From the NCBI GenBank assembly GCA_022072455.1, contig JAJVHY010000009.1:1-64000 (forward strand): a stretch of 64,000 nt of DNA. Direction: 5' to 3'. The notes beneath the pieces are model-generated. The model was not told the origin of the DNA, did not search any database, and saw only the letters and a program-made list of their open reading frames with translations. Shown piece after piece: positions 1-64,000 of this stretch (positions within the stretch are counted from its first letter, which is position 1; each line of letters opens with the position of its first letter). This stretch comes from Verrucomicrobiia bacterium. Lineage in GTDB: Bacteria > Verrucomicrobiota > Verrucomicrobiia > Palsa-1439. The translations under genes were made by a program, and so were the position numbers.

Positions 1-140
1 TGTTGGGCAACGCCCAGATCCATCAACTCAACTCCCTGACCGAAACGCTCTCAGTGATCCCCGAACCCAACGTGCTGGTGCTCTGGCTCAGCGGCTTCCT
101 CACCTTCGCCGCCGCCAGACGCCGCGCCAACCGGAAATAG
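1..140 (+). CDS. C-terminus of a PEP-CTERM sorted exported protein (5' partial)
   Basis: Only the last 45 codons are inside the window; the reading frame starts at base 3 and ends at the TAG at 138-140. The tail reads VIPEPNVLVLWLSGF followed by LTFAAARRRANRK. That is a PEP motif, a hydrophobic transmembrane stretch and a terminal Arg-rich cluster, the classic PEP-CTERM exosortase sorting signal. Proteins with this tail are exported, processed by an exosortase and usually end up on the cell surface or in extracellular matrix. The body of the protein, and so its role, lies upstream of the window. A second protein with the same type of tail ends at 62446, so the host very likely encodes an exosortase elsewhere. 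Confidence 0.75.
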   Translation, partial: LGNAQIHQLNSLTETLSVIPEPNVLVLWLSGFLTFAAARRRANRK

Positions 141-201
141 CCACGCCTTTTTTGTGTGTTGCGCGTCTTGCCGGATTGAGTAATCATTCCGCCCGACAAA
201 T

Positions 202-984
202 ATGACTGCATCCGCGCGAACACTTCTCTTGCCGGCTTGGACGCTTTGGGAACGCGAAGTGGTGCGCTTCCTTCGGCAACGCGATCGAGTCGTCGGAGCA
301 TTGGTAACGCCGGTGGTCTTCTGGCTTTTGCTCGGTGCGGGATTGGGACGGTCATTTCAAGCCGGCGGTGGTGAAGGTTATCTTGACTACTTTTTTACCG
401 GTACGGTGGTGATGATTTTGTTGTTCACCGCCATCTTCTCAACCATTTCTGTCATTGAAGATCGTCGGGAGGGCTTTTTGCAAGGCGTCCTCGTTGCGCC
501 GGTCGGACGGTTCGGGATCGTGATGGGGAAAATGCTGGGGGGAGCAACGCTGGCAATGGGGCAGGGGTGTTTGTTTCTCCTGCTGGCGCCTTGGGCTGGA
601 GTGCCGCTGAGTGTGGCTGGCTTGCCGTGGTTGTTGGTCGCGATGACCCTTGTGTCGGTCGCATTGACCGGGCTGGGTTTTTTGCTGGCGTGGCAGTTGA
701 ATTCCTCGCAAGGCTTTCACGCAATCATGAATCTGTTTTTGATTCCGATGTGGCTCTTGTCGGGAGCCTTGTTTCCGGCTTCGGGCGCGCATTCGTGGAT
801 GGCGTGGGTCATGCGGGTGAATCCGTTGACGTATGGCGTGACGGCAATCCGGCAGGGGTTGTATTGGCAGCAAGCGCAACCACAAGCGTGGCTGGCGCTC
901 GGAATCACGGCAGGTTTTACGGTGGTGATGGTCGGGTTGGCGTTGGCGGTAACGCGGCGGACGACAGCTGGAGATTTATTATGA
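202..984 (+). CDS. ABC-2 type transporter permease
   Basis: 260-residue integral membrane protein with about six hydrophobic segments and the layout of ABC-2 permeases (DrrB/NodJ/CcmB-like). A cytoplasmic N-terminus is followed by a first membrane span near residues 30-48 (VVGALVTPVVFWLLLGAG). The family motif NPLTYGVTAIR lies at about residues 207-217, before the last span. ABC-2 permeases need an ATP-binding partner, but none is next to it in this window. It is followed by SCO and DUF420 genes with an ATGA overlap at 981-984, so it probably serves cytochrome-oxidase or copper-centre maturation; that role is inferred from neighbours. I see no strong Shine-Dalgarno sequence before the ATG at 202. 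Substrate unknown. Confidence 0.8.
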   Translation: MTASARTLLLPAWTLWEREVVRFLRQRDRVVGALVTPVVFWLLLGAGLGRSFQAGGGEGYLDYFFTGTVVMILLFTAIFSTISVIEDRREGFLQGVLVAPVGRFGIVMGKMLGGATLAMGQGCLFLLLAPWAGVPLSVAGLPWLLVAMTLVSVALTGLGFLLAWQLNSSQGFHAIMNLFLIPMWLLSGALFPASGAHSWMAWVMRVNPLTYGVTAIRQGLYWQQAQPQAWLALGITAGFTVVMVGLALAVTRRTTAGDLL

Positions 985-1610
985 GACGTTCTGCAATGAT
1001 TGTGCGAGTGATTATCTTCGCGTTGGTGTTGATGCCGGTCTCGGCGGTGGTGCTGGTGTGGGCGGGGCGGGAACGGATTGTGGAAACCCGGTTGGGCGGC
1101 TTGCCGGTGTTGGGGACGGTGGGGGAGTTTTCGTTGGTCGAAGCGTCCAGCCAGCCGGTAACGCTCGCGGACTTGCGGGGCCGGGTGTGGGTGGCGGGAT
1201 TTATTCTGACGCGGTGTTCGGGGCAGTGCCCGATCATTACTCACAACATGAAGTTGTTGCAGAGGCAATTGCCGGTTCGTGACGATATCCGGTTGGTTTC
1301 GGTTTCCGTTGATCCAGGCTTCGACACGCCGGCGGTTTTGTCGGCGTATGCGGTCAAGAATGAGGTGAACCGGGCGGGTTGGTGGTTGTTGACTGGCGAA
1401 CGCGCGCAAATGGAGCAGTTGGTGCGGGGGGCATTCAAACTCGTGGTGGATGCGGAAAGCGGTACGCCAGAAGAGACGGTCACTCACAGCGGCAAGCTCG
1501 TTTTGGTGGATCGGGCGGGGCAGATTCGCGGTTATTACGACGGCACCGATGTGGCAACGATGAATAAGTTGGCCAAGGACGTGAAGCGATTGGTGGCCTC
1601 GCGGTCATGA
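981..1610 (+). CDS. SCO1/SenC family copper chaperone / thiol reductase
   Basis: 209-residue thioredoxin-fold protein of the SCO family, which delivers copper to, or reduces, the CuA site of cytochrome c oxidase. An N-terminal membrane anchor (about residues 6-28) places it on the periplasmic side. The copper ligands are visible: Cys79 and Cys83 in CSGQCP and His169 in THSGK. The ATG at 981 overlaps the stop of the ABC-2 permease, and the gene runs into the DUF420 gene at 1607, so the three are translationally coupled. An upstream extension of the same frame to 567 would lie inside the permease gene, so I rejected it. SCO plus DUF420 is a usual signature of heme-copper oxidase assembly loci. 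Confidence 0.92.
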   Translation: MRRSAMIVRVIIFALVLMPVSAVVLVWAGRERIVETRLGGLPVLGTVGEFSLVEASSQPVTLADLRGRVWVAGFILTRCSGQCPIITHNMKLLQRQLPVRDDIRLVSVSVDPGFDTPAVLSAYAVKNEVNRAGWWLLTGERAQMEQLVRGAFKLVVDAESGTPEETVTHSGKLVLVDRAGQIRGYYDGTDVATMNKLAKDVKRLVASRS

Positions 1611-2038
1611 TTGAATTGCACCAATTTCCCGCGCTCAACGCCACCCTCAATGCGTTTAGCGGGCTTTGCGTGGCGCTTGGTTACCTTGCGATTCGTCAGG
1701 ACCGACGCCGGCTGCACGCCATTTGCATGAGCGTTGCCGTGGTCGTCTCGGCGGTGTTTTTGGGTTGTTACCTGTACCACAAGTATCATGCTGGTCATAC
1801 CGTGTTCGCCGCGCAGGGCTGGATCCGGCCGGTCTATTTTGCGATTTTGCTTTCACATACAATCTTGGCGGCGGTGGTAGCACTGTGGTTAGTGCCAGTG
1901 ACACTGTACCGCGCCGCGCGCCAGCGTTGGGAACAACATCGGTCCCTTGCGCGGTGGACGTTGCCGCTCTGGTTCTATGTGTCGGTGACGGGTGTGGTCA
2001 TCTATTTTATTCTCTATCATTGGTATGCGCCGGCTTAG
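1607..2038 (+). CDS. DUF420 (CtaM-like) membrane protein
   Basis: 143-residue protein with four membrane spans and the DUF420 hallmarks: the N-terminal LPALNATLNA-like stretch (FPALNATLNAFSG), conserved His/Tyr residues in CYLYHKYHAG, RPVYFAILLSH in the middle, and a C-terminal RWTLPLWFYVSVTG span. DUF420 proteins (CtaM in Bacillus) are needed for biogenesis of caa3-type oxidases and sit beside SCO genes, as here. The start overlaps the SCO stop by four bases. Localised to the cytoplasmic membrane; the exact biochemical role is not settled for the family. Confidence 0.88.
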   Translation: MIELHQFPALNATLNAFSGLCVALGYLAIRQDRRRLHAICMSVAVVVSAVFLGCYLYHKYHAGHTVFAAQGWIRPVYFAILLSHTILAAVVALWLVPVTLYRAARQRWEQHRSLARWTLPLWFYVSVTGVVIYFILYHWYAPA

Positions 2039-2672
2039 TGTCATGTTGTTCTTCGTGGCAGTCGCACACGGAGCGGATTACGGGAGCGGTTCAATTAGTG
2101 GCACGGTGCGCTGTCAGACACAGTCAGTTGCCAATGCGATCGTCTACTTGAATGTCACGGGTAGTCGCTGGGACACGACGAACCTCTGGCCGGTTGTGTT
2201 CCGCCAGTTTCAGTCCGAATGGACGCCGCGGATCCAACTGGGACGCAGTGGGGCACTGCTGGTGTTGCAGAACGATGATCCAACGTTGCACGTGGTCACG
2301 CTGGATTTGTTGCGCGGAACCAACCAGCCGCACCGGTTGTTGACGGAGGCGATGCCGTATGCGGGCTACCAAAAAGCGTTTCAAATCGAGGCATTTCGCG
2401 AGCCGGTGTTGTTAAAAGCGAGCACCGGCAACGGCGAGCGGGCAGTGGGATATGTGGCGCTGTTGCCGCACAGTTGGGGCGCGCTCACAGGAGCGGACGG
2501 CCGGTTCACGATCGGGGCGGTGCCGGCGGGCGCGTACAAAATTTACGCCTGGAGCGAAGCACACGGCACGTTGATTCGGGATGTCAAAGTGAGCAGCGGC
2601 CAAGCGACGGAGTTGTCGTTGGACTTCCCACCCGCAAAAGTCACGGCAACTGGCCGGCAACGAGCTGACTGA
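2025..2672 (+). CDS. Secreted protein with a C-terminal carboxypeptidase-regulatory-like domain
   Basis: 215 residues with a short signal peptide (MRRLSVMLFFVAVAHG, cut before ADYG). The N-terminal half has the shape of a cupredoxin-like or invasion-type fold (GTVRCQTQSVANAIVYL; LLVLQNDDPTLHVVTLD). The C-terminal half carries a carboxypeptidase-regulatory-like beta-sandwich (LTGADGRFTIGAVPAGAYKI). Related proteins in oxidase and methylamine-utilisation loci often have plastocyanin-like ligands, but I do not see a full type-1 copper set here. The ATG at 2025 overlaps the DUF420 stop by 14 bases, so it is the last gene of this operon. Its 3' end overlaps the convergent yqeY gene by 32 bases. 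Precise function unknown. Confidence 0.65.
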   Translation: MRRLSVMLFFVAVAHGADYGSGSISGTVRCQTQSVANAIVYLNVTGSRWDTTNLWPVVFRQFQSEWTPRIQLGRSGALLVLQNDDPTLHVVTLDLLRGTNQPHRLLTEAMPYAGYQKAFQIEAFREPVLLKASTGNGERAVGYVALLPHSWGALTGADGRFTIGAVPAGAYKIYAWSEAHGTLIRDVKVSSGQATELSLDFPPAKVTATGRQRAD

Positions 2673-3084
2673 CCAAGCGATTGTCGGCGCGCCCGGCAGT
2701 TTTGGCTTGGACAGCTTTCATGACTTTGCCCATGTCGGCTTTAGAGGTTGCCCCAACTTCGGCGATGACGGTTTTGACGATTTCCTCGACCTGCGCCGGA
2801 GATAGCTCATCCGGCAGGTAAGACTTGAGGACGAGCAACTCAGCTTTTTCCTTGTCCGCAAGTTCGGTCCGGCCACCCTTTTCAAATCCTTCGATGGAGT
2901 CCTGCCGCTGTTTGATCTGTTTCTTGATGACGCCGGTCACGTCGGCATCGGTCAGTGATTCCTGTTTCTTCTCGATCTTGTGGTATTCGATGGCCGCCTT
3001 GAGCATCCGGAGTGTGGACAAACGCGCAGCGTCCTTGGCGAGCATGGCTTGTTTCAGGTCGGCGGCAATCTGGTCGGTAAGCAT
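2641..3084 (-). CDS. GatB/YqeY domain-containing protein
   Basis: 147-residue soluble helical protein matching the YqeY family at its usual length. The N-terminus (LTDQIAADLKQAMLAKD) and the stretch LSTLRMLKAAIEYHKIEKK are typical, as is the C-terminal half DMGKVMKAVQAKTAGRADNR, which resembles the tail domain of GatB, the tRNA-dependent amidotransferase subunit that contacts tRNA. The role of stand-alone YqeY is not well defined; tRNA or amidotransferase-related activity is inferred from the domain. It is the last gene of the long leftward operon and lies 19 bases after the upstream gene. Confidence 0.9.
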   Translation of the reverse strand: MLTDQIAADLKQAMLAKDAARLSTLRMLKAAIEYHKIEKKQESLTDADVTGVIKKQIKQRQDSIEGFEKGGRTELADKEKAELLVLKSYLPDELSPAQVEEIVKTVIAEVGATSKADMGKVMKAVQAKTAGRADNRLVSQLVAGQLP

Positions 3085-3103
3085 GTCGGGCAGCGTAGGC
3101 GCG

Positions 3104-3532
3104 TCACTCGGTCACTGTCAAGGCGACGATAAGCAAGGTGCTGCCAACTTCCGGACCGCGGATAAAAACGACATTCTTGTGTCGCATGGTCAGTTTTTCC
3201 TGTTTCACGAGCAACGTCTTGCCGGAATAGAGCTCGACATCCAACTCGTGCTGGTTGCCGGCGGCTGCCTTGGGATGACAGAAAAGCGTGAAACCCTCCC
3301 CGATATTCAAACTGATCGGGTCAGCTCGTTTGATGGCCTTCTGATCCTTCCCAAGCTGCCGGTAATGCTCAAAGCCAAAAACCTTCTTGAGCTTGCCGGC
3401 GATGTCTTGGACGGCTTCTTCGGGTGCGGCTTTCTCGTTGGACGCGCGGATGAGCCGGGCTTCCACATTGCCACCGTATGTACTCCCAGCCAGCAGTAGT
3501 GCTGTCAGACTGTAAACCAATAAACGCATCAT
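3104..3532 (-). CDS. Small secreted protein of unknown function
   Basis: 142 residues with a clear signal peptide (MMRLLVYSLTALLLAGSTYG). The mature part is a single mixed alpha/beta domain without cysteine clusters, membrane spans or a motif I can assign; a segment near residues 45-60 reads KLKKVFGFEHYRQLGKDQK. Its start at 3532 shares a base with the stop of the anti-sigma gene, so the protein is translationally coupled to a sigma/anti-sigma pair and may belong to the same envelope-sensing unit. That link is inferred only from position. I do not recognise a family. Confidence 0.6.
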   Translation of the reverse strand: MMRLLVYSLTALLLAGSTYGGNVEARLIRASNEKAAPEEAVQDIAGKLKKVFGFEHYRQLGKDQKAIKRADPISLNIGEGFTLFCHPKAAAGNQHELDVELYSGKTLLVKQEKLTMRHKNVVFIRGPEVGSTLLIVALTVTE

Positions 3533-4062
3533 CAGGAATCCAAGGTCGCGAACAGGGTTTGCATTTCAGTCATGTTTTCTGTCCACGGCAAACCGGAGAC
3601 CCAAATCACGGTGGCTTCCGCTTCCGGGGACTCGAACGCAGTGGCCGTGGTATCCGGGAGAGCGGTGGCGACGCGTTCCACGGTCGCCAGCGGCGCCCGT
3701 TTGGGAGTCAGCGTCAGCAGGATTCCCAGCAGCACCACGACGGAGGCTGTCGCACTCGCCAAGGCATACCGGTGTTGGCTGAACCAATCGGCGAGGCTGA
3801 GTTGGGGGACGCGAATCACTTCGGTCTGACCAGCTTGGGCTTGGATGTCGCGTTTGATTTTCGACCAGAAAAACTCCGGTGAGTCGCTCATTGGCGGGAC
3901 GACCGGGTTGGCCGCGAGCAGCTGCCGGACATGGTGCAAATGCCGGTATTCCGCCGCGCACACCGCGCACCGGCCCACGTGGCGTTGCACCATCCAGCGG
4001 CGCAACCCGGTGAGTTCGCCGTCCAGCAACGCACTGATCAATTCTGGATTGTGAGGTTTCAT
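3532..4062 (-). CDS. Anti-sigma factor with zinc-finger (ZAS) domain
   Basis: 176 residues. The cytoplasmic N-terminus has the anti-sigma zinc motif HxxxCxxC (His28, Cys32, Cys35 in RHVGRCAVC). One membrane span follows (about ALASATASVVVLLGILLTL), then a short periplasmic tail. Proteins of this design hold an ECF sigma factor at the membrane until a signal releases it. The ATG at 4062 overlaps the sigma stop codon (ATGA), so sigma and anti-sigma are made in fixed proportion. Further upstream codons in this frame fall inside the sigma gene. The signal sensed is unknown; neighbouring secreted and lipid/phosphate genes suggest an envelope cue. Confidence 0.82.
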   Translation of the reverse strand: MKPHNPELISALLDGELTGLRRWMVQRHVGRCAVCAAEYRHLHHVRQLLAANPVVPPMSDSPEFFWSKIKRDIQAQAGQTEVIRVPQLSLADWFSQHRYALASATASVVVLLGILLTLTPKRAPLATVERVATALPDTTATAFESPEAEATVIWVSGLPWTENMTEMQTLFATLDS

Positions 4063-4703
4063 ATCACGTCTTTCAACAGCTTCTGCATGTGCTTCCGTGC
4101 GTAATGCAACCGCGACATCACGGTTCCCAAACTGCAACCGACCGCTTTCGCGATCTCGGCATAATCAAATCCATCAAACTCCCGGAGTTGCAGCACCGCC
4201 CGATGATCGGGCGACAACTCCGCCAGCGCCGCGTCAATTTGCTCGCGCAACTCTTTGCGTTGCGCTTCATCCGTCGGCGACGGCTGGCTCGACGGCGGAA
4301 TCTCGACATTCGCATCCGCGTCCGGATCCACGGCCTCCTCGAACGGTACCTCGGGGCGGCGTTCCCGGCGGCGGGCTTGGTCAATCACGAGGTTCGTCGT
4401 GATCCGGTACAGCCACGTCGAGAACTGCGCGGTTTTCTTGAACCCGCGAATCGCCCGCCAAGCCTTTACGAACGTTTCCTGAGAAAGATCGGTGGCATCC
4501 TGCTCGTTCCGGACACGACTGTACGCGTATTGATAAACCCGTTGCCGGTGCCGGCCCACCAGAGCTTCAAAAGCCTCGAGTTCGCCGCGCTGACAACGTT
4601 CCACCAGTTCCAGATCACTTGGTTCGAGCGGGGCGTCTTCATGCACTGGATTCGACGCCGCAGCGGCGGAGATATTCACGGAAATTTTTTCGGCGCGTTC
4701 CAT
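4059..4703 (-). CDS. ECF RNA polymerase sigma factor (RpoE-type)
   Basis: 214 residues. Region 2 is clear (ALVGRHRQRVYQYAYSRVRN, then DATDLSQETFVKAWRAI and FSTWLYRITTNLVIDQAR). A variable linker follows, then region 4 (LSPDHRAVLQLREFDGFDY, AEIAKAVGCSLGTVMSRLHYAR), which binds the -35 element. I chose the ATG at 4703 because earlier in-frame codons run into the preceding gene. It is coupled to the anti-sigma gene downstream and follows the HD-domain gene by 20 bases, so it may be co-transcribed with the CHAD/Ppx cluster. Target promoters unknown; a second ECF pair lies at 48577-49859. Confidence 0.92.
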   Translation of the reverse strand: MERAEKISVNISAAAASNPVHEDAPLEPSDLELVERCQRGELEAFEALVGRHRQRVYQYAYSRVRNEQDATDLSQETFVKAWRAIRGFKKTAQFSTWLYRITTNLVIDQARRRERRPEVPFEEAVDPDADANVEIPPSSQPSPTDEAQRKELREQIDAALAELSPDHRAVLQLREFDGFDYAEIAKAVGCSLGTVMSRLHYARKHMQKLLKDVI

Positions 4704-4723
4704 CGAGGTTTTACGCCGGCAGT

Positions 4724-5329
4724 CTAGTCGGTGGCAGAAGCCAATGCAATGCCTTCCACGGCCAACGCACAACCGAAAACGCTCTCAAACAGGTCGCGCT
4801 TCCGATTGGCGCCATCAATGTGCGCGCTGATTTCGGCTTGGGCGTGGATGTGGATGTGAACGCGGTCGGTTCCGATGTGACATTCGACTTTCCGCACGAG
4901 TTGGAGGTGAGGCCGATCCAGACCGTCTGCCACGCGCAGGATACCGGCCAGCGCGCGCACGATTTCTTGGTCTTTGCTGGCCAATGCGGCGAAGGGTTCG
5001 TGCTTCAGCGACGGCAACGCTTTGCGATGATACCGGGCGACGTTGGCAATCAACTCGACCTGCGTGGGTGAAAAGCCAGTCAGACTCCGTTTACTCTCGT
5101 GAATCAGCCGGTAGGTGTGTTTGTGATGCTTCGCGCCGCTGATCGTCCAGCCGATGTCGTGGAGCAGGGCGGCGGCGTTGAGGATATCGCGCTCATCGCG
5201 GCCAAGTCCGTGCAGCGTCTGAAGTTGATCAAACAATGTCAGCGCCAAGTCCCGCACCTGCCGGCAATGCGCCACGTCCCAATCGAACGCGGTCAGCAGG
5301 GCTTCGGCTTGTTGGATGCGCGTGGGCAT
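4724..5329 (-). CDS. HD-domain protein, detached homologue of the Ppx/GppA C-terminal domain
   Basis: 201 residues forming a single HD-type helical domain: His57-Asp58 in AAALLHDIG, a His-rich segment (GAKHHKHTYRLIHESK) and NVARYHRKALPSLKHEP. The adjacent Ppx protein has the same three blocks in its C-terminal half (ALLHEVG, GHHKHSYYLI, NVARYHRKSTPTLEHEP), so this gene looks like a duplicated, free-standing copy of that domain. Unlike Ppx, it keeps the intact HD dyad, so it may be a true phosphohydrolase or nucleotide-binding partner of Ppx. It ends 20 bases before the sigma gene and starts 2 bases after the Ppx stop. Substrate unknown. Confidence 0.8.
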   Translation of the reverse strand: MPTRIQQAEALLTAFDWDVAHCRQVRDLALTLFDQLQTLHGLGRDERDILNAAALLHDIGWTISGAKHHKHTYRLIHESKRSLTGFSPTQVELIANVARYHRKALPSLKHEPFAALASKDQEIVRALAGILRVADGLDRPHLQLVRKVECHIGTDRVHIHIHAQAEISAHIDGANRKRDLFESVFGCALAVEGIALASATD

Positions 5330-5331
5330 GG

Positions 5332-6828
5332 TCAGTGAACGGCGGTGACTTTGACACCGAACACTTCCTCGAACAACTCGGATTTCGTCGTCAGCGCCCA
5401 GCTTTCCAGCAGCAGATCGCCCCGCCCACGCAATCGCAGCACCAGCTTCGGCGGCCGGAACTCGATCTCGATCCGTTTGACCTTGCTGCCGTGCTCCTTG
5501 TCGAGTGCGTCGGCCAGGCGCAGCACCGCGGCGAGTTTGTCCACGATCAACCGGGCCTTGGGCGATAAGGCCCGGTACGGCTCGTGTTCGAGCGTCGGCG
5601 TGGATTTGCGGTGATACCGGGCGACGTTGGCCACGATGGTGCGTTGCCAATCGGTCAACCCCAGCAGCCGGGAATGGGCGATCAAATAATACGAATGCTT
5701 GTGATGGCCGGTCACGTCCACGTAGTTGCCGACTTCGTGCAGCAGCGCGGCGACTTCCAGCAGCAACCGGTGATCGTCGTCGAGTTTGTGGACACCGCGC
5801 GTGGCGTCGAAAAGTTCCATGGCAAACCGCGCAACCGCCTGACCGTGTTGTCGGTCAAACTCGTATTTATTGCCGAGTTGCAGGGCGGAGCCGATGACCT
5901 GATTGCGAAATTCTTGCGTCCGTTCGTGGTGCAAGCGGGCGAGCAGATCCACCAGCAAGCCGTCTTTGAGTCCGACGCGCGGGAGCAGGGCTGCTTTCGC
6001 GCCGGTCCATTGCAGTAGCCGGTGGAGGACGATCGCGGCCGGGATGATGACATCGGCCCGATCGGGGCGCAGGCCAAATTTCTTGATTCGTTCGGTAATC
6101 GGGACCGCCTGCATCTCTTGAATCAACTCGTGGAGTTCATCCAGTTTGATCAAATCATTCTCTTTGCCATACCGGCGACGGCGGAGGTCGCCGAGGGTTT
6201 CGAGGTTGCCGCCGGTCGCGATGCACATATCAATCGGCTGCCGGCCGATGTCCCGGCGCAGCCGCTTGCGCGTGGCGTCCACATACTCGCGGACGAGTTT
6301 GTTGAATTGCCGGGGCTGGCGGTCGCCCAATTCCCGGAGCAACCGCACCGCCCCCATCCGAAACGTGTCGGTCGCGGCGATCTGACCGTTCACGGCGAGC
6401 ACGATTTCGACGCTGCCGCCGCCAATGTCAATCAACAACGCCCGGTGGCCTGTCAGATCCAGCTTACCGGCGACGGCGAGGTAAACGAGCCGAGCTTCTT
6501 CTTCGCCGGCAATGACGTTCAATTCGATGCCGGTCGCGTCGCGCACGCGCTTGATGACGGCTTGGCGGTTGCGGGCTTCCCGGAGCGCGCTGGTGGCGAC
6601 GGCGTGGAAGCTTTCCACGTGATGCTCGCGCATCAGGTTGCGGAATTTGCGGAATGCCGTTACCGCGCGGTTCAGGGTCACGGGCGTGATGACGCCGGTG
6701 GCGAACACATCCGCGCCGAGGCGCACCGGCTCGCGAACGTTGCAGACGACGTGGGGGTGGTGGTTTTCGTCCACCGTGGCGATGGCAAGGCGGAGCGCGT
6801 TGCTGCCGGCGTCAATCGCCGCGATCAT
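5332..6828 (-). CDS. ppx: Exopolyphosphatase / pppGpp phosphohydrolase (Ppx/GppA family)
   Basis: 498 residues. The N-terminal ASKHA phosphatase part shows AIDAGSNALRLAI (residues 4-16), SALREARNR, the catalytic acidic stretch GEEEARL (near residue 110) and IDIGGGSVE (133-141). The C-terminal half is the HD-like domain of the long Ppx/GppA subfamily, with His364-Glu365 in place of the usual HD. These enzymes release phosphate from the ends of polyphosphate, and some hydrolyse pppGpp. The ATG at 6828 overlaps the ROK-kinase stop. Neighbouring CHAD, ROK-kinase and P-loop kinase genes support a polyphosphate role over a ppGpp role, but sequence alone cannot separate them. Confidence 0.9.
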   Translation of the reverse strand: MIAAIDAGSNALRLAIATVDENHHPHVVCNVREPVRLGADVFATGVITPVTLNRAVTAFRKFRNLMREHHVESFHAVATSALREARNRQAVIKRVRDATGIELNVIAGEEEARLVYLAVAGKLDLTGHRALLIDIGGGSVEIVLAVNGQIAATDTFRMGAVRLLRELGDRQPRQFNKLVREYVDATRKRLRRDIGRQPIDMCIATGGNLETLGDLRRRRYGKENDLIKLDELHELIQEMQAVPITERIKKFGLRPDRADVIIPAAIVLHRLLQWTGAKAALLPRVGLKDGLLVDLLARLHHERTQEFRNQVIGSALQLGNKYEFDRQHGQAVARFAMELFDATRGVHKLDDDHRLLLEVAALLHEVGNYVDVTGHHKHSYYLIAHSRLLGLTDWQRTIVANVARYHRKSTPTLEHEPYRALSPKARLIVDKLAAVLRLADALDKEHGSKVKRIEIEFRPPKLVLRLRGRGDLLLESWALTTKSELFEEVFGVKVTAVH

Positions 6829-7799
6829 CCGACGAGTTGCCGGGCCGCCAGCGCCGCGCCGAGAATGCCGGCGTCGTCGCCGAGGCCGGAATCTTTGATG
6901 TTCACCCGTTGCGGGGTGGGGGCGATGACGTGGGCCCACGCGGATTTCGTGATGCGCGGCAGGAGCCGGTCGCCGAGCGCTTCGATGACGCCGCCACCGA
7001 GGATGACGGCTTGCGGGTTGAGGACGTTGATGAGATTGGCGGCGCCAATTCCGATATAATCCGCGGCGGCGTGCAACACTTCGCGGACGAGTTCGTCGCC
7101 GTCCCGGTAGGCAGTCGCGAGAATGCGGCTGCGGATGCGTTTCAGGTCGCCGTCGCAGAGTTGTTTGACGACCGACTTCCGGCCATCCTCGATTTCGTTG
7201 ACGATGCGGCGGACGATGGCGCTGCGGCTGGCGACGGCTTCGAGGCAGCCGCGGTTGCCGCAGCCGCATTTGGGGCCATCGTCGGGGACGACGACCATGT
7301 GGCCGACTTCGCCGGCCATGCCGGTGCTGCCTTTGTACAACTCGCCGTTGATGACGATGCCGCCACCGAGGCCGGTGCCGACAAACATGCAGGCAAAATC
7401 TTTCAGCTTGCGGCCCGCGCCGAGCGCCGCGACGGCCATCGTGCCGGCTTGGACGTCGTTGACGACGGTGACCGGGACATCGAGGTGTTTGCGCAGGAGG
7501 CGGGCGAGGGGCACGTCTTTCCAGTGGAGATTCGGCGCGACGCGGACAATTTCGCCTTTGGGGTCAATCGGTCCGGGAACACCAATGCCGAGCGCGGCGA
7601 TTTCCGTGTGCGGGATGGCGGCGGCGGCGAGCGCTTCATGGACGCATTCTTCGACGCGGTTGATGACGGTGGCGGTGCCGAGTTCGGGTTTGGTGGCTTT
7701 TTTCTCGCGCGAGAGCAGTCGCCCGCGCTCATCGAAAACGGCGGCGAGGATTTTGGTGCCGCCGAGATCCACCCCGAGGATGTGGTGCCGCTTTTTCAC
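6825..7799 (-). CDS. ROK family sugar kinase (glucokinase-like)
   Basis: 324 residues, the normal length for ROK kinases. It has the phosphate-binding loop LGVDLGGTK (residues 8-16), the catalytic Asp115 in VVNDV, EVGHM with zinc-ligand His167, and the ROK zinc cluster KCGCGNRGCLE (Cys178, Cys180, Cys185). It should phosphorylate glucose or another hexose with ATP in the cytoplasm. Because it is embedded between CHAD/kinase genes and Ppx with ATGA overlaps on both sides, a polyphosphate-linked sugar kinase is conceivable, but no polyphosphate-glucokinase-specific motif is evident to me. Start ATG at 7799 overlaps the stop of the coiled-coil gene. Confidence 0.9.
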   Translation of the reverse strand: MKKRHHILGVDLGGTKILAAVFDERGRLLSREKKATKPELGTATVINRVEECVHEALAAAAIPHTEIAALGIGVPGPIDPKGEIVRVAPNLHWKDVPLARLLRKHLDVPVTVVNDVQAGTMAVAALGAGRKLKDFACMFVGTGLGGGIVINGELYKGSTGMAGEVGHMVVVPDDGPKCGCGNRGCLEAVASRSAIVRRIVNEIEDGRKSVVKQLCDGDLKRIRSRILATAYRDGDELVREVLHAAADYIGIGAANLINVLNPQAVILGGGVIEALGDRLLPRITKSAWAHVIAPTPQRVNIKDSGLGDDAGILGAALAARQLVG

Positions 7800-8107
7800 C
7801 AGTTCTCCACGACCTTGGAAAGTTTCACGATCAGTTTGTCGAGCAGTTTAACATCGCGGCGGCGGCCTTTTTGCGGTTTCACGTCAAGGTCGTTCAACCA
7901 GCGGAGCATGCTGGTCATCTGTTGGAGTTGTTTGCGATCCGGCATGTCGTCTTCCTTGGCCTGACGAACCGCGGTTTCGAGCCGGGCTACTTCGGCTTGC
8001 AGGCCGGCAATATAGTTCTGGCCGATTTCCTTGGCGACGACGCGCAAGGCGTGGAGCGATTTAGTGAGTTCTTCCTGTGTGCGTTCAAATTTGGAGGGCT
8101 TCTTCAT
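7796..8107 (-). CDS. Small coiled-coil protein of unknown function
   Basis: 103 highly charged residues, almost entirely helical by composition. Heptad-like leucines are visible (ELTKSLHALRVVAKEIGQNY; LQAEVARLETAVRQAKED), and the C-terminus is basic (KPQKGRRRDVKLLDKLIVKL). No signal peptide or membrane span. Both ends overlap neighbours by four bases, between a thymidylate-kinase-like gene and the ROK kinase, so it is a fixed member of the operon. The basic tail could bind a polyanion such as polyphosphate or nucleic acid; that is only a suggestion from charge and context. Confidence 0.65.
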   Translation of the reverse strand: MKKPSKFERTQEELTKSLHALRVVAKEIGQNYIAGLQAEVARLETAVRQAKEDDMPDRKQLQQMTSMLRWLNDLDVKPQKGRRRDVKLLDKLIVKLSKVVENW

Positions 8108-8814
8108 GGCGTGGGCATGTCAATGACTGCTTGGATTTTGGCGCGGAGTTCGTTGGCGATGGCGCGGGTGGTGCGATTGCCGTTGATGACTTCGAATCCA
8201 TAGACTTCCTGCATGCGGCGGTATTCGGCGGAGATGAGGCGCTGGTATTTCATGAAGCTCTCAAACATATCGCGCGACAATCCAATGTCCATTCCGCTTT
8301 CCCAATAGTTGAGTGTGGCGTTTTTCTTGAAGTTGCGTTCGACAAGTTGCTGGGGGTTGACCCGCAGGTAAAACACCGCGTCCGGTACGAGTGCGATGGA
8401 GTAGAGCGACTTCACCCACTCCCGATCCGCGCCGCGCACGATGTCGCGCACCATGAGCGTGTAGATGTAGCGGTCCGCCACGACGATGAACCCGGCCCGC
8501 AAAGCCGGGATGATCTGGTTTTCAAGTTGGTCGGCGAAATCGGTCGCGTAAAACAGGCTGCGCGTGGTGTGACTGAGAATGTTGCCTTGCTGGGCCGCAT
8601 CGAGCTCCTCGGCGACGAGAGTGCTCCGCTTGAGGCCGACGTTGACGGTCGCGTACCCGAGATTTTCGAGCCACGCGTTGAGCATTTCGATCTGTGTTGA
8701 GCGGCCGGAGCCATCCGCACCTTCGATTACGATGAGTTTGCCTTGGAGGCGCGACGTGTCGCAGCCCGGTAGCGGTGTGCCGAAGAACGTTTTGCTTTTG
8801 CGGGCAGCACTCAT
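8104..8814 (-). CDS. Thymidylate-kinase-like P-loop protein with Walker A Lys replaced by Arg
   Basis: 236 residues of the dTMP-kinase fold: VIEGADGSGRSTQ (P-loop, residues 29-41), a DRY motif (114-116) in VVADRYIYTLMVRDIVRG, and a C-terminal helical part. The P-loop lysine that contacts ATP phosphates in all standard kinases is Arg38 here, so activity may be altered or lost. The next gene encodes a paralogue with a normal P-loop, and the two share the family-specific blocks ADRY.YT and Y.E.GMD. I chose the ATG at 8814 because it overlaps the partner's stop (ATGA). A heteromeric pair with one regulatory subunit is plausible. The true substrate need not be dTMP. Confidence 0.75.
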   Translation of the reverse strand: MSAARKSKTFFGTPLPGCDTSRLQGKLIVIEGADGSGRSTQIEMLNAWLENLGYATVNVGLKRSTLVAEELDAAQQGNILSHTTRSLFYATDFADQLENQIIPALRAGFIVVADRYIYTLMVRDIVRGADREWVKSLYSIALVPDAVFYLRVNPQQLVERNFKKNATLNYWESGMDIGLSRDMFESFMKYQRLISAEYRRMQEVYGFEVINGNRTTRAIANELRAKIQAVIDMPTP

Positions 8815-9491
8815 CGGCGGCCCCTCCAACGATAGGCCGGCAGGTCAATTTTTTGTTCGACCAGTTTGCGCACCATGAGTTGTTGTTTTTCCACCGGCAA
8901 CATGCCGTTCATCACGACGAAATTTTCGGTTTCCACCATTTTTTTGTACTCCGCGTAAATCCGGCCCTGAAACAGCCGGAAGCTGTCGTATTCATTATCA
9001 GCCAGGTTCAAATCCATCCCGGCTTCGAAATACTTCAACTTGGGCCGCCCGCTGAGAATCCGGTCCAGCGACACCGTCAGCGGCGTGTCGAAGAAAAACG
9101 TGATATCCGGCACCGTCGCGAAGCTGTACACGTTGCGCACCCAGCGCGGATGACAACCGCGCGTGATGTCGCGCGCGAACGCGGTGTACATATACCGGTC
9201 GGCGAGCACGATGTAGCCAGCGCGCAACAACGGTAAAATCTGCCGTTCAAACCGGTCGGCGAAATCCGTCGCGTGCACCAGCGAAAATGTCGTCGGTGTG
9301 AGCAATTGGCGTTTCTTGCCTTTGCGGGTGGCTTCCTTCACGAGCACGGATGAATTCCATTCCGTGAAGAAAACTTTCAGGTCTTGCATTTCCATCCAGC
9401 GTTTCAGCAGATAAATCTGCGTGGACTTGCCGGAGCCGTCGAGACCTTCGACGGCGATCAGCCGACCGGGATAATTGTGGGTTTTACTCAT
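8811..9491 (-). CDS. Thymidylate-kinase-like P-loop protein (intact Walker A)
   Basis: 226 residues. The P-loop VEGLDGSGKSTQ is intact (Gly16 to Thr24, Lys22), and the DRY motif lies at 98-100 in VLADRYMYTAFARDITRG. The core resembles dTMP kinase, but the C-terminal part (KYFEAGMDLNLADNEYDSF) is shared with the next protein rather than with housekeeping Tmk. The gene sits between a CHAD gene (8-base overlap) and its Arg-variant paralogue (ATGA overlap). A nucleotide or phosphate-transfer role linked to polyphosphate is an inference from the CHAD/Ppx context; ordinary dTMP kinase function is the simple alternative. Confidence 0.78.
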   Translation of the reverse strand: MSKTHNYPGRLIAVEGLDGSGKSTQIYLLKRWMEMQDLKVFFTEWNSSVLVKEATRKGKKRQLLTPTTFSLVHATDFADRFERQILPLLRAGYIVLADRYMYTAFARDITRGCHPRWVRNVYSFATVPDITFFFDTPLTVSLDRILSGRPKLKYFEAGMDLNLADNEYDSFRLFQGRIYAEYKKMVETENFVVMNGMLPVEKQQLMVRKLVEQKIDLPAYRWRGRR

Positions 9492-10350
9492 GGGGCAATG
9501 CCAGTTTCACTTTCTTGGTCCAACTCCGTTCATCGCGCAGAAACTCCTCGAACCGATTGAATTGGGCGGCGTATTCCTCGCGAAAGAATGTTAGCACTCC
9601 GTCCCGCGCGCCGGCCAGCCCTTTATCGGTCTTCAACGTATCGAGCAAGACCTCCAAATCATGGCATGCACCGGTGCGGTCCTGTAATGTCTCGACCGCC
9701 CGAATGCGCGGCGCGGCGGCGGTCGCGAACACGGCCGCGGAAATTTCCAACGCATACCGGTAGCGTTTGGCAGCGAGACGGAATTTATGGAAGGCGGCGG
9801 CTGATGCTTGCCGGTGATATTTCCGGTAACGGCGGCGCAATTCGCGGCGCAGATCGTTGAGAGTGGCGGTGGCTTCTTTGAGCACGCGTTTGTCGTCGAG
9901 CGCCCGCGGTTTGAGGATGAGTTGCCGGATGCGCGCTTGAAAATGACTCGTCGCCAGCGTCTGCCGGAGTTCGCGGACCGCAGTCAGGTGTTGGTGCCGG
10001 TCCGCCAACCAACCAGCCACCAGCTTCCGCTGCACCGCGCCAGTCGCTGCCGGTAGCCGGCGCGCGGCTTTGCGAAGCAGGTGGATGTTGACGTCCACCG
10101 TCCGCACTTCGCCCAAGACGCCGGTCAGGCGGCGCAGTTGGCGTTGCACCTGTTTCAATTCGTTGGCCGGGTAGAGCATCGCAAAAAATCGCAGCCCCAC
10201 GCGCAGCCGCCGCGTGGCGACTCGCATCTGGTGCAACGTCTCCGCGTCCAGATGGCCGGCCGCCGCGAACAACGCGGCCAGTTTCTCCAGCAAAAGCGCC
10301 TCGATGCGCGCCGGCAGCTGGGTCTTAGCGTTCTGTGTGCGAGTAGTCAT
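9484..10350 (-). CDS. CHAD domain protein (polyphosphate-binding)
   Basis: 288 residues, essentially one CHAD domain. The signature TLHQMRVATRRLRVGLRFF (from His40) and the mirrored second half (FHKFRLAAKRYRYALEI; DRTGACHDLEVLLDTL) give the two four-helix bundles with many conserved Lys, Arg and His. CHAD domains bind polyphosphate and target proteins to polyphosphate granules. No CYTH domain is fused to it. The ATG at 10350 lies 26 bases inside the upstream receiver gene, and the stop overlaps the kinase start, so the protein is tightly coupled to both. It is the strongest pointer that this operon deals with polyphosphate. Confidence 0.9.
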   Translation of the reverse strand: MTTRTQNAKTQLPARIEALLLEKLAALFAAAGHLDAETLHQMRVATRRLRVGLRFFAMLYPANELKQVQRQLRRLTGVLGEVRTVDVNIHLLRKAARRLPAATGAVQRKLVAGWLADRHQHLTAVRELRQTLATSHFQARIRQLILKPRALDDKRVLKEATATLNDLRRELRRRYRKYHRQASAAAFHKFRLAAKRYRYALEISAAVFATAAAPRIRAVETLQDRTGACHDLEVLLDTLKTDKGLAGARDGVLTFFREEYAAQFNRFEEFLRDERSWTKKVKLALPHE

Positions 10351-10741
10351 GGTGACTAAACGGGCGGGGGCGCGCGAGTAATGATTGGATTCGCGCCAAT
10401 AGTTCCGGTATCGCGAAAGGCTTCGTGACGTAATCGTCGGCGCCGTGACCGAATCCCCGCAATTTGTCTTCGGGTGTGCCCATGGCGGTGATCATCATGA
10501 CCGGGATGTGTTGCGTGATCGGGCTGCTCTTCAACATCCGGCAGACCTGAAAACCATCCAACTTCGGCATCATCAAGTCGAGGAGAATCAAAGCCGGTTT
10601 GCGGGCGAACGCCTCATTCAACGCCGCGAGGCCATCTGCCGCCAGCACAGGTGCATACCCGCTGCGGCGCAGATGAAAGTCCAGCAATTGCGCGGCGTCA
10701 GACTCATCCTCCGCCACCACGATCAAGGGGCGCTCTTTCAT
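10325..10741 (-). CDS. Single-domain response regulator (CheY-like receiver)
   Basis: 138 residues with a complete receiver domain: acidic pocket Glu11-Asp12, phospho-acceptor Asp55 in LILLDLMMP, switch Thr in MMITAMG and Lys107 in YVTKPF. No output domain follows, only a short Pro/His-rich tail (ARPRPFSHHDYSHTER). It must act by protein contact, perhaps on the CHAD or LpxH-like partners it overlaps (CHAD start inside its end; its own start shares ATGA with the LpxH-like stop). No histidine kinase lies beside it; the kinase at 23341 belongs to a different system. Confidence 0.9.
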   Translation of the reverse strand: MKERPLIVVAEDESDAAQLLDFHLRRSGYAPVLAADGLAALNEAFARKPALILLDLMMPKLDGFQVCRMLKSSPITQHIPVMMITAMGTPEDKLRGFGHGADDYVTKPFAIPELLARIQSLLARPRPFSHHDYSHTER

Positions 10742-11529
10742 GACGCCGTGACCAGTAGCGCGGATTGATCCTGCACGTCGAGCGCCACCGGCAACGGCTG
10801 CTGCCGGTCGCGCCAGCGCACGAGTTCGATGCGCCCATCAAAGTGTTCGACCAATGCCGTGCTGCTCTCGACCCAATCGCCGGTATTGTAGTACGTGATC
10901 CCGCGCAGCGGTTTGATTGCCGGCGTGTGAATGTGGCCGCAGACAATCCCGTCGGCGTGATGCAACTGCGCGTAATGCGCCACCGCTTCCTCGAAATGGC
11001 TGATGAAATTGACCGCGTTCTTCACCCGACTCTTCGCGAACGCGCTCAACGACCAATATTGCAGCCCGAGCCGGCTGCGCACGAGGTTCAATGGCCGATT
11101 CACCGCCAACAACATGCCGTACCCAATGTCGCCCAAGTACGCCAGCCACTGTGCGTGCGTGGTCACCGCATCAAACTCATGCCCGTGCATGATCAGCAAC
11201 CGCCGGCCATCCCCGGTCGTGTACACATCCTGTTTTTTGATGACGATGTTGCCGAAAATGCCCAGAAAATTTCCGACAAACTCGTCATGGTTGCCGGGGA
11301 TGAGGACCACGTCGGTGCCTTTTCGCGCTTTGCGGAGAATTTTCTGCACGACATCATTGTGCGTTTGCGGCCAGTAATGCTCCCGGCGCAGCCGCCAGAG
11401 ATCAATGACATCGCCCACCAGATAGAGCCGGTCGCATTCGGTCTCGCGCAGAAACTCCAACAGCCCCAGCGCATCGCAACCACGCGTGCCAAGGTGCATG
11501 TCGGACAACCAGACAGTTCGGTACTTCAT
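10738..11529 (-). CDS. UDP-2,3-diacylglucosamine diphosphatase-like metallophosphoesterase
   Basis: 263 residues of the calcineurin-like phosphoesterase fold with every metal-binding block: LSDMHLG (Asp10, His12), YLVGDVIDLW (Asp40), IPGNHDE (Asn80, His81), IMHGHEFD (His115, His117) and CGHIHTPA. The family includes LpxH, which removes UMP from UDP-2,3-diacylglucosamine in lipid A synthesis at the inner membrane face. The stretch LRREHYWPQTHNDVVQKILR after the second block is typical of the LpxH-like group. It is the first gene of the long leftward operon. The ATG at 11529 is preferred over an upstream codon adding 12 unlikely residues. Confidence 0.82.
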   Translation of the reverse strand: MKYRTVWLSDMHLGTRGCDALGLLEFLRETECDRLYLVGDVIDLWRLRREHYWPQTHNDVVQKILRKARKGTDVVLIPGNHDEFVGNFLGIFGNIVIKKQDVYTTGDGRRLLIMHGHEFDAVTTHAQWLAYLGDIGYGMLLAVNRPLNLVRSRLGLQYWSLSAFAKSRVKNAVNFISHFEEAVAHYAQLHHADGIVCGHIHTPAIKPLRGITYYNTGDWVESSTALVEHFDGRIELVRWRDRQQPLPVALDVQDQSALLVTAS

Positions 11530-11610
11530 GATGCCGGGACAATGTGGGCAAACAGTTTCGGCCATGCGTCAATTGGGTGACGATTGTGTGAATCGCCCGG
11601 CTGTCAGGGC

Positions 11611-11638
11611 TTGCGCTGGAGAGCGGGTTTGGCATAGT
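11611..11638 (+). promoter_or_regulatory. Candidate promoter for the beta-propeller gene at 11649
   Basis: TTGCGC (11611-11616), 16-base spacer, CATAGT (11633-11638), with the start codon 10 bases further on and no Shine-Dalgarno sequence. Matches are partial; the same arrangement recurs before other first genes in the window. Confidence 0.35.
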
Positions 11639-11648
11639 CGCACGCCAT

Positions 11649-12851
11649 ATGAATCCAACCCCTGTTCTCGGCGCCTTGGCGGCCGCCGTTGCGGTCGCGG
11701 CTCCCGATGCCGCCCGCGATACCCTCAGTCCGGTTTATGATTGGGCGACGCTCCCGTACCGGTGGGAGGAGATCAGCGCGGGACAGTTGCCGGTGACGCC
11801 GGTGCATTGGAACCGGTCTGCCAAGAACCCGGTTGTCGGCGACGGCATGAATTCGCGGCCGGTCCGAGTGGATGAACACACCCTGCGGATTTACTTCGGC
11901 TCGCGCACCCGGCCCGGCCTCTATTCTTTTGAAGTGGACGACCGGCAACCCGAAAAACTCCAGACGCCGCCGGTCGGTCCATTTCTCAAACCCGGCCCCG
12001 CCGGAACTTACGATGATGATTTGCTCCTCGCTCCCGAGCCGGTGCGGCTGTCGCCCACGCATCTGCGGATGTATTACTCGGCCAAAAAGAAAGGTGGGTT
12101 CTTTGCCAAAACCTGGACGCTGGCTGTGGCCGACAGTCACGACAACGGAGTGACCTGGACGAAGTTTGCCGGCAACCCGATCTTGGAGCCGACGGATGAA
12201 CTCTGGGAGTCGGGGGCCGTCGGCTTCTGTTCGGTCGAGAAAACAGCGACCGCTTGGAAGATGTGGTACCTGGGCACCGACCAGAATGCCGACGCGCTCA
12301 AGCAAGTCGGCTACGCCACGTCGCTCGATGGATTGAAATGGACGCGCCACGCCGGCAATCCGATCATCCCGGTCAACCCGCGCGTGAAATGGGAAGCCAA
12401 GGCGATTGCGGTGCCCCGCGTCATTCGCGACGACCGGCTCTACAAAGTCTGGTATTGCAGCTATCCCCAAAACGACACCTACGCCATTGGGCAGGCCGAA
12501 TCGTTCGATGGCATCCGGTGGTTCCGGAGTCCGCACAACCCGGTCATGAAAGGCGACGGCACCGGCTTTGATTCCGCGATGACGGCGTATCCCGGCGTGA
12601 TCCGCGTCGGCGACCGGTATCTGATGTGGTACTCCGGCAACTCGTACGGCTCCGCCGGCATTGGATTCGCCACGGCGGAGGCGCCACGCGGAACGTGGTC
12701 CTACCGGACTGGTGCGACTGAGATTCCTGACAACACCTGGAGCGAATGGCGTGCGCTCACCACGCCCGAACCACCCCGGCAAGGTTACATCCAGTTCGCC
12801 GTGACTAGTTCCGAAACCGGCGGGCAAACCACCGGCCGAACCGGCCCGTAG
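11649..12851 (+). CDS. Exported five-bladed beta-propeller glycosidase-like protein (GH43/GH130-type fold)
   Basis: 400 residues with a weak N-terminal export signal (LGALAAAVAVAAPDA). The body has repeated propeller blades with the sugar-enzyme look: WNRSAKNPVV, LRIYFGSRTRPGLYSFEV, MYYSAKKKGG, DGLKWTRHAGNPII, YKVWYCSYP, DGIRWFRSPHNPVM, YLMWYSGNSYG. Repeats of [DN]G..W.R...NP[IV] are typical of GH43, GH68, GH117 and GH130-like proteins. I cannot place the three catalytic acids with certainty, so substrate and activity are open; polysaccharide-oligosaccharide turnover is inferred. The 3' end overlaps the convergent membrane-protein gene by 47 bases. Confidence 0.7.
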   Translation: MNPTPVLGALAAAVAVAAPDAARDTLSPVYDWATLPYRWEEISAGQLPVTPVHWNRSAKNPVVGDGMNSRPVRVDEHTLRIYFGSRTRPGLYSFEVDDRQPEKLQTPPVGPFLKPGPAGTYDDDLLLAPEPVRLSPTHLRMYYSAKKKGGFFAKTWTLAVADSHDNGVTWTKFAGNPILEPTDELWESGAVGFCSVEKTATAWKMWYLGTDQNADALKQVGYATSLDGLKWTRHAGNPIIPVNPRVKWEAKAIAVPRVIRDDRLYKVWYCSYPQNDTYAIGQAESFDGIRWFRSPHNPVMKGDGTGFDSAMTAYPGVIRVGDRYLMWYSGNSYGSAGIGFATAEAPRGTWSYRTGATEIPDNTWSEWRALTTPEPPRQGYIQFAVTSSETGGQTTGRTGP

Positions 12852-13953
12852 TCTCCAGCTTGTCGAGAAGCTGGTTCAAATCGGCTTGTCGGGCAGTGTC
12901 AGTGGGCACTTTGTCGTGGAACGGAATCGCCGCGCGCTGACTTAGCCACAAACCCAAATTGCGCGGCTCCGTCGGATCGTGAATCGTCTTCAGAATCGTG
13001 ACCGGCTTGCCGGTGACCGGCGCCACGAGTGTGTACCACCGGTCGCCGTCGCTGTCGGTCGTCTCGGTTAATTCCAGCGCGCGCGTCTCGGCGAGTTCGG
13101 TGACTTCCGTGCCATACCGGCGTTGGTGGACGAGCCGGCCGCGCTCGATGCGCCATTCCTTCCGGCCCCGGTACATCCACAGCGATTGCCGGATCAACCA
13201 CAACGCCAGCGCGCCCACCATGGCCGTCAAACCCCACAACGTTGGCTCGCGCAAACTGCCCCGAATCAACAGCAGGACAATGCTCCAAACCACGCCGGTA
13301 ATCACCGCCACGACATGCGCCTGCTGGCGGCGCGTGCGCGGGTCTGGTGTTGCCACCACGCCTCCGCGCAATTCTGTGATTTCACGCCAGCCCACCGGCA
13401 AGATGCCGGTAGTGGCGCGGTCATCGGGCATTTGCAGTGCCACGCGGAGTCGCTCGACGGCGGTTGTCCGCTCGGCCGGTGTCCCAAGGTCGGTTAACGG
13501 GATGGATTGGTTGCCGACTTGTGCGAACAGGGCTGAGTTGGCGCGTTGCTGATAAATCTGCCGGATCTCGGCGCGCGCCAATTGCCGGCGAGTGACAAAG
13601 GGGCCGAGACGGCGGGTCAAATGCAGTCCATCGGGTCGGATGTCTATCCGGTCTTCCGCCCATAGTGACCGGAGCAATTCACGGATGGCGGCGACTCCGC
13701 CAATCGTCCAAAACGTCAGCCAGATCAACAAGAAACCGCCCACCGCCAGCGCCGGGCCGATGTCGAGTGGTTGATCTTTGCCCGGGGGCGGATTGCCGGA
13801 GAGCAGGGCGTAGAGGCCGGCGATCAAGATGGATAACGCGAACGCTTCGCCGATCACCCAGCCGCATAACCAAACCAGAAGAAAGGCTGCGCTACAATAC
13901 CGCCCAAACCCTTGTGGCCGGAAACAGAGTGTGTTGGATGACCCGTTGGTCAT
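12805..13953 (-). CDS. Membrane protein with PH-like domains, function unknown
   Basis: 382 residues. Two N-terminal membrane spans (SAAFLLVWLCGWVIGEAFAL; LAVGGFLLIWLTFWTIGGV) are followed by a soluble stretch (DRIDIRPDGLHLTRRLGPF), a second pair of spans near residues 217-260 and a C-terminal soluble domain (RGRLVHQRRYGTEVTELAET). The alternation of paired spans and small beta-rich segments resembles bacterial PH-domain (YdbT-like) proteins, but I cannot confirm the family. The gene stands alone between divergent or convergent neighbours and has its own candidate -10 box 7 bases before the start. Confidence 0.6.
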   Translation of the reverse strand: MTNGSSNTLCFRPQGFGRYCSAAFLLVWLCGWVIGEAFALSILIAGLYALLSGNPPPGKDQPLDIGPALAVGGFLLIWLTFWTIGGVAAIRELLRSLWAEDRIDIRPDGLHLTRRLGPFVTRRQLARAEIRQIYQQRANSALFAQVGNQSIPLTDLGTPAERTTAVERLRVALQMPDDRATTGILPVGWREITELRGGVVATPDPRTRRQQAHVVAVITGVVWSIVLLLIRGSLREPTLWGLTAMVGALALWLIRQSLWMYRGRKEWRIERGRLVHQRRYGTEVTELAETRALELTETTDSDGDRWYTLVAPVTGKPVTILKTIHDPTEPRNLGLWLSQRAAIPFHDKVPTDTARQADLNQLLDKLETTGRFGRWFARRFRN

Positions 13954-13960
13954 GGCGGCA

Positions 13961-13966
13961 ATTCTA
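13961..13966 (-). promoter_or_regulatory. Candidate -10 box, leaderless start of the membrane-protein gene
   Basis: On the minus strand TAGAAT lies 7 bases before the ATG at 13953; no clear -35 or Shine-Dalgarno sequence is seen. The spacing implies transcription begins at or next to the start codon. Confidence 0.35.
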
Positions 13967-13998
13967 GCGTGCCGGCGGCTGGGAAAACACGGAGAAAA

Positions 13999-15048
13999 TC
14001 AGCGCCCGCCGAAATACCGGCGCTGGAAGTAGAGGGCGACATTGACCAGGCCGATCAAGGCCGGCACTTCCACCAACGGACCGACCACCGCGGCAAACGC
14101 CACGCCGGATTGGATGCCGAATACCGCAATCGCAACGGCGATGGCCAACTCGAAATTGTTACCGGCGGCGGTGAATGCCAGCGTCGCCGAGCGGCTGTAA
14201 TCCGCGCCGAGTTTCTTCGCCATAAAGAAGCTGACGAGAAACATCACGGCAAAATAGATCACCAACGGCAGCGCGATGCGGCCGACGTCGAGCGGTATTT
14301 TCACGATGGCTTCGCCCTTGAAACTGAACATCGCCACGATAGTGAAGAGTAACGCGATGAGAGTGACCGGCGCAATGCGGGGGATGAATTTCTGCTCATA
14401 CCAATCGCGGCCTTTGACCGGCAACAAGATCGCCCGGGTCAGCATTCCGCCAAAGAACGGGATGCCGAGATATACCATCACGCTCTTGAAAATCTGGCCG
14501 ATGGTCACTTCCACCACGCTGCCGGCCAAGCCAAAGCACGTCGGCAACACGGTGATGAAAATCCAGGCGTACAGGCCGAAGAACAGAATTTGAAATACGC
14601 TATTGAGGGCGACCAAGCCGGCGGCGTATTCGCTATTGCCTTTGGCGAGTTCATTCCAGACCAACACCATCGCGATGCAGCGGGCGATGCCGACCAGAAT
14701 CAAGCCGGTCATGTACTCGGAGTGGTGATGCAGAAACACGATCGCCAACACGAACATCAGCACCGGCCCGATGATCCAGTTTTGCACGAGCGACAGGCCG
14801 AGAATTTTCCAGTTGCTGAACACCTTGCCCATCTGCTCGTACTTCACCTTCGCCAACGGCGGATACATCATCAGAATCAGGCCGATGGCGATGGGAATGT
14901 TGGTCGTGCCGACATCGAACCGACTGATGAAGTCTGGTGTACCCGGTACAAAATGCCCCAGCGCGACGCCGAGTCCCATCGCGAGGAAAATCCACAACGT
15001 CAGATACCGGTCGAGGAAGGAAAGCTTTTTGGAAATGTGTTCGCTCAT
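13999..15048 (-). CDS. acr3: Arsenite efflux transporter, ACR3 family
   Basis: 349 residues with about ten membrane spans and the ACR3 hallmarks: [18 protein letters not shown] at the N-terminus, the conserved Cys in [14 protein letters not shown] that binds As(III), and [19 protein letters not shown] near the end. It exports arsenite (and often antimonite) from the cytoplasm using the membrane potential. It is the last gene of the arsC-arsM-arsR-acr3 operon, separated from arsR by 76 bases that hold a REP-like repeat, so part of the transcript may end or be processed there. Confidence 0.95.
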
Positions 15049-15057
15049 ATATCTCCT

Positions 15058-15120
15058 GTAGCCGCAGGCTTTAGTCTGCGTAACTTGATCACTGCGCGCA
15101 CCCGTAAAGGGTGCGGCTAC
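15058..15120. repeat. REP-like bipartite palindromic element, copy 1
   Basis: Outer inverted ends GTAGCCGCA (15058-15066) and TGCGGCTAC (15112-15120) enclose two small hairpins: CGCAGGC/GTCTGCG with one G.U pair, then CGCACCC-GTAAA-GGGTGCG. It lies between arsR and acr3. A similar two-hairpin unit with GTGTAGC/GCTACAC ends lies at 33611-33685. Confidence 0.55.
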
Positions 15121-15124
15121 AACG

Positions 15125-15460
15125 TTAACAGCACAAAATGGGTTTCAGTTTCTTGTCGCGCTCGATGTCGCGTTGCAGAAAATCAATCTCTTGAAAACAC
15201 CCGCGCACACAGCGAATCAAGGCGGCGTGCACGGGATTGGCCGGCTCCGCCAACGAATACATGATCATCTTGCCGTGCCGTTCTTCCACGACCAACCCAC
15301 TCCGGCGGAGATAGGCCAGATGCCGGGATATCTTCGGTTGCGGCACGCGCAGGATGCCCTGAAACTCACAAACGCAATGCGGACGTTGGGCCAGCAGGTT
15401 CAATAACCGCAGCCGCGTCGAGTCGGCAAACGCTTTGAAGAGTTGATCGGGTTTATCCAC
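15125..15460 (-). CDS. arsR: ArsR family metalloregulator (ars operon)
   Basis: 111 residues with an ArsR winged helix-turn-helix. The recognition part is [19 protein letters not shown] and the wing [10 protein letters not shown]. Metalloid-binding cysteines are Cys29 and Cys31 (HCVCEF, the usual alpha-3 site); further Cys84, Cys88 and a terminal Cys110-Cys111 pair could bind As(III) too. I take the GTG at 15460, which overlaps the arsM stop by 8 bases; longer versions read through the end of arsM. It should repress the arsC promoter at 16768-16795 and release DNA when As(III) binds. Confidence 0.88.
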
Positions 15461-16331
15461 AGCACTTCTTCTCCGCGACCGGCTTGCGCGCTTGAACTTC
15501 CAGGCTGGTGATGTAATCCGTCGCCTTCGCCCCCGCCGGTAAGTGGGTGAGGATCTGTTGATAGAGCGGGTCATTCCAATCGGTCATACCGGCCACGTAG
15601 TCCGGCTTGGGCTTCAACACGATGTCCACCAACCCCGCCGCCCGCGCCATCCGTTCCGTCTCCGACACGAGCACCGCGCCGGCAACGCAACCGATGAGCG
15701 CCTCCACCATACCGACGACCGCTTCCGGCAGCGGTTTCAACAACGCCAAATCCGACACGGCGACGCGGCCGCCCGGTTTGAGGACGCGGGCCATTTCGCG
15801 CCAGACCTGCGGTTTGTCAGGTGACAGGTTGATCACGCAATTGGAAATGATGACATCCACGCTCGCGTCGGCTACCGGCAAATGTTCAATCTCGCCGAGT
15901 CGAAACTCCACGTTGTCCAAGCCGGTATTCTCGCGATACACCGCCGCGTTCCGCCGGGCTTTCGCGAGCATCTCCGCCGTCATGTCCACCCCGATCGCGC
16001 GTCCGGTCGCGCCCAGCTTGCGCCCGGCGATGAAGACGTCAAACCCGCCACCAGCGCCGAGATCCAACACCACTTCGCCCGATTGCAGCGCGGCGATGGC
16101 CGTCGGATTCCCACAGGACAAACCCATGTTCGCGCCTTCGGGCAATACCGCCAGATCGTCGGACGAATAGCCGATGTGACGCACCAATTCTTCCGCCGCC
16201 GCCGGCGACGACCCACAGCAGGAGACGCCACTGCCGCAACACCCGCTGTCGGTCACGGCGATCTTGCCATAGCCTTCCCGGACTTTCTGGCGCACGGATT
16301 CCTTTTCGAGATGTTGGGGGGATGTTGTCAT
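15453..16331 (-). CDS. arsM: Arsenite S-adenosylmethionine methyltransferase
   Basis: 292 residues. The SAM-binding motif VVLDLGAGGGFDVF lies at 87-100, and the three conserved As(III)-binding cysteines of ArsM enzymes are present: Cys73 in GLSCGNP, Cys165 in ISNCVINLS and Cys215 in LIGCVAG. An extra N-terminal cysteine cluster (CCGSGVSCCG) and a terminal CCG could hand over arsenite. The enzyme makes mono-, di- and trimethyl arsenicals in the cytoplasm. It lies between arsC and arsR in one operon; the ArsP-type permease at 17379 could export the methylated product. Confidence 0.95.
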   Translation of the reverse strand: MTTSPQHLEKESVRQKVREGYGKIAVTDSGCCGSGVSCCGSSPAAAEELVRHIGYSSDDLAVLPEGANMGLSCGNPTAIAALQSGEVVLDLGAGGGFDVFIAGRKLGATGRAIGVDMTAEMLAKARRNAAVYRENTGLDNVEFRLGEIEHLPVADASVDVIISNCVINLSPDKPQVWREMARVLKPGGRVAVSDLALLKPLPEAVVGMVEALIGCVAGAVLVSETERMARAAGLVDIVLKPKPDYVAGMTDWNDPLYQQILTHLPAGAKATDYITSLEVQARKPVAEKKCCG

Positions 16332-16343
16332 TGTTTTGTTCCT

Positions 16344-16760
16344 TTACTTGGATGATTTCAGAAAGTTCTCCACCCACCCGCGAATCTCATCGCGAACCCG
16401 GCGAAACACCACGAGCTTTTCGGCGTCCGAGCCGGTCGCCTGTGCGGGATCGTCAAAACTCTGGTGGATCGTCCGCTTGGCGCCGGCAAAGACGGGGCAG
16501 GACTCGCGGGCGTTGTCGCAAACAGTCACAAGCACATCGAGTTTCTGGCCGGCAAATTCAGCAATGGACTTTGACCGGTGCTGCGAAATATCCACGCCGG
16601 CCTCGGCCATCACCTGGATCGCCAGCGGATGCACAGAGCCGGACGGTTTCGCGCCCGCGCTGAGCGATTCATACCGGTCGCCGCCGAGGTGCCGGAGCCA
16701 GCCTTCGCCCATGTGACTACGGCACGAGTTGCCGGTGCAGAGGAAGAGAACCCGTTTCAT
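16344..16760 (-). CDS. arsC: Arsenate reductase, thioredoxin-coupled low-molecular-weight phosphatase type
   Basis: 138 residues of the LMW tyrosine phosphatase fold. The phosphate loop is FLCTGNSCRS (Cys8, Arg14), and the redox pair Cys81 and Cys88 lies in VTVCDNARESCPVF, as in Staphylococcus ArsC. It reduces As(V) to As(III) with electrons from thioredoxin; two thioredoxin-like proteins are encoded nearby at 18704 and 18931. The ATG at 16760 fits the family start. It is the first gene of the operon, has no Shine-Dalgarno sequence, and its promoter -10 box ends only 7 bases upstream, so the mRNA is probably leaderless. Confidence 0.95.
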   Translation of the reverse strand: MKRVLFLCTGNSCRSHMGEGWLRHLGGDRYESLSAGAKPSGSVHPLAIQVMAEAGVDISQHRSKSIAEFAGQKLDVLVTVCDNARESCPVFAGAKRTIHQSFDDPAQATGSDAEKLVVFRRVRDEIRGWVENFLKSSK

Positions 16761-16767
16761 GCTGACT

Positions 16768-16795
16768 AACATATTCGTTTATGCGAATATGTCAA
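16768..16795 (-). promoter_or_regulatory. ars operon promoter
   Basis: Minus-strand TTGACA (16790-16795), 16-base spacer, TATGTT (16768-16773). The -10 box ends 7 bases before the arsC ATG, which predicts a transcript starting at the initiator codon. This is the best sigma-70-like promoter in the window. Confidence 0.65.
16769..16792. promoter_or_regulatory. Probable ArsR operator (inverted repeat in the arsC promoter)
   Basis: Perfect 9-base arms ACATATTCG (16769-16777) and CGAATATGT (16784-16792) around six bases. AT-rich dyads with ATATTCG-type half-sites are the usual ArsR/SmtB operators. It lies between and overlaps the -35 and -10 boxes, so binding would block polymerase. Confidence 0.6.
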
Positions 16796-17021
16796 GCGGG
16801 GTGTTGTATTAAATCGGCTGACTTGAGATCGGCGGAGCGCGATAGGTGGCAATCTCGCGACCTGCTTGTGGGAGACAGACTGGCAGTCGTGGGGCGGAGT
16901 TTTGCCAAACTGTCGGCGGCTAGCGCCTTGTTCGGGTGGTCGCTGATCGCTGGAATTTACTCAGGACTAATTCGATACACCACGCGCTGTCATGGTTGGC
17001 ACTCTGCGTGCAATTGGTTAT

Positions 17022-17037
17022 TTGGCCAAGTGGCCAA
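17022..17037. promoter_or_regulatory. Palindrome just before arsR2, candidate operator
   Basis: TTGGCCA and TGGCCAA separated by two bases, ending 4 bases before the ATG at 17042. A weak promoter (TTGGCA at 16996, TATTTG at 17019, 17-base spacer) overlaps it, so autoregulation by the downstream ArsR-family protein is plausible. The 16796-17021 stretch holds no gene I can support. Confidence 0.4.
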
Positions 17038-17041
17038 CGCT

Positions 17042-17362
17042 ATGAACAAAGACCGATTAATCAAGCTGACGATTCAGGCGCGGGTGTTGAAAGCGGTGGC
17101 ACATCCCAGTCGCCTCTGCATTGTCGAAGAGTTGTCGAAGCGCGAGCGGTGCGTGTGCGAACTCACGGAGATGATCGGCGCTGACATGTCCACGGTGTCG
17201 AAACATCTGACGGTCTTGAAACAGGCTGGGATTGTCGCGGATGAGAAGCGCGGGGCAATGGTGTTCTACCGGCTGCGTGTGCCGTGCTTGGGGAAACTGT
17301 TTGAGTCGGTGGAGTCGGTGCTGGAATGCAGCGCGCGCGAATTGATGGAGGCCGCGAAGTGA
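17042..17362 (+). CDS. Second ArsR family metalloregulator
   Basis: 106 residues: helix-turn-helix MSTVSKHLTVLKQAGIV, wing EKRGAMVFYRL, and the ArsR metal-site motif RCVCELTEM with Cys37 and Cys39. Further cysteines at VPCLGKLF and VLECSARE could complete a site. I use the ATG at 17042; the frame is open back to 16781, but that would start inside the arsC operator and add 87 residues with no resemblance to the family. It heads a rightward operon with a permease, two thioredoxins and CcdA, and is clearly different from the ArsR at 15125. Confidence 0.88.
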   Translation: MNKDRLIKLTIQARVLKAVAHPSRLCIVEELSKRERCVCELTEMIGADMSTVSKHLTVLKQAGIVADEKRGAMVFYRLRVPCLGKLFESVESVLECSARELMEAAK

Positions 17363-17378
17363 GCTGGGGCTGGTTGCC

Positions 17379-18677
17379 ATGAACTGGCGCAAGGAATGGA
17401 AACCGTTGGCACTGATTGTCGGACTGTTTCTGGCCTGCTTTTACCTGCCGGTGGGCAATCTGCGCTTCGACAACGCGATCACGGAGGCGTTCGAGTTGGT
17501 GAAGTGGTACGCGCGCGAGCACGTCATCCTGTGTTTGATTCCGGCATTCTTCATTGCCGGGGCGATTGGCGTTTTCGTCAGCCAGGCGTCGGTGATGAAA
17601 TATCTCGGCGCAAAGGCGAACAAGGCGCTCGCTTACGCCGTGGCGTCGGTGTCGGGGACAATCCTCGCGGTGTGTTCGTGCACGGTGTTGCCGTTGTTTG
17701 CGGGGATTTACCGGATGGGCGCGGGGCTGGGGCCGGCAACGGCGTTCCTCTACTCAGGCCCGGCGATCAACGTGCTGGCAATCACGATGACGGCTCGCGT
17801 GTTGGGATTGAAGCTGGGCGTGGCGCGGGCGGTTGGAGCGGTGGTGTTCAGCGTGGTGATCGGTTTGTTGATGCATTTTATTTTCCGCAAAGAAGAACTG
17901 GCCAAAGCTGCGGCGGCTGCAGAAATGCCGGAGCCGGAAGTGAAGCGACCGCTCTGGCAGAACATCATCTACTTCGCCGCGATGATCGGCGTTCTGGTCT
18001 TTGCCAACTGGGGCAAGCCAGCGGAGGCGAGCGGGCTGTGGCATTTCATCTGGTTGGCCAAGTGGCCGATCACCTTTGTGTTTGCGGTCGTGCTGGCGGT
18101 CGTGCTGGTGCTGTGGTTCGGGATGAAGTGGTGGCAGATGCTTGTCGTGGCGATTCCGGTCGCGGTGTTGGCTGTCGTATTGCCCGGTGCGCCGATGATT
18201 CCGTTCGTGGTCGCGGTGATCGGGCTGTCGGTTTTCACGAGCACGAATAAGGGCGAGACCGGCGAATGGTTTTCGTCCACGTGGACGTTTGCCAAACAGA
18301 TCACGCCGTTGCTGTTGTTCGGCGTGCTCGCGGCAGGTTTCTTTCTGGGCCGACCGGGTCACGAAGGCGTGATTCCGTCGGAATGGGTTACGCAGGCGGT
18401 GGGCGGCAATTCGTTGCGGGCCAACCTGCTGGCGTCGGTGGTTGGGGCGTTCATGTACTTCGCGACGTTGACCGAAGTGCCGATTCTGCAAGGACTGATC
18501 GGCAGCGGCATGGGGCAAGGCCCGGCACTGGCGCTGTTGCTGGCGGGCCCGGCGTTGTCGCTGCAAAGCATGTTGGTGTTGCGCACCATCATGGGCATAA
18601 AGAAAACCGTCGTGTACGTGCTGTTGGTGGTGGTGATGGCCACGATTACCGGCCTGATCTATGGAGCATTTCTGTAA
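17379..18677 (+). CDS. Permease of the ArsP/DUF318 family
   Basis: 432 residues with about ten membrane spans. The N-terminal half shows the family motif ILAVCSCTVLPLFAGIY (Cys99, Cys101) followed by SGPAINVLAITMTARVLG; the second half repeats the theme with ATLTEVPILQGLIGSGMGQG. Members such as ArsP export trivalent methylarsenicals; others are linked to other thiol-reactive metals. Its place beside ArsM and a second ArsR supports export of methylarsenite, but the thioredoxins and CcdA behind it are also found with mercury- or copper-type permease clusters. The gene follows arsR2 by 16 bases. Confidence 0.82.
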   Translation: MNWRKEWKPLALIVGLFLACFYLPVGNLRFDNAITEAFELVKWYAREHVILCLIPAFFIAGAIGVFVSQASVMKYLGAKANKALAYAVASVSGTILAVCSCTVLPLFAGIYRMGAGLGPATAFLYSGPAINVLAITMTARVLGLKLGVARAVGAVVFSVVIGLLMHFIFRKEELAKAAAAAEMPEPEVKRPLWQNIIYFAAMIGVLVFANWGKPAEASGLWHFIWLAKWPITFVFAVVLAVVLVLWFGMKWWQMLVVAIPVAVLAVVLPGAPMIPFVVAVIGLSVFTSTNKGETGEWFSSTWTFAKQITPLLLFGVLAAGFFLGRPGHEGVIPSEWVTQAVGGNSLRANLLASVVGAFMYFATLTEVPILQGLIGSGMGQGPALALLLAGPALSLQSMLVLRTIMGIKKTVVYVLLVVVMATITGLIYGAFL

Positions 18678-18703
18678 AACCAAATCAAAGGAGAAACCAC
18701 AAG

Positions 18704-18934
18704 ATGAAGATCCAAATCCTCGGCACGGGTTGTGCAAAGTGCCAGAAGTTGACCGAGAACACCGAAGCCGCCGCCAAAGAACTCGGGCTGCAATATGAGT
18801 TGGAGAAAGTCAAAGAGATCGCGCAGATCATGGCGTTCGGTGTGATGATGACGCCGGCCTTGGTGGTGGACGGCCAGGTCAAGGTGTCCGGTAAAGTGCC
18901 ATCAGTGGAAGAAATCAAAAGGCTGCTCGCATGA
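18704..18934 (+). CDS. Small cytoplasmic thioredoxin-like protein
   Basis: 76 residues, the mini-thioredoxin/glutaredoxin type: active site GCAKC (Cys10, Cys13), cis-Pro loop MMTPALVVDG and C-terminal helix VEEIKRLL. A good Shine-Dalgarno sequence (AAAGGAG) precedes the ATG. This redox family is repeatedly encoded next to DUF318/ArsP-type permeases and is thought to supply electrons to, or hand thiol-bound metal to, the permease or a reductase. The stop overlaps the next thioredoxin gene by four bases. Confidence 0.9.
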   Translation: MKIQILGTGCAKCQKLTENTEAAAKELGLQYELEKVKEIAQIMAFGVMMTPALVVDGQVKVSGKVPSVEEIKRLLA

Positions 18935-19332
18935 ATACGCCCACGAAAATCGCCATCCTCCTCGTTGTTGCTGGCCTTGTCGCGGGGGCGGTTCTTCTCA
19001 AGGAAGATAAACCCACACCAACGCCGGCCACCGCCGCCGCGGTTACCCCGCAAAAACTGCCCAAGCTCCTCGACCTGGGTGCGACCAAGTGTGTTCCCTG
19101 CAAAAAAATGGCGCCCATCCTCGAAGAGCTAAAGACAACCTACGCCGGCAAGCTGGAGGTCGAGTTCATTGACGTGTGGCAGAATCCCGCCGCCGGCAAG
19201 CAATACGCAATCCAGTTGATACCCACGCAGATTTTCTATGATGCCGCCGGCAAAGAGCTGTTTCGGCATGAGGGGTTCCTTGGCCGGGAAGACATCCTCG
19301 CCAAATGGAAAGAACTGGGTGTGAACCTTTGA
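18931..19332 (+). CDS. Membrane-anchored periplasmic thioredoxin
   Basis: 133 residues: one N-terminal membrane span (IAILLVVAGLVAGAVLL), a Pro/Thr/Ala-rich spacer, then a thioredoxin domain with active site KCVPCKKM (Cys54, Cys57) and cis-Pro segment QLIPTQIFYD. The fold faces the periplasm. The following gene encodes CcdA, which would pass electrons from cytoplasmic thioredoxin to this protein. Together they form a trans-membrane reductant relay serving the arsenic/metal cluster. Start overlaps the mini-thioredoxin stop (ATGA). Confidence 0.9.
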   Translation: MNTPTKIAILLVVAGLVAGAVLLKEDKPTPTPATAAAVTPQKLPKLLDLGATKCVPCKKMAPILEELKTTYAGKLEVEFIDVWQNPAAGKQYAIQLIPTQIFYDAAGKELFRHEGFLGREDILAKWKELGVNL

Positions 19333-19333
19333 G

Positions 19334-20032
19334 ATGGAACAGCTCTTTACCAACCTGAGCCACGCCGTCGAAGGCACACCGGCGCTCGCGCTTGGGGCGG
19401 CCATTGTCTGGGGCGTCCTGAGCATCGTGCTGAGTCCCTGTCATCTGGCCAGCATTCCACTCATCGTCGGTTTCATCAGCGAACAGGGCCAGGTCACGGT
19501 GCGCCGGGCGTTTTGGACAGCGACATTGTTTTCGGTCGGCATCCTGATCACCATTGCCGGCATCGGCGCGCTTACGGCGGCGGCAGGGCGGATGCTCGGT
19601 GATGTGGGGCGGTATGGGAATTATTTCGTGGCCGGTATCTTTATATTGGTCGGGCTGCATTTGCTCGGCGTGATTCCGCTGCCGTGGTCGGGCCCCGGCC
19701 AGGTGAACATGAAACGGCGCGGCCTGCTGGCGGCGTTGATCCTCGGACTGGTCTTTGGCATCGCCCTCGGCCCATGCACGTTCGCCTACATGGCCCCGAT
19801 GCTGGCGGTGACATTCAAAATGGCGAAGACCGCGCCGTTCTACGGCGCGTCGCTGCTGTTGGCCTACGGCGTTGGGCACTGCGCAGTCATCGTGCTGGCG
19901 GGCACGTTCACCGAAGTCGTCCAGCGGTTTCTGAACTGGAACGAACAATCCAAAGGTGTCGCCATCGTCAAGATCGTCTGCGGTGTGCTGGTGATTCTGG
20001 GTGGTGTCTGGCTGATCTACACGGCACCCTGA
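19334..20032 (+). CDS. ccdA: CcdA-type thiol:disulfide electron carrier
   Basis: 232 residues with six membrane spans and the two CcdA/DsbD-beta cysteines in mirrored motifs: Cys36 in VLSPCHLASIPL and Cys148 in ALGPCTFAYMAP. These cysteines carry electrons from cytoplasmic thioredoxin across the membrane to periplasmic thioredoxins. It begins one base after the stop of the membrane thioredoxin, its likely acceptor. No cytochrome c maturation genes are nearby, so the job here is probably redox supply to the metal cluster. It ends 8 bases before the convergent chrA gene. Confidence 0.9.
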   Translation: MEQLFTNLSHAVEGTPALALGAAIVWGVLSIVLSPCHLASIPLIVGFISEQGQVTVRRAFWTATLFSVGILITIAGIGALTAAAGRMLGDVGRYGNYFVAGIFILVGLHLLGVIPLPWSGPGQVNMKRRGLLAALILGLVFGIALGPCTFAYMAPMLAVTFKMAKTAPFYGASLLLAYGVGHCAVIVLAGTFTEVVQRFLNWNEQSKGVAIVKIVCGVLVILGGVWLIYTAP

Positions 20033-20040
20033 TCACCCAG

Positions 20041-21279
20041 TCAAATGAGAACCCACTGCCCGGCCGCTGCCGCCAGCAGCACGACCAGCCACGGCGGCGT
20101 TTTCCACCAGTGCAACAAACCAAACGCCGCCACAGCAAATGCCGCGTCCCGCGCGTTCAACACGCCGGCAATCCACACGGGATTGTAGAGCGCGGCCAGC
20201 AGAATGCCGACCACTGCCGCATTCGCGCCGCGCAACGCCGCTTGCGCCCACATTTTCGCGCGCAATTGCCGCCAGAACGGCAACGCCCCGGCAATCAACA
20301 GCCAAGCGGGAAGAAAGATTGCCAGCAGACACCACGCGCCACCCAACCACGGCCGCATCCCGAGTGGGATGGTTGTTCCGAGATAACCGGCAAAGGTGAA
20401 CAGCGGCCCCGGCACCGCCTGCGCCGCGCCATAGCCGGCCAGAAACACGTCGTCACTGACCCAACCGGTCGGGACAACCTCCGCACGCAACAACGGTAAG
20501 ATCACATGTCCACCGCCGAACACCAGCGAGCCGGCCCTGTAAAAACTGTCGAATACCGCCAGCGGTTTCGAGCCGGTGGCGGTCGCGAGAACCGGCAACA
20601 GCGCCAGCAACGCGAAGAAGACTGCGAGAATTGCGCCGGCAACCAAATGGTGTCGCCAATCGGCGCGCCCGGCAGCCGCGGTGCCAGTCACGCTCTTCCG
20701 GTACAACCCCCAGCCGGCAACGCCGCCGGCCAAGATCACGCCGACTTGCACCAGCGCATGCGGAAAAAACGACAGTAGCGCGGCAGCGATGCCGGCGATG
20801 GTCAATCGTTGCCGGTCGGGGCAAAGATTCCGGCCCATGCCCCACACGGCTTGCGCGACCACCGCCACCGCCGCGAGTTTGAGTCCGTGCAACCAGCCCG
20901 CGCGCTGCAGATCACCCAACGCCGCGACGCCGTACCCAAACAAAATCATCGCGATGGCCGACGGCAGCGTGAAACAGAGTGAGGCCAGAATTCCACCGAA
21001 CCAACCGGCGCGCAGCGATCCCAACGCAAAAACCGTCTGACTGCTCGCCGGCCCCGGCAAGAACTGACACAATGCCACGAGGTCGCTGTAGTCGGTATCG
21101 GGCAGCCAACGCCGCCGCTCGACGAACTCCGCGCGTAGATAGCCCAGGTGCGCGACCGGTCCGCCGAATGAAATCAGGCCCAGTTTGAGGAACGCACTGG
21201 CCACTTCGAGTAACCGGTGGGCTTGCGAGCCCAGTGGTCGGTGAACGGTTTTTGCGTGCGGAGCGGAGTCAGTATTCAT
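20041..21279 (-). CDS. chrA: Chromate transporter, two-domain ChrA (CHR family)
   Basis: 412 residues with two homologous CHR halves. The first half has LKLGLISFGGPVAHLGYLR, LVALCQFLPGPASSQTV and GSLRAGWFGGILASLCFTLP. The second half repeats the pattern with AGSLVFGGGHVILPLL, YGAAQAVPGPLFTFAGYLG and ARDAAFAVAAFGLL. ChrA expels chromate from the cytoplasm. I chose the ATG at 21279; the longer form adds 11 residues without support. It converges on the ccdA operon and completes a metal-resistance neighbourhood. No chrB-type regulator is seen. Confidence 0.93.
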   Translation of the reverse strand: MNTDSAPHAKTVHRPLGSQAHRLLEVASAFLKLGLISFGGPVAHLGYLRAEFVERRRWLPDTDYSDLVALCQFLPGPASSQTVFALGSLRAGWFGGILASLCFTLPSAIAMILFGYGVAALGDLQRAGWLHGLKLAAVAVVAQAVWGMGRNLCPDRQRLTIAGIAAALLSFFPHALVQVGVILAGGVAGWGLYRKSVTGTAAAGRADWRHHLVAGAILAVFFALLALLPVLATATGSKPLAVFDSFYRAGSLVFGGGHVILPLLRAEVVPTGWVSDDVFLAGYGAAQAVPGPLFTFAGYLGTTIPLGMRPWLGGAWCLLAIFLPAWLLIAGALPFWRQLRAKMWAQAALRGANAAVVGILLAALYNPVWIAGVLNARDAAFAVAAFGLLHWWKTPPWLVVLLAAAAGQWVLI

Positions 21280-21441
21280 ATGCGTTGTGACTGGTTGACG
21301 ACCAGAAAGCATCGGAAGCGAGGTAGCGCACCGCGATGATTGCTAGATTGAACACCGGAACTGCGTCGAAGCGGTTGACGGTTATTGGCGGCCCGGTTTC
21401 TGCGATGGCAACGTCCTGGGGAATCACTGTGCGATTCCATT

Positions 21442-21930
21442 TCACTGGGACGATTTTCCTTTCACGCCAAACCACAAGGCATCTAGCGACCAGCCACCAG
21501 CGCCGACAATGAGCAGAAAGACCAACCCTAGCCACATCGAGAAATCAGTGCGCGCTTCGTGCATCATGCTGAGAAAACCGTAGCGCGGCAGTTTCGCTAG
21601 TGTGAACGTCCAGAATCCGTGACCAAGCCACATCGGAATTTTCGTCGAGACGATGGCCACCGAAATGTTGATGAGCAACGGAATCGCCGCCAACCGCGTG
21701 AGCAATCCGATGATTACGAGTGTGCCACAAATCGTTTCCACGCCGCCGACAAACGGACCGAGTACTTCCGGCGCGGGAATGCCGATCTTGGCGAATCGCC
21801 CAGCGCCAAGCTCTGCCGGGTAGATGAACTTCTGGATGCCCTCGAAGAAAAACACCACGCCAACCATCAGCCTGATAAGCAGGACTGCCGGTGGCGCTTT
21901 GGTTTCCGATAACTTGAGGAGAATGCTCAT
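21442..21930 (-). CDS. DoxX family membrane protein
   Basis: 162 residues, four membrane spans, with the DoxX pattern: AVLLIRLMVGVVFFFEGIQK at the N-terminus, then GPFVGGVETICGTLVIIGLLTR and WLGLVFLLIVGAGGWSLD. DoxX proteins are small inner-membrane redox-associated proteins of uncertain activity. It lies 10 bases after the methyltransferase gene and is probably the last gene of the padR-led operon. The ATG at 21930 is preferred; the frame extends upstream but only into the methyltransferase gene. Confidence 0.85.
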   Translation of the reverse strand: MSILLKLSETKAPPAVLLIRLMVGVVFFFEGIQKFIYPAELGAGRFAKIGIPAPEVLGPFVGGVETICGTLVIIGLLTRLAAIPLLINISVAIVSTKIPMWLGHGFWTFTLAKLPRYGFLSMMHEARTDFSMWLGLVFLLIVGAGGWSLDALWFGVKGKSSQ

Positions 21931-21940
21931 AGCGGAAGTT

Positions 21941-22525
21941 TCATGGTCTCTTATCCAACGGTCTGCGACCGACCAGTCCGTAGTGGAACGGCGGCAAGTC
22001 AACGTGCGACAGGATTAACTCGAATCCCGCAGACACTAGCCAGTCTCGACATTGTTCCGGTCGCGGGCGGATGCTGAGGTCTGGTCCGCGCGGAGTGCAG
22101 GCATCATAGTTCCAGTGGATCACAGCAACTTTACCGCCCGACCGGACAACGCGAAATGCCTCCTGCAGCAGGCTGATCGGGTTCTCGGCGTGCAGGATAT
22201 TGAACAACATGGCATAGCCGACCGAATTGTCCGGCAGTCCTGTTCCCTCCGCCACAAAGTCGCGCAAGCGTGTCTGCACATTGCGTGCTCCAGTGGCTTC
22301 GGCTTTGCGTTGCGTCTCTGCGATCATCGCCGGCTCGAGGTCCAGCGCGTACACCGTGCCGGTAGTCCGTGCGGCTGCGGCGACAGTGAATGTTCCGTAG
22401 CCGCACCCGATCTCGACCACATCGGCGCGCGGGTCGTCACAGCTGAGTTTGTCGAGGATGCCGGGCGCGTCGAAAAACGTCGCCCACAACTGTTCGTCCG
22501 GCATCCCGCTGTCGCGGACTTTCAT
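21941..22525 (-). CDS. Class I SAM-dependent methyltransferase
   Basis: 194 residues of the Rossmann methyltransferase fold. Motif I VVEIGCGYGTFTVA (about 36-49), an acidic motif II residue (YALDLEPAM), the post-I segment NSVGYAMLFNILHAENP and the motif III-like GGKVAVIHWNYD are all present. The substrate cannot be read from sequence. The ATG at 22525 shares bases with the stop of the Cys-rich gene. Co-occurrence with PadR and DoxX suggests a stress or small-molecule detoxification role, an inference only. Confidence 0.85.
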   Translation of the reverse strand: MKVRDSGMPDEQLWATFFDAPGILDKLSCDDPRADVVEIGCGYGTFTVAAAARTTGTVYALDLEPAMIAETQRKAEATGARNVQTRLRDFVAEGTGLPDNSVGYAMLFNILHAENPISLLQEAFRVVRSGGKVAVIHWNYDACTPRGPDLSIRPRPEQCRDWLVSAGFELILSHVDLPPFHYGLVGRRPLDKRP

Positions 22526-22893
22526 GACGCAATCCGTGCGCCTGATTCCTCTGCGAAACGCCGGGCGTCCACCCGTTCCTGTTCCGTCAGCAGCGAATCG
22601 CGGACGCGGTTGAACAACGGGTTGACGCGCGCATCGAACCAGCGGAACAGCGCCGATTGTTCCTTGAGCGCGTTCTTGCGAAACCGCAGACAACCGTGAC
22701 AAAACGGCGAGCGCGTCGGGTAATTCCCCGGATGGATCCGGTAAACCAACGCGAACAATCGCACCCCCGTCGCCAGCACCTCCCGAAACGCGCGAAACCA
22801 CCAAGCGCGTTGGTAGCAGAGTTGTTCCAACCGGATCGTGCAGACCCGGCAGACCAAGTTGCTGGGATTACTTGTCGGTAACGACTTCGTCAT
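22522..22893 (-). CDS. Small Cys-pair protein of unknown function
   Basis: 123 residues with two CxxC pairs (LVCRVCTI near residue 15; FCHGCLRF near residue 65), which could bind zinc or an iron-sulfur cluster. A hydrophobic aromatic stretch lies between (RAWWFRAFREVLATGVRLFALVY). The C-terminal half is charged and helical (LFNRVRDSLLTEQERVDARRF). It overlaps the padR stop by 26 bases and the methyltransferase start by four, so it is a real operon member, but I do not recognise a family. Confidence 0.6.
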   Translation of the reverse strand: MTKSLPTSNPSNLVCRVCTIRLEQLCYQRAWWFRAFREVLATGVRLFALVYRIHPGNYPTRSPFCHGCLRFRKNALKEQSALFRWFDARVNPLFNRVRDSLLTEQERVDARRFAEESGARIAS

Positions 22894-23182
22894 ACAATTC
22901 CTTCACCTGTGCGCGAATGTACTCCAGCACCTGCCGCCCCCGCAGAGTCAGCCGGTAGTCCTTGCGGGCGCGTGGGCCGCCTGCAGGATCGGACTTGCCC
23001 TTCAACCACCCGCGCTCCTCCATGCGCGCCAACAGGGGATAGAGCGTCCCGGGGCTGATCGAATAGCCGTGCCGGCGCAACTCATTCAGAATCCACTGGC
23101 CGCAGATCGGTTCTTCGCCGGCATGATGCAGGATGTGCACCTTCCAAAAACCCAACAGGATTTCGCGTTCGATGTCTTTCAT
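22868..23182 (-). CDS. PadR family transcriptional regulator
   Basis: 104 residues. The winged helix of PadR is clear: KVHILHHAGEEPICGQWILN, the SPGTLYPLLARMEERGWLKG signature (helix 3 and wing) and the basic DYRLTLRGRQVLEYIRAQ helix for dimerisation. PadR proteins sense phenolics, drugs or antimicrobials and repress their own operon. A perfect inverted repeat and a promoter lie immediately upstream (23186-23241). It is the first gene of the operon; the PKS operon starts about 2 kb away, but no direct link is shown. Confidence 0.92.
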   Translation of the reverse strand: MKDIEREILLGFWKVHILHHAGEEPICGQWILNELRRHGYSISPGTLYPLLARMEERGWLKGKSDPAGGPRARKDYRLTLRGRQVLEYIRAQVKELYDEVVTDK

Positions 23183-23185
23183 AAG

Positions 23186-23219
23186 TTATTACGATAACCG
23201 ATGTCGTAAATCGTAATAA
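23186..23219. promoter_or_regulatory. Inverted repeat upstream of padR, probable PadR operator
   Basis: Ten-base arms TTATTACGAT (23186-23195) and ATCGTAATAA (23210-23219), 14 bases apart. The right arm covers the -10 box of the padR promoter and the left arm ends 3 bases before the start codon, a good place for autorepression. Confidence 0.55.
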
Positions 23220-23241
23220 TGGCAGCTCCCCTGAATGTCAA
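23213..23241 (-). promoter_or_regulatory. padR promoter
   Basis: Minus-strand TTGACA (23236-23241), 17-base spacer, TATTAC (23213-23218), giving a start near 23206 and a short leader. The 23242-23340 stretch up to the histidine-kinase stop shows nothing else I can support. Confidence 0.5.
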
Positions 23242-23340
23242 GAGTGACATTAGTTCGCCACAGTTGGCGCGAAACTTAACCTGGGTTCACTGGCCGAATC
23301 ATCAAGCCCACTTTGAGACGGATGAACGAGTACAGAGGGG

Positions 23341-24384
23341 TTACCCCGGCAGGCGAATCGTAAACCGGCACCCGCCCAACGGGCTAGTCGCCAGTTCGAC
23401 CGTGCCGCGATGGAGGCGGACAACATCCGCGACAATCGCCAGTCCCAACCCCGTGCCTTCCGGTAAATCACGGCCCGTCTTTTGAAACGGCCGGAACATT
23501 TCCGCCCGTTGATTTTCAGGAATACCGGGGCCGGAATCTTCGACTATCAGCGTCACCCAACCATCCTGCGGCGTGGTCAGGTTGATCGCAATCACGCCCG
23601 CCGCAGGGGTGAACCGCAGGGCGTTGTCCAATAGATTGGCTAGGGCTTCCTGCAATAAATTCGTAAGCCCGCGTATTAGCACAGGTTCGGTTGGCAGGGT
23701 GAGTCGCAACTCAATCGGTTTCGTTTCGCAGACCGGCTGCGCGTCGGCGGCCACCTCGCGCACCAAGTCGTTGAGCGTGACCGGCGCGAACTGATGGCGG
23801 AGATCATCGTGCGCCAGCCGGGCGAGAGTCAGTAGTTGGTTTACTGTGTGCGTGAGCCGGTGGACGTCTTCGAGCATGCCGCCAATCACCGCGCGGTACT
23901 CGCCGGGCGGACGGTCCTGCTGCAAACACGTCTCACCGGTCGTGCGTAACGCGGCGAGCGGATTGCGCAATTGGTGCGCGGCGTCGTAGCTGAACCGTTC
24001 CAACCGCGCCAACGCCTCGTCATAGCGGTCAAACGCGGAATTGAGCGTGCGCGCGAGCCGGCCAATCTCGTCGTCCGCGACTTCCGGTTGAATCCGTTGC
24101 TCCAGCTTGCCGGCGCAGATTTCCTCGGCGGGCACCACGATTTTCTGAAGGGGTTGCACCAGTTGCCGGGAAATCCACCACGCGCCCACCAACGCCACCG
24201 GAAACAAGACCACGATCAATCCGCCCAGCACCAGCGCCTCCTCGAACTCTTCCGCTTGCAAGCCGGGATGCTCGCGGGCTTCGTGGGCATTGAACACCAT
24301 CATGACTGTCAGCACCGACACGAAGATGATGACCGTGTGCAACGCCAGCCACTTGAAAAATTTGACGCGCAGCGAGCCTCTCAC
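23341..24384 (-). CDS. Sensor histidine kinase
   Basis: 347 residues. Two membrane spans (about 14-32 and 52-72) enclose a short periplasmic loop (HEAREHPGLQAEEFEEA). A HAMP-like linker follows, then the dimerisation helix with His137 in FSYDAAHQLRNPLAAL. The ATPase domain has N-box NLLDNALRF, VEDSGPGIP and GTGLGLAIV. The small sensor loop suggests it senses a membrane or periplasmic cue, or accessory proteins. The ATG at 24384 overlaps the regulator stop. Its likely targets include the divergent YceI/PKS operon, inferred from position only. Confidence 0.93.
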   Translation of the reverse strand: MRGSLRVKFFKWLALHTVIIFVSVLTVMMVFNAHEAREHPGLQAEEFEEALVLGGLIVVLFPVALVGAWWISRQLVQPLQKIVVPAEEICAGKLEQRIQPEVADDEIGRLARTLNSAFDRYDEALARLERFSYDAAHQLRNPLAALRTTGETCLQQDRPPGEYRAVIGGMLEDVHRLTHTVNQLLTLARLAHDDLRHQFAPVTLNDLVREVAADAQPVCETKPIELRLTLPTEPVLIRGLTNLLQEALANLLDNALRFTPAAGVIAINLTTPQDGWVTLIVEDSGPGIPENQRAEMFRPFQKTGRDLPEGTGLGLAIVADVVRLHRGTVELATSPLGGCRFTIRLPG

Positions 24385-25061
24385 CGTCGTTCCTCCAGCA
24401 CAAAGCCGACCCCGCGAACCGTGTGTAGCAGCGACCCGGCACGGCCTTTGTCTATTTTGTCGCGGAGCCGGGAAATGTGGACATCAATCACGTTGTCCAT
24501 CGAGGTGAACCGCGACCGCACCTGCCACACTTCGCGCGCCAACATTTCGCGCGACACCGTCTGACCCCGGTGTTCCAACAGGTACCGCAACAGGTCAAAC
24601 TCCCGCGGCGTCAACTCAATCGCCTCCGCGCCGCGTTGCACGGTGCGCGTTCGCAAATCCAGCGTCAGATCCGCCAGCGTCTGTTGCACTGGCTGCGCGC
24701 CGGTGCTCCGCCGCAACAACGCCTGAATTCGCGCCAGCAATTCCCCGAACGCATACGGTTTCACGAGGTAGTCATCGGCGCCCGCGTCGAGGCCGACAAT
24801 CCGTTCCTCCACCCGACCGCGCGCCGTGGTGATAAGCACCGGTACCGCGGGTTGTGTGCGGCGCAATTCGGCCAGCAACTTCAACCCATCGTCATCCGGC
24901 AACCCGAGATCGAGGAGTACCAATTGGAGGTCCGGTTGCGCCAGCAGCGACCGCGCGAGTCGCCCCGTCCCGGCGTGGTTGACCGTGAAGCCGGCCTCCC
25001 GCAGTCCCCGGGTCAGACTCCTGGCCAGCGCGGCATCGTCTTCGACGACGAGTATGCTCAT
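24381..25061 (-). CDS. OmpR/PhoB family response regulator
   Basis: 226 residues: receiver domain with acidic pair Glu7-Asp8-Asp9, phospho-acceptor Asp51 (LVLLDLGLPDDDG) and Lys in YLVKPYAFGEL. The DNA-binding winged helix has ELTPREFDLLRYLLEHRGQT, SMDNVIDVHISRLRDKID and VRGVGFVLEERR. It is the partner of the downstream kinase. The gene is transcribed away from the YceI/PKS operon, with a 109-base shared control region, so it may regulate both directions. Start ATG at 25061. Confidence 0.95.
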   Translation of the reverse strand: MSILVVEDDAALARSLTRGLREAGFTVNHAGTGRLARSLLAQPDLQLVLLDLGLPDDDGLKLLAELRRTQPAVPVLITTARGRVEERIVGLDAGADDYLVKPYAFGELLARIQALLRRSTGAQPVQQTLADLTLDLRTRTVQRGAEAIELTPREFDLLRYLLEHRGQTVSREMLAREVWQVRSRFTSMDNVIDVHISRLRDKIDKGRAGSLLHTVRGVGFVLEERR

Positions 25062-25134
25062 CGGCTGTTTTCCTACCACCCAGCGCCGGCAAACACCACC
25101 GGCAAATCCTTAACAAATCTTCAGATGGAATCAG

Positions 25135-25163
25135 TTGAGTGCCGCCCCCGGTGTGTCGATAGT
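25135..25163 (+). promoter_or_regulatory. Candidate leaderless promoter of the YceI/PKS operon
   Basis: TTGAGT (25135-25140), 17-base spacer, GATAGT (25158-25163), then 7 bases to the ATG at 25171. No Shine-Dalgarno sequence is present. Confidence 0.5.
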
Positions 25164-25170
25164 GCGCACC

Positions 25171-25722
25171 ATGAAATTGAAAATCGTTTTCGCGCTGCTG
25201 GCGGTGTCCAGCCTCAGCCACGCCGAACAAGTGTTGCCGGCGGAAGCGGCGATTACCTTTGCCGGAAAATCCACGTTGCATGACTTTACCGGTCAGGTGA
25301 CTGCGGCCCCGTTCAACATTCAAATCTCGGAAAATCCCACCAACCACCTCCGCGAATGCGCCGCGACCGTGGCGGTCACCGTCACGAATATGTCCACCGC
25401 CAAGCCCGCGCGGGACCGCAAAATGTTCGCCATGTTCAACGCGCCGACGCACCCGCTTATCCGCGCCGTCGTCGAACACCTGCCGGTCCCGACCGGGCGA
25501 CTCCAGCGGGCCACGGTGCGATTGACCATTGCCGGGAAGGAGCAAACTGTCGCGGCGCTTGTCGAAGACTGGCAGGAAACCAATGGACAGATTACCTTTC
25601 GCCTGACTTGCGATGTCTCACTGAAAGAATTCGGACTGGAAGCCCCCTCGGTCATCGGGCTGATCCGAGTTGCCGACAAAGTCCACGTCGATTGTGCCGT
25701 CAAAACGCGCGGAGGAAGCTGA
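25171..25722 (+). CDS. YceI-like periplasmic lipid-binding protein
   Basis: 183 residues with signal peptide MKLKIVFALLAVSSLSHA. The mature part has the YceI pattern ITFAGKSTLHDFTGQVTA, a middle segment with NAPTHPLIRAVVEHL and a final strand set ending VHVDCAVKTRG. YceI proteins form a lipocalin-like barrel that binds long isoprenoid or fatty chains in the periplasm. Only 4 bases separate it from the type III PKS gene, which makes it the first gene of that operon. A role in binding or carrying the amphiphilic polyketide product is therefore a reasonable inference. The start is supported by the signal peptide and the -10 box 7 bases upstream. Confidence 0.75.
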   Translation: MKLKIVFALLAVSSLSHAEQVLPAEAAITFAGKSTLHDFTGQVTAAPFNIQISENPTNHLRECAATVAVTVTNMSTAKPARDRKMFAMFNAPTHPLIRAVVEHLPVPTGRLQRATVRLTIAGKEQTVAALVEDWQETNGQITFRLTCDVSLKEFGLEAPSVIGLIRVADKVHVDCAVKTRGGS

Positions 25723-25726
25723 ACCC

Positions 25727-26845
25727 ATGAGCGCCTACATCCACCACATCGAAACCCTCGTCCCCGAAACATTCTGCCGGCAGGATTACATCCGCGACCG
25801 GATGATGGAGTGGTCCGGCAATCCCCGCACCGCCCGGTACATCCGCGCCGTGTACGACCGGTCGGGAATCGCGAAACGCCACAGCGTGTTGCCGGATTTT
25901 CAACGCGGTGTGCCGACAGAGCTTTTTCACGACGACGCGCTCGAACCATCCACCGCCGAGCGGAACCGCTGTTACATCCGGTACGCGCGGGAGTTGTCGG
26001 TTGAAATCGCCCGCCGCGCTTTGAGTGGATTTTCTCCGGCCGATGTGACGCATGTCGTCACCGCCTCCTGTACCGGCTTCTACAATCCCGGTATGGACTA
26101 CGACATCGTCGTCGGTCTTGGTCTGCCGCCGACGGTCGAACGCTACAATCTCGGTTTCATGGGCTGTTACGCGGCGATGCCGGCGTTGCGGATGGCGGAG
26201 CAGTTTTGCCGGGCCAACCCGCGCGCGGTCGTCCTCGTCGTCTGCCTCGAACTCTGTACGCTGCATTTTCAACTGCGCGACAATCCCGACAACATCCTCG
26301 CGAACGCGCTGTTCGCCGACGGCGTGGCGGCGGCGGTTGTCAGCGCCCGAGCACCGGCCGGTCACGCGCCGGTGTTGCGGCTTGGTGAATTTCTCCCGGC
26401 ACTGGCCACGGAAGGCGGCGGCGACATGGCATGGGAAGTCGGCAATACCGGCTTCAACATCGTCCTGTCCAGCTACGTCCCCGACATCATCGCCGGCAGC
26501 ATCGGGCCGATTGTGGACAACATCCTCGCCCGGCGTGGCCGGCAACGCGGGGAGATTGACCGGTGGGCGATTCATCCCGGCGGCAAGTCCATCCTCGACA
26601 AACTTGAACGCTGCCTGCTGCTCGAACCGAGTCAACTGCAACAGTCCCGCGACGTGCTCCGCGATTTCGGCAACATGAGCAGCGCGACGATTCTGTTCGT
26701 GTTGCGGCGGATACTCGACACGCTGACGCCCGGTCATGCCGAACAGATTTGCGCGATGGCGTTTGGGCCGGGGTTGACGATTGAGACGGCGTTGTTGGAA
26801 GCCGTCCCGGCGGCGAAGCCGGAACCAGTCCTCGTCGAGGTCTAG
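25727..26845 (+). CDS. Type III polyketide synthase (chalcone/stilbene synthase-like)
   Basis: 372 residues with the full catalytic triad: Cys147 in LGFMGCYAAMPALR, His283 in WAIHPGGKSILD and Asn316 in GNMSSATILFVL. The arrangement FMGCYAA and the neighbouring genes match bacterial alkylresorcinol/alkylpyrone synthases (SrsA, BpsA), which extend long fatty acyl starters with malonyl units. A GGAGG sequence lies 16-12 bases before the ATG at 25727. The product is likely a lipid-like phenol or pyrone incorporated in, or associated with, membranes. Downstream methyltransferase and hydroxylase functions would convert it to methoxylated or quinone forms. Confidence 0.93.
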   Translation: MSAYIHHIETLVPETFCRQDYIRDRMMEWSGNPRTARYIRAVYDRSGIAKRHSVLPDFQRGVPTELFHDDALEPSTAERNRCYIRYARELSVEIARRALSGFSPADVTHVVTASCTGFYNPGMDYDIVVGLGLPPTVERYNLGFMGCYAAMPALRMAEQFCRANPRAVVLVVCLELCTLHFQLRDNPDNILANALFADGVAAAVVSARAPAGHAPVLRLGEFLPALATEGGGDMAWEVGNTGFNIVLSSYVPDIIAGSIGPIVDNILARRGRQRGEIDRWAIHPGGKSILDKLERCLLLEPSQLQQSRDVLRDFGNMSSATILFVLRRILDTLTPGHAEQICAMAFGPGLTIETALLEAVPAAKPEPVLVEV

Positions 26846-26846
26846 C

Positions 26847-28721
26847 GTGTACACTCGCGCGCAACGTGCCGTCGCGCTCGCGTACGGGATTGTCTGTCAC
26901 GGACTCTACGTCGTGGCGGTTGGCTTGATGGGCTACAGTTTCTACAACGGGCTCACACCCGGCCACGGTCATCTGCCGGGGGTGTGGGGTGTGGCCGGCA
27001 ATACGATGTTGCTTCTGCAATTTCCCATCCTCCACTCGTGGTTGCTGACGAACCGGGGGCGCGCGCTCGTGGCGCGGTTGGCGCCGCTCAAACTGGGACG
27101 TGATTTGGCAACGACCACGTTCGCGATCATCGCGGCGCTGCAACTGATTGCAGTGTTCTTTTGGTGGACGCCCTCCGGTCACGTGTGGTGGAAGGTCGGC
27201 CAGTGGATGGTGATCCCCGCCACAGGCGCGTGGCTGTTCTTGGTGAAATCCATTTTTGACTCAGACATGCGCCTGCAGACCGGCTTCCTCGGTTGGGGAA
27301 GTGTGGTGCGCAATCGCCGGCCCGACTTCAAACCGTTCTCCACCCGTGGGGTCTACCGGTACACGCGCCAGCCGATCTATTTGTCGTTCGCGTTGATCCT
27401 GTGGACGAGCGCGGTGTGGACGCCGGACCAATTGACATTGGCAATTTTGTGGACAGGATATTGCGTCGTGGGCGCGGCATTGAAAGAACGAAGATTTTTG
27501 GCGTGGTTCGGCGAGGCGTACCGGAACTACCAGCAGCGCGTGCCGTTTTTCCTCCCGGGCCGGCCACGCGCGGCGGCTGCGCCGGCAACTGACTGTGATG
27601 TCTTGATCGTCGGCGCGGGGCCGGTCGGATTGTTGCTGGCGAATCTATTGGGCAAGGCCGGCGTGCGCACAATCGTCGTCGAGCGTCGCACCGCGCCACC
27701 CAGCCAATCCATGGCCATCGGCATCACGCCGCCGTCGTTGGAGATTCTGGAGAAACTCGGGCTGGCGGATGAGTTCGTGCAACGCGGCGTCCGCATCCAC
27801 ACCGCGCACGTCACCGAGAATGGCCGGTATCTCGGGCATGTGGATTTTTCGCGGATTCAGGCGGCGCATCAGTTCATCCTCTCGCTCCCGCAGGTGGAGA
27901 CGGTGGGATTACTCTGGAACAACCTCCGCCGGTACGACTGCGTGCAACTGTGGCCGGCCACGGAATGCACCGCGTTGGAACAACACGCGACGCACGTTGA
28001 AGTCCAGTTGAATGACCGGCGTATTTCCAGCCGGTATGTCGTGGGTTGTGACGGTCATCGGAGTCGCATCCGCGAACTGGCCGGGATTCCAGTGCAGGTG
28101 AAGACGTACCGGCCCCGGTTTTTGATGGCTGATTTTGCGGATGAATCCGGGTTGGGTGCCGAGGCGCATTTGTTTTTCACGGCGCGCGGGTCGGTGGAGT
28201 CTTTTCCTCTGCCGGGGGGCCGGCGGCGGTGGATTGCGATGATCACCGACCGGGTTGTGGCGGACGCGGACCGGTATTTGGTCGAGCAAGTGCGCCGGTT
28301 GACGGGATATGATTTACGGGGCGCGGCGCAATACTCGCAGAGCGCGTTTCAACCGCAACGGTTGTTGGCGCGGCGGTTTTACCGGGGGCGCGTGGTGTTG
28401 TGTGGCGACGCGGCGCATGTGATGAGCCCGATCGGCGGCCAGGGGATGAACACCGGGTTTGCGGACGCGGAGTTGCTCGCGAACGTGTTGACGGGCTCGG
28501 CGGATTTCCGGTTGTACGAGACGGCGCGCCGGCGGGCGTTCTTGGTGGCGGCCGGGCGGGCGGCGCGCGGGATGTGGTTGGGGACGCGGCGCGGCGCGGT
28601 GTTGTCTGAATTACGCGCGCGGTTCATTCGCGATTATCTCTTCCGCGGGGAAGTGCGCGACCGGGTGGCGGCCTATTTTGCGATGTTGACGATTCCACTG
28701 AATCCGGTGGCGCGCCGATGA
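26847..28721 (+). CDS. Fusion: ICMT-type membrane methyltransferase + FAD-dependent aromatic hydroxylase
   Basis: 624 residues from a GTG start two bases after the PKS stop. Residues 1-240 form a multi-span membrane domain with the isoprenylcysteine-methyltransferase-type SAM motif GVYRYTRQPIYLSF (about 169-182) and ALKERRFLAWFGEAYRNY. After a short Ala/Pro linker, residues 251-624 form a PHBH-type flavin monooxygenase with VGAGPVG (255-261), VGCDGHRSR (about 399-407) and CGDAAHVMSPIGGQGMN (519-535). In Streptomyces srsABC, SrsB (methyltransferase) and SrsC (hydroxylase) are separate; here both are on one chain in the same order. No in-frame ATG precedes the flavin motif, which supports a real fusion. 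Likely role: O-methylation and ring hydroxylation of the PKS product at the membrane. Confidence 0.85.
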   Translation: MYTRAQRAVALAYGIVCHGLYVVAVGLMGYSFYNGLTPGHGHLPGVWGVAGNTMLLLQFPILHSWLLTNRGRALVARLAPLKLGRDLATTTFAIIAALQLIAVFFWWTPSGHVWWKVGQWMVIPATGAWLFLVKSIFDSDMRLQTGFLGWGSVVRNRRPDFKPFSTRGVYRYTRQPIYLSFALILWTSAVWTPDQLTLAILWTGYCVVGAALKERRFLAWFGEAYRNYQQRVPFFLPGRPRAAAAPATDCDVLIVGAGPVGLLLANLLGKAGVRTIVVERRTAPPSQSMAIGITPPSLEILEKLGLADEFVQRGVRIHTAHVTENGRYLGHVDFSRIQAAHQFILSLPQVETVGLLWNNLRRYDCVQLWPATECTALEQHATHVEVQLNDRRISSRYVVGCDGHRSRIRELAGIPVQVKTYRPRFLMADFADESGLGAEAHLFFTARGSVESFPLPGGRRRWIAMITDRVVADADRYLVEQVRRLTGYDLRGAAQYSQSAFQPQRLLARRFYRGRVVLCGDAAHVMSPIGGQGMNTGFADAELLANVLTGSADFRLYETARRRAFLVAAGRAARGMWLGTRRGAVLSELRARFIRDYLFRGEVRDRVAAYFAMLTIPLNPVARR

Positions 28722-29419
28722 CGGTCTCATTTGAACGCCGCGCGGAACTGCCGGAGTTGATGGATTTGCCGGACTGCGATGAGTCGCGGTTGTTGCGAAC
28801 GGTCCAGCAATTCCGCTGGATCAATGGCCTCGCCGCGCGGTATCGCACGAGCCTCCGCCGGTATGTGCTCGACGACATGCGCCCGGGCCGGGCGTACCGG
28901 TTGGTGGATGTGGGGGCGGGCGGCTGCGAGATAGCGGTGTGGTTGTTGCGCGCGGCGGCGCGGCGCGGATTGCGATTGACGGTGACGGCGATTGACAGCG
29001 ATCCCCGCATCGTTCGATTCGCGCGAAGCCGGTATGGCACGGTGGCGGGATTGGAGATTCGGGAGATGAATGCGTTCGACCTCCCAGAGTTGGGGCGACC
29101 GGATTATTTGTTCTCCAATCACGTGTTGCACCACTTGCCGGATGCGAAGGTGGTGGAGCTGCTGCAGTTGGCCGGCAAGGTGACGCGGCGCGCGGCGGTG
29201 TTCAGCGATTTGGAGCGCAGCCCACTCTCGTATTGGGGATATTCTGGGTTGGCGACGGTGTTCTTGCACCGGAGTTTTGCCCGGTATGACGGGAGGTTGT
29301 CGGTGCGAAAAGGTTTTCGGGCCGGTGAATTGCGAGCCTTCCTCCAGCGGGCCGGCCACCAAGGACACGTGGAGAAATTATTTCCCGGCCGGTTGGTGAT
29401 GGTGGTGCAGCCCAACTAA
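28718..29419 (+). CDS. Class I SAM methyltransferase of the PKS operon
   Basis: 233 residues. SAM motif I is LVDVGAGGCEIAVWLL (from residue 62), with acidic motif II ATAIDSDP-like VTAIDSDPRIV and a post-I block DYLFSNHVLHHLPDAKV. A methyltransferase of this look commonly ends type III PKS/FAD oxidoreductase gene sets. The ATG at 28718 overlaps the stop of the fusion gene. It could methylate carbon or oxygen on the polyketide ring, giving this short operon two methylation steps. The 3' end shares four bases with the convergent oxidase gene. Confidence 0.87.
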   Translation: MTVSFERRAELPELMDLPDCDESRLLRTVQQFRWINGLAARYRTSLRRYVLDDMRPGRAYRLVDVGAGGCEIAVWLLRAAARRGLRLTVTAIDSDPRIVRFARSRYGTVAGLEIREMNAFDLPELGRPDYLFSNHVLHHLPDAKVVELLQLAGKVTRRAAVFSDLERSPLSYWGYSGLATVFLHRSFARYDGRLSVRKGFRAGELRAFLQRAGHQGHVEKLFPGRLVMVVQPN

Positions 29420-30792
29420 CTGGAGAACCCGATCCCCAGCAGGTCGAGGGTTCGCAACAAGAGGCCGGGCTTGTTACCGGCGTCAACCCGGCGGAGCGAA
29501 CGAGTGATGATATTGACGGCCCAGGAGCGGATTGGTTCGGGCGGGTAGGGCAGGGGTGAGTGGCGGACGATGGCGAGATCAAGGAGCGGGCTGGGTTTGC
29601 CCAGCACTTGATGGGCGAGGATCTGCCCGGCCAGATGAGAATTCGCGACGCCGAGACCGGTGTAGCCCAAGCCGTAGTGAATTCGTCCGCCCGCCAGCGT
29701 GCCGAAGAACGGCGTGAGCCGGGTGGTCGAGGCAATCGGTCCGCCCCAAGCGTAGGGGAATTTCAGGTCGGCGAGTTGGGGAAAATGCCGGGAGAAACTG
29801 GCGCGCAACGCGGTGTAATGCGTTTCGGAATGATCACAATTTTCGGCGACGCGATTTGGCGGGTAGTACCGGGCTTCGCTGGTGCCCCAGAGAATGCGGT
29901 TGTCGGCGGTGAGCCGGTAGTAGTTGAAGAAGGTGCGGCCGTCCACGACGGCTTGTCGGTTGCGCCAACCGATGGCGGCGTGTTGCGCGGGGGTGAGCGG
30001 TTCGCTGACGAGGACGTAATCGTAGAGCGGGATATACCGGCGGAGCAGCCGGGGGGCAAGGTGATGCGAGTAGGCGTTGGTGGCGAGGATGACTTTGTCG
30101 GCAGAAACAGTGCCGGTCGCGGTTGTGACGCGGACCGGTGAGCGAGTCGCTTGCAGTGCCGTGACCGGTGTTCGTTCGTAAATTTGGACGCCTTGTTCCG
30201 TCGCGATGTCGCGGAGATGATCCACGATCTTGATGGGGTTGACGATACCCCACGTCGGATCAATCGCACCGCCGAGGTAGAGCGGGCTGTTTAATTCGGC
30301 GCGAGTCTCTTCGGCAGAGAGCACGCGCGCGCCGGTAATGCCGATTTGCGTGGCGGCGGCTACGTTTTCGCGGGCGTCATCCACTTGCGCAGGCGTGAGC
30401 GCGACGAAAAGTTGGCCGGTACGGGTGTAATCGCAGTCGCGATTGTGTTGCCGGAAGAAACCGCCGATGTCGTCGAGGTTTTGGAGGCCGACGGCCGCCA
30501 TGCGCCGGGCTTCCTCGATCCCAAAGTGCGCGATGGCCTTTTGGTGGGAGTGGTCGAGGCAGCCGCTGACTTGGCCGGCATTGCGTCCGCTGCCGCCGTA
30601 GCCGAGGACGGCTTGTTCGAGGAGGATGATGCGGGCGTCGGGTGCGAGTTCTTTCAGCCGCACCGCCGTCCAAAGTCCGGTAAAACCGCCGCCGATGATG
30701 GCGATGTCGGCGCAAAGTTCACCGGGCAAGGTGACGGCATCGCGATGTGGCCGGGTGGCCAGCCAATAGGAGGCTTGTTCAATGGGGCGCAC
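29416..30792 (-). CDS. FAD-dependent amine oxidase (gamma-glutamylputrescine oxidase-like, DAO family)
   Basis: 458 residues. The dinucleotide motif is IAIIGGGFTGLWTA (about 31-44), followed by EQAVLGYGGSGRNAGQVSG, a hallmark of PuuB-like enzymes. A C-terminal block reads THYTALRASFSRHFPQL then FPYAWGGPIASTTRLTPF and YGLGYTGLGVANSHLAGQ. These enzymes oxidise gamma-glutamylputrescine or related amines to aldehydes. The GTG at 30792 is the most sensible start: earlier codons add a tail without homology. It faces the polyamine transporter genes on the same strand, with an accessory island in between. Confidence 0.8.
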   Translation of the reverse strand: MRPIEQASYWLATRPHRDAVTLPGELCADIAIIGGGFTGLWTAVRLKELAPDARIILLEQAVLGYGGSGRNAGQVSGCLDHSHQKAIAHFGIEEARRMAAVGLQNLDDIGGFFRQHNRDCDYTRTGQLFVALTPAQVDDARENVAAATQIGITGARVLSAEETRAELNSPLYLGGAIDPTWGIVNPIKIVDHLRDIATEQGVQIYERTPVTALQATRSPVRVTTATGTVSADKVILATNAYSHHLAPRLLRRYIPLYDYVLVSEPLTPAQHAAIGWRNRQAVVDGRTFFNYYRLTADNRILWGTSEARYYPPNRVAENCDHSETHYTALRASFSRHFPQLADLKFPYAWGGPIASTTRLTPFFGTLAGGRIHYGLGYTGLGVANSHLAGQILAHQVLGKPSPLLDLAIVRHSPLPYPPEPIRSWAVNIITRSLRRVDAGNKPGLLLRTLDLLGIGFSS

Positions 30793-31040
30793 GGGAGCAG
30801 TGTAACATAGCCGGGATGGAGTGAGGGGCGACGAAAGAACATTTTGTTGGCTACAACTTTCACCCAATGACGCAAAGCGGGGAATTGCAGGGCACGAATC
30901 CCCGTCGTTTGGGGTTCGCGCCGTCGAGGAAGACATGCCATCACTCGCGGCGGACAGCCTAAACGACAGGCATGCCCACCCTACAAATCCGGCGGCAGTA
31001 TCAAACGCAGCTCGAATTCTTGAGTGTCAGGACGTTCAAG
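30793..31040. other. Intergenic stretch without a supportable gene
   Basis: An open frame crosses it from 30821 into the antitoxin gene, but the encoded sequence is unlike any family and has no start signals. The segment near 30940-30990 contains short repeated words (GCATGCC, CCCACCCTAC) often seen in intergenic repeats. Confidence 0.4.
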
Positions 31041-31069
31041 TTGGCAAATCTGGATGGCCACGATATAGT
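31041..31069 (+). promoter_or_regulatory. Leaderless promoter of the toxin-antitoxin pair
   Basis: TTGGCA (31041-31046), 17-base spacer, TATAGT (31064-31069), then 6 bases to the ATG at 31076; no Shine-Dalgarno sequence. Confidence 0.55.
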
Positions 31070-31075
31070 TTGGCC

Positions 31076-31291
31076 ATGACAACGCTGGCGTTGAAAGAAA
31101 TGAGTCTGGCTGAGAAGCTCGCCGCGATGGAAGCCTTGTGGGAGGACTTATCGCGCACACCCGAAGCCGTCGAATCTCCCGCTTGGCACAAGGAAGTGCT
31201 TGAGCAGCGGCAGAACCGGGTCGCCGAAGGCAAGGCCGGATATACCTCGTGGGAATCGGCCAAGGCTGACATTCGCCGCGAAGTTTCGTGA
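31076..31291 (+). CDS. Antitoxin, addiction-module (Unstab_antitox) family
   Basis: 71 residues matching the short helical antitoxins of PF09720: LSLAEKL-like EMSLAEKLAAMEALWEDL at the N-terminus, SPAWHKEVLEQRQNRVAEG in the middle and a final SWESAKADIRREV. These bind and block RelE/ParE-type toxins. The ATG at 31076 follows a -10 box by six bases. Its stop overlaps the toxin start (GTGA), the usual TA arrangement. Confidence 0.85.
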   Translation: MTTLALKEMSLAEKLAAMEALWEDLSRTPEAVESPAWHKEVLEQRQNRVAEGKAGYTSWESAKADIRREVS

Positions 31292-31578
31292 GAATCGAGA
31301 TTCACGACGACGCCCGGCATGATCTGATTGCCGGCTTCCACTTCTACGAGAAACAAGAAGCCGGGCTTGGCACCTACTTCCTCGACTACCTGTTCTCCGA
31401 TATTGATTCGCTGCAACTGTATGCTGGGATTCACGCAATCGTGTTCAACCAGCACCGCTGCCTGTCCAAGCGTTTTCCATTTGCCGTCTACTACACCGTG
31501 ATTGGCGACACTGTTCACATCAACGCTGTGCTGGATTGCCGACGGAATCCGACTTGGATCAAACAGCGGCTGACGTAA
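31288..31578 (+). CDS. RelE/ParE family toxin
   Basis: 96 residues with the ParE/RelE barrel pattern: EIHDDARHDLIAGFHFYEKQ, a central helix (GLGTYFLDYLFSDIDSLQL) and the C-terminal strand set FPFAVYYTVIGDTVHINAVLDCRRNP. Members inhibit gyrase or cut ribosome-bound mRNA; sequence does not decide which. It starts with GTG inside the antitoxin stop. A hairpin follows 10 bases after the stop. Stand-alone chromosomal TA pairs like this are frequent in accessory islands, matching the altered composition further right. Confidence 0.88.
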   Translation: MRIEIHDDARHDLIAGFHFYEKQEAGLGTYFLDYLFSDIDSLQLYAGIHAIVFNQHRCLSKRFPFAVYYTVIGDTVHINAVLDCRRNPTWIKQRLT

Positions 31579-31588
31579 AAGACGCTGA

Positions 31589-31607
31589 CCCCACGAAGCT
31601 CGTGGGG
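31589..31607 (+). terminator. Hairpin after the toxin gene, possible terminator
   Basis: CCCCACGA-AGC-TCGTGGGG: an 8-base perfect stem with a 3-base loop, 10 bases after the toxin stop. No T-run follows, so intrinsic termination is uncertain. The 31608-31750 remainder shows no gene. Confidence 0.35.
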
Positions 31608-31750
31608 GGTAGTGATGTCATAGGACCCCGGTAGTGCCCCGGTAACGCAGCTACAACGAAGCCTAGAATGTCTGCGAGTGAAAAAAGCATCTCGTCTCGA
31701 CATTCACCCGCGCATACTTCAAACTCCGCACAACCACGAGAGGGGAGACA

Positions 31751-32290
31751 ATGGATATCACGTTCAAATGTGACAAGTGCGAGCAACCTCTAACGATAGA
31801 TGAAACGGGGGCTGGTTCGACTATTGATTGCCCGCAGTGTAGTGCTTCCATTGTGGTGCCAAACAAGCTGAGTACAACGCTCAGTGAAAAGCCTCGGAAG
31901 GAAGGTGAAAACGCGGTTATGAATCTACCGGCTCAGTCATCGCCGACGGTAATGCCAGCTCCTCAGCTTGTGAAATCGCCAGTTCTAACCGAAGAGCCGA
32001 AAACAAAGTATTCGGCACTTAGTGTAGGTTCCGGTTTGCTGCGAGTGGGAGCGTTGCTTACAATAGTCTCTTCTCTTTACTACATGTTCGGCGACGAATC
32101 TCCCGCCAATTACGTCGTTATGGGCACCCCTGAGAAAGTCGCATTTTTCGCTAAGATTCACACTGGGTTGTTGGGTGTAGGGGCTGGTTTGGCAATGTGG
32201 GTTGTCGGCGAAGTCAGCAATGTGTTTATTGACATTGAAGCAAACACCCGCGCCACTCGGCTACTGCATGAAAAACAAAACCGTTCTTAG
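31751..32290 (+). CDS. Zinc-ribbon membrane protein of unknown function
   Basis: 179 residues. The N-terminus is a zinc ribbon (FKCDKCEQPL and DCPQCSASIVVP, two CxxC knuckles), then a low-complexity linker, then two membrane spans (LLRVGALLTIVSSLYYMFG; HTGLLGVGAGLAMWVVGEV). A strong Shine-Dalgarno sequence (GAGGGGAG) precedes the ATG. Base composition is visibly less GC-rich than in flanking genes and CCGG words are scarce. This ribbon-plus-membrane design is widespread in accessory DNA; function unknown. Confidence 0.6.
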   Translation: MDITFKCDKCEQPLTIDETGAGSTIDCPQCSASIVVPNKLSTTLSEKPRKEGENAVMNLPAQSSPTVMPAPQLVKSPVLTEEPKTKYSALSVGSGLLRVGALLTIVSSLYYMFGDESPANYVVMGTPEKVAFFAKIHTGLLGVGAGLAMWVVGEVSNVFIDIEANTRATRLLHEKQNRS

Positions 32291-32383
32291 ATTGTCGTGC
32301 TCCACGGGGGCACATCTTCGGCGTGTTCCCCATAGGGTGAGGCTTTTCGTGAAGAGTGCCTGGAGCGGCCGTATCAAGTTTTT

Positions 32384-33340
32384 ATGAACTGGTGGATTTT
32401 CAAGTGTAACGCGAAATCCCCTTCCTATGCAGCCGTATCCGGCGATTGGCGGGAGGGTTTTTTCAAATTTGCCAAGACGCACCGGTGGGGCAGCACTGAG
32501 CATGGACAGATGGGGAGCCAGTTCTTGAAGTTGAATGCGGATGACAACATCATTGCTTATCAAACCGACACGAATGAACTCGTAGGTCTCGCCAGAGTTG
32601 TCGAGTTGAAGTCCCGAGGCGAATACAAGGACGTTCGCCTCCACCCGCTTGAAACTTTTCAACCTGGGCTGAGGGTTCGAGAATTGAAGAAACAGCATAA
32701 GGGTATTGCGTCCATCTATGCCTTCAAAAAAACCGGAGTAATCGGGTCGCTTTACAAAATCTCGTCTTCTGAGGGCAGGCTTTTATTGAAAGCAGCGCAA
32801 TCCGCTCAGTCGAAGAGTGTTCCTTCTCAGAAGCAACCGACTACTCCGGTGGTGACTCTAACGATTACAGAACCTCCAAAGGTCGGGCCATCCCTAAAGA
32901 AGTCGAAGAAGAAGTATGGGGTCAAAAAGGGAGGGGGCGGCATAGGCTCGCACGACGAGCAGAACAGAGAATTAGGTTTAGAGGGTGAGAAACTAGCCTT
33001 CGCATGGGAGAAATATCGTCTGCGTAAAGCGGGTCGGGCAGACCTTGCGAGGCGCGTTCAGTGGGTTTCACAAACGGAAGGTGACGGTCTCGGATATGAC
33101 ATCAAATCGTTTGAAACAACCGGGAAGGTACGGTTCATCGAGGTCAAGACAACGAACTCAGGTAAGAAGACCCCGTTTTTCATTTCACGGAGGGAAGTGG
33201 AGTTCGCGAGCGAGCAGAAAAAACATTTCTTCCTTTACCGGATGTTTGATTTCTCAACCTCGCCGAAGATGTATGTGCAAAATGGCGCATTAAATGAATG
33301 GTGCCGTTTAACGCCAACTCAATTTCTTGCCGGGTTCTGA
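32384..33340 (+). CDS. EVE-domain / DUF3883 protein, probable modified-DNA-targeting nuclease
   Basis: 318 residues. The first 130 resemble an EVE (PUA-like) domain: NWWIFKCN at 2-9, DNIIAYQTDTNELVGLARVV in the middle; EVE pockets read modified bases. After a Lys/Pro-rich linker (143-185) comes a DUF3883-type domain: LGLEGEKLAFAWEK, then GDGLGYDIKSF (Asp239) and RFIEVKTTNSG (Glu253, Lys255), ending with TPFFISRREVEFASEQ. The D...ExK set is a PD-(D/E)xK nuclease core and appears intact. Together they suggest a type IV-like restriction or defence protein that cuts DNA with altered bases. No methyltransferase or helicase is next to it. Composition is island-like. Confidence 0.68.
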   Translation: MNWWIFKCNAKSPSYAAVSGDWREGFFKFAKTHRWGSTEHGQMGSQFLKLNADDNIIAYQTDTNELVGLARVVELKSRGEYKDVRLHPLETFQPGLRVRELKKQHKGIASIYAFKKTGVIGSLYKISSSEGRLLLKAAQSAQSKSVPSQKQPTTPVVTLTITEPPKVGPSLKKSKKKYGVKKGGGGIGSHDEQNRELGLEGEKLAFAWEKYRLRKAGRADLARRVQWVSQTEGDGLGYDIKSFETTGKVRFIEVKTTNSGKKTPFFISRREVEFASEQKKHFFLYRMFDFSTSPKMYVQNGALNEWCRLTPTQFLAGF

Positions 33341-33423
33341 TTCCCGTCGTCCATTGCCACTTCCTGATTCCCGGCAATAACACTGGATGGAGCGGTTGTA
33401 TAGGAGAAAGCTTTTCGTGGCCG

Positions 33424-33588
33424 TCACACCGCGCTGGCATGAACTTCTCCGTCGTGAACGGTGACCGTCATGGGCCGGCAACATATTTCACAGTCGATGA
33501 CAAACTCCGCGTCGGGCTCGCTGGAGTCGAGAGCGATTTCAAACGTTTCGCCGCAGTGCGGACATTCAATGGCGGCGAAGGATTGCAT
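33424..33588 (-). CDS. CPXCG motif-containing cysteine-rich protein
   Basis: 54 residues: MQSFAAIECPHCGETF with Cys9 and Cys12, and VIDCEICCRPM with Cys33, Cys36, Cys37, a small zinc-binding protein of the Cys_rich_CPXG family at its normal length. A GGGAGAAT Shine-Dalgarno sequence precedes the ATG at 33588. Role unknown. It stands between the accessory island and the polyamine genes and has a REP-like element upstream. Confidence 0.85.
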   Translation of the reverse strand: MQSFAAIECPHCGETFEIALDSSEPDAEFVIDCEICCRPMTVTVHDGEVHASAV

Positions 33589-33610
33589 GGCGATTCTCCC
33601 AGCTGTTTCA

Positions 33611-33685
33611 GTGTAGCAGCGGCTCTGTGAGCCGCTCAGTTCGTAAAAATCAACGACGGCGCGCTTCGCAGAAGCGCGGCTACAC
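33611..33685. repeat. REP-like bipartite palindromic element, copy 2
   Basis: Outer ends GTGTAGC and GCTACAC enclose two perfect hairpins: AGCGGCTC-TGT-GAGCCGCT (33618-33636) and CGCGCTTC-GCA-GAAGCGCG (33660-33678). Same plan as the element at 15058-15120 but different stem sequences. Confidence 0.6.
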
Positions 33686-33703
33686 CGCTCGCAGTGGTTG
33701 TAA

Positions 33704-35053
33704 TCAAAACTTGTGGGCCCGGTAGGTTTCCTGGAGCGATTCTTCGAGCATTTCCAGGAAACGATCAAGCTGCGCTTGGGGGATGACCAGCGGCGGTTCG
33801 ATGCGCAATACTCTCGCGTTGATGTAGGTGCCGCTGATGAGGATTTGCCGGGCGAAGAGGGACTTGGCGACTTCGTAGCCGAGTTCGTCGTTGGTGAATT
33901 CCATGCCGAGCATCAGACCTTTGCCGCGGCAGAGCTTGAGGACTTTTGGATATTTCTTCGCGAGGTCGTTGATGTTTTTGAGGAGGTAATCGCCCTTCTT
34001 CGCGGCTTGAGCCGGGAGGTCTTCGTCGAGGAGGACGTTGATGGTGGCGATGGCGGCGGCGCAGCAGACGGGGTTGCCGCCGAAAGTAGTCGTGTGGAGG
34101 AAGGGATTCTCGATGTATTTTTCCCATGTCTTCGGGGTGCCGACAGTCGCACCGATGGGCATGACGCCGCCGCCGAAACCTTTACCGAGCGCCATGAGGT
34201 CGGGGACGACGCCATCGTATTCGCAGTAGAACATCTTGCCGGTGCGTCCCATGCCGCATTGGATTTCGTCGAACACGAGCATGGCGCCGTATTTGTCGCA
34301 GAGCTCGCGCGCGGCGGCGAGGTAGCCGGGCGGGGCGACGTTGATGCCGCCTTCGCCTTGGATCGGTTCGATGACGACGGCGGCCACGCGGTCGCCACTG
34401 AAATCGCAACTGGCCATGATCATCTTGAGGGCGTCCACGTCGCCGAACGGGACGTGCGTCCAATTGAGCAAGGGGAGGAACGGTTCGCGGAAGATGGCTT
34501 TGGAGGTGCCGCCAAGCGAGCCCATGCTTTTACCGTGGAAGCCGCCAAGGCAGCCGATGAATTTGTGGCGGCCGGTAGTGGCGACGGCCATTTTGAGGCA
34601 GCCTTCGATGGATTCGGTCCCACTGTTGGTGAGGAAGGCGAATTGGAGGTCGCCCGGCGTGATAAGCGCGACTAGGTGGGCGAGGTAGGTGCGGAGAGGG
34701 TCAATCAATTCCTGCGAGTGGATGCCTTGCCGGTTGAGTTGGTCGAGGACGGCTTTGAGGACTTTTGGGTGCCGGTGGCCGGTGACGTAGATTCCGAAAC
34801 CACCGAGCATATCGATGAATTCTTTGCCGTTGATGTCTTTGAAGCAGGCGCCTTCGTCGCTCCATTCGACGGCGGTGTAGTCGGTCGAGACGGATTTCCG
34901 GTATTGGAGGAAACCTTCGTTGACATGGTTAGCCCAGTACTGGACGGAGTCTTTGATGACGCGTTGGCGTTCTTCTGGTGTCAGGGTCTTTTTGCTGATG
35001 AGGTCGAGGACGTAGGCGGATTCGCGCTTCGCGGCGGCGAGGTCTTGGGACAT
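33704..35053 (-). CDS. patA: Class III aminotransferase, putrescine aminotransferase-like
   Basis: 449 residues. PLP-binding Lys291 lies in LMALGKGFGGGVMPIGA, preceded by LVFDEIQCGMGRTG (Asp262) and NSGTESIEGCLKMA for the phosphate group. The N-terminal extension of about 60 residues before the core (SKKTLTPEERQRVIKDSVQYW) is characteristic of putrescine aminotransferases rather than acetylornithine or GABA enzymes. It would convert putrescine to 4-aminobutanal. A clear AGGAG precedes the ATG. It is the last gene of the potG-H-I-F operon, consistent with a job in polyamine breakdown. Confidence 0.87.
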   Translation of the reverse strand: MSQDLAAAKRESAYVLDLISKKTLTPEERQRVIKDSVQYWANHVNEGFLQYRKSVSTDYTAVEWSDEGACFKDINGKEFIDMLGGFGIYVTGHRHPKVLKAVLDQLNRQGIHSQELIDPLRTYLAHLVALITPGDLQFAFLTNSGTESIEGCLKMAVATTGRHKFIGCLGGFHGKSMGSLGGTSKAIFREPFLPLLNWTHVPFGDVDALKMIMASCDFSGDRVAAVVIEPIQGEGGINVAPPGYLAAARELCDKYGAMLVFDEIQCGMGRTGKMFYCEYDGVVPDLMALGKGFGGGVMPIGATVGTPKTWEKYIENPFLHTTTFGGNPVCCAAAIATINVLLDEDLPAQAAKKGDYLLKNINDLAKKYPKVLKLCRGKGLMLGMEFTNDELGYEVAKSLFARQILISGTYINARVLRIEPPLVIPQAQLDRFLEMLEESLQETYRAHKF

Positions 35054-35064
35054 GTCGCTCCTGG

Positions 35065-36099
35065 TTATTTCGATTTAATGCTGGTCCAGAGTTCGTCGTA
35101 CCAACCGGTCTTCGAGCCGAGGTCTTTGATGAATTCCATGTTCTGACGTTGTGCTGCAGTGGGATAGATGGCCGGGTTTTTCAGGTCGGCCGGGTTGATG
35201 AACTCTTTGGCGGCGGCGTTGGGGGTGGCGTATTGGTTGAAGTTGGCGAGTTGCGCGCCGATTTTGGCGTCGAGGATGTAGTTGACGAATTTTTCGGCCA
35301 TATCGCGGTTGGGCGCTTTGGCGGGGATGGCGAGGTTGTCGAGCCAGATCTCGGTCCCTTCGCGCGGGGCGAAGAAGTAGGTGTTGGCGTCTTCCTTCAT
35401 TCCGCGAACAGCGTCGCCATTGTAAACCATGCCCACCCGGCAGACCTTGGCGAGCACCTTGTTTTTGACGCCCACGCCACCCTCGAAGCCGAGCGAGCGC
35501 TTTTTGGCCTCGATCAGGAGATCGCGAGCTTCTTTGAGTTCTTTTTTGTCAGTGGTGTTCAAGCTGTAGCCTTTGTACTTGAGCGCCGCGGCGATGGCTC
35601 CACGAGCGTCGTCAATCATCAGGAACGAGCCGATGGATTTCTTGGGGTCGAAGATCAGCCCCCAGGTCTCGTCAATGGTCTCGCCGGGTTTGGTCCGGAC
35701 ATACAGGCCGATCGTGCCCCATTGATAGGGCGCGGTGAACTTGTTGCCGGGATCGTACTCGCGGCTGGCGAATTGCGGGTCGAGATTCTTGAGGTTCGGA
35801 ATGTTTTCCTTGCGGAACGGCGCCAGCAGTTTGTTTTTCAGCAGGGCCGGGATGATGTAATCGGACGGGACCACAATGTCGTAAAGCGAGGTGCCGCCCC
35901 CTTGGAGTTTGGCCATCATGCTCTCGTTGTCCTCGTACAGGTCAACCGTCACATCGCAGTCGAACTCCTTGGAGAATTGCTCAATGATCTTCGGATCAAT
36001 GTACTCGCTCCAGATGTACACGTTGAGTTTGTTCTTGGCGGCCCAGACAGAGCCGGTGAGTGTCAATGCAACCACGATGACGGCGAGACGTTTTAACAT
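35065..36099 (-). CDS. potF: Periplasmic putrescine/spermidine-binding protein
   Basis: 344 residues with signal peptide MLKRLAVIVVALTLTGSVWA. The mature N-terminus KLNVYIWSEYIDPKIIEQF and the segments VVPSDYIIPALLKNKL, GTIGLYVRTKPG and DNLAIPAKAPNRDMAEKFVNY are typical of PotD/PotF. It captures polyamines in the periplasm for the PotHI permease. The start at 36099 is set by a strong GGAGG upstream and the signal peptide. The gene begins two bases after the stop of potI and lies 11 bases before the aminotransferase gene. Specificity (putrescine or spermidine) cannot be fixed by eye; the aminotransferase favours putrescine. Confidence 0.9.
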   Translation of the reverse strand: MLKRLAVIVVALTLTGSVWAAKNKLNVYIWSEYIDPKIIEQFSKEFDCDVTVDLYEDNESMMAKLQGGGTSLYDIVVPSDYIIPALLKNKLLAPFRKENIPNLKNLDPQFASREYDPGNKFTAPYQWGTIGLYVRTKPGETIDETWGLIFDPKKSIGSFLMIDDARGAIAAALKYKGYSLNTTDKKELKEARDLLIEAKKRSLGFEGGVGVKNKVLAKVCRVGMVYNGDAVRGMKEDANTYFFAPREGTEIWLDNLAIPAKAPNRDMAEKFVNYILDAKIGAQLANFNQYATPNAAAKEFINPADLKNPAIYPTAAQRQNMEFIKDLGSKTGWYDELWTSIKSK

Positions 36100-36101
36100 G
36101 A

Positions 36102-37013
36102 TCAACCTCCTGATGGTTTGGCGGGACGTTGCAGCAACGTCACGCCGAGCGTTCCGATGACGGACGCCAACACGATCAACGTGGACAGCGCGTTGATGTC
36201 CGGTGTGATGCCGCGTTTGACCGACGAGTAAATGAGAATCGGCAAGGTCGTCGCTCCCGGTCCTGTTGTGAAGAAGCTAACCACAAAATCGTCGAGACTC
36301 AATGTAAAAGCCAACATCGCTCCGGCCAGTACACCCGGCAGCATCAACGGGAACGTCACGTGCCAAAATGTCTGCCATGAACTTGCGCCCAGATCATGCG
36401 CCGCTTCCTCGATAGCCGGATCCATGCCGGCCAAGCGTGAGCGCACCACAATCGCGACAAACGGAATCTGAAACGTGATGTGCGCGATGATCATTGTCGT
36501 CATCCCGAGTTCAAACAGCCCGAGCCAATCGCGCACCATCGCGTAAAAGGACAGCATCGCCACCGCCATGACAATATCCGGAATAACGACCGGGATGTAC
36601 ATCAGGAGCGAGAACAGTTTCTTGCCGGGAAACCAATACCGGCTCAAGCCGTAGCCCAGCATTGTTCCGAGTGCCGTCGCCAAGATGGTGCTCGCAAAGG
36701 CCAGAATGCCCGTGTTGATGGCTGCACTCCACTTATCGTTGCGGGGCTGGAGAAGGATTTCGCTGATCTTGTTAAATAGCGTCCGCAACTCCAACTGCTT
36801 GATGTGCTCGCGGTACTCGACTACCTTCAGTTCGGACGCAATGGAATATGCCGGCCGCAATAATTGCTGATACCACTCCGTCGTAAACCCCGTCCACGGC
36901 CCGCCATGTTTCGCGACGTTGAACGAAAACACGATCACCACCACGATCGGTGCATACATGAACACGTACAAAAATCCCGATACCAACCACAGCGGGAACG
37001 AGGGGCGTCTCAT
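36102..37013 (-). CDS. potI: Polyamine ABC transporter permease (PotI/PotC-like)
   Basis: 303 residues, six membrane spans. The EAA loop is EEAAHDLGASSWQTFWHVTF, followed by PLMLPGVLAGAMLAFTLSLDDFVVSFF, a block highly typical of PotC/PotI. An unusually long segment between spans 1 and 2 (about residues 45-100, with VEYREHIKQLELRTLFN) is also found in Pot permeases of this branch. The ATG at 37013 overlaps the potH stop. Confidence 0.9.
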   Translation of the reverse strand: MRRPSFPLWLVSGFLYVFMYAPIVVVIVFSFNVAKHGGPWTGFTTEWYQQLLRPAYSIASELKVVEYREHIKQLELRTLFNKISEILLQPRNDKWSAAINTGILAFASTILATALGTMLGYGLSRYWFPGKKLFSLLMYIPVVIPDIVMAVAMLSFYAMVRDWLGLFELGMTTMIIAHITFQIPFVAIVVRSRLAGMDPAIEEAAHDLGASSWQTFWHVTFPLMLPGVLAGAMLAFTLSLDDFVVSFFTTGPGATTLPILIYSSVKRGITPDINALSTLIVLASVIGTLGVTLLQRPAKPSGG

Positions 37014-37930
37014 ATGATTTCCCCGCCTTTCTCGCCGGCATAACGCGCATAAAACCATAAACTCGCCAACACCACGCCCATCCCCAGAAACGCAATGGCC
37101 GATCCAAACGGCCAATCCCGGCTGGGGCCGAATTGCTGTTGAATCGCGTTGCCGAGCATCACCGTCTTCGCCCCGCCCAACAAATCCGGGATCACAAATT
37201 GTCCCATGGCCGGGATCAACACCAGAATCACTCCCGCCACCAAGCCCGGCATCACCTGCGGCAAAATCGCGTGCCAGAAAACCCGCTTCCCATCCGCTCC
37301 CAAATCGCTCGCCGCCTCCGCAATGCTCCAGTCAATTTTCTCCACCGACGAATACAACGGCAAGACAATGAACGGCAGATAGTCGCACACCATGCCGATG
37401 TAGATCGCGAATGCACTCGGATATAACGGTGTGCCCGGCTCGATCAATCCGACCAACGCCACGGCGCGCGTTATCCAGCTTTCCGGTGCAAGCAGGATCT
37501 GCCACGCGTAGGTGCGAATCAGCAGATTCGTCCAAAACGGAATCAGCACCAACGTCAACGCCAGATTCTTATACCGCCCCGGCAAGGCGGCGATGAAAAA
37601 CGCCAGCGGCAACGCTGCCAGCATGCACAGCAACGCCGTCCCCGCCCCGAGCACGATGCTCCGCAAAATGATTTGCGGGTACAACAGGTCGTAACCGAAG
37701 AACCCCCAGCCAGCAAACCGGGTGTAGTTCCCGAATGTCAGCGGCAGTTCATACCCGCCCGCTTCCCCGCGCGTCAAAAAACTGATGACCCCGACCCCGA
37801 CCAACGGCAGCAACAGAAACACCGTCACCCACAAAATGCTCGGCCCGCTGGTCAGCGCTGACCGGAGCAATTGCCCCCGCGCGCTGAGTTGCTCGCCAAA
37901 CCGGACTTCGCCTTGATGCCGATTGGCCAT
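37010..37930 (-). CDS. potH: Polyamine ABC transporter permease (PotH/PotB-like)
   Basis: 306 residues. It has a cytoplasmic N-terminus, six membrane spans, LIPFWTNLLIRTYAWQILL, and the EAA loop AEAASDLGADGKRVFWHAIL followed by PQVMPGLVAGVILVLIPAMGQFVIPDLLGG, which is diagnostic for PotB/PotH. It pairs with PotI to form the membrane channel. It starts 61 bases after the ATPase gene and overlaps potI by four bases. Confidence 0.92.
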   Translation of the reverse strand: MANRHQGEVRFGEQLSARGQLLRSALTSGPSILWVTVFLLLPLVGVGVISFLTRGEAGGYELPLTFGNYTRFAGWGFFGYDLLYPQIILRSIVLGAGTALLCMLAALPLAFFIAALPGRYKNLALTLVLIPFWTNLLIRTYAWQILLAPESWITRAVALVGLIEPGTPLYPSAFAIYIGMVCDYLPFIVLPLYSSVEKIDWSIAEAASDLGADGKRVFWHAILPQVMPGLVAGVILVLIPAMGQFVIPDLLGGAKTVMLGNAIQQQFGPSRDWPFGSAIAFLGMGVVLASLWFYARYAGEKGGEII

Positions 37931-37991
37931 CAGTCGTTGCGCCTCGCCCTTGGTCTATCGGGGTGAGAGTTATATGCGTGGCTTTTCAAAA

Positions 37992-39071
37992 CTAATCATC
38001 CAACACCAACAGCCCTGCCGCCGGCAGATGCACGACGGCGTCTTGGCCGATATCGAACCCTTGGTGCCCGACTTTCACATTCATCGCTTCGGCGGACAAC
38101 GGCTGCTCGCCGGCTTTGAGGACATAGTGCGTTTCCGAACCGATGTAGATGACTTCGACCACCTTCACCTTGATTCGGTTCTCGCCGGCCGACTCCCCGG
38201 GAGCGCACAACGCCACTTTCTCCGGGCGGATCGCCAACGTGAATTTGTTGCGGTCCGGGATGCTGCCTTCCACGCGCAACTCGCCCACCGTTGTCTGCAC
38301 GACCGCGCCGGTCGGGGTGCGCTGCCGGACCGTCGCCTCAAGCAGATTGCACGACCCAAGAAATGTGCTGACATACCGGGTGCGCGGGTTTTCGTAGAGT
38401 GCTTCGGCTTCGCCCATTTGCTCGATCTTGCCGGCGCGCATCACGGCGATCCGGTCGCTCATCACCAACGCCTCCTCTTGGTCATGGGTCACGTAGACAA
38501 ACGTGATCCCAAGTCGGCGTTGGAGGGCGAGCAGTTCAATCTGCAATTCCTTGCGGAGTTTCAGATCGAGTGCGCCGAGCGGTTCATCGAGCAGGAGCAC
38601 GCTCGGCTCGTTGACGATGGCACGGGCAAGGGCGACGCGTTGTTTCTGGCCGCCGGAGAGTTGGGCCGGTTTCCGGTCGGCCAGTTTCGCGATTTGGACC
38701 ATGTCCATGACCCGCTTGACCCGTTCCTCAATTTCCGGTTTGGCAACTTTCTTCATCTGCAGGCCGAACGCGATGTTGCCGCGCACGGTCAGGTGCGGAA
38801 AAAGCGCGTAGGATTGAAAGACGGTGTTGACGGGGCGTTTGTGCGCCGGAATCTCGCGGGCGTCGGTGCCGTCGATACGGATGACCCCCTCATCTGGGAT
38901 GTCGAGGCCGCCGATGCAGCGGAGCAGGGTGGTCTTACCGCAGCCTGAGGGGCCGAGCAGTGAAAAAAATTCACCTTTGCGAATACTGACGCTGACGTGA
39001 TCCAAGGCGAACACGTCGCCGAATTGCCGGACGAGGTTTTCCACTTCAATTGCGGGGGTCTGAATCGCCAT
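37992..39071 (-). CDS. potG: Polyamine ABC transporter ATP-binding protein (PotA/PotG-like)
   Basis: 359 residues. Walker [11 protein letters not shown] (39-48), signature [14 protein letters not shown] (138-151), Walker [17 protein letters not shown] and the H-loop [15 protein letters not shown] are all intact. The C-terminal TOBE-type domain (from about 240) carries [13 protein letters not shown], as in PotA. It energises uptake through PotH/PotI. Two adjacent ATGs are possible (39074 and 39071); the second is better spaced from the GGAG upstream. First gene of the leftward pot operon. Confidence 0.92.
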
Positions 39072-39153
39072 CATACACTCCAGCCAGAACTGTGGGTCGC
39101 ACGGAAGATACCAAAAGCCCCCCGCGGTGCGATAAAAATTTTCCCGGACAATC

Positions 39154-39183
39154 TTGACGCTCCCGAATCAGTGCGGCTAGAAG
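39154..39183 (+). promoter_or_regulatory. Candidate leaderless promoter of the STAS-like gene
   Basis: TTGACG (39154-39159), 18-base spacer, TAGAAG (39178-39183), then 7 bases to the ATG at 39191. The -10 overlaps the hairpin described next. Confidence 0.4.
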
Positions 39184-39191
39184 AAGCCGCA
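39172..39191 (+). promoter_or_regulatory. Hairpin abutting the start codon at 39191
   Basis: TGCGGCT (39172-39178) pairs with AGCCGCA (39185-39191) around a 6-base loop; the last paired base is the A of the ATG. In any longer read-through transcript it would hide the start codon. Confidence 0.4.
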
Positions 39192-39562
39192 TGATTGAGT
39201 ATACCATTGATGAAGGGCAGGGATTAATTCTGGTACGGGTCAGTGGTACCAATACTTGTGCGGATTTGGAGAAGCATATTGCCGAGGTTTACCGCGATCC
39301 CCGCTACAAGCCCTCGCTCAAGACCCTCACCTTTCTGGATGACGGGATCAGCGGGCCGATCATGAGCGAACTGCCTGAAGTGAAGCGCGTCATGGAACTG
39401 GCCGCCCAAGCCCCCAATGCCCTCAAGAAGTGGGCGGTGGTCATCGTGTCGGATTACAAGCGCCTACTCGTGGAGTTTATGTTGAAGGGGGCACAGTTAA
39501 AGCCTTTGGAAGTGCGTTTTTTCAAGGATGAACCAGCCGCCCGCGCATGGCTTTTCCATTGA
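39191..39562 (+). CDS. STAS/SpoIIAA-like domain protein
   Basis: 123 residues with alternating strands and helices of the SpoIIAA-like (STAS/SEC14) fold: MIEYTIDEGQGLILVRVSG, LEKHIAEVYRDPRYKPSLKT, LTFLDDGISGPI, LKKWAVVIVSDYKRLLVEFML and a final VRFFKDEPAARAWLF. Proteins of this kind bind small anionic ligands or regulators; no phospho-acceptor Ser is obvious. It stands alone between the divergent pot operon and pgk. Confidence 0.65.
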   Translation: MIEYTIDEGQGLILVRVSGTNTCADLEKHIAEVYRDPRYKPSLKTLTFLDDGISGPIMSELPEVKRVMELAAQAPNALKKWAVVIVSDYKRLLVEFMLKGAQLKPLEVRFFKDEPAARAWLFH

Positions 39563-39622
39563 CTGCCGGGCGTGATTCGTTACTCTCGCCCAACCTCGTT
39601 TGTGCATCAGGAGTGAATTACC

Positions 39623-40828
39623 ATGGCGAAGCTATCATTAAATGACCTGAAAGATTTCCGCGGCAAAACCGTGTTCTGCCGGGTGGACTACAACGTGCCG
39701 CTCGATGAAGCCGGCAAGATTACCGACGATAAACGCATCAAGGCGACTATCCCGACACTCGATTACCTCGTCCAAGGCGGCGCAAAAATCGTGCTCGGCT
39801 CCCACCTCGGTCGTCCGAAAGGCAAACGCGACCCGAAACAATCCTTGCGTCCCTGTGCCGCCAAACTCGCAGAACTGACCGGCGGCACGGTGAATTTCGC
39901 GGATGATTGCATCGGCGACAAAGTCGAACAGATGATCGCCGGGATGCAACCCGGTCAGATTCTCCTTCTCGAAAACCTCCGGTTCTACGCTGAAGAAGAG
40001 AAAAACGATGCCGGCTTCGCCACGAAACTCGCGAAGGGGATGGACATCTACGTCAACGACGCGTTCGGCACCGCGCATCGCGCGCATGCCTCGACCGCAG
40101 CGGTGGCGGAACTCGTCAAGAAACGCGGCGGCAAGGCGGCGGCCGGTTTCCTGATGGAAAAGGAATTGAAATACCTCGGTGGTGTCATCTCCAATCCCAC
40201 GCGTCCACTCCTCTGCATCCTCGGCGGCGCAAAAGTTTCCGACAAGATCAAGGTCATCGAAAACCTGTTGAACATCGCCGACGTGATTCTCATCGGTGGC
40301 GCGATGGCGTACACGTTCCGCAAGGCGCAGGGTTACAGCGTCGGCAAGTCGTTGTGCGAACACGACAAGATCGACCTCGCCAAATCGCTCCTCGAAAAAG
40401 CCAAAGGCAAGAAGTTCTTCCTGCCAGAAGATCAACTTCAGACCACTGAATTCAAAGCCGGCGCCCCGACCCGCAACACCGACGGCCCGAGCATCGAGGA
40501 CGGTTGGGAAGGCGTAGACATCGGCGCCGCAACGATCGAGACCTACAAAAAAGAAATCGCCAAAGCCAAGACCATCGTCTGGAACGGCCCAATGGGCGTG
40601 TTCGAGATCCCGGACTTCGCCAAAGGCACATTCGAAATCGCCAAAGCCGTCGCACAAGCCACGAAGAACGGCGCGACCACTGTCATCGGCGGTGGCGACA
40701 GCGCGAAAGCTGTGAAAGCGGCCGGTCTCGCGAAAGAAATGAGTTTCATGAGCACCGGCGGCGGCGCGTCATTGGAATTCCTCGAAGGCAAACCACTTCC
40801 CGGCGTCGCGGCACTCAGCGACAAATAA
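39623..40828 (+). CDS. pgk: Phosphoglycerate kinase
   Basis: 401 residues, standard length. N-terminal [20 protein letters not shown] (substrate Asp and Arg), [48 protein letters not shown]-like [19 protein letters not shown], then the nucleotide domain with [30 protein letters not shown] and GGGDSAKAV, ending [18 protein letters not shown]. It makes ATP and 3-phosphoglycerate in glycolysis. A Shine-Dalgarno AGGAG lies 9 bases before the ATG. It heads an operon with tpiA and secG. Confidence 0.98.
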
Positions 40829-40840
40829 AGGACACACACC

Positions 40841-41605
40841 ATGAATCCCAATCGCAAACCCATCATCGCCGGCAACTGGAAGATGTACAAAACATCCGCC
40901 GAAGGCGTCGCGCTCGTCAACGCCCTCAAGGCCGAGGTCGCCGGCATCACGAAAGCCGAAATCGTTGTGTGCCCGACCGCTATTTCCTTGCCGGCCATCA
41001 ATGCCGCCATTGCCGGCTCGAATATCCAGCTCGGTTCACAGAACGTTCACTGGGAAAAAGAAGGCGCGTTTACCGGCGAGATTGCCCCGGCCATGCTCAA
41101 AGAGCACGGCGTTCGGTACACCATCGTCGGCCACAGCGAACGCCGGCAGTTCTTCGGCGAGACCGATGCCGGCGTGAACAAGCGCGCGAAGGCCGCTTTG
41201 GCCAACGGTTTGCGTCCGATCGTCTGCGTCGGCGAAATGCTCGCCGAACGCGAAGCCGGCAAGACCGAAGCGGTTGTGGCCGGTCAGGTGCGCGGCAGCC
41301 TTGCCGGATTCAGTAAAGATGATATTCTCGCCACCGTCATCGCCTATGAACCGGTTTGGGCTATTGGCACCGGCAAGACGGCGTCCCCGGCGCAAGCGCA
41401 GGAAGTGCATGCCTTGATTCGGCGGTTGTTGACCGAACTGTTCGGTGCGGATGTCGCCGGTAAGGTGCGGATTCAGTACGGCGGCAGTGTGAAGCCAGAT
41501 AACGCGAAGGAATTGCTCGGCCAACCGGATATTGATGGCGCGTTGGTGGGGGGGGCGAGTTTGAAGGCCGCGGATTTTGCGGCGATTGTGAAAGCAGCAG
41601 CGTAA
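40841..41605 (+). CDS. tpiA: Triosephosphate isomerase
   Basis: 254 residues with all active-site residues: Asn12 and Lys14 in AGNWKMYK, His98 in IVGHSERR, Glu170 in [14 protein letters not shown], and the phosphate loops YGGSVKPDN and GALVGGASL. It interconverts dihydroxyacetone phosphate and glyceraldehyde 3-phosphate. The gene starts 12 bases after pgk and precedes secG, a common pgk-tpiA-secG order. Confidence 0.98.
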
Positions 41606-41620
41606 CGAAGGAAGAAACGA

Positions 41621-42010
41621 ATGACTATTCTGATTTGGTTGCTGACAGCGGTGCATATCATTGTGGCGCTGTTGTTGGTGGTGTTGGTGTTGATGCAGAA
41701 GTCGCAAGACCAAGGCGTCGGCGCAGCATTCGGTGGCGGGATGACGGAGTCGGTCTTCGGCGCCGGCACGACCACCGCACTCGTGCGGATGACGATCTGG
41801 TGTGCGGCAATCATGCTGGGCTCGACGTTGATTCTGGCGGTCTTGCATTCCCGGCGAGGCGGGAGTGAGTCGTTGATTGATAAGACGTTGAAAAATGCGC
41901 CCACCGCCGCGGCGCCGGCAAGCGGTATGCCCAACTTGGCGATTCCACAAACCGCGCCGGTCGAAACGCCCGCGCCACCTGCGGAGACCCCAGCCGATCC
42001 TGCGAAGTGA
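41621..42010 (+). CDS. secG: Preprotein translocase subunit SecG
   Basis: 129 residues. Two membrane spans (LTAVHIIVALLLVVLVLMQ and TIWCAAIMLGSTLILAVLH) flank the conserved loop KSQDQGVGAAFGGGMTESVFGAGTTT. The C-terminal tail is Pro/Ala-rich and longer than in Escherichia coli. SecG assists SecYEG-mediated export. It follows tpiA by 15 bases. Its stop overlaps the GTG start of the peptide-binding protein gene. Confidence 0.93.
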   Translation: MTILIWLLTAVHIIVALLLVVLVLMQKSQDQGVGAAFGGGMTESVFGAGTTTALVRMTIWCAAIMLGSTLILAVLHSRRGGSESLIDKTLKNAPTAAAPASGMPNLAIPQTAPVETPAPPAETPADPAK

Positions 42011-43776
42011 ATTTGCGTTTTGCGAGCGCCGCATCGCTGCTGGCTGCGTTTCTCTGGCTGGCGGGTGTGGCATCGGCGGAATCAATTCTGCATGGGGTGG
42101 GCGGTGACTTCAAAGGGTTCGATCCCGTGGACTCGGGCGATGTTGAGTCCGCCGACCAAATCAGCCGGGTCTATGAGGGGTTGGTGGAATATCATTACCT
42201 CGACCGGCCTTATCATGTGATTCCGCGGTTGGCGGCGGCGTTGCCGGAGATCGCCCCGGATGGGTTGACGTACACATTTCGGATTCGGCGGGGCGTTCGG
42301 TTTCCGGATGATCCTTGTTTCCCGGGTGGCAAGGGACGCGAGTTGACGGCCCAGGATTTTGTGGACTCCTTCCAGCGCGTATTGGATCCGCGTCTGCAGT
42401 CACAGGGCGATTGGATTTTCGTCAACCACGTGCGCGGGGCGAAAGCTTGGGTGGAACACCTCAATCAAAATCCGAGTGCCACAACTAATGCGCCAGTCTT
42501 CGACGGTTTCATCGCCACGGACCGCTACACCTTGGAAATCCGGTTGGCGCAACCGTATCCGCAACTCCTGTGGGTGTTGACGATGCCGTATGCGTTTGTG
42601 GTGCCGCGCGAAGCGGTGGAGTATTACGGGAAAGATTTCCGGAATCATCCGGTCGGCACTGGACCGTATCGGCTGGTGAAATGGCGGCGCAATTACCGGA
42701 TCGAGTTTGAGCGAAATCCGTTTTTCAGTGGCCAAACGTATCCGACGAGTGGTGAAGCCGGTGATCGCGAGGCCGGTTTGTTGGCCGATGCCGGTCGCCC
42801 GTTGCCGTTGCTCGACCGGATCATCGAATACGACATCCGCGAGTTTTACACGACGTGGCAAATGTTCCTAGGCGGGCAGTTATTCAGTTCCGGCGTGAAC
42901 AAGGACTATTTTGAGAAGGTGATTACCCCGGAATTGGGACTAACCCCGGCGTTGACGGCGCGGGGCATCCAACTCATCAAGGCCCCCAGTCTGTCCACTT
43001 ATTATATTGGGTTCAACATGCTTGACCCCGTGGTTGGGCAATCCACCGACCCCGCGGTGAATGATCGTCATCGCAAATTACGGCAAGCCTTCGCGGCGGC
43101 GATTGATGTGAAGAAATACTGCGAAGTGTTGACGAATAATCGCAACACACCCGCCAACTCGTTGTTACCACCCGGCGTGGCCGGCTACACGGACGCGCCG
43201 TATCCGTACGCGTTTAACCGCGAACGTGCCAAGCAATTACTGGCCGAAGCCGGTTACCCTGCCGGCAAAGATGCCAAAGGCAATCCGTTGCGCTTGACGA
43301 TGATCATGCCGGGCGCTGGCAGTACCGACGCGCGGCAGGCGGCGGATTTCTACGTCGAGCAACTTCGGGCCATCGGCGTGGAGTTGGAAGTGCAACAACT
43401 GACGTTCGCCGAATATCTGCGCCGGCAACACGAGGGGGAAACGCAGACATTTTTTGCGGGCTGGGTCATTGATTACCCCGATGCACAGAATTTTCTGCAA
43501 CTGTTTTACGGTCCCAACAAATGCCCGGGGGTGAACTCCAGCAATTATCAGAATCCCGAGTTTGACCGGTTGTACGAGAAGATCGTATCCATGAACGACT
43601 CACCGGAACGCACGGCCATCTACGAACAGATGGTACAGTTGGTGATCGCCGATACGCCGTGGGCGTTGATGACGTATCCGCTCGGCTATGGATTGTTCCA
43701 GCCGTGGTTCAAGAATTACAAGCACCATGCTTTTCCGTACGCGAACTGGAAATACTACAACGTGTCGCCACACTAA
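42007..43776 (+). CDS. Peptide/oligopeptide ABC transporter substrate-binding protein (SBP family 5)
   Basis: 589 residues with a signal peptide (LRFASAASLLAAFLWLAGVASA). Family-5 features include DFKGFDPVDSGDVESADQIS, YEGLVEYHYLDRPYHVIPRLA, RIRRGVRFPDDPCF, HPVGTGPYRLVKWRRN and AGWVIDYPDAQNFLQLFYG. It delivers peptides to the permease encoded downstream. Translation begins at GTG inside the secG stop, so it is coupled to secG. The protein is somewhat longer than DppA/OppA (about 535), mainly through inserts in the middle. Confidence 0.92.
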   Translation: MNLRFASAASLLAAFLWLAGVASAESILHGVGGDFKGFDPVDSGDVESADQISRVYEGLVEYHYLDRPYHVIPRLAAALPEIAPDGLTYTFRIRRGVRFPDDPCFPGGKGRELTAQDFVDSFQRVLDPRLQSQGDWIFVNHVRGAKAWVEHLNQNPSATTNAPVFDGFIATDRYTLEIRLAQPYPQLLWVLTMPYAFVVPREAVEYYGKDFRNHPVGTGPYRLVKWRRNYRIEFERNPFFSGQTYPTSGEAGDREAGLLADAGRPLPLLDRIIEYDIREFYTTWQMFLGGQLFSSGVNKDYFEKVITPELGLTPALTARGIQLIKAPSLSTYYIGFNMLDPVVGQSTDPAVNDRHRKLRQAFAAAIDVKKYCEVLTNNRNTPANSLLPPGVAGYTDAPYPYAFNRERAKQLLAEAGYPAGKDAKGNPLRLTMIMPGAGSTDARQAADFYVEQLRAIGVELEVQQLTFAEYLRRQHEGETQTFFAGWVIDYPDAQNFLQLFYGPNKCPGVNSSNYQNPEFDRLYEKIVSMNDSPERTAIYEQMVQLVIADTPWALMTYPLGYGLFQPWFKNYKHHAFPYANWKYYNVSPH

Positions 43777-43782
43777 CGACTC

Positions 43783-44739
43783 ATGAGCGCCTATATCATC
43801 CGCCGGTTGCTCTCCGTCATTCCGATTACGATCGGGGTGTTGCTGATCACATTTTTTCTCTTTCGCGTGATTGGCGGCAACCCGGCCTATCGCATCGCCG
43901 GCAAGAACGCCACGCCCGAACGCATCGCACAAATCAGCAAGGAACGTGGGTACGACAAGCCGTATTTTCTGAATCTCCAGAACTTCCCCCGCGAAGTGTT
44001 TGACGCGCAATTTCCCCGACTATTGAGCAGCTTGGTGCGGTTTGACTTCGGCATCTCCGCCAGCACCAAACAGCCGGTCAGCCGCATGTTGCGCGAGGGG
44101 TTTCTGCCCTCCCTCTGCCTGACGGTACCGTTGTTCGTGATTGATCTCGTATTGGCTGTCGCATTGGCGTTGTTGGCGGCGTATTACCGGGACACGTGGA
44201 TTGACCGGTGTCTGGTCGTGCTGTCGGTGCTGGGGATGAGCATCAGTTCCCTCGTTTACATCATGGTGGCGCAATACTGGTTGGCCAGCGAATGGCGGTT
44301 GTTTCCAGTCTGGGGTTTTGAAGGTCCTCAATATCTCGTTTTGCCGGTCTTGATCGGCGTCGTGGCCGGGGTTGGTGGTAGCGTGCGGTTTTACCGGACC
44401 ATCATGCTCGATGAGATGTACCAGGAATACGTCCGCACCGCGCGCGCCAAAGGTTTGGGCGGACGGACGATTCTCTTCCGGCACGTCCTGCGCAACGCGT
44501 TGATTCCGATCATGACCAACGTAATCGTTGCCATTCCGTTCCTCTATACCGGCTCGTTGTTGCTGGAGAATTTCTTTGGCATTCCTGGTCTTGGCCGCAT
44601 GACCGTGATCGCGGTGTTCAATGGCGACGAGGAAGTGTTGTTCGCCACCACCTTCATCGGCGCCATCCTGTTCGTACTCGCCAATCTCGCCACCGACATC
44701 GCCTACACGTGGGCGGACCCGAGGATTCGTCTGCGATGA
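43783..44739 (+). CDS. Peptide ABC transporter permease (DppB/OppB-like)
   Basis: 318 residues, six membrane spans. MSAYIIRRLLSVIPITIGVLL is the normal DppB N-terminus; the periplasmic segment is extended (RIAGKNATPERIAQISKERG). The EAA loop is YVRTARAKGLGGRTILFRHV, followed by LRNALIPIMTNVIVAIPFLYTGSLLLENFFGIPGLG in pieces typical of the family. It is the first of two permeases of this importer and overlaps the next gene by four bases. Confidence 0.93.
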   Translation: MSAYIIRRLLSVIPITIGVLLITFFLFRVIGGNPAYRIAGKNATPERIAQISKERGYDKPYFLNLQNFPREVFDAQFPRLLSSLVRFDFGISASTKQPVSRMLREGFLPSLCLTVPLFVIDLVLAVALALLAAYYRDTWIDRCLVVLSVLGMSISSLVYIMVAQYWLASEWRLFPVWGFEGPQYLVLPVLIGVVAGVGGSVRFYRTIMLDEMYQEYVRTARAKGLGGRTILFRHVLRNALIPIMTNVIVAIPFLYTGSLLLENFFGIPGLGRMTVIAVFNGDEEVLFATTFIGAILFVLANLATDIAYTWADPRIRLR

Positions 44740-45689
44740 ATGACGTCATCGAACAACCCGGCCTCTGGGGCAACGCCTGGCGCCAACTCCGCCGGCAACC
44801 CTTGGCCATGTTGTGCCTCGCGATTCTCGTGGTCTATGTCGGTGTCTGGGTCTACGCCGAAGCCACATTCTGGAGCGCCAAAATCCGCGGCGTGACACCG
44901 GCTTACAAGATTTCCAATTACGATCAGCGCAATCTCTCGCCCAGCCGGGAACATCCCTTGGGAACGAACTTCGCCGGCCGCGACAATCTCAACCAGATCG
45001 TGCAAGGCACGCGGATTGCCTTCGAGATTGGCCTGCTCACCTCGGTGATTGTCATTCCGCTCGGATTTGCTCTCGGCGCGGTGGCCGGCTATTTCGGACG
45101 GAAGGTGGATACCGGCGTGGTCTATCTCTACTCGGTTGTTGATTCGGTGCCGGGGATTCTGTTGATCCTCGCCATTGCCTATGTGGTCCGCTCCGCCGTT
45201 GACCGCAGCGTCGCCATGCAGACCGTGACCCGCTACGTTGACAGCGGTCTGTTGGCAGTTTGTGTTGGGATGGGATTTACCGGCTGGGTGGGCTTGTGCC
45301 GGCTGATTCGCGGCGAATACTTCAAGCATCGCGACCGCCAATACGTGTTGGCTGCCCGGTCATTAGGCGCGAGTCATACCGCCATTATGTTCCGGCACAT
45401 CATGCCGAACGTCCTGCACCTGATCATCATCAACTTCTCGCTCCGGTTTCCCGGTTTGATCCTGACCGAAGCCGTGCTCAGTTACCTCGGGGTCGGCGTG
45501 CGGGATGAGCCGAGTTGGGGGGCAATGATCAACGACGCCAAACAGCGGCTCTGGCTCGGCAATTGGTGGGAACTCGGCGGCGCGACGTTGGCCATGCTGT
45601 TTCTGGTGCTCGCCTTGAACATCTTCGGTGACGCCCTCCGGGACGCCCTCGACCCGAAATTGCGAACAGCGGAGGCTAAAACAGGATGA
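44736..45689 (+). CDS. Peptide ABC transporter permease (DppC/OppC-like)
   Basis: 317 residues. N-terminal cytoplasmic stretch then six spans; PLGTNFAGRDNLNQIVQGTR corresponds to the HPLGTDxxGRD motif of DppC, and the EAA loop is YVLAARSLGASHTAIMFRHI followed by MPNVLHLIIINFSLRFPGLILTEAVLSYLG in segments. I selected the ATG at 44736, which overlaps the DppB-like stop, over a start 27 bases earlier. Partner of the preceding permease. Confidence 0.93.
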   Translation: MNDVIEQPGLWGNAWRQLRRQPLAMLCLAILVVYVGVWVYAEATFWSAKIRGVTPAYKISNYDQRNLSPSREHPLGTNFAGRDNLNQIVQGTRIAFEIGLLTSVIVIPLGFALGAVAGYFGRKVDTGVVYLYSVVDSVPGILLILAIAYVVRSAVDRSVAMQTVTRYVDSGLLAVCVGMGFTGWVGLCRLIRGEYFKHRDRQYVLAARSLGASHTAIMFRHIMPNVLHLIIINFSLRFPGLILTEAVLSYLGVGVRDEPSWGAMINDAKQRLWLGNWWELGGATLAMLFLVLALNIFGDALRDALDPKLRTAEAKTG

Positions 45690-46642
45690 GTGCCCTGTTG
45701 GAAGTTCGGAATCTGCAGATCAGTTTCTTTACCGATGAAGGTGAAGTCCGCGCCGTGGACGGCGTTTCGTTCGCCATTCAGAAAGGAGAGACACTCGCGC
45801 TCGTCGGCGAATCCGGCTGCGGCAAGAGCGTGACCGCTCTGTCGCTTGCCAAACTCGTGGCAACACCGCCCGGCCTTTACAAAGGCGGCGAGATACTGCT
45901 CGATGGCGAAGACGTATTGCAGATGAGCAAAGACCGGCTCCGCCAGATACGCGGTGCGAAAATCTCCTATATCTTTCAAGAGCCGGCCACCTCGCTCAAC
46001 CCAGTCTTCCGCATCGGCTGGCAAATCAAGGAAGTCCTCCAACTTCACCGACCTGATGCTGCAACCGACGCCGAGGTTGTCCGGTTGCTAAAACTCGTCC
46101 GCATTCCCGACCCCGAGTGTCGGCTGCGCGATTACCCGCACCAACTCAGCGGCGGCATGCAGCAACGCGTCATGATCGCGATGGCGCTGGCATGCAACCC
46201 GGGCTTGCTCGTGGCCGACGAACCGACCACCGCGCTCGACGTCACGATTCAGGCGCAGATTCTCGACTTGCTCAAAGATTTGAAACGCGAGATCGGCATG
46301 AGCATCCTGCTTATCACCCACAACCTCGGCATCGTCGGCGATCTCGCCGACAACGTCTGTGTCATGTATGCCGGCCGCGTCGTCGAACAATCACCGGCCG
46401 CCGAACTCTTGAAGAAACCGTTGCATCCGTACACGATTGCATTGATGCGCTCGATCCCGCGTCTCGGTGCCCGGGCCGACCGGCTGCAATCAATTCCCGG
46501 CACCGTACCGAGTGCCGCCCGCCTGCCGGCCGGCTGCAAATTCGCGCCGCGCTGCGACCGTGTCCAACCCGATTGCGCGCGTGATCCAGAACCCGAATTG
46601 ATCAATGGCCGGGTGCGTTGCCCGTATTGGGAGAAACCGTGA
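45686..46642 (+). CDS. Peptide ABC transporter ATP-binding protein (DppD/OppD-like)
   Basis: 318 residues. Walker [18 protein letters not shown]-loop [16 protein letters not shown], signature [15 protein letters not shown], Walker [15 protein letters not shown] and H-loop LLITHNLG are intact. The C-terminal oligopeptide/dipeptide cluster [14 protein letters not shown] carries the cysteines that in relatives bind an iron-sulfur cluster. Four-base overlaps on both sides couple it to its neighbours. Confidence 0.95.
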
Positions 46643-47538
46643 GCCTCGTCCAAGTCACCGACCTCAAAACGCATTTCCCCATTAAAGCCGGTGTCCTGCA
46701 ACGCCCGGTCGGCTGGGTGCGTGCAGTGGACGGCGTTTCATTCGCCATCAACGAAGGCGAATGTGTCGGTTTGGTCGGCGAAAGCGGTTGCGGTAAGACG
46801 ACGCTCGGCCGCACGATTCTGCATCTTATCGAACCCACTGCCGGCGAAGTCCGCTTTGCCGGTCAACCCATCACCGACCTGCGCGCCTTCCGCCGGCAGG
46901 CCCAGATGATTTTCCAGGATCCGTACGGCTCGCTCAACCCGCGCATGACCGTCGGCAACATCATCGCCGAACCGCTCCGTATCCATCAACTCTGCACCGG
47001 TAAAAGCGAGGAGCGTGACCGGGTGGCGGAGCTTTTGAAGTCAGTCGGCCTCGCGCCCGAGCACGCGCGCCGGTACCCGCACGAATTCAGCGGCGGCCAA
47101 CGCCAACGCATCGGCATCGCGCGCGCCCTGGCGGTGCAGCCGAAATTCATCGTCTGCGACGAGCCGGTCAGCGCGCTCGACGTCAGCGTGCAGGCGCAAA
47201 TCATCAACCTGTTGCAGGACCTCCAGGAAAAATTCAAGCTCACCTACCTGTTCATCGCGCACGATCTGGCCGTGGTTGAGCACATCAGCGACCGGGTGCT
47301 GGTGATGTATTTCGGCAAAGTTGTCGAGGAGGCGAGCGCCGAGCAGATTTACGCGAATCCGCAACACCGGTACACCCAGGCGTTGTTGTCCGCGGTGCCG
47401 GACATTGATCCCGCGCGGCGCCGGCAACGGATTGTGTTGGACGACATTTCGTCCGAAGAAGCGCGCCGACAGATTCAAGACCGCGCAATTGAATGGCGGG
47501 AAGTCAGCCCGGGCCACCACGTGGCCAAGGAAGTTTAA
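46639..47538 (+). CDS. Peptide ABC transporter ATP-binding protein (DppF/OppF-like)
   Basis: 299 residues from a GTG start in the stop of the DppD-like gene. Walker [18 protein letters not shown]-loop [17 protein letters not shown], signature [15 protein letters not shown], Walker [17 protein letters not shown] and H-loop [15 protein letters not shown] are all present; the Q-loop form marks the OppF branch. The C-terminal tail lacks the extra cysteine cluster seen in its partner. Last gene of the pgk-to-dpp transcript; its stop overlaps that of the convergent HtrA-like gene. Confidence 0.95.
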
Positions 47539-48602
47539 CGAGTGCCGGAAACCGGAACGACGGCCGGCACAAGCAACGGTGCCGTCACCACCGTCGGTTC
47601 GGATTCAACGGGCCGTTTCCCGACGGCAATGGTGAATTCCTGGGTCAGTCCCTGCCGGACGACCGACATTTTCAGTTTCTCGCCGCAGCGCCGGTAGAAC
47701 ATCGTGTTCAGCACGTCGGCTGACCGGCGAATTTCGTTGGTGCAGATTCGGATCAAGACGTCGCGATCTTGAAATCCGGCCAGAGCGGCGGGTGTGTTGG
47801 TGAGCACTTCCTTGATGTAGACCTGCCACTCATCACTGGCCGGCAGGCGGCGTTCCGCGACGTTGAGGCCGACCCACCCATACTGGGGATCGCCATGTTG
47901 GGTGATGTCTGTCGCCAATTTTTTCACCGCATTCGCTGGCAAGGCATAACATTGGTCTTCCGCCCTGGCCGCGACGACCAACCCGGCCACTTCGCCGCGT
48001 GCGTTGAGCAATGGACCGCCACCCTGTCCCGGATGCAGCCGGCAACCCGCGCGAATGTAGCTGACGGGAAAAATCCGTTTGCCGCAGCCGATGTCCAAGC
48101 CGGTGACGAAGCCCACGGTTGGCGCACTTGGTTGATCGTACGGAAAGCCAATCGCCACCACCATTGAGCCGACGCGCAATTCATCCGAGTTGCCGAATTC
48201 CAAATGCGGTGTGGGTGCGTCGGTCTGGGCTTGGAGCAGGGCGAGGTTGGTCAGTGGATCGCGGCCGAGAAGTTTGGCGGCGATGCGTTGACCACGCCAG
48301 TCGATCCAAAACGATTCGGCTCCTTCGACGAGCGTTCCCGTCGTCACCAACCGGCCGTCGGCGCTGATGAAGAAACCGGAGCCGACCCGATGCGCCGGCC
48401 CGAAGGTGGTGCGCGCCAACGAAGCCGGCAGTTCAGTGTGAACCTTGAGGACGGCGTCCTTGGATTTGGCGTAGAGTGCCGCGACTTCGCTGTCCATCGT
48501 TTCGAGGAGCGATCCGGCTCGTGCGCCGGTAAGCGACAGTCCCGCCAAAAGTCCGGCCGCCAGCAGTGGGCGCCGGTTAGAAATGGATACTGGCCACCTC
48601 AT
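47535..48602 (-). CDS. HtrA/DegP-like PDZ protein with a degenerate (probably inactive) protease site
   Basis: 355 residues with an N-terminal export signal ([20 protein letters not shown]). The trypsin-like core is recognisable ([63 protein letters not shown]), and a PDZ domain covers about 250-335 ([18 protein letters not shown]). The catalytic His of NNHVV is Thr90, and the catalytic Ser of GNSGG is Gly194; Asp115 remains. It is therefore expected not to cleave peptides. It lies directly downstream of an ECF sigma/anti-sigma pair, like mucD or degS-type genes, so it may act as a folding sensor or scaffold. Confidence 0.83.
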
Positions 48603-49185
48603 AGCTGGCAGGGGTCAAGGCGATGCGGTCGAGAACGTACCGGGGGGAGTTGAAATCACGCAGGGACACGCTGGGCGTCAGCAGCGTGTGAACGGGTGGC
48701 GGTTGCGGTGCCGGCAGGGCGGAGGCAATCGCCTGCGGAGTTGAGGAGGGAACAGGCAGGGAGCCAGTGGCGATTTGGACATTGAATGTGTCGTCGCCTT
48801 TTGCCCGGTCCGCCTCCACTGGTAAATCAGTCGCAACCAAGCCCTGCCACATCAACGCGATGGCAAAGACAACACCCAAGGCATGCACGAAGCCGTACCG
48901 GAGTCGGGGGGCCGGTTCGATGTGCAGACGGGTGCAAAGGCGTTGCCACAGGGTCGGCGGCAGGGTGGTTTCGCGGTCGAGCCGGTGGTGAAAATTGGTG
49001 AGGAAGCTGTCAAAGTAATGTTGGCCGGGTGATTCGTGGCGCTTGACGGCGAGAAGCTGTTGGAGGTGCAAGGAGCGTTGCTGAGCAACCCGGCAGTCGG
49101 AGCATTCGTTGACATGCCGTTGAACATCGGGGCTGGCACTGTTCCCGAGTTCGTGAATCGATCGTTGGGCTTTCTTACAATCCAT
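48577..49185 (-). CDS. Anti-sigma factor, zinc-finger type
   Basis: 202 residues. The N-terminus has an anti-sigma-like HxxxCxxC (QRHVNECSDCRVAQQ) after MDCKKAQRSIHELG, then a soluble helical part, one membrane span (YGFVHALGVVFAIALMWQGLV) and a Pro-rich periplasmic tail. I chose the ATG at 49185; an upstream extension to 49275 would lie in the sigma gene. It ends 26 bases inside the start of the HtrA-like gene. It should hold the sigma factor encoded upstream. Confidence 0.78.
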   Translation of the reverse strand: MDCKKAQRSIHELGNSASPDVQRHVNECSDCRVAQQRSLHLQQLLAVKRHESPGQHYFDSFLTNFHHRLDRETTLPPTLWQRLCTRLHIEPAPRLRYGFVHALGVVFAIALMWQGLVATDLPVEADRAKGDDTFNVQIATGSLPVPSSTPQAIASALPAPQPPPVHTLLTPSVSLRDFNSPRYVLDRIALTPASYEVASIHF

Positions 49186-49196
49186 GTTCTCGCCAA

Positions 49197-49859
49197 TTAC
49201 AAATAATCGCTCAAAATTCCCTGCATCTGCTGACGCGCGTAAAACAACCGTGAACGCACCGTTCCTTCCGAACACTTCATCGCCTTTGCGATGTCTGCGT
49301 GGGTCATTCCTTGCACGTCGTGCATGACCACTACCGCTCTATGGGCTTCTGACAGTTTTTGCAGGGCCTCGTTCAACTTTTGCTGAAGTTCGGTCAGGCC
49401 CACTTCCCGGCGCGGCGTGACATGCGACATCAATTCGACGAAGTCGGGATCGTTCTGAATGTGCGTGTCAATGTCGTCGAGACTGAAGTGGTGCCGGTTC
49501 TTGCCACGTTTCAGATGGTTGATGGTGCGGTTGACGGCGATCCGGTAAACCCAGGTGTAGAAACTCGATTCGCGCTTGAAGCCGCCAATGCTCTTGAAGG
49601 CTTTAATGAATGCGTCCTGCACGAGGTCGTTGGCGTCCTCGTGATTGCCGGTCATGTGATAGACAGTGGCGTAAACGCGTTCCTTGTAACGCTGGACGAG
49701 TTGATCGTACGCGGCCATGTCGCCGCCTTGCACGCAGGCGACGAGCGTCTCGTCGGTGGCCTGCGAGAGGTCAACAACCTGTTCGGCTTGCCGGGCGTGG
49801 GCGAGTGATTGGGTGGGTTGTGGTTTGAACTTGCTGGCGATTTTTTGGAGTGCTGTCAC
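49197..49859 (-). CDS. ECF RNA polymerase sigma factor (RpoE-type)
   Basis: 220 residues. Region 2 (LVQRYKERVYATVYHMTGN, EDANDLVQDAFIKAFKSIGGF, FYTWVYRIAVNRTINHLKR) and region 4 (LSEAHRAVVVMHDVQGMTH, ADIAKAMKCSEGTVRSRLFYAR) are well conserved. The acidic linker (FSLDDIDTHIQNDPDFVELM) is typical of the RpoE/SigW groups. It starts four bases inside the polyprenyl synthase gene and lies 11 bases before the anti-sigma gene. A second, separate ECF module lies at 3532-4703. Confidence 0.94.
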   Translation of the reverse strand: MTALQKIASKFKPQPTQSLAHARQAEQVVDLSQATDETLVACVQGGDMAAYDQLVQRYKERVYATVYHMTGNHEDANDLVQDAFIKAFKSIGGFKRESSFYTWVYRIAVNRTINHLKRGKNRHHFSLDDIDTHIQNDPDFVELMSHVTPRREVGLTELQQKLNEALQKLSEAHRAVVVMHDVQGMTHADIAKAMKCSEGTVRSRLFYARQQMQGILSDYL

Positions 49860-50869
49860 GCGGCCACCTCTTCCTTCTTGAGTAAGAGTTTTGTCTTCGT
49901 GCCAATGAAATTCAACAGACCGGCCAAAGTTTGTGTGTGCGAGTTCGGTGGCAAATCGGCCAGATTGGCTTCGGCGCGGGCGATGTATTTTTCAACCATC
50001 GCGATTGATTCGCTGAGCACGCCGTTGCCGGTGACAAGCGCGAGGAGCCGCGCCCGGTCATCCGCGTTTCCGCGGAAGATCAGTTCAGCAACACCGGGGC
50101 GGTTCTCCATATTCGTATGCTGGAGCAACAGCAACCACGGCAATGTTAGCTTCCCATTCTTCATGTCGGTACCGAGTGACTTGCCGGCTTGACGTTCCTG
50201 ACCGAAAATATCCACACAATCATCGTAAATCTGATACGCAATCCCGAGATTGCTTCCAAAAGCACGCATCTCTTTGACCACATGGGGTGGCATATTGTTC
50301 AACTCCGCGCCCAATTCACAACTGACCGCGAAGAGCGCCCCGGTCTTCATGTCAATGATTTCGAGGTATTTATCAATGGCTAAGGCAGGGTCATACCGGC
50401 GTTGGGTTTGGAGGATTTCACCCGAACAGACCGTGTTGGTCGCCAGACTGACCTTCCGGCAGACTACCGTAGTGGGGTAACCAGCCGCCAAGCTCAAGGC
50501 ATGGGCAAAGAGACAATCGCCGAGCAGAACGCTGATTTCACTGCCCCACCGCGAATTGGCCGTCGGTAAGCCATGGCGGAGTTCGGCGTTATCCAAAATG
50601 TCATCATGCACCAACGTCGCCACATGAATTAATTCAACGATCACACCGAGCGTGATGTGTTCCTCGCCGATGCGCCCCGTCGCGCCGCCGGCCAGCAAGG
50701 CGAGGGTGGGGCGCAACCGCTTGCCGGCCACGCCGATCACGTATTGCACATAATCGCCAACACCCGCGTCAAAACTCTGGATCTGCTCAGCCAGCCGTGT
50801 TTCCACGCGCCCAAGCTGGCCGGCAATCGGTTCGAGCAATGGCCCGAGGTTGGTTGGTAAACTTTTCAC
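49856..50869 (-). CDS. Polyprenyl (octaprenyl/heptaprenyl-type) diphosphate synthase
   Basis: 337 residues from a GTG start. The first Asp-rich motif is LVHDDILDNAELRHG (Asp89, Asp90, Asp93) with GKRLRPTLALLAGGA before it. The second is AYQIYDDCVDIFG, and KLTLPWLLLL lies near the end. It condenses isopentenyl diphosphate into the long isoprenoid tail of menaquinone or another quinone. Residues just before the first Asp-rich motif are small, consistent with a long-chain product, but length cannot be fixed by eye. The gene is coupled to the sigma factor. Confidence 0.92.
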   Translation of the reverse strand: MKSLPTNLGPLLEPIAGQLGRVETRLAEQIQSFDAGVGDYVQYVIGVAGKRLRPTLALLAGGATGRIGEEHITLGVIVELIHVATLVHDDILDNAELRHGLPTANSRWGSEISVLLGDCLFAHALSLAAGYPTTVVCRKVSLATNTVCSGEILQTQRRYDPALAIDKYLEIIDMKTGALFAVSCELGAELNNMPPHVVKEMRAFGSNLGIAYQIYDDCVDIFGQERQAGKSLGTDMKNGKLTLPWLLLLQHTNMENRPGVAELIFRGNADDRARLLALVTGNGVLSESIAMVEKYIARAEANLADLPPNSHTQTLAGLLNFIGTKTKLLLKKEEVAA

Positions 50870-50944
50870 GCCGAATTCACTTTCAGTCTACGGGTGGGGT
50901 TTGGGGGTGTCAACCCCATCTTCCCGCTTGACCGCCTGTGCCGA

Positions 50945-51901
50945 ATGCGGATGATGCAGCCGATGCTCAAGTCCGGCACTAAATTTCTTACCGGTATCTG
51001 TCTGGCGATCGTTTTGGCGGCACTCGTCTTCAGCACCTGGGAACGCTGGTCATACCAACCGGCCCTGCGCGATGTGGCTGGGTTGATCCAGACCGAGCGG
51101 CTGGATGCCGCTGCGGCCATTCTTGACCGATTTCTCCAAGACCACCCCGCCGATTCCGATGCCTTGCGCCTGCGGTTCGGACTATTCCTCAAAACCGAAC
51201 GCTACGGAGACGCCCTCGCCACATACCGGCAACTCGGTGGGAGCGCGGCGGAACTCGATGCCGCCCTCCATCATCGCGACCCGGTCATTCGCGCCGGCGT
51301 GGCCCGCCTGATCGGTGACCACGACTTGCCCCTGCCTCCGGCCACTTTGATCAAAGCCCTGGACGATTCCGACCCCGGTGTCCGCCGGTACTGCGCCGAA
51401 ACTCTCGGCCAACGCCGCGAAACCAGCGCTCTCAAGCCCCTGTTTCGGTTGTTGGCCGACGACAATTGGTACGTGCGCGCCACCGCCGCCGCGGCGCTCG
51501 GTCAGCTCGGTGACCCACGCGCCGCCGGGTGGCTGATCCAAATGCTTGGTGAAACCGATGCCTTGGTTCGCCTCAACGCCACTGTCGCCCTCCGGCAAGT
51601 CGCGCATGAAAATAACCACGCCGCCCTCCGGACCGCCTTGGCCAAAGCCAAACCGGCCCAGCAGCTCCCCCTCGCCATGGCCTTGGCGAAACTCCGCGAT
51701 CCGCTGGCCCTCGATTATCTCACCAATTCGCTAACAGTTGCCGATGCGGCTTTTCGCCGGCATGTGGCGGAAGCGTTGGGCGATTTTCCAGACGCCACCA
51801 TGCCAGCGTTACAACAACTGGCGGCGGATCCAGATGAGGGTGTGCGCCACGAGGCGCAGAGGGTGCTGCAGCGCCTCGAATCAAACCGGCGGGGCCTGTG
51901 A
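50945..51901 (+). CDS. HEAT-repeat protein with an N-terminal membrane anchor
   Basis: 318 residues if the ATG at 50945 is used; ATGs at 50951 and 50963 are possible too. One membrane span (FLTGICLAIVLAALVFSTW) is followed by a TPR-like part (AAAAILDRFLQDHPADSDAL) and then HEAT/PBS-lyase repeats about 31 residues long: DSDPGVRRYCAETLGQRRET, DDNWYVRATAAAALGQLGDP, ETDALVRLNATVALRQVAH, DPDEGVRHEAQRVLQRL. Such repeats are protein-binding scaffolds. It faces away from the polyprenyl synthase and overlaps the convergent DUF3276 gene by 21 bases. Partner unknown. Confidence 0.75.
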   Translation: MRMMQPMLKSGTKFLTGICLAIVLAALVFSTWERWSYQPALRDVAGLIQTERLDAAAAILDRFLQDHPADSDALRLRFGLFLKTERYGDALATYRQLGGSAAELDAALHHRDPVIRAGVARLIGDHDLPLPPATLIKALDDSDPGVRRYCAETLGQRRETSALKPLFRLLADDNWYVRATAAAALGQLGDPRAAGWLIQMLGETDALVRLNATVALRQVAHENNHAALRTALAKAKPAQQLPLAMALAKLRDPLALDYLTNSLTVADAAFRRHVAEALGDFPDATMPALQQLAADPDEGVRHEAQRVLQRLESNRRGL

Positions 51902-52126
51902 CTTGGCAAGTTTGATGATCTCGGAGAGTGCGTCCCGGAACTGTTCGAGGCCGGTAATCGGGACGACAATGGCGTCGTAGCGACCATTGACTTCTTCGGT
52001 GATCCGCAGAAAACGCCCGCGCGAATTCTCTTTCAACTCGAAGGTAAAATGCTTGCGTTCGACTTGGAGACTCTGTCCGCGCAAAACGACGTCCGACCCC
52101 GAGGATGATTTTGCGATGATTGACAT
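51881..52126 (-). CDS. DUF3276 / PUR-alpha-like nucleic-acid-binding protein
   Basis: 81 residues with the PUR repeat pattern LQVERKHFTFELKENSRGRF followed by LRITEEVNGRYDAIVVPITG and LEQFRDALSEIIKLAKS. Bacterial members (Bacteroidota, Spirochaetota, Verrucomicrobiota) bind single-stranded nucleic acid. Length is normal for a stand-alone repeat that dimerises. No operon partner. Confidence 0.85.
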   Translation of the reverse strand: MSIIAKSSSGSDVVLRGQSLQVERKHFTFELKENSRGRFLRITEEVNGRYDAIVVPITGLEQFRDALSEIIKLAKSQAPPV

Positions 52127-52178
52127 GCGCTAACCGAAAACGAGATTCTTGTAACAGAACGCAGAAGCCCGGTCAATC

Positions 52179-53597
52179 TCAACCCTTCAAATGCACGCAC
52201 ACCATCTTCAATTCCGTCATTTCCTCGACCGCATACCGCGGCCCCTCCTTGCCGAAGCCGCTCTCCTTCAAGCCGCCATACGGCATCAAATCCTGCCGCC
52301 ATTGCGGGCCCCAGTTGATGTGAATGTTGCCGGTCTCCAATTCCCGCGCGAATCGCAGCGCCGTGTCCAGATTCTCCGTGAACACCCCCGCCGCCAACCC
52401 ATACCGGCTGTCGTTGGCCAGCGCGAGCGCTTCGTCCACCGTTTCAAACGGCGTGAACGCCACGGCGGGACCGAATAATTCGTCGCAGGAAATTTTCATC
52501 GTCGGCGCGACATCGGCCAGCAGTGTCGGCACGAACACCGCCCCCCGGCGCGTCCCGCCGGTTACCAGTTTTGCGCCGCCGGTCGTGGCCTCGCGAACCC
52601 ATTCCGCGACGCGCACCGCTTCTTTCTCCGCGATCATCGGGCCGACCTTCGTCTTCTCGTCCAACGGATTGCCGGTCGCGAGCGCGGCCACTTTCGGTTT
52701 CGTTGCCGCCAGCAAATCGCCATAAACTTTCCGGCTGGCGATCACGCGTTGCGTCGAAATGCACACCTGCCCGGCATTCGCGTAACCGGTCACCGCGATG
52801 GCGGTCGCCACTTTCTCCAAATCCGCATCCGGCATCACAATGATCGGCGCGTTGCTGCCGAGTTCCATCGTGACGCGCTTGATGCCGGCCAACCGACAAA
52901 TCCGTTCACCCACCGGCACACTGCCGGTAAACGTGATCTTGCGTACCCGCGCATCCCGGCACAACGCATCGCCCAACTCCCCCCCGGGGCCGGTCACGCA
53001 GGACACCGCCTCCGCCGGTACGCCGGCCTCCAGCAACACTTCCGCCAGCTTCAACGCCGACAACGGCGTCACTGTCGGCGGCTTCATCACCACCGCGTTA
53101 CCGGCGGCGAGGGCGGGGGCGACTTTGTGGACCATCAAGTTCAACGGAAAATTGAAGGGACTGATTGCCACCACGACGCCACACGGCACGCGCACCGTGA
53201 ACCCAAACTTGCCGGCGCCGCCGGGCGACGCGTCGAGGGGCACCGTTTCGCCGTGCAACCGGCGCGCTTCTTCGGCTGACAACTGCAACGTCTGCACCGC
53301 GCGACCGGCCTCGATGCGCGACTCCGTGATGACCTTGCCGCCCTCCTGCGTGATTGTCTGCGCAAACTCCTCCTGCCGGCGTTCGATGGCTTGCGCGGCC
53401 TTCATGAGAATCTGGTAGCGCTCGTGCACCGTCAGCTTCGCCATCACCTTCGCGCCGCGGACGGCAGCCGCCAGCGCCTTGTCCACGTCGCCGGCATCGC
53501 CGTGCGGCACCGTGTCCACCAGATGATTATCAAACGGATGCCGGACTTCGATTTTGACCGGCTTGTCCACCCACGATCCACCGATGCACATTTTCAT
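52179..53597 (-). CDS. Aldehyde dehydrogenase (NAD(P)-dependent)
   Basis: 472 residues. The catalytic Cys279 is in YANAGQVCISTQRV, the general base Glu245 in MELGSNAP, Asn149 in ISPFNFPLNLM, and the cofactor-binding ITFTGSVPVGERI is present. The C-terminal block reads FGPAVAFTPFETVDEALALAND. The short N-terminus and KMCIGGSWVDKP start resemble the glyceraldehyde/succinate-semialdehyde-like ALDH groups. It is coupled to a saccharopine-dehydrogenase-family gene (ATGA at 53594-53597), so aminoadipate-semialdehyde is a plausible substrate. Confidence 0.9.
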   Translation of the reverse strand: MKMCIGGSWVDKPVKIEVRHPFDNHLVDTVPHGDAGDVDKALAAAVRGAKVMAKLTVHERYQILMKAAQAIERRQEEFAQTITQEGGKVITESRIEAGRAVQTLQLSAEEARRLHGETVPLDASPGGAGKFGFTVRVPCGVVVAISPFNFPLNLMVHKVAPALAAGNAVVMKPPTVTPLSALKLAEVLLEAGVPAEAVSCVTGPGGELGDALCRDARVRKITFTGSVPVGERICRLAGIKRVTMELGSNAPIIVMPDADLEKVATAIAVTGYANAGQVCISTQRVIASRKVYGDLLAATKPKVAALATGNPLDEKTKVGPMIAEKEAVRVAEWVREATTGGAKLVTGGTRRGAVFVPTLLADVAPTMKISCDELFGPAVAFTPFETVDEALALANDSRYGLAAGVFTENLDTALRFARELETGNIHINWGPQWRQDLMPYGGLKESGFGKEGPRYAVEEMTELKMVCVHLKG

Positions 53598-54580
53598 TTG
53601 ATGACCATGCCTCGCTTTCTCAACTCCCGGAAAAATGGTTCGACCGGTACCGCCACTTCCGGCGGTAACACCCCGCGCTGCGAAATCTGCCCCGTCGCAA
53701 TCATTTGCGCCACGATGGAGGGTGGGCAACCGGTGTCAATGTCGCCCGCGCTCATGTGTCCGCGCGAGTGCGCATGACAATCCAGAATCTTGCCGTCCAC
53801 GACGACACGCGCGATTTCGTAGTCGTCGGGTTTCCCGCGCGAGACCGGCTGATTCGGAATCTTACCGGCGATCACATCGCGCACAAACTGCCGGTCAAAC
53901 CCCACCTTGAAATCGCACTGCCGAAGTTTGAACGTGACCGGCATTGTCGCGACTTCACTGTGCCGGGTGCGGACGAGCCATTGCCAGCCGACCGGCGGTG
54001 GAAACTTTACCCGTTCCCAACCGGTACGCGGTTTGACTTCCTTGAACTTGCCGGCGCTGACAATCCACGCGGTCAACGTGAGTTCTTCGCGGATGGTTTG
54101 CGCGGAATACGGAAAGCCGGGAGCGGGGTTGAAATCCTTGGTGCCGACGCGAATTTTCACCGAGTGCTTTGGCAGCAAGGCTGCGGCCATCACGTTCGTG
54201 ATGCCGGGCGCGCAACCCATGCCAAGAATCGCGGTCAGGCCGGCGCGTTGGAATTGCCGGTGGAGTTTCAGTTGCCGGCGCGTCCAGGAAAACAAACCGC
54301 CAAGATCAACGTAATGCACGCCGGCACGCAACGCGGCGCGCATGACGTGGAGGTTGAAGTTGTGTTGCGTGCAATTGATGAGAACGGCGTGACCGCTCGG
54401 ATCAAAGTTTCGGGCGTCAGCGAAGACGGTGCGGACGCGTGGGCTGCGGATGAGTTCGACGGGACGAAAATCGGCGACAGTGATTTGGTTTTGCCGGTGG
54501 GAGTCGAAGAGATCGCGCACGACGACGCGACCGATTGCGCCACAGCCACCGAGAACGAGGAATTTCCGGGTCGCGTTCAT
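53594..54580 (-). CDS. Saccharopine dehydrogenase-family protein
   Basis: 328 residues. The Rossmann fold begins with FLVLGGCGAIGRVVVRDLF (GGxGxxG at 11-17), followed by VLINCTQHNFNLHVMRAALR and AGVHYVDLGGLFSW, then AILGMGCAPGITNVMAAALL, all typical of LYS9-like saccharopine reductases. With the downstream aldehyde dehydrogenase it could form a lysine-degradation pair (saccharopine to aminoadipate semialdehyde to aminoadipate); other imine-forming substrates are possible. The ATG at 54580 sits 7 bases after a -10 box with a well-spaced -35. Confidence 0.82.
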   Translation of the reverse strand: MNATRKFLVLGGCGAIGRVVVRDLFDSHRQNQITVADFRPVELIRSPRVRTVFADARNFDPSGHAVLINCTQHNFNLHVMRAALRAGVHYVDLGGLFSWTRRQLKLHRQFQRAGLTAILGMGCAPGITNVMAAALLPKHSVKIRVGTKDFNPAPGFPYSAQTIREELTLTAWIVSAGKFKEVKPRTGWERVKFPPPVGWQWLVRTRHSEVATMPVTFKLRQCDFKVGFDRQFVRDVIAGKIPNQPVSRGKPDDYEIARVVVDGKILDCHAHSRGHMSAGDIDTGCPPSIVAQMIATGQISQRGVLPPEVAVPVEPFFRELRKRGMVIK

Positions 54581-54587
54581 CTGCCGG

Positions 54588-54616
54588 AGTATGGCTTGAA
54601 CCGGCAGGGCTGGCAA
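54588..54616 (-). promoter_or_regulatory. Leaderless promoter of the saccharopine-dehydrogenase/ALDH operon
   Basis: Minus-strand TTGCCA (54611-54616), 17-base spacer, CATACT (54588-54593), then 7 bases to the ATG at 54580; no Shine-Dalgarno sequence. Confidence 0.55.
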
Positions 54617-54655
54617 CTCCGGCGATAGGGCGCGGGCGGTGGAATTAGGGTGGGG

Positions 54656-56221
54656 CTAGTGCTCGGTATGAAACGGAAGGGCCGGCAAACCGTCTTGGTT
54701 GAAGAGATTGGCCCAAGTCCGGTCGCGTGCCCACGCATAACTCACGGCGACCGGCTGGGTGACTTTTGCGCTGGTGAGCACGACGGCGTCGCCGTCGATC
54801 GTGGCGTCGGCCCAGTGGAAAATCTTGTCGGTGCCGGCCAAGGCGAAACCTTGGAGTTTGTCGCCATGCCGGAAGGCGAGGCCCTGACCGATATGGTTGA
54901 ATTTCACGCGCACCACAGCACCGGTGACGGTGTGGGATTCGTAAACCGGACCGTAGTACTCGATTGGTTTCCGGTAGGTCATCCCGAGCGCGACATCGGC
55001 TGCGCGATGTCCGTAGCCGGATTTGTTGTCGGGATGATTTCCCTGACCGGCGCCGAGATCGCTGGCGATGACCATCGCCGTGTTGGGATATTTCATGATC
55101 TTGAGAAACGGCGCCGCACCGCCCGCAATCGGATCTCCGTTCACCGCCGCCGGCAAGGCGCTGAAGGGATCCGCCCGGCGGGTGACCGGATTCGTGTAAT
55201 CCCACGCGCAGCCGCCGCCGCTGGGTTTCTGCACGTAGATAAACGGGAAATCGTCCTGGCCCCAGTCGCGCCGCCAGCCCCGAATCAACGCCCCCATCAA
55301 GAGCCCCTGATCCGGCAAGCCGATGATTGCGGTGCCGCTTTCGCCTTGATCCCACAACACGCCGCGGATGCCGTGGGGAATGACCGGGCGTATGTACGTT
55401 TCGAAATGCGTGCCGACTTTTCCGCAATTGACCTCGCCGGGCGAACGCGGCGGACATGGCGCTTGCGGCTCCGGTTTCTTCTGGGCTTTGGCTTCGGCAA
55501 CGGCTTGCTGCCACTTGGCATGCACGCTCGCGTACGCTTTCAACTCCGCAGCCGTGTCGAATTTCTTGGCAAACTCCTGAATGACTGCTTGGCAATCGGC
55601 AGCGGACTTCAACATGTCCCGACTCAACCACGCCCCGGACGGGCTGCCGCTGACCGACCCGATGATCAAGCCAATCGGCACTTTTAATTCCTTCTGCAAG
55701 CGCACGCCAAAAGCAAACTGCAGCGCCGAAAATGTCTGGACCGCGTTGGTGTCGGCAATGCGCCAGCGCCCGGGGACATGGGATTGCAGCAGGCCGGCGA
55801 CGCCAAACTCGCGGATTTGCGGGTACGGCCCCGCCGCCACGAGCGTCATCATCCCGGTATCATTCTGCGAAATTGCCCAGCGCACCGTCGCTCCCATGTT
55901 GGATTGCCCCGAGCCGACCCACACTTCGCCGACAAGCACGTCGTCAAATTCGATGGAGTTGACGATGAGTTTGTCCGGACCACCAGCCTTCAACGGTTCC
56001 AGTTTCACCTGCCATTTGCCGGTGGCGTCGGCCACAGCGAACTTCGTTTGCGTGCGAAACTTGACGGTAACTCTCTCGCCCGGATTCGCTGTGCCCCAAA
56101 CCGGAACTGGTTGGTCGCGTTGCAGCACCATGTGATCGCTGAACACACCCGGCAGTTTGACGTCAGCGTGAACAGAGCCGCTGAGGAGGAGGAGGCAGAG
56201 GAAGCCAAGCGGGTTCTTCAT
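54656..56221 (-). CDS. Sialate O-acetylesterase-family protein (copy 1)
   Basis: 521 residues with signal peptide (NPLGFLCLLLLSGSVHA). KLPGVFSDHMVLQRDQPVPV and VGEVWVGSGQSNM (nucleophile Ser107) are the standard SIAE N-terminal blocks. LWDQGESG and the His of GNHPDNKSGYGHRAADVALG correspond to the rest of the SGNH-type active site. The protein removes acetyl groups from sugars outside the cytoplasm, as in plant or animal glycan breakdown. The ATG at 56221 overlaps the URO-D-like stop. It is clearly paralogous to the protein at 57228-58748. Confidence 0.88.
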   Translation of the reverse strand: MKNPLGFLCLLLLSGSVHADVKLPGVFSDHMVLQRDQPVPVWGTANPGERVTVKFRTQTKFAVADATGKWQVKLEPLKAGGPDKLIVNSIEFDDVLVGEVWVGSGQSNMGATVRWAISQNDTGMMTLVAAGPYPQIREFGVAGLLQSHVPGRWRIADTNAVQTFSALQFAFGVRLQKELKVPIGLIIGSVSGSPSGAWLSRDMLKSAADCQAVIQEFAKKFDTAAELKAYASVHAKWQQAVAEAKAQKKPEPQAPCPPRSPGEVNCGKVGTHFETYIRPVIPHGIRGVLWDQGESGTAIIGLPDQGLLMGALIRGWRRDWGQDDFPFIYVQKPSGGGCAWDYTNPVTRRADPFSALPAAVNGDPIAGGAAPFLKIMKYPNTAMVIASDLGAGQGNHPDNKSGYGHRAADVALGMTYRKPIEYYGPVYESHTVTGAVVRVKFNHIGQGLAFRHGDKLQGFALAGTDKIFHWADATIDGDAVVLTSAKVTQPVAVSYAWARDRTWANLFNQDGLPALPFHTEH

Positions 56222-57231
56222 GATGATTTTCGTGGTGGCAAGGGGTTGCCGTAGATTTTTTCGGACCATTGACTGAATGCGTCGTACATGAAGGTCTTCA
56301 CGGAACTGTCCGTCACGCCAATGGCTTCATCATCACCGTAATCACTGAAAACAAACCCGCCGGCGGCATCCGCCCAGTGCGTCATCAACGCCTCAACATC
56401 CGTCGCGATCTTCTGTTTGTCACCAGTCGGCAACGTCGTCTGGATGTCGGCCAGACTCTCGAAGGCCATCCGTCCCCGGTACCGCCGTCCGATCTCTTCA
56501 ATGCCCAGCACGCGGGGTTGCTGGAGGTTGACGATGTCCACACCCGCTTGGATGTAGCCTTCGATGAGGTCATTGACCCGGCCGCAGGAATGCACCCACA
56601 CATCGCACCCGGCTTCGTGCATGGCGTCGAAGATCCGTTTATAGCGCGGATGGAAGAAATCCATCCAAAGCTCGTAGCTGATGAACGCGTTTTGTTGCGT
56701 ACCCCAATCGTCAGTCATGCACCAGCCGTCAAGGCGGCCCGGATACCGGCGCGCCACCTCGTTCACAAACGTCAGCTGGACCTCGACGATCCGGTCGGCC
56801 AACGCCTCCATCGCGGGCCGGTCGGCATACAAATCCATCAACGTATTCTCGAAGCCGTGCAGACTGTGCATCCGCTCGAACAACACCATGAAGAGAAACC
56901 CACAGCGGTATTTGCCGGCTGCCTCCGCTTGGCGTAACGCCGTGTCAACGTCGCGGTACCGCGAGGCGTCCCGGTAGTCGGGAGTCGGGCAGGAATCCAA
57001 TCGGCGCATGTCGGCAAGTGGATGTTCGATGACCTGTCCCATATTCGGCACAGCGGTTGTATCCCAAACGCAGCCCCATTCGTCGGTCCCGGGGCGGGCC
57101 GGCGCAAAGTTCACCGGCGTTTTGATGGGCAGGACTGCCCGGTCGTCCACGCCCAAACTGGGCATCAAGACGGGCAAACGTGGTGGCTGTTGTCGCCGGA
57201 GCGCTTTCTGGATAATTTCGCGGGAGGTCAT
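56218..57231 (-). CDS. Uroporphyrinogen decarboxylase (URO-D/MtaA) family protein
   Basis: 337 residues with the URO-D barrel pattern: REIIQKALRRQQPPRLPVLM, FLFMVLFERMHSLHGFEN, TDDWGTQQNAFISYELWMDFFHPRYKRIF in pieces, VHSCGRVNDLIEGYIQAG and DIVNLQQPRVLGIEEIGRRY. The His-Cys pair in WVHSCGRV resembles zinc-binding methyltransferases (MtaA/CmuA) more than heme-pathway HemE. In Verrucomicrobiota and Planctomycetota such genes often sit in sugar-catabolism clusters. Here it is wedged between two acetylesterase genes with ATGA overlaps. Substrate unknown; it is probably not the housekeeping HemE. Confidence 0.85.
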   Translation of the reverse strand: MTSREIIQKALRRQQPPRLPVLMPSLGVDDRAVLPIKTPVNFAPARPGTDEWGCVWDTTAVPNMGQVIEHPLADMRRLDSCPTPDYRDASRYRDVDTALRQAEAAGKYRCGFLFMVLFERMHSLHGFENTLMDLYADRPAMEALADRIVEVQLTFVNEVARRYPGRLDGWCMTDDWGTQQNAFISYELWMDFFHPRYKRIFDAMHEAGCDVWVHSCGRVNDLIEGYIQAGVDIVNLQQPRVLGIEEIGRRYRGRMAFESLADIQTTLPTGDKQKIATDVEALMTHWADAAGGFVFSDYGDDEAIGVTDSSVKTFMYDAFSQWSEKIYGNPLPPRKSS

Positions 57232-58748
57232 CGTTGTTGTTCCGTTTGAAACGGTACGGCCGGTAGACCGTCTTTGTTGAAAAGGTTCGCCCAAGGCCGA
57301 TTCGCCAGCCAGCCGTATCGGACGAACGCCGGTTTCGTCACCTCGGGACTGGAGACGACCACGGTATTGCCCTCGATCACCGCGTCGGCCCAGAGGAAAC
57401 GTTGGCCTTCGGCCGACAGCGCGAAGCCTTGCAGCTTGTCGCCGTGTTTGAAGGCGAGACCTTGGCCGGTTTCCTTGAAGGTCACGCGCACTTTGTTGCC
57501 TTCGACGGTGTGTGATTCATACATGGGGCCGTAGTACTGGATTTTCCGGCCATACACCATGCCGAGCGCCACGTCAGCGGCCCGATGAGCGTAGCCGGAT
57601 TTGTTGACCGGATGTTGGCCGCCGCCCAAATCGCTGGTGATCACCAAGCCAGTGTGGGGGAGGTTGGCGAGACGGGGGTAGGCCCCCCAGGCCGGCTCGC
57701 CGGCCATCGTCGCCGGTAACGGCCCAAACGGTTCGGCTTTGGCGGTGATCGGATTCGTGTAGTCCCACGCACATCCGCCCCCGCTTTGTTTTTGGACGAT
57801 GAGGAAGGGCAGTTGGGGTTGCTCCCAATCCTGCCGCCAACACCGAATGAGGGCGTCTATGACGAGATATTGATCGTTCAATCCCACGATGCCGGTGCCG
57901 TTCTCGCCCTGATCCCACAGTACGCCGCGGATACCGTAGGGTTGGAGCGGGCGGATGTAGGTTTCGTAGTAAGGGGGTTCCTTCCGGCAGTAAACCTCGC
58001 CGGGAACACGCGGGCCACACTGCGTCTTCCCTTGGGCGCGTTGGGCTTCGTTCGCCTTGCGTTCCGCCGTCGCATCGAACGTGGCGGCAAACTTCTGGAT
58101 GACTGCCTGACAAGCCGGATCATTTTTCAACGCCGCTTCGCTCAGCCACATGCCGGAGGGACTTCCGCTGGCCGCCGCGAGCAGCAAACCGACCGGCACG
58201 CCGAGGTCGCGATGGAGGCGGACGCCGAACGCGAAGAGTTGCGCCGAGAAATGGGGCGCGTTCGAGGCGGTGGCCACCCGCCATTTGCCGTTGCAGTACA
58301 CTTGCCATGGGCCGGGCAGTCCCATCTGACGAATCTGCGAGTACGGTGCCGCCGCGAGCAGTTCGGCGAGGCCGGGATCATCTTTGGTGTAGCCCTTGAC
58401 GTGCATCGCCATGTTGGACTGGCCGGACCCGACCCACACTTCGCCGACGAGCACGTCATCAATCACATGGTCGTTGACGGTCAGTTTGTCCGGGCCGCCG
58501 GCTTTCAGAGGATCGAGTTTCACCTGCCACTTGCCGGCGGCGTCGGCGACGGTGGATTTTACCTGCTCGCGAAATTTCACGGTGACTTTCTCACCGGCTG
58601 CGGCGGTGCCCCAGACCAGCACGGCTTGCTCGCATTGCAAGACCATGTGATCGCTGAAAACACTCGGCAACTTAACCGCGGCGGGAATGGCGGAACCGAC
58701 GAAAAGGGACCCGCAACTGAGGAAAACGAACTTGAGGCCTTTATTCAT
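57228..58748 (-). CDS. Sialate O-acetylesterase-family protein (copy 2)
   Basis: 506 residues with signal peptide (GLKFVFLSCGSLFVGSAIPA). SVFSDHMVLQCEQAVLVWG and VGEVWVGSGQSNMAM (Ser111) match copy 1 closely, as do WDQGENGTGIVGLNDQ and GGGQHPVNKSGYAHRAADVA. The ATG at 58748 has a GAGA at suitable distance; an ATG at 58754 is the alternative. It is the first gene of the three-gene unit. Differences from copy 1 cluster in the 240-290 region (TAERKANEAQRAQGKTQCG), which may shape substrate choice. Confidence 0.88.
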   Translation of the reverse strand: MNKGLKFVFLSCGSLFVGSAIPAAVKLPSVFSDHMVLQCEQAVLVWGTAAAGEKVTVKFREQVKSTVADAAGKWQVKLDPLKAGGPDKLTVNDHVIDDVLVGEVWVGSGQSNMAMHVKGYTKDDPGLAELLAAAPYSQIRQMGLPGPWQVYCNGKWRVATASNAPHFSAQLFAFGVRLHRDLGVPVGLLLAAASGSPSGMWLSEAALKNDPACQAVIQKFAATFDATAERKANEAQRAQGKTQCGPRVPGEVYCRKEPPYYETYIRPLQPYGIRGVLWDQGENGTGIVGLNDQYLVIDALIRCWRQDWEQPQLPFLIVQKQSGGGCAWDYTNPITAKAEPFGPLPATMAGEPAWGAYPRLANLPHTGLVITSDLGGGQHPVNKSGYAHRAADVALGMVYGRKIQYYGPMYESHTVEGNKVRVTFKETGQGLAFKHGDKLQGFALSAEGQRFLWADAVIEGNTVVVSSPEVTKPAFVRYGWLANRPWANLFNKDGLPAVPFQTEQQR

Positions 58749-58895
58749 ATTCATTCTCGTGGAGCAGAAGCGGCTGATGAATCCCCTGAACCTCAATTGT
58801 TGCCGATTTGCTTGCGTTCCTCAATAACCAACTGACCCTGCATACGGCGGGCTTTTCAGTTCGGCATGCTGTTGGTCCGAAAATTGTCACTGCAA

Positions 58896-59780
58896 TTAGT
58901 GTCCATGGCCAGCTTTCTTTCCGAGGGCGCTGGGACGTTGGCCGGTGTAACGTTTGAAGACGGTGGCGAAGTATTGCGATGACGTGAATCCGAGTCCAAA
59001 GGCGGTCGCCGTGACGGTTGTTTGGCCGTGCGACAGTTGCCGCTTGGCCTCTTCAATTTTGGCGCGGAGGACGTATTCGCCGGGGGGAAGGCCGGTCGCC
59101 TCTTTGAATTGCGTTTTGAATCGCGAGACCGACAGGCCGGTCTGTCTCGCGAGCATCGGAACGGACAGGGGAGCGGTCAGGTGTTCTTCAATATAAGCCA
59201 CGACATTCCGGAGCCGGTGGGTGACATCACCGCCGCTCCGCTGCCGCGCCGAGTCAATCAACTGAAAGAGGAAGGCGATGAGCCGATTTGTGAGGCGCGT
59301 TTTTCGCAGTGGCGACCAAGGGCGGTGATACGTCAGATAGATTTCATCACACAGATGCTTCAGTTCGTACGAACCGGGGAAGTGCTGGGGGCGAATTTGC
59401 CTCAGGGCGCGGACCAGCGGCCCGGCCTGATCGGGAGGCAAATCCAGGAAAGTCTCCGTCGGCGCGGGAATTCGCAGATGAAGCCAGTACAGGATGCCCT
59501 TCTCCTGTGGCGTTTCCGCCGTGCTGTAAACCTCGTTGGGAAATACGACCAGCACCTCGCCGCCCTGCAACAGATAGTCTTTCGCTCCCACGCGGTACAG
59601 TTGCCGGCCTTTCACGAGGTAGCAGATCAACAGGTCGTTGGGGTTCAGCCGGTGGGGGGCAATCATCGGCTGGGCGGTGTTGTTGTTGTACCGGCCAAAT
59701 AAGAGCAAATCAGGGATGCCGATCATGCCGCCAACGATGATGACTCGGGGACGGGTAAACAAATGCCGCTGCGTTCCCAT
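58896..59780 (-). CDS. AraC family transcriptional regulator
   Basis: 294 residues. The N-terminal cupin-like sensor holds YLVKGRQLYRVGAKDYLLQG and VLVVFPNEVYSTAETPQ. The C-terminal double helix-turn-helix reads PLSVPMLARQTGLSVSRFKTQF and TVTATAFGLGFTSSQYFATVFKRYTGQRP. Sensors of this type bind sugars. It lies upstream of the acetylesterase/URO-D genes on the same strand, separated by 147 bases without other genes, and probably controls them. Its start is leaderless by promoter position. Confidence 0.92.
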   Translation of the reverse strand: MGTQRHLFTRPRVIIVGGMIGIPDLLLFGRYNNNTAQPMIAPHRLNPNDLLICYLVKGRQLYRVGAKDYLLQGGEVLVVFPNEVYSTAETPQEKGILYWLHLRIPAPTETFLDLPPDQAGPLVRALRQIRPQHFPGSYELKHLCDEIYLTYHRPWSPLRKTRLTNRLIAFLFQLIDSARQRSGGDVTHRLRNVVAYIEEHLTAPLSVPMLARQTGLSVSRFKTQFKEATGLPPGEYVLRAKIEEAKRQLSHGQTTVTATAFGLGFTSSQYFATVFKRYTGQRPSALGKKAGHGH

Positions 59781-59787
59781 GTTTGAA

Positions 59788-59817
59788 ATTGTACTACGGT
59801 ACCAACTGGAAAGCCAA
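59788..59817 (-). promoter_or_regulatory. Leaderless promoter of the AraC gene
   Basis: Minus-strand TTGGCT (59812-59817), 18-base spacer, TACAAT (59788-59793), then 7 bases to the ATG at 59780. Confidence 0.5.
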
Positions 59818-59881
59818 ACCAAACGGCTGCGGGTAAAATGTTACACAAGCGGTTGGTCATCCATCGTGCCGAGGTGAGACT

Positions 59882-62446
59882 ATGCAAATTCATAACGTAA
59901 AGACGATGTGGGTGCTGTTGTTCAGGATTGGTGTCGGAGTCTTGTCGGTGTTGGCCCTGCCGGTGTGGGCGGAGGTCACGATTAACGCCACCACCTTCAC
60001 CGTCGGCGCAACCGCCGGTAACAACACCGTGAACACCAATTGGATCGGCTCGGCGTTCACCATCACGGGGCCGGTCTTGATCGGCACCGGTGCGGGGGCC
60101 GGCAATAACACTGTCACCGTCTCCAATTTTGTCATCACGGCCAATGCCGCCAGCCTCATCGGCAACGGGACGTCCAACAATCTCGTCACGGTTCTCACGA
60201 ACACGTCGTGGAATTTAGGCGCGAACACCCTCGCCATCGGCACCTCTGGCACTGGCAACGTTTTGACGATCAACGGAGGCACCGTCGCCAGCAGCGCCAG
60301 TCTGAATTTGTTTTCCGGTTCGACGACGAAGGGCAACAGTCTGATCATCACCAACGGCGGGTGGTTCATCACCACCGGCGCGCTCTTTCGCTACGCCCAT
60401 AGTTCGAGCTACAGCAATTCCATCACGGTGACGGGCGTTGGGTCCGTCTGGTCGAACAACGCGCAGACCTTCGACCAAGGCAGCCTCGGCGGGGACCGCA
60501 TCACAATCGCGAACGGTGGTTTGCTGGTGGCCGGCGGCTCCGAGTTTGATATTGGCTTTTTCACGCCCGACGAGAGGCTGACAATTACGGGCACCGGCTC
60601 AGTGGCCCGCATCGTCAACAATCTGATCGTCGGCCAAAACGCCGCCAGCAACGCCGTGGTCGTCGCCAACGGCGGGAAGCTGGTCAGCTCTTCCGTTTCA
60701 ATGGGCGGGGCTGCCGGCGGCGACTGGAACACATTGATGGTAACCGGCTCGGGTTCGGTGTTTTCCAACTTGGCCGGTGGCAGTACGACGGCTCTGCGTA
60801 TCGGGATTGCTTCGGGCCGAAGCAACAGCATGGTGGTCAGCCAAGGTGGCTTCGTCTATAACGACGGTGACCTTACCATCGGCAACAACAACGCTGCCTT
60901 CGGCAATGGCGTGATGGTGACGGGCAGTGGCTCAGTCTTGACCAATACTGGTAGTCTGATTGTGGGCAACTTTCTGACGGTGCCGACGTATAACTTCCTG
61001 ACCGTCTCGAATGGTGGTCGGGCATTTTTTGGGAATGCCTATGTGGGCGGCAGCGCGGCCAATGGCGCCGCGAACAGCCTGTTGACAGTGACCGGCACTG
61101 GGTCGGTTTTCCAAGTGGCTTCAGCCGGGGTTCTCCACCTCGGCGGTAATCTGGCGGCCGGCACCAACAACTCGGTGCTGGTCAACCATGGCGGCGTGTT
61201 GGCCGCCAATACGCTGACAATTCGGGCCGGCTCCACCGGTAACACAATCAGCAACGTTGGCGGCGTCTACCAGTTCAGCGTTGCGCCCACAGTCACGCCG
61301 GTCACCCCCGGCAACATCGCCATTACCGACGGCACCATCAGCTTTCGCGCGACCGCCGCCGGTAATGTGGCGACCAATGCCGCCAATCAGATCAACAACA
61401 TCCGGTTTGCCGGCGCCAACACGTTCATGCTGGATAACGCCTCCAACACCACCGCCGCCGTCAGCCAGACCTACCGGTTTGATGCGATTCCTGGTAATCC
61501 CTCCAACTACGTCAACCTCGTGTTGGTGAACGGCACCACCGCCTACGGCAACGCGAATGGCGCCAACATTACCATTGGCACCGGCGGCTTGATGTTGGTG
61601 TCCAACACGACGGCGACCATCAGCGGGTTGGTGACCAATCAAGGGACGTTGAATCTCGCCGGGGCGCGCGCCACATTCCAGAGTCGGGTCTACAACAACG
61701 GTACCAGTACGATGTTGAACAGTATCGGGACCTTCAACAGTGGCGTCATCAATGCCGGTCACTGGCTGACCGATCCGACGACGAATGTGTTCGCGGGTTT
61801 TGGCTACACGAACACCACCAGCGGCGTCATCAACATGGCCGCCGGCGATGTCTATGTATTCACAAACACCCAAGCTGGCACTCCCGCCAATTTCATCAAT
61901 GTTAGCACCAACCAGGTCGCGAACAATCTGCTCGACGGAAAAGTGCTGTTCAGTGGTGGCCTGGGGCTGACGCAAACAGTCGCTGTGGCCGGGCAAGATT
62001 TGGGACCAGCGACCGGCTCGGCGACGAACATCGCCTACATGACTTCGGCGCGAGCCGGCTTCGTGAATAACTTTGCATTGGGCACGTTGGAGATTTCCAA
62101 CTTCAGCACGGTGCGCGTGACCGACGCTTTCCTCAATATTGGCCCCAACGACTTTCAGATGGCGGGCTTGTATTTGGAGAATCTGTTTATGGGCACGGAT
62201 TCGCTATTGATTATTGACACTAATGTGCAAGTGTATTTTATTAATTCAAACAACTGGAGCTTGGCCAATATTCGCTTAGTCAACAATCAGTCCTCCTTGT
62301 TCGGCGGTGATCTGGGCAACTACGACAATACAATCAGCGGGCTGCACCAAGTCGTGGTAATTCCTGAACCGAGTGTTCTGCTGTTGTCCGTGGCCGGATT
62401 GATGATCATCAGCTTGGCCCGGCGGCGCACCCGGCAGTTGACATGA
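59882..62446 (+). CDS. Large PEP-CTERM beta-helix repeat protein
   Basis: 854 residues with a signal peptide (IGVGVLSVLALPVWA), a Gly/Asn/Thr-rich repetitive body and a PEP-CTERM tail (VVIPEPSVLLLSVAGL then ARRRTRQL). The body repeats a unit of about 50 residues with the core TVTGxGSVxxN and (I/V)xxNGGxL, seen at least five times between about residues 180 and 400, the pattern of autotransporter-like beta-helices. It is likely an extracellular fibre or matrix protein anchored through exosortase processing. A GAGGTGA Shine-Dalgarno sequence supports the ATG. The stop overlaps the pseudopilin gene. Confidence 0.88.
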   Translation: MQIHNVKTMWVLLFRIGVGVLSVLALPVWAEVTINATTFTVGATAGNNTVNTNWIGSAFTITGPVLIGTGAGAGNNTVTVSNFVITANAASLIGNGTSNNLVTVLTNTSWNLGANTLAIGTSGTGNVLTINGGTVASSASLNLFSGSTTKGNSLIITNGGWFITTGALFRYAHSSSYSNSITVTGVGSVWSNNAQTFDQGSLGGDRITIANGGLLVAGGSEFDIGFFTPDERLTITGTGSVARIVNNLIVGQNAASNAVVVANGGKLVSSSVSMGGAAGGDWNTLMVTGSGSVFSNLAGGSTTALRIGIASGRSNSMVVSQGGFVYNDGDLTIGNNNAAFGNGVMVTGSGSVLTNTGSLIVGNFLTVPTYNFLTVSNGGRAFFGNAYVGGSAANGAANSLLTVTGTGSVFQVASAGVLHLGGNLAAGTNNSVLVNHGGVLAANTLTIRAGSTGNTISNVGGVYQFSVAPTVTPVTPGNIAITDGTISFRATAAGNVATNAANQINNIRFAGANTFMLDNASNTTAAVSQTYRFDAIPGNPSNYVNLVLVNGTTAYGNANGANITIGTGGLMLVSNTTATISGLVTNQGTLNLAGARATFQSRVYNNGTSTMLNSIGTFNSGVINAGHWLTDPTTNVFAGFGYTNTTSGVINMAAGDVYVFTNTQAGTPANFINVSTNQVANNLLDGKVLFSGGLGLTQTVAVAGQDLGPATGSATNIAYMTSARAGFVNNFALGTLEISNFSTVRVTDAFLNIGPNDFQMAGLYLENLFMGTDSLLIIDTNVQVYFINSNNWSLANIRLVNNQSSLFGGDLGNYDNTISGLHQVVVIPEPSVLLLSVAGLMIISLARRRTRQLT

Positions 62447-63141
62447 TCAAGCAGTCACGAATTTATATACTGAATCCCGTGCACGGGCGCGGATTTACGC
62501 TCATTGAGTTGATGGCGGTGGTGCTGGTGATCTTGGTGTTGGCAGCAATTGCGTTTGGGGTGGGGCGTTATGTGAAGCAGCGCGTCGCGATCAGTGCTGC
62601 CCGAGCACAACTGGCCGCGTTGGAGGCGGCGCTGGAGAGCTACAAAAGCGATTGGGGATTTTATCCGCGGACAGGTCCGGAGCGAATCTCGTTCAATCAA
62701 GTCAGTGAAGGCTCGAACAATCTGGTGCTCTATCGGGCGGTGTCTGGAGATCGCGGGCCGACGCTCCCGGCAGGAAAACGGTACATGGCATTTCCGTCGG
62801 GCACGATTCGCACCAATATGCACCTACCGCTGACGATGGCGGGCACCAGCGGCTATCAACAGCTGGGCATTTTCGATCCGTGGGGGAAACTGTATAATTA
62901 CTATAATTCGCCCAACACGCCGTATGAAAACATTAAGACAAACGCGTATGCCGGGTATACACGTGGGGGACAAGTCAATGTCATCACTTACGACCTTTTT
63001 TCCTACGGACCAGACGGCGGCACTTTCGTTCCCGGTAATCCACCGTATGCCTATGATCATCCTTGGTATGGTTGGTACGAGACTTCGGCACTCTGGGGAA
63101 GAACCAACTCAGCCAATGATGATATTACCAACTGGAAATAG
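62443..63141 (+). CDS. Type II secretion-type pseudopilin (GspG-like)
   Basis: 232 residues. Prepilin signal HGRGFTLIELMAVVLVILVL: cleavage after Gly17, Phe18 at +1 and Glu22 at +5, then the hydrophobic helix. The globular part begins ALESYKSDWGFYPRTG, like GspG, but is longer, with a Tyr/Asn/Pro-rich C-terminal region (DPWGKLYNYYNSPN; SYGPDGGTF). The start overlaps the PEP-CTERM stop (ATGA), so the two are translationally coupled, suggesting a role in exporting or assembling the surface protein. Such GspG-like proteins are highly multiplied in Verrucomicrobiota/Lentisphaerota. Confidence 0.9.
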   Translation: MIKQSRIYILNPVHGRGFTLIELMAVVLVILVLAAIAFGVGRYVKQRVAISAARAQLAALEAALESYKSDWGFYPRTGPERISFNQVSEGSNNLVLYRAVSGDRGPTLPAGKRYMAFPSGTIRTNMHLPLTMAGTSGYQQLGIFDPWGKLYNYYNSPNTPYENIKTNAYAGYTRGGQVNVITYDLFSYGPDGGTFVPGNPPYAYDHPWYGWYETSALWGRTNSANDDITNWK

Positions 63142-63146
63142 GTCGG

Positions 63147-64000
63147 ATGGGTAAAAAATCGCACTTCAAGCAGGGCTTCACCTTGGTGGAATTATTGGTG
63201 GTGATCACGATTTTGGCGATTCTCGCCGCCTTGTTGTTGCCTGCGCTGACGACTGCCCGGGCCCGGGCCAAGACCGCGCAATGCGCCCACAACCAACAGC
63301 AGATTTCGGTGGGGATGTCGACTTTTCTTGGCGATCACAATGGCTTTTACCCTTACCAGTTCTCATTGCCGAAAGAGATCTTCGACCAAACCAACTCGGT
63401 CACGTTGCAGCCCTGTTCAAATGCCACGTACTGGTGGTCGCCTTATTATAATTGGTACTATCTCTTTGCTCCCTATATTGGGGGATTGGGCAAGGACAAG
63501 TACGGAAATGGTCCCTATACAACGGCCTTTTACAGGATCATGCGGTGCCCGGGAAACCCTTGGCCACTGGCGGACTACTATGATACCAACGCGTATTTCG
63601 GCGGGTCCTCATTGCCACCTTTCCCGCCAATCAGCCCCTCTTCGTATTCACTGAATAAACAATTGATCGCGATCAGTTGGGGGGTTCCGCAGACGGGCTA
63701 CGCCTGCGCCTTCCGCTGGGACAACGCCGGGGGGTGGTCAAAACGCACCAATATCAATGATATTCGAAACCCCGCGTCCGCGGCTCTCCTGTTGGAAAAT
63801 CCGTTGAATCCAAGAACCGTCAGCACCGGTCGGGTTGGGAGTCCTGCAAACAATCCGTGGCTCAGCGCTCCCGATTCTTGGATCCACAGCCAGCCCATGC
63901 CCTTTGTCGGTGGTGGCGGATTATACGCGGGCAGCGACGCCAGCATGGTCACGAATTGGTGTCAAGTGCCCGATGCGCGGTATATGTACCAATGGTTGCG
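63147..64000 (+). CDS. Prepilin-like protein of the DUF1559/H-X9-DG type (3' partial)
   Basis: 284 codons are present before the window ends; no stop is reached. The start ATG at 63147 is followed by MGKKSHFKQGFTLVELLVVI, cleaved after Gly10 with Glu15 at +5, then the helix ILAILAALLLPALTTARARA. The Cys-Ala/Asn-rich next segment (TAQCAHNQQQISVGMSTF) and the aromatic-rich globular domain (WWSPYYNWYYLFAPYIGG) resemble the large DUF1559-type prepilin proteins of Planctomycetota and Verrucomicrobiota. The final signature of that family would lie beyond the window. Coupled with the preceding pseudopilin by a 5-base gap. Confidence 0.85.
   Translation, partial: MGKKSHFKQGFTLVELLVVITILAILAALLLPALTTARARAKTAQCAHNQQQISVGMSTFLGDHNGFYPYQFSLPKEIFDQTNSVTLQPCSNATYWWSPYYNWYYLFAPYIGGLGKDKYGNGPYTTAFYRIMRCPGNPWPLADYYDTNAYFGGSSLPPFPPISPSSYSLNKQLIAISWGVPQTGYACAFRWDNAGGWSKRTNINDIRNPASAALLLENPLNPRTVSTGRVGSPANNPWLSAPDSWIHSQPMPFVGGGGLYAGSDASMVTNWCQVPDARYMYQWL

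Follow-up and report, generated by a model that had tools for sequence, protein, structure and literature searches.

The srsABC operon of Streptomyces griseus encodes a type III polyketide synthase (PKS), SrsA, an ICMT-type methyltransferase, SrsB, and a monooxygenase, SrsC, and the latter two, as separate proteins, methylate and hydroxylate the alkylresorcinol that SrsA synthesizes, on the way to alkylbenzoquinones (PMC6669644). The pkqABC operons of M. smegmatis and Streptomyces sp. MNU77, which encode a PKS, a methyltransferase and an oxidoreductase, lead to alkylbenzoquinones, polyketide quinones that function in respiration (PMC9927152). hidABC yields the hierridins, alkylresorcinols that are hydroxylated and O-methylated (hierridin B, a hydroxy alkylresorcinol, has two O-methyl groups); a planctomycetal methyltransferase-oxidoreductase-PKS operon gives C-methylated alkylresorcinols, and the alkylresorcinol tailored by the G. 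maris genes is C-methylated and neither hydroxylated nor a quinone (PMC10896814).

The window analyzed here (the whole 64-kb stretch of DNA) co-encodes a type III PKS, an ICMT-type methyltransferase and a group A flavin monooxygenase (FMO), the gene content of srsABC and pkqABC, with the last two joined in one protein (Table 1). The original prediction, made from the letters alone, had described a single 624-codon frame carrying both enzymes directly after a type III PKS, and had contrasted it with the separate proteins of srsABC. This description held: the frame is open, with Pfam matches to PEMT (residues 126-219) and FAD_binding_3 (residues 249-568), it begins 1 nt after the PKS, and SrsB and SrsC are encoded by separate genes (PMC6669644). 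The conserved neighborhood of YceI, two-component system, UbiE and class I methyltransferase was absent from that prediction.

Table 1. Features of the fusion locus in the window.
Feature	Coordinates	Strand	Details
Sensor histidine kinase	23341..24384	-	HAMP, HisKA, HATPase_c; conserved together with the regulator
OmpR-family response regulator, divergent	24381..25079	-	Response_reg and Trans_reg_C
Operator-like 16-bp direct repeat	25109..25124	+	CTTAACAAATCTTCAG; between response regulator and YceI-PKS operon
YceI-family protein	25171..25722	+	YceI E 1.1e-10; predicted exported lipid/isoprenoid-binding protein
Type III polyketide synthase	25727..26845	+	Chal_sti_synt_N/C E 1.5e-22 / 5.7e-27
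ICMT::FMO fusion gene	26847-28721	+	Single open frame, GTG start, TGA stop (28719-28721), 624 residues
Membrane methyltransferase, ICMT/PEMT/MddA superfamily	26847..27554	+	Residues 1-236, ~6 predicted membrane helices
Linker	27555..27590	+	Residues 237-248; variable length in 16 aligned fused proteins, low confidence
Group A flavin monooxygenase (PHBH/UbiH-type)	27591..28718	+	Residues 249-624, domain ~249-617, complete
Class I SAM methyltransferase MT1, PRK06202-like	28718..29419	+	Methyltransf_25 E 3.6e-8; NF004851 E 1.3e-52

By domain type, the locus has the same three activities in one operon as srsABC and would fit the same chemistry from phenolic lipid to alkylquinone (PMC6669644, PMC10896814). 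Besides the separation of SrsB and SrsC, the two differ in that YceI, the two-component system, UbiE and MT1 have not been described for srsABC in the literature compared. pkqABC has a comparable operon of PKS, methyltransferase and oxidoreductase, but its genes are separate and actinobacterial, and the window genome also has futalosine-type menaquinone genes. The hidABC and planctomycetal operons share with the window a PKS, an FMO-type oxidoreductase and a class I methyltransferase. The Paludisphaera operon is similar in its methyltransferase, which the MT1 profile matches with E 1.7e-34, and in its PKS (41% identity), but it has no ICMT domain, a distant FMO (62 bits) and the gene order MT-FMO-PKS. 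Plasmids searched with the methyltransferase domain had no srs-like operon, and plasmid searches recovered PKS-MT-FMO operons without an ICMT partner in Deinococcus, Methylobacterium and Paludisphaera. In the megaplasmids of Deinococcus sp. QL22 and D. radiodurans (L130, L131), a PKS, a class I methyltransferase and an FMO form an operon whose PKS is 47% and whose FMO is 36-41% identical to those of the window. Both the activities and this kind of operon are already known, and what is new is mainly the fused architecture. No report of the ICMT::FMO fusion, its conservation across the clade or its regulator-YceI-UbiE context was found in the open-access papers searched, although this is no proof of absence.

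The fused gene and its distribution

The GTG start of the fusion has a GAGG stretch upstream, and the alignment of fused homologues begins at this same codon. At its 3' end the gene is joined to MT1 by an ATGA overlap. The original prediction had stated that the frame has no ATG ahead of the flavin motif. This was correct from codon 142 to the motif, where the window frame has none, and incorrect further upstream, where codons 28, 54, 121 and 141, each within the methyltransferase domain, are ATGs.

When 388 genomes of the phylum were searched, nine further ones had the uninterrupted two-domain match; among 84,980 species genomes, twelve loci had it, some of them in genomes already counted. 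After duplicates were removed, 16 distinct fused loci remained (the window, L021, L026, L027 and L050-L061), and the idea that the fusion is unique to the window genome was rejected. Overall, the fusion is present in at least 16 distinct genomes of Verrucomicrobiota and Kiritimatiellota, with 46-53% identity to the window protein and both catalytic cores conserved; scaffolds of Pontiellaceae strains B1224 and B12219 are among the carriers. The original prediction had called for this search, and had named as its refutation a stop at the linker in close relatives. Split genes do occur, in four loci, yet 16 genomes carry the frame uninterrupted, and because of this sequencing error is rejected: the fusion is genuine. 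The broader possibility of an artefact, in which a stop or frameshift was missed or internal initiation yields two proteins from one frame, is highly improbable and largely refuted. Internal initiation could make use of a GTG at codon 232, the sole start-like codon just ahead of the linker, and one fused relative (L026) has a methionine in its linker. Against it are the open frame in sixteen distinct genomes, the missing ATG from codon 142 to the flavin motif, and the lack of an obvious ribosome-binding (Shine-Dalgarno) sequence at GTG 232.

In the four split loci the ICMT and the FMO are separate genes. In L069 the ICMT ends ...KPRCSK-TGA and the FMO starts with the ATG of the same ATGA, exactly at the position of the linker in the fused proteins, an arrangement that we read as the likely state before fusion. 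L102, L110 and L126 keep the operon context, with a separate ICMT gene at a greater distance upstream. The distribution of the fusion is patchy, as relatives of the window genome from the same genus and the same family are without the protein. Among 294 sampled genomes of Planctomycetes, none had a match that spanned both halves. In a tree of the ICMT domain with planctomycetal standalone homologues as the outgroup, the fused sequences lie to the same side of a branch supported at 79/88, which is compatible with one origin of the fusion. The FMO tree, however, scatters the fused sequences: the fused label has to change 7 times across it, so the history of the fusion does not reduce to a simple single event. 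We therefore set aside a single clean origin; the scatter suggests that the methyltransferase domain was later lost, that domains were swapped or that fusion occurred more than once, and the trees do not separate these.

The methyltransferase and hydroxylase halves

The N-terminal half has the PEMT/ICMT profile and the SAM-site motif RxPxY ... E ... G--Y--Y of the ICMT/PEMT/MddA superfamily, and its catalytic C-terminal motif reads G-YRYTRQPIY ... KERRF---G--Y--Y---VP---P. Within the domain, R174, P176, Y178, K213, E214, R216, G222, Y228, P233 and P237 are invariant in 18 relatives. The Pfam PEMT match is marginal, at 24.3 bits with the whole protein and 26.2 bits with the N-terminal half alone against a cut-off of 25 bits. 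NCBIfam MddA (methanethiol S-methyltransferase, NF045656) matches the window domain over its full length (E 7e-21), although its 74.6 bits are far below the equivalog cut-off of 270 bits. The same model covers the full domain in each of the 18 relatives, with a best E of 4.3e-31. The match to the ICMT equivalog family spans only 72 residues. The nearest curated family is MddA, rather than ICMT or SrsB, and from the full-length but sub-cut-off MddA match together with the short ICMT match, the N-terminal half is a separate clade of the superfamily. The SrsB-like label of the original prediction, which would imply decarboxylative O-methylation of alkylresorcylic acid if taken as orthology to SrsB, is tentative. 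The solved ICMT 4a2n was matched at the catalytic end in a sequence-profile comparison (E 0.021). In Foldseek searches with the methyltransferase half, ICMT structures topped the list, so that the correct family ranked first, but the scores (E 0.014, TM 0.22) are too poor a basis for an assignment.

The comparison with MddA bears on what the domain methylates. The acceptor may be something other than a phenol, in which case the domain would methylate small thiols as MddA does, or would serve the hydroxylase only as a membrane anchor. We think this unlikely. It has in its favor the contrast between the full-domain MddA matches in all 18 relatives and the 72 residues covered by the ICMT family, and also the many FMO loci that have no ICMT. 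A thiol role, however, sits poorly with a score so far under the equivalog cut-off in a domain that is fused to an FMO in a polyketide operon, and the catalytic residues invariant in 18 sequences argue against a mere anchor. Standalone homologues of the methyltransferase adjoin type III PKS genes outside the Verrucomicrobiota (L145, L147 and L148; three genomes sampled from the phylum of G423, a Planctomycetes-labelled locus), and fit a polyketide substrate. We favor such a substrate because of these homologues, the FMO partner and the operon context.

The C-terminal half has FAD_binding_3 above the cut-off (E 1.5e-56), with the GxGxxG, DG and GD fingerprints and the fold of solved group A members. 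Its flavin motifs, GAGPVG (GxGPxG), CDG and CGDAAH, are invariant across the 16 fused sequences. The fold is nearest to the p-nitrophenol monooxygenase PnpA, UbiH, PHBH and polyketide hydroxylases: in Foldseek, PnpA (6ain) was matched with E 1.5e-23 and a TM-score of the target of 0.84, and MtmOIV, OxyS, UbiH and PHBH were further matches. It differs from PnpA, UbiH and PHBH in its predicted tether to the membrane through the fusion.

The AlphaFold2 model of the whole fusion had a mean pLDDT of 85 and a pTM of 0.61, so that the placement of the two domains relative to each other is not fixed by the model; the methyltransferase half alone had a pLDDT of 91. The linker is predicted to be short and disordered, with pLDDT < 50 at residues 237-244. 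Of the lysines and arginines in the predicted loops, 19 are inside and 1 is outside, a positive-inside pattern, and because of this the two ends of the protein, and with them the FMO domain, are likely in the cytosol. Such a topology fits a cytosolic hydroxylase held at the membrane, a tether that the original prediction had proposed.

Operon context and a candidate operator

Using profiles built here, the consensus locus consists of a divergent histidine kinase and OmpR regulator, followed by YceI-PKS-(small protein)-(MMPL transporter)-ICMT::FMO-(UbiE)-MT1. Of these, the two-component system, YceI, PKS, fusion and MT1 are present in the window, where no UbiE, small protein or MMPL gene is adjacent. 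YceI directly precedes the PKS in every fused locus for which the upstream sequence was covered, and in the window the PKS starts 5 nt after the YceI stop. Read from the ATG at 25171, the YceI protein begins like a signal peptide (MKLKIVFALLAVSSLSHA). The catalytic triad typical of type III enzymes is complete in the PKS: the Cys lies in FMGC, the His in AIHPGG and the Asn in FGNMS. Taken together, the gene content and alignments describe a conserved fusion with both catalytic cores intact, in a tight operon beside a divergent two-component system. Gene content varies more widely elsewhere: Spirochaetes have FMO, UbiE, PKS and MT1 in a different order, and many Prosthecobacter genomes have YceI-PKS-FMO without an ICMT.

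The response regulator is kept in its divergent position in 11 further loci. Between it and YceI lies the operator-like direct repeat, of the type CTTAM-N5-YTTMAG, which is found in 11 of 12 regulator-YceI intergenic regions (the window, L050-L054, L067, L069, L102, L110 and L126), while shuffled regions had a mean of 0.07 loci. The 64-kb window has a single match to a closely similar pattern, with 0.16 expected. Because the pattern was derived from the same sequences, these figures describe conservation and are no independent test. The repeat is probably an operator that the response regulator would bind.

Several minor observations were made on these loci. A further class I methyltransferase and a PadR regulator gene are near the two-component system in the window (21941-22804, minus strand); a related methyltransferase comes after the FMO in many Prosthecobacter loci, and the window methyltransferase may belong to the pathway. 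In more than 20 Prosthecobacter loci (L068, L070, L074 and others), frames that by eye only are acyl-carrier-like and ketosynthase-like come after YceI-PKS-FMO, which suggests a dedicated supply of acyl starters or a neighboring lipid pathway.

Proposed pathway and product

Recurrent fusion of enzymes in varied pairs is a classical sign that they are partners in one pathway. A PKS::FMO fusion occurs in one genome as an 841-residue frame (L030:226-2748), FMO::MT1 fusions occur in two (L112:5821-7779, L120:3157-5160) and FMO::UbiE fusions in three (L063:284-2338, L072:5917-8028, L047). Because relatives fuse them in these other combinations, PKS, FMO, UbiE, MT1 and ICMT probably act on one substrate, and the case for a shared pathway would rest on more than the window gene alone.

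We consider it fairly likely that the fusion is a tailoring enzyme of a phenolic-lipid pathway, bifunctional and tethered to the membrane, which methylates and hydroxylates an alkylresorcinol-type lipid, by analogy with the separate enzymes of srsABC, pkqABC and hidABC. In such a pathway the PKS would take a fatty acyl unit as starter and extend it to an alkylresorcinol (or alkylresorcylic acid). Methylation of this lipid, most likely at a phenolic oxygen, would fall to the N-terminal domain, using SAM at the cytosolic face of the membrane, and the FAD domain, in the cytosol beside the bilayer, would use NAD(P)H and O2 to hydroxylate the ring. The expected product is a methoxylated alkylhydroquinone or benzoquinone, to which MT1, and UbiE where present, could add further methyl groups. 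On the outer face, YceI may bind or carry the lipid. The conserved direct repeat would be the site through which the two-component system turns on the operon. The fusion may hold two steps on one poorly soluble intermediate at a single membrane site, and so allow channelling. Several points count against this explanation, namely the C-methylated, non-hydroxylated product in G. maris, the best match to MddA, the marginal PEMT match, the weak ICMT result in Foldseek and the scatter of fused sequences in the FMO tree. It is also weakened because, among solved structures, the PKS is closest to PKS18 (1ted, E 5e-52), known as an alkylpyrone synthase, so that resorcinol formation is not established.

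The same enzyme logic could serve another scaffold or fate. The PKS may make alkylpyrones or another ring, or the product may be a hierridin-like phenol, both O- and C-methylated, that is not converted to a quinone at any stage and serves as a membrane lipid, antibiotic or signal. We regard this as rather unlikely. Besides PKS18, the best NCBIfam match of the PKS, DpgA, is well below its cut-off, and both the C-methyl alkylresorcinol formed without a quinone by the G. maris operon and the structure of hierridin B provide precedents for such a fate; the PnpA/UbiH-type ring hydroxylase and UbiE in the same operons, on the other hand, fit quinol chemistry.

If the alkylresorcinol-type lipid does become a quinone, it would be additional to menaquinone, as the window genome has futalosine-type menaquinone genes. 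There are two genes of the MqnA/D family plus four of the UbiA family, and the cluster as the sole source of quinone is unsupported. More speculatively, and with considerable doubt, Verrucomicrobiota and Kiritimatiellota might have a two-component-controlled type III PKS pathway to an alternative membrane quinone, with its own UbiE- and UbiH-like steps, a YceI carrier and the fusion performing methylation and hydroxylation, and this quinone could serve respiration or redox stress beside menaquinone. The locus raises the question of whether a polyketide quinone is a second electron carrier in these bacteria.

The architecture would identify the two enzymes that work on a common lipid intermediate, and it offers a single-gene handle on whether alkylresorcinol tailoring occurs at the membrane. 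The locus also extends phenolic-lipid genes of the srs, pkq and hid type to phyla with few studied natural products, and adds to these gene sets a regulator with a predicted operator.

Two further observations concern related or neighboring genes. In two related loci of Desulfuromonadales/Deltaproteobacteria the FMO frame is broken near residue 55, by an in-frame TAA in L066:4947-6185 and by a deletion with a change of frame in L111:5316-6516; these may be pseudogenes or errors. Downstream in the window (30821-31578, plus strand) is a putative addiction module, in which a gene of the Unstab_antitox family overlaps a small gene that is, by eye, RelE-like.
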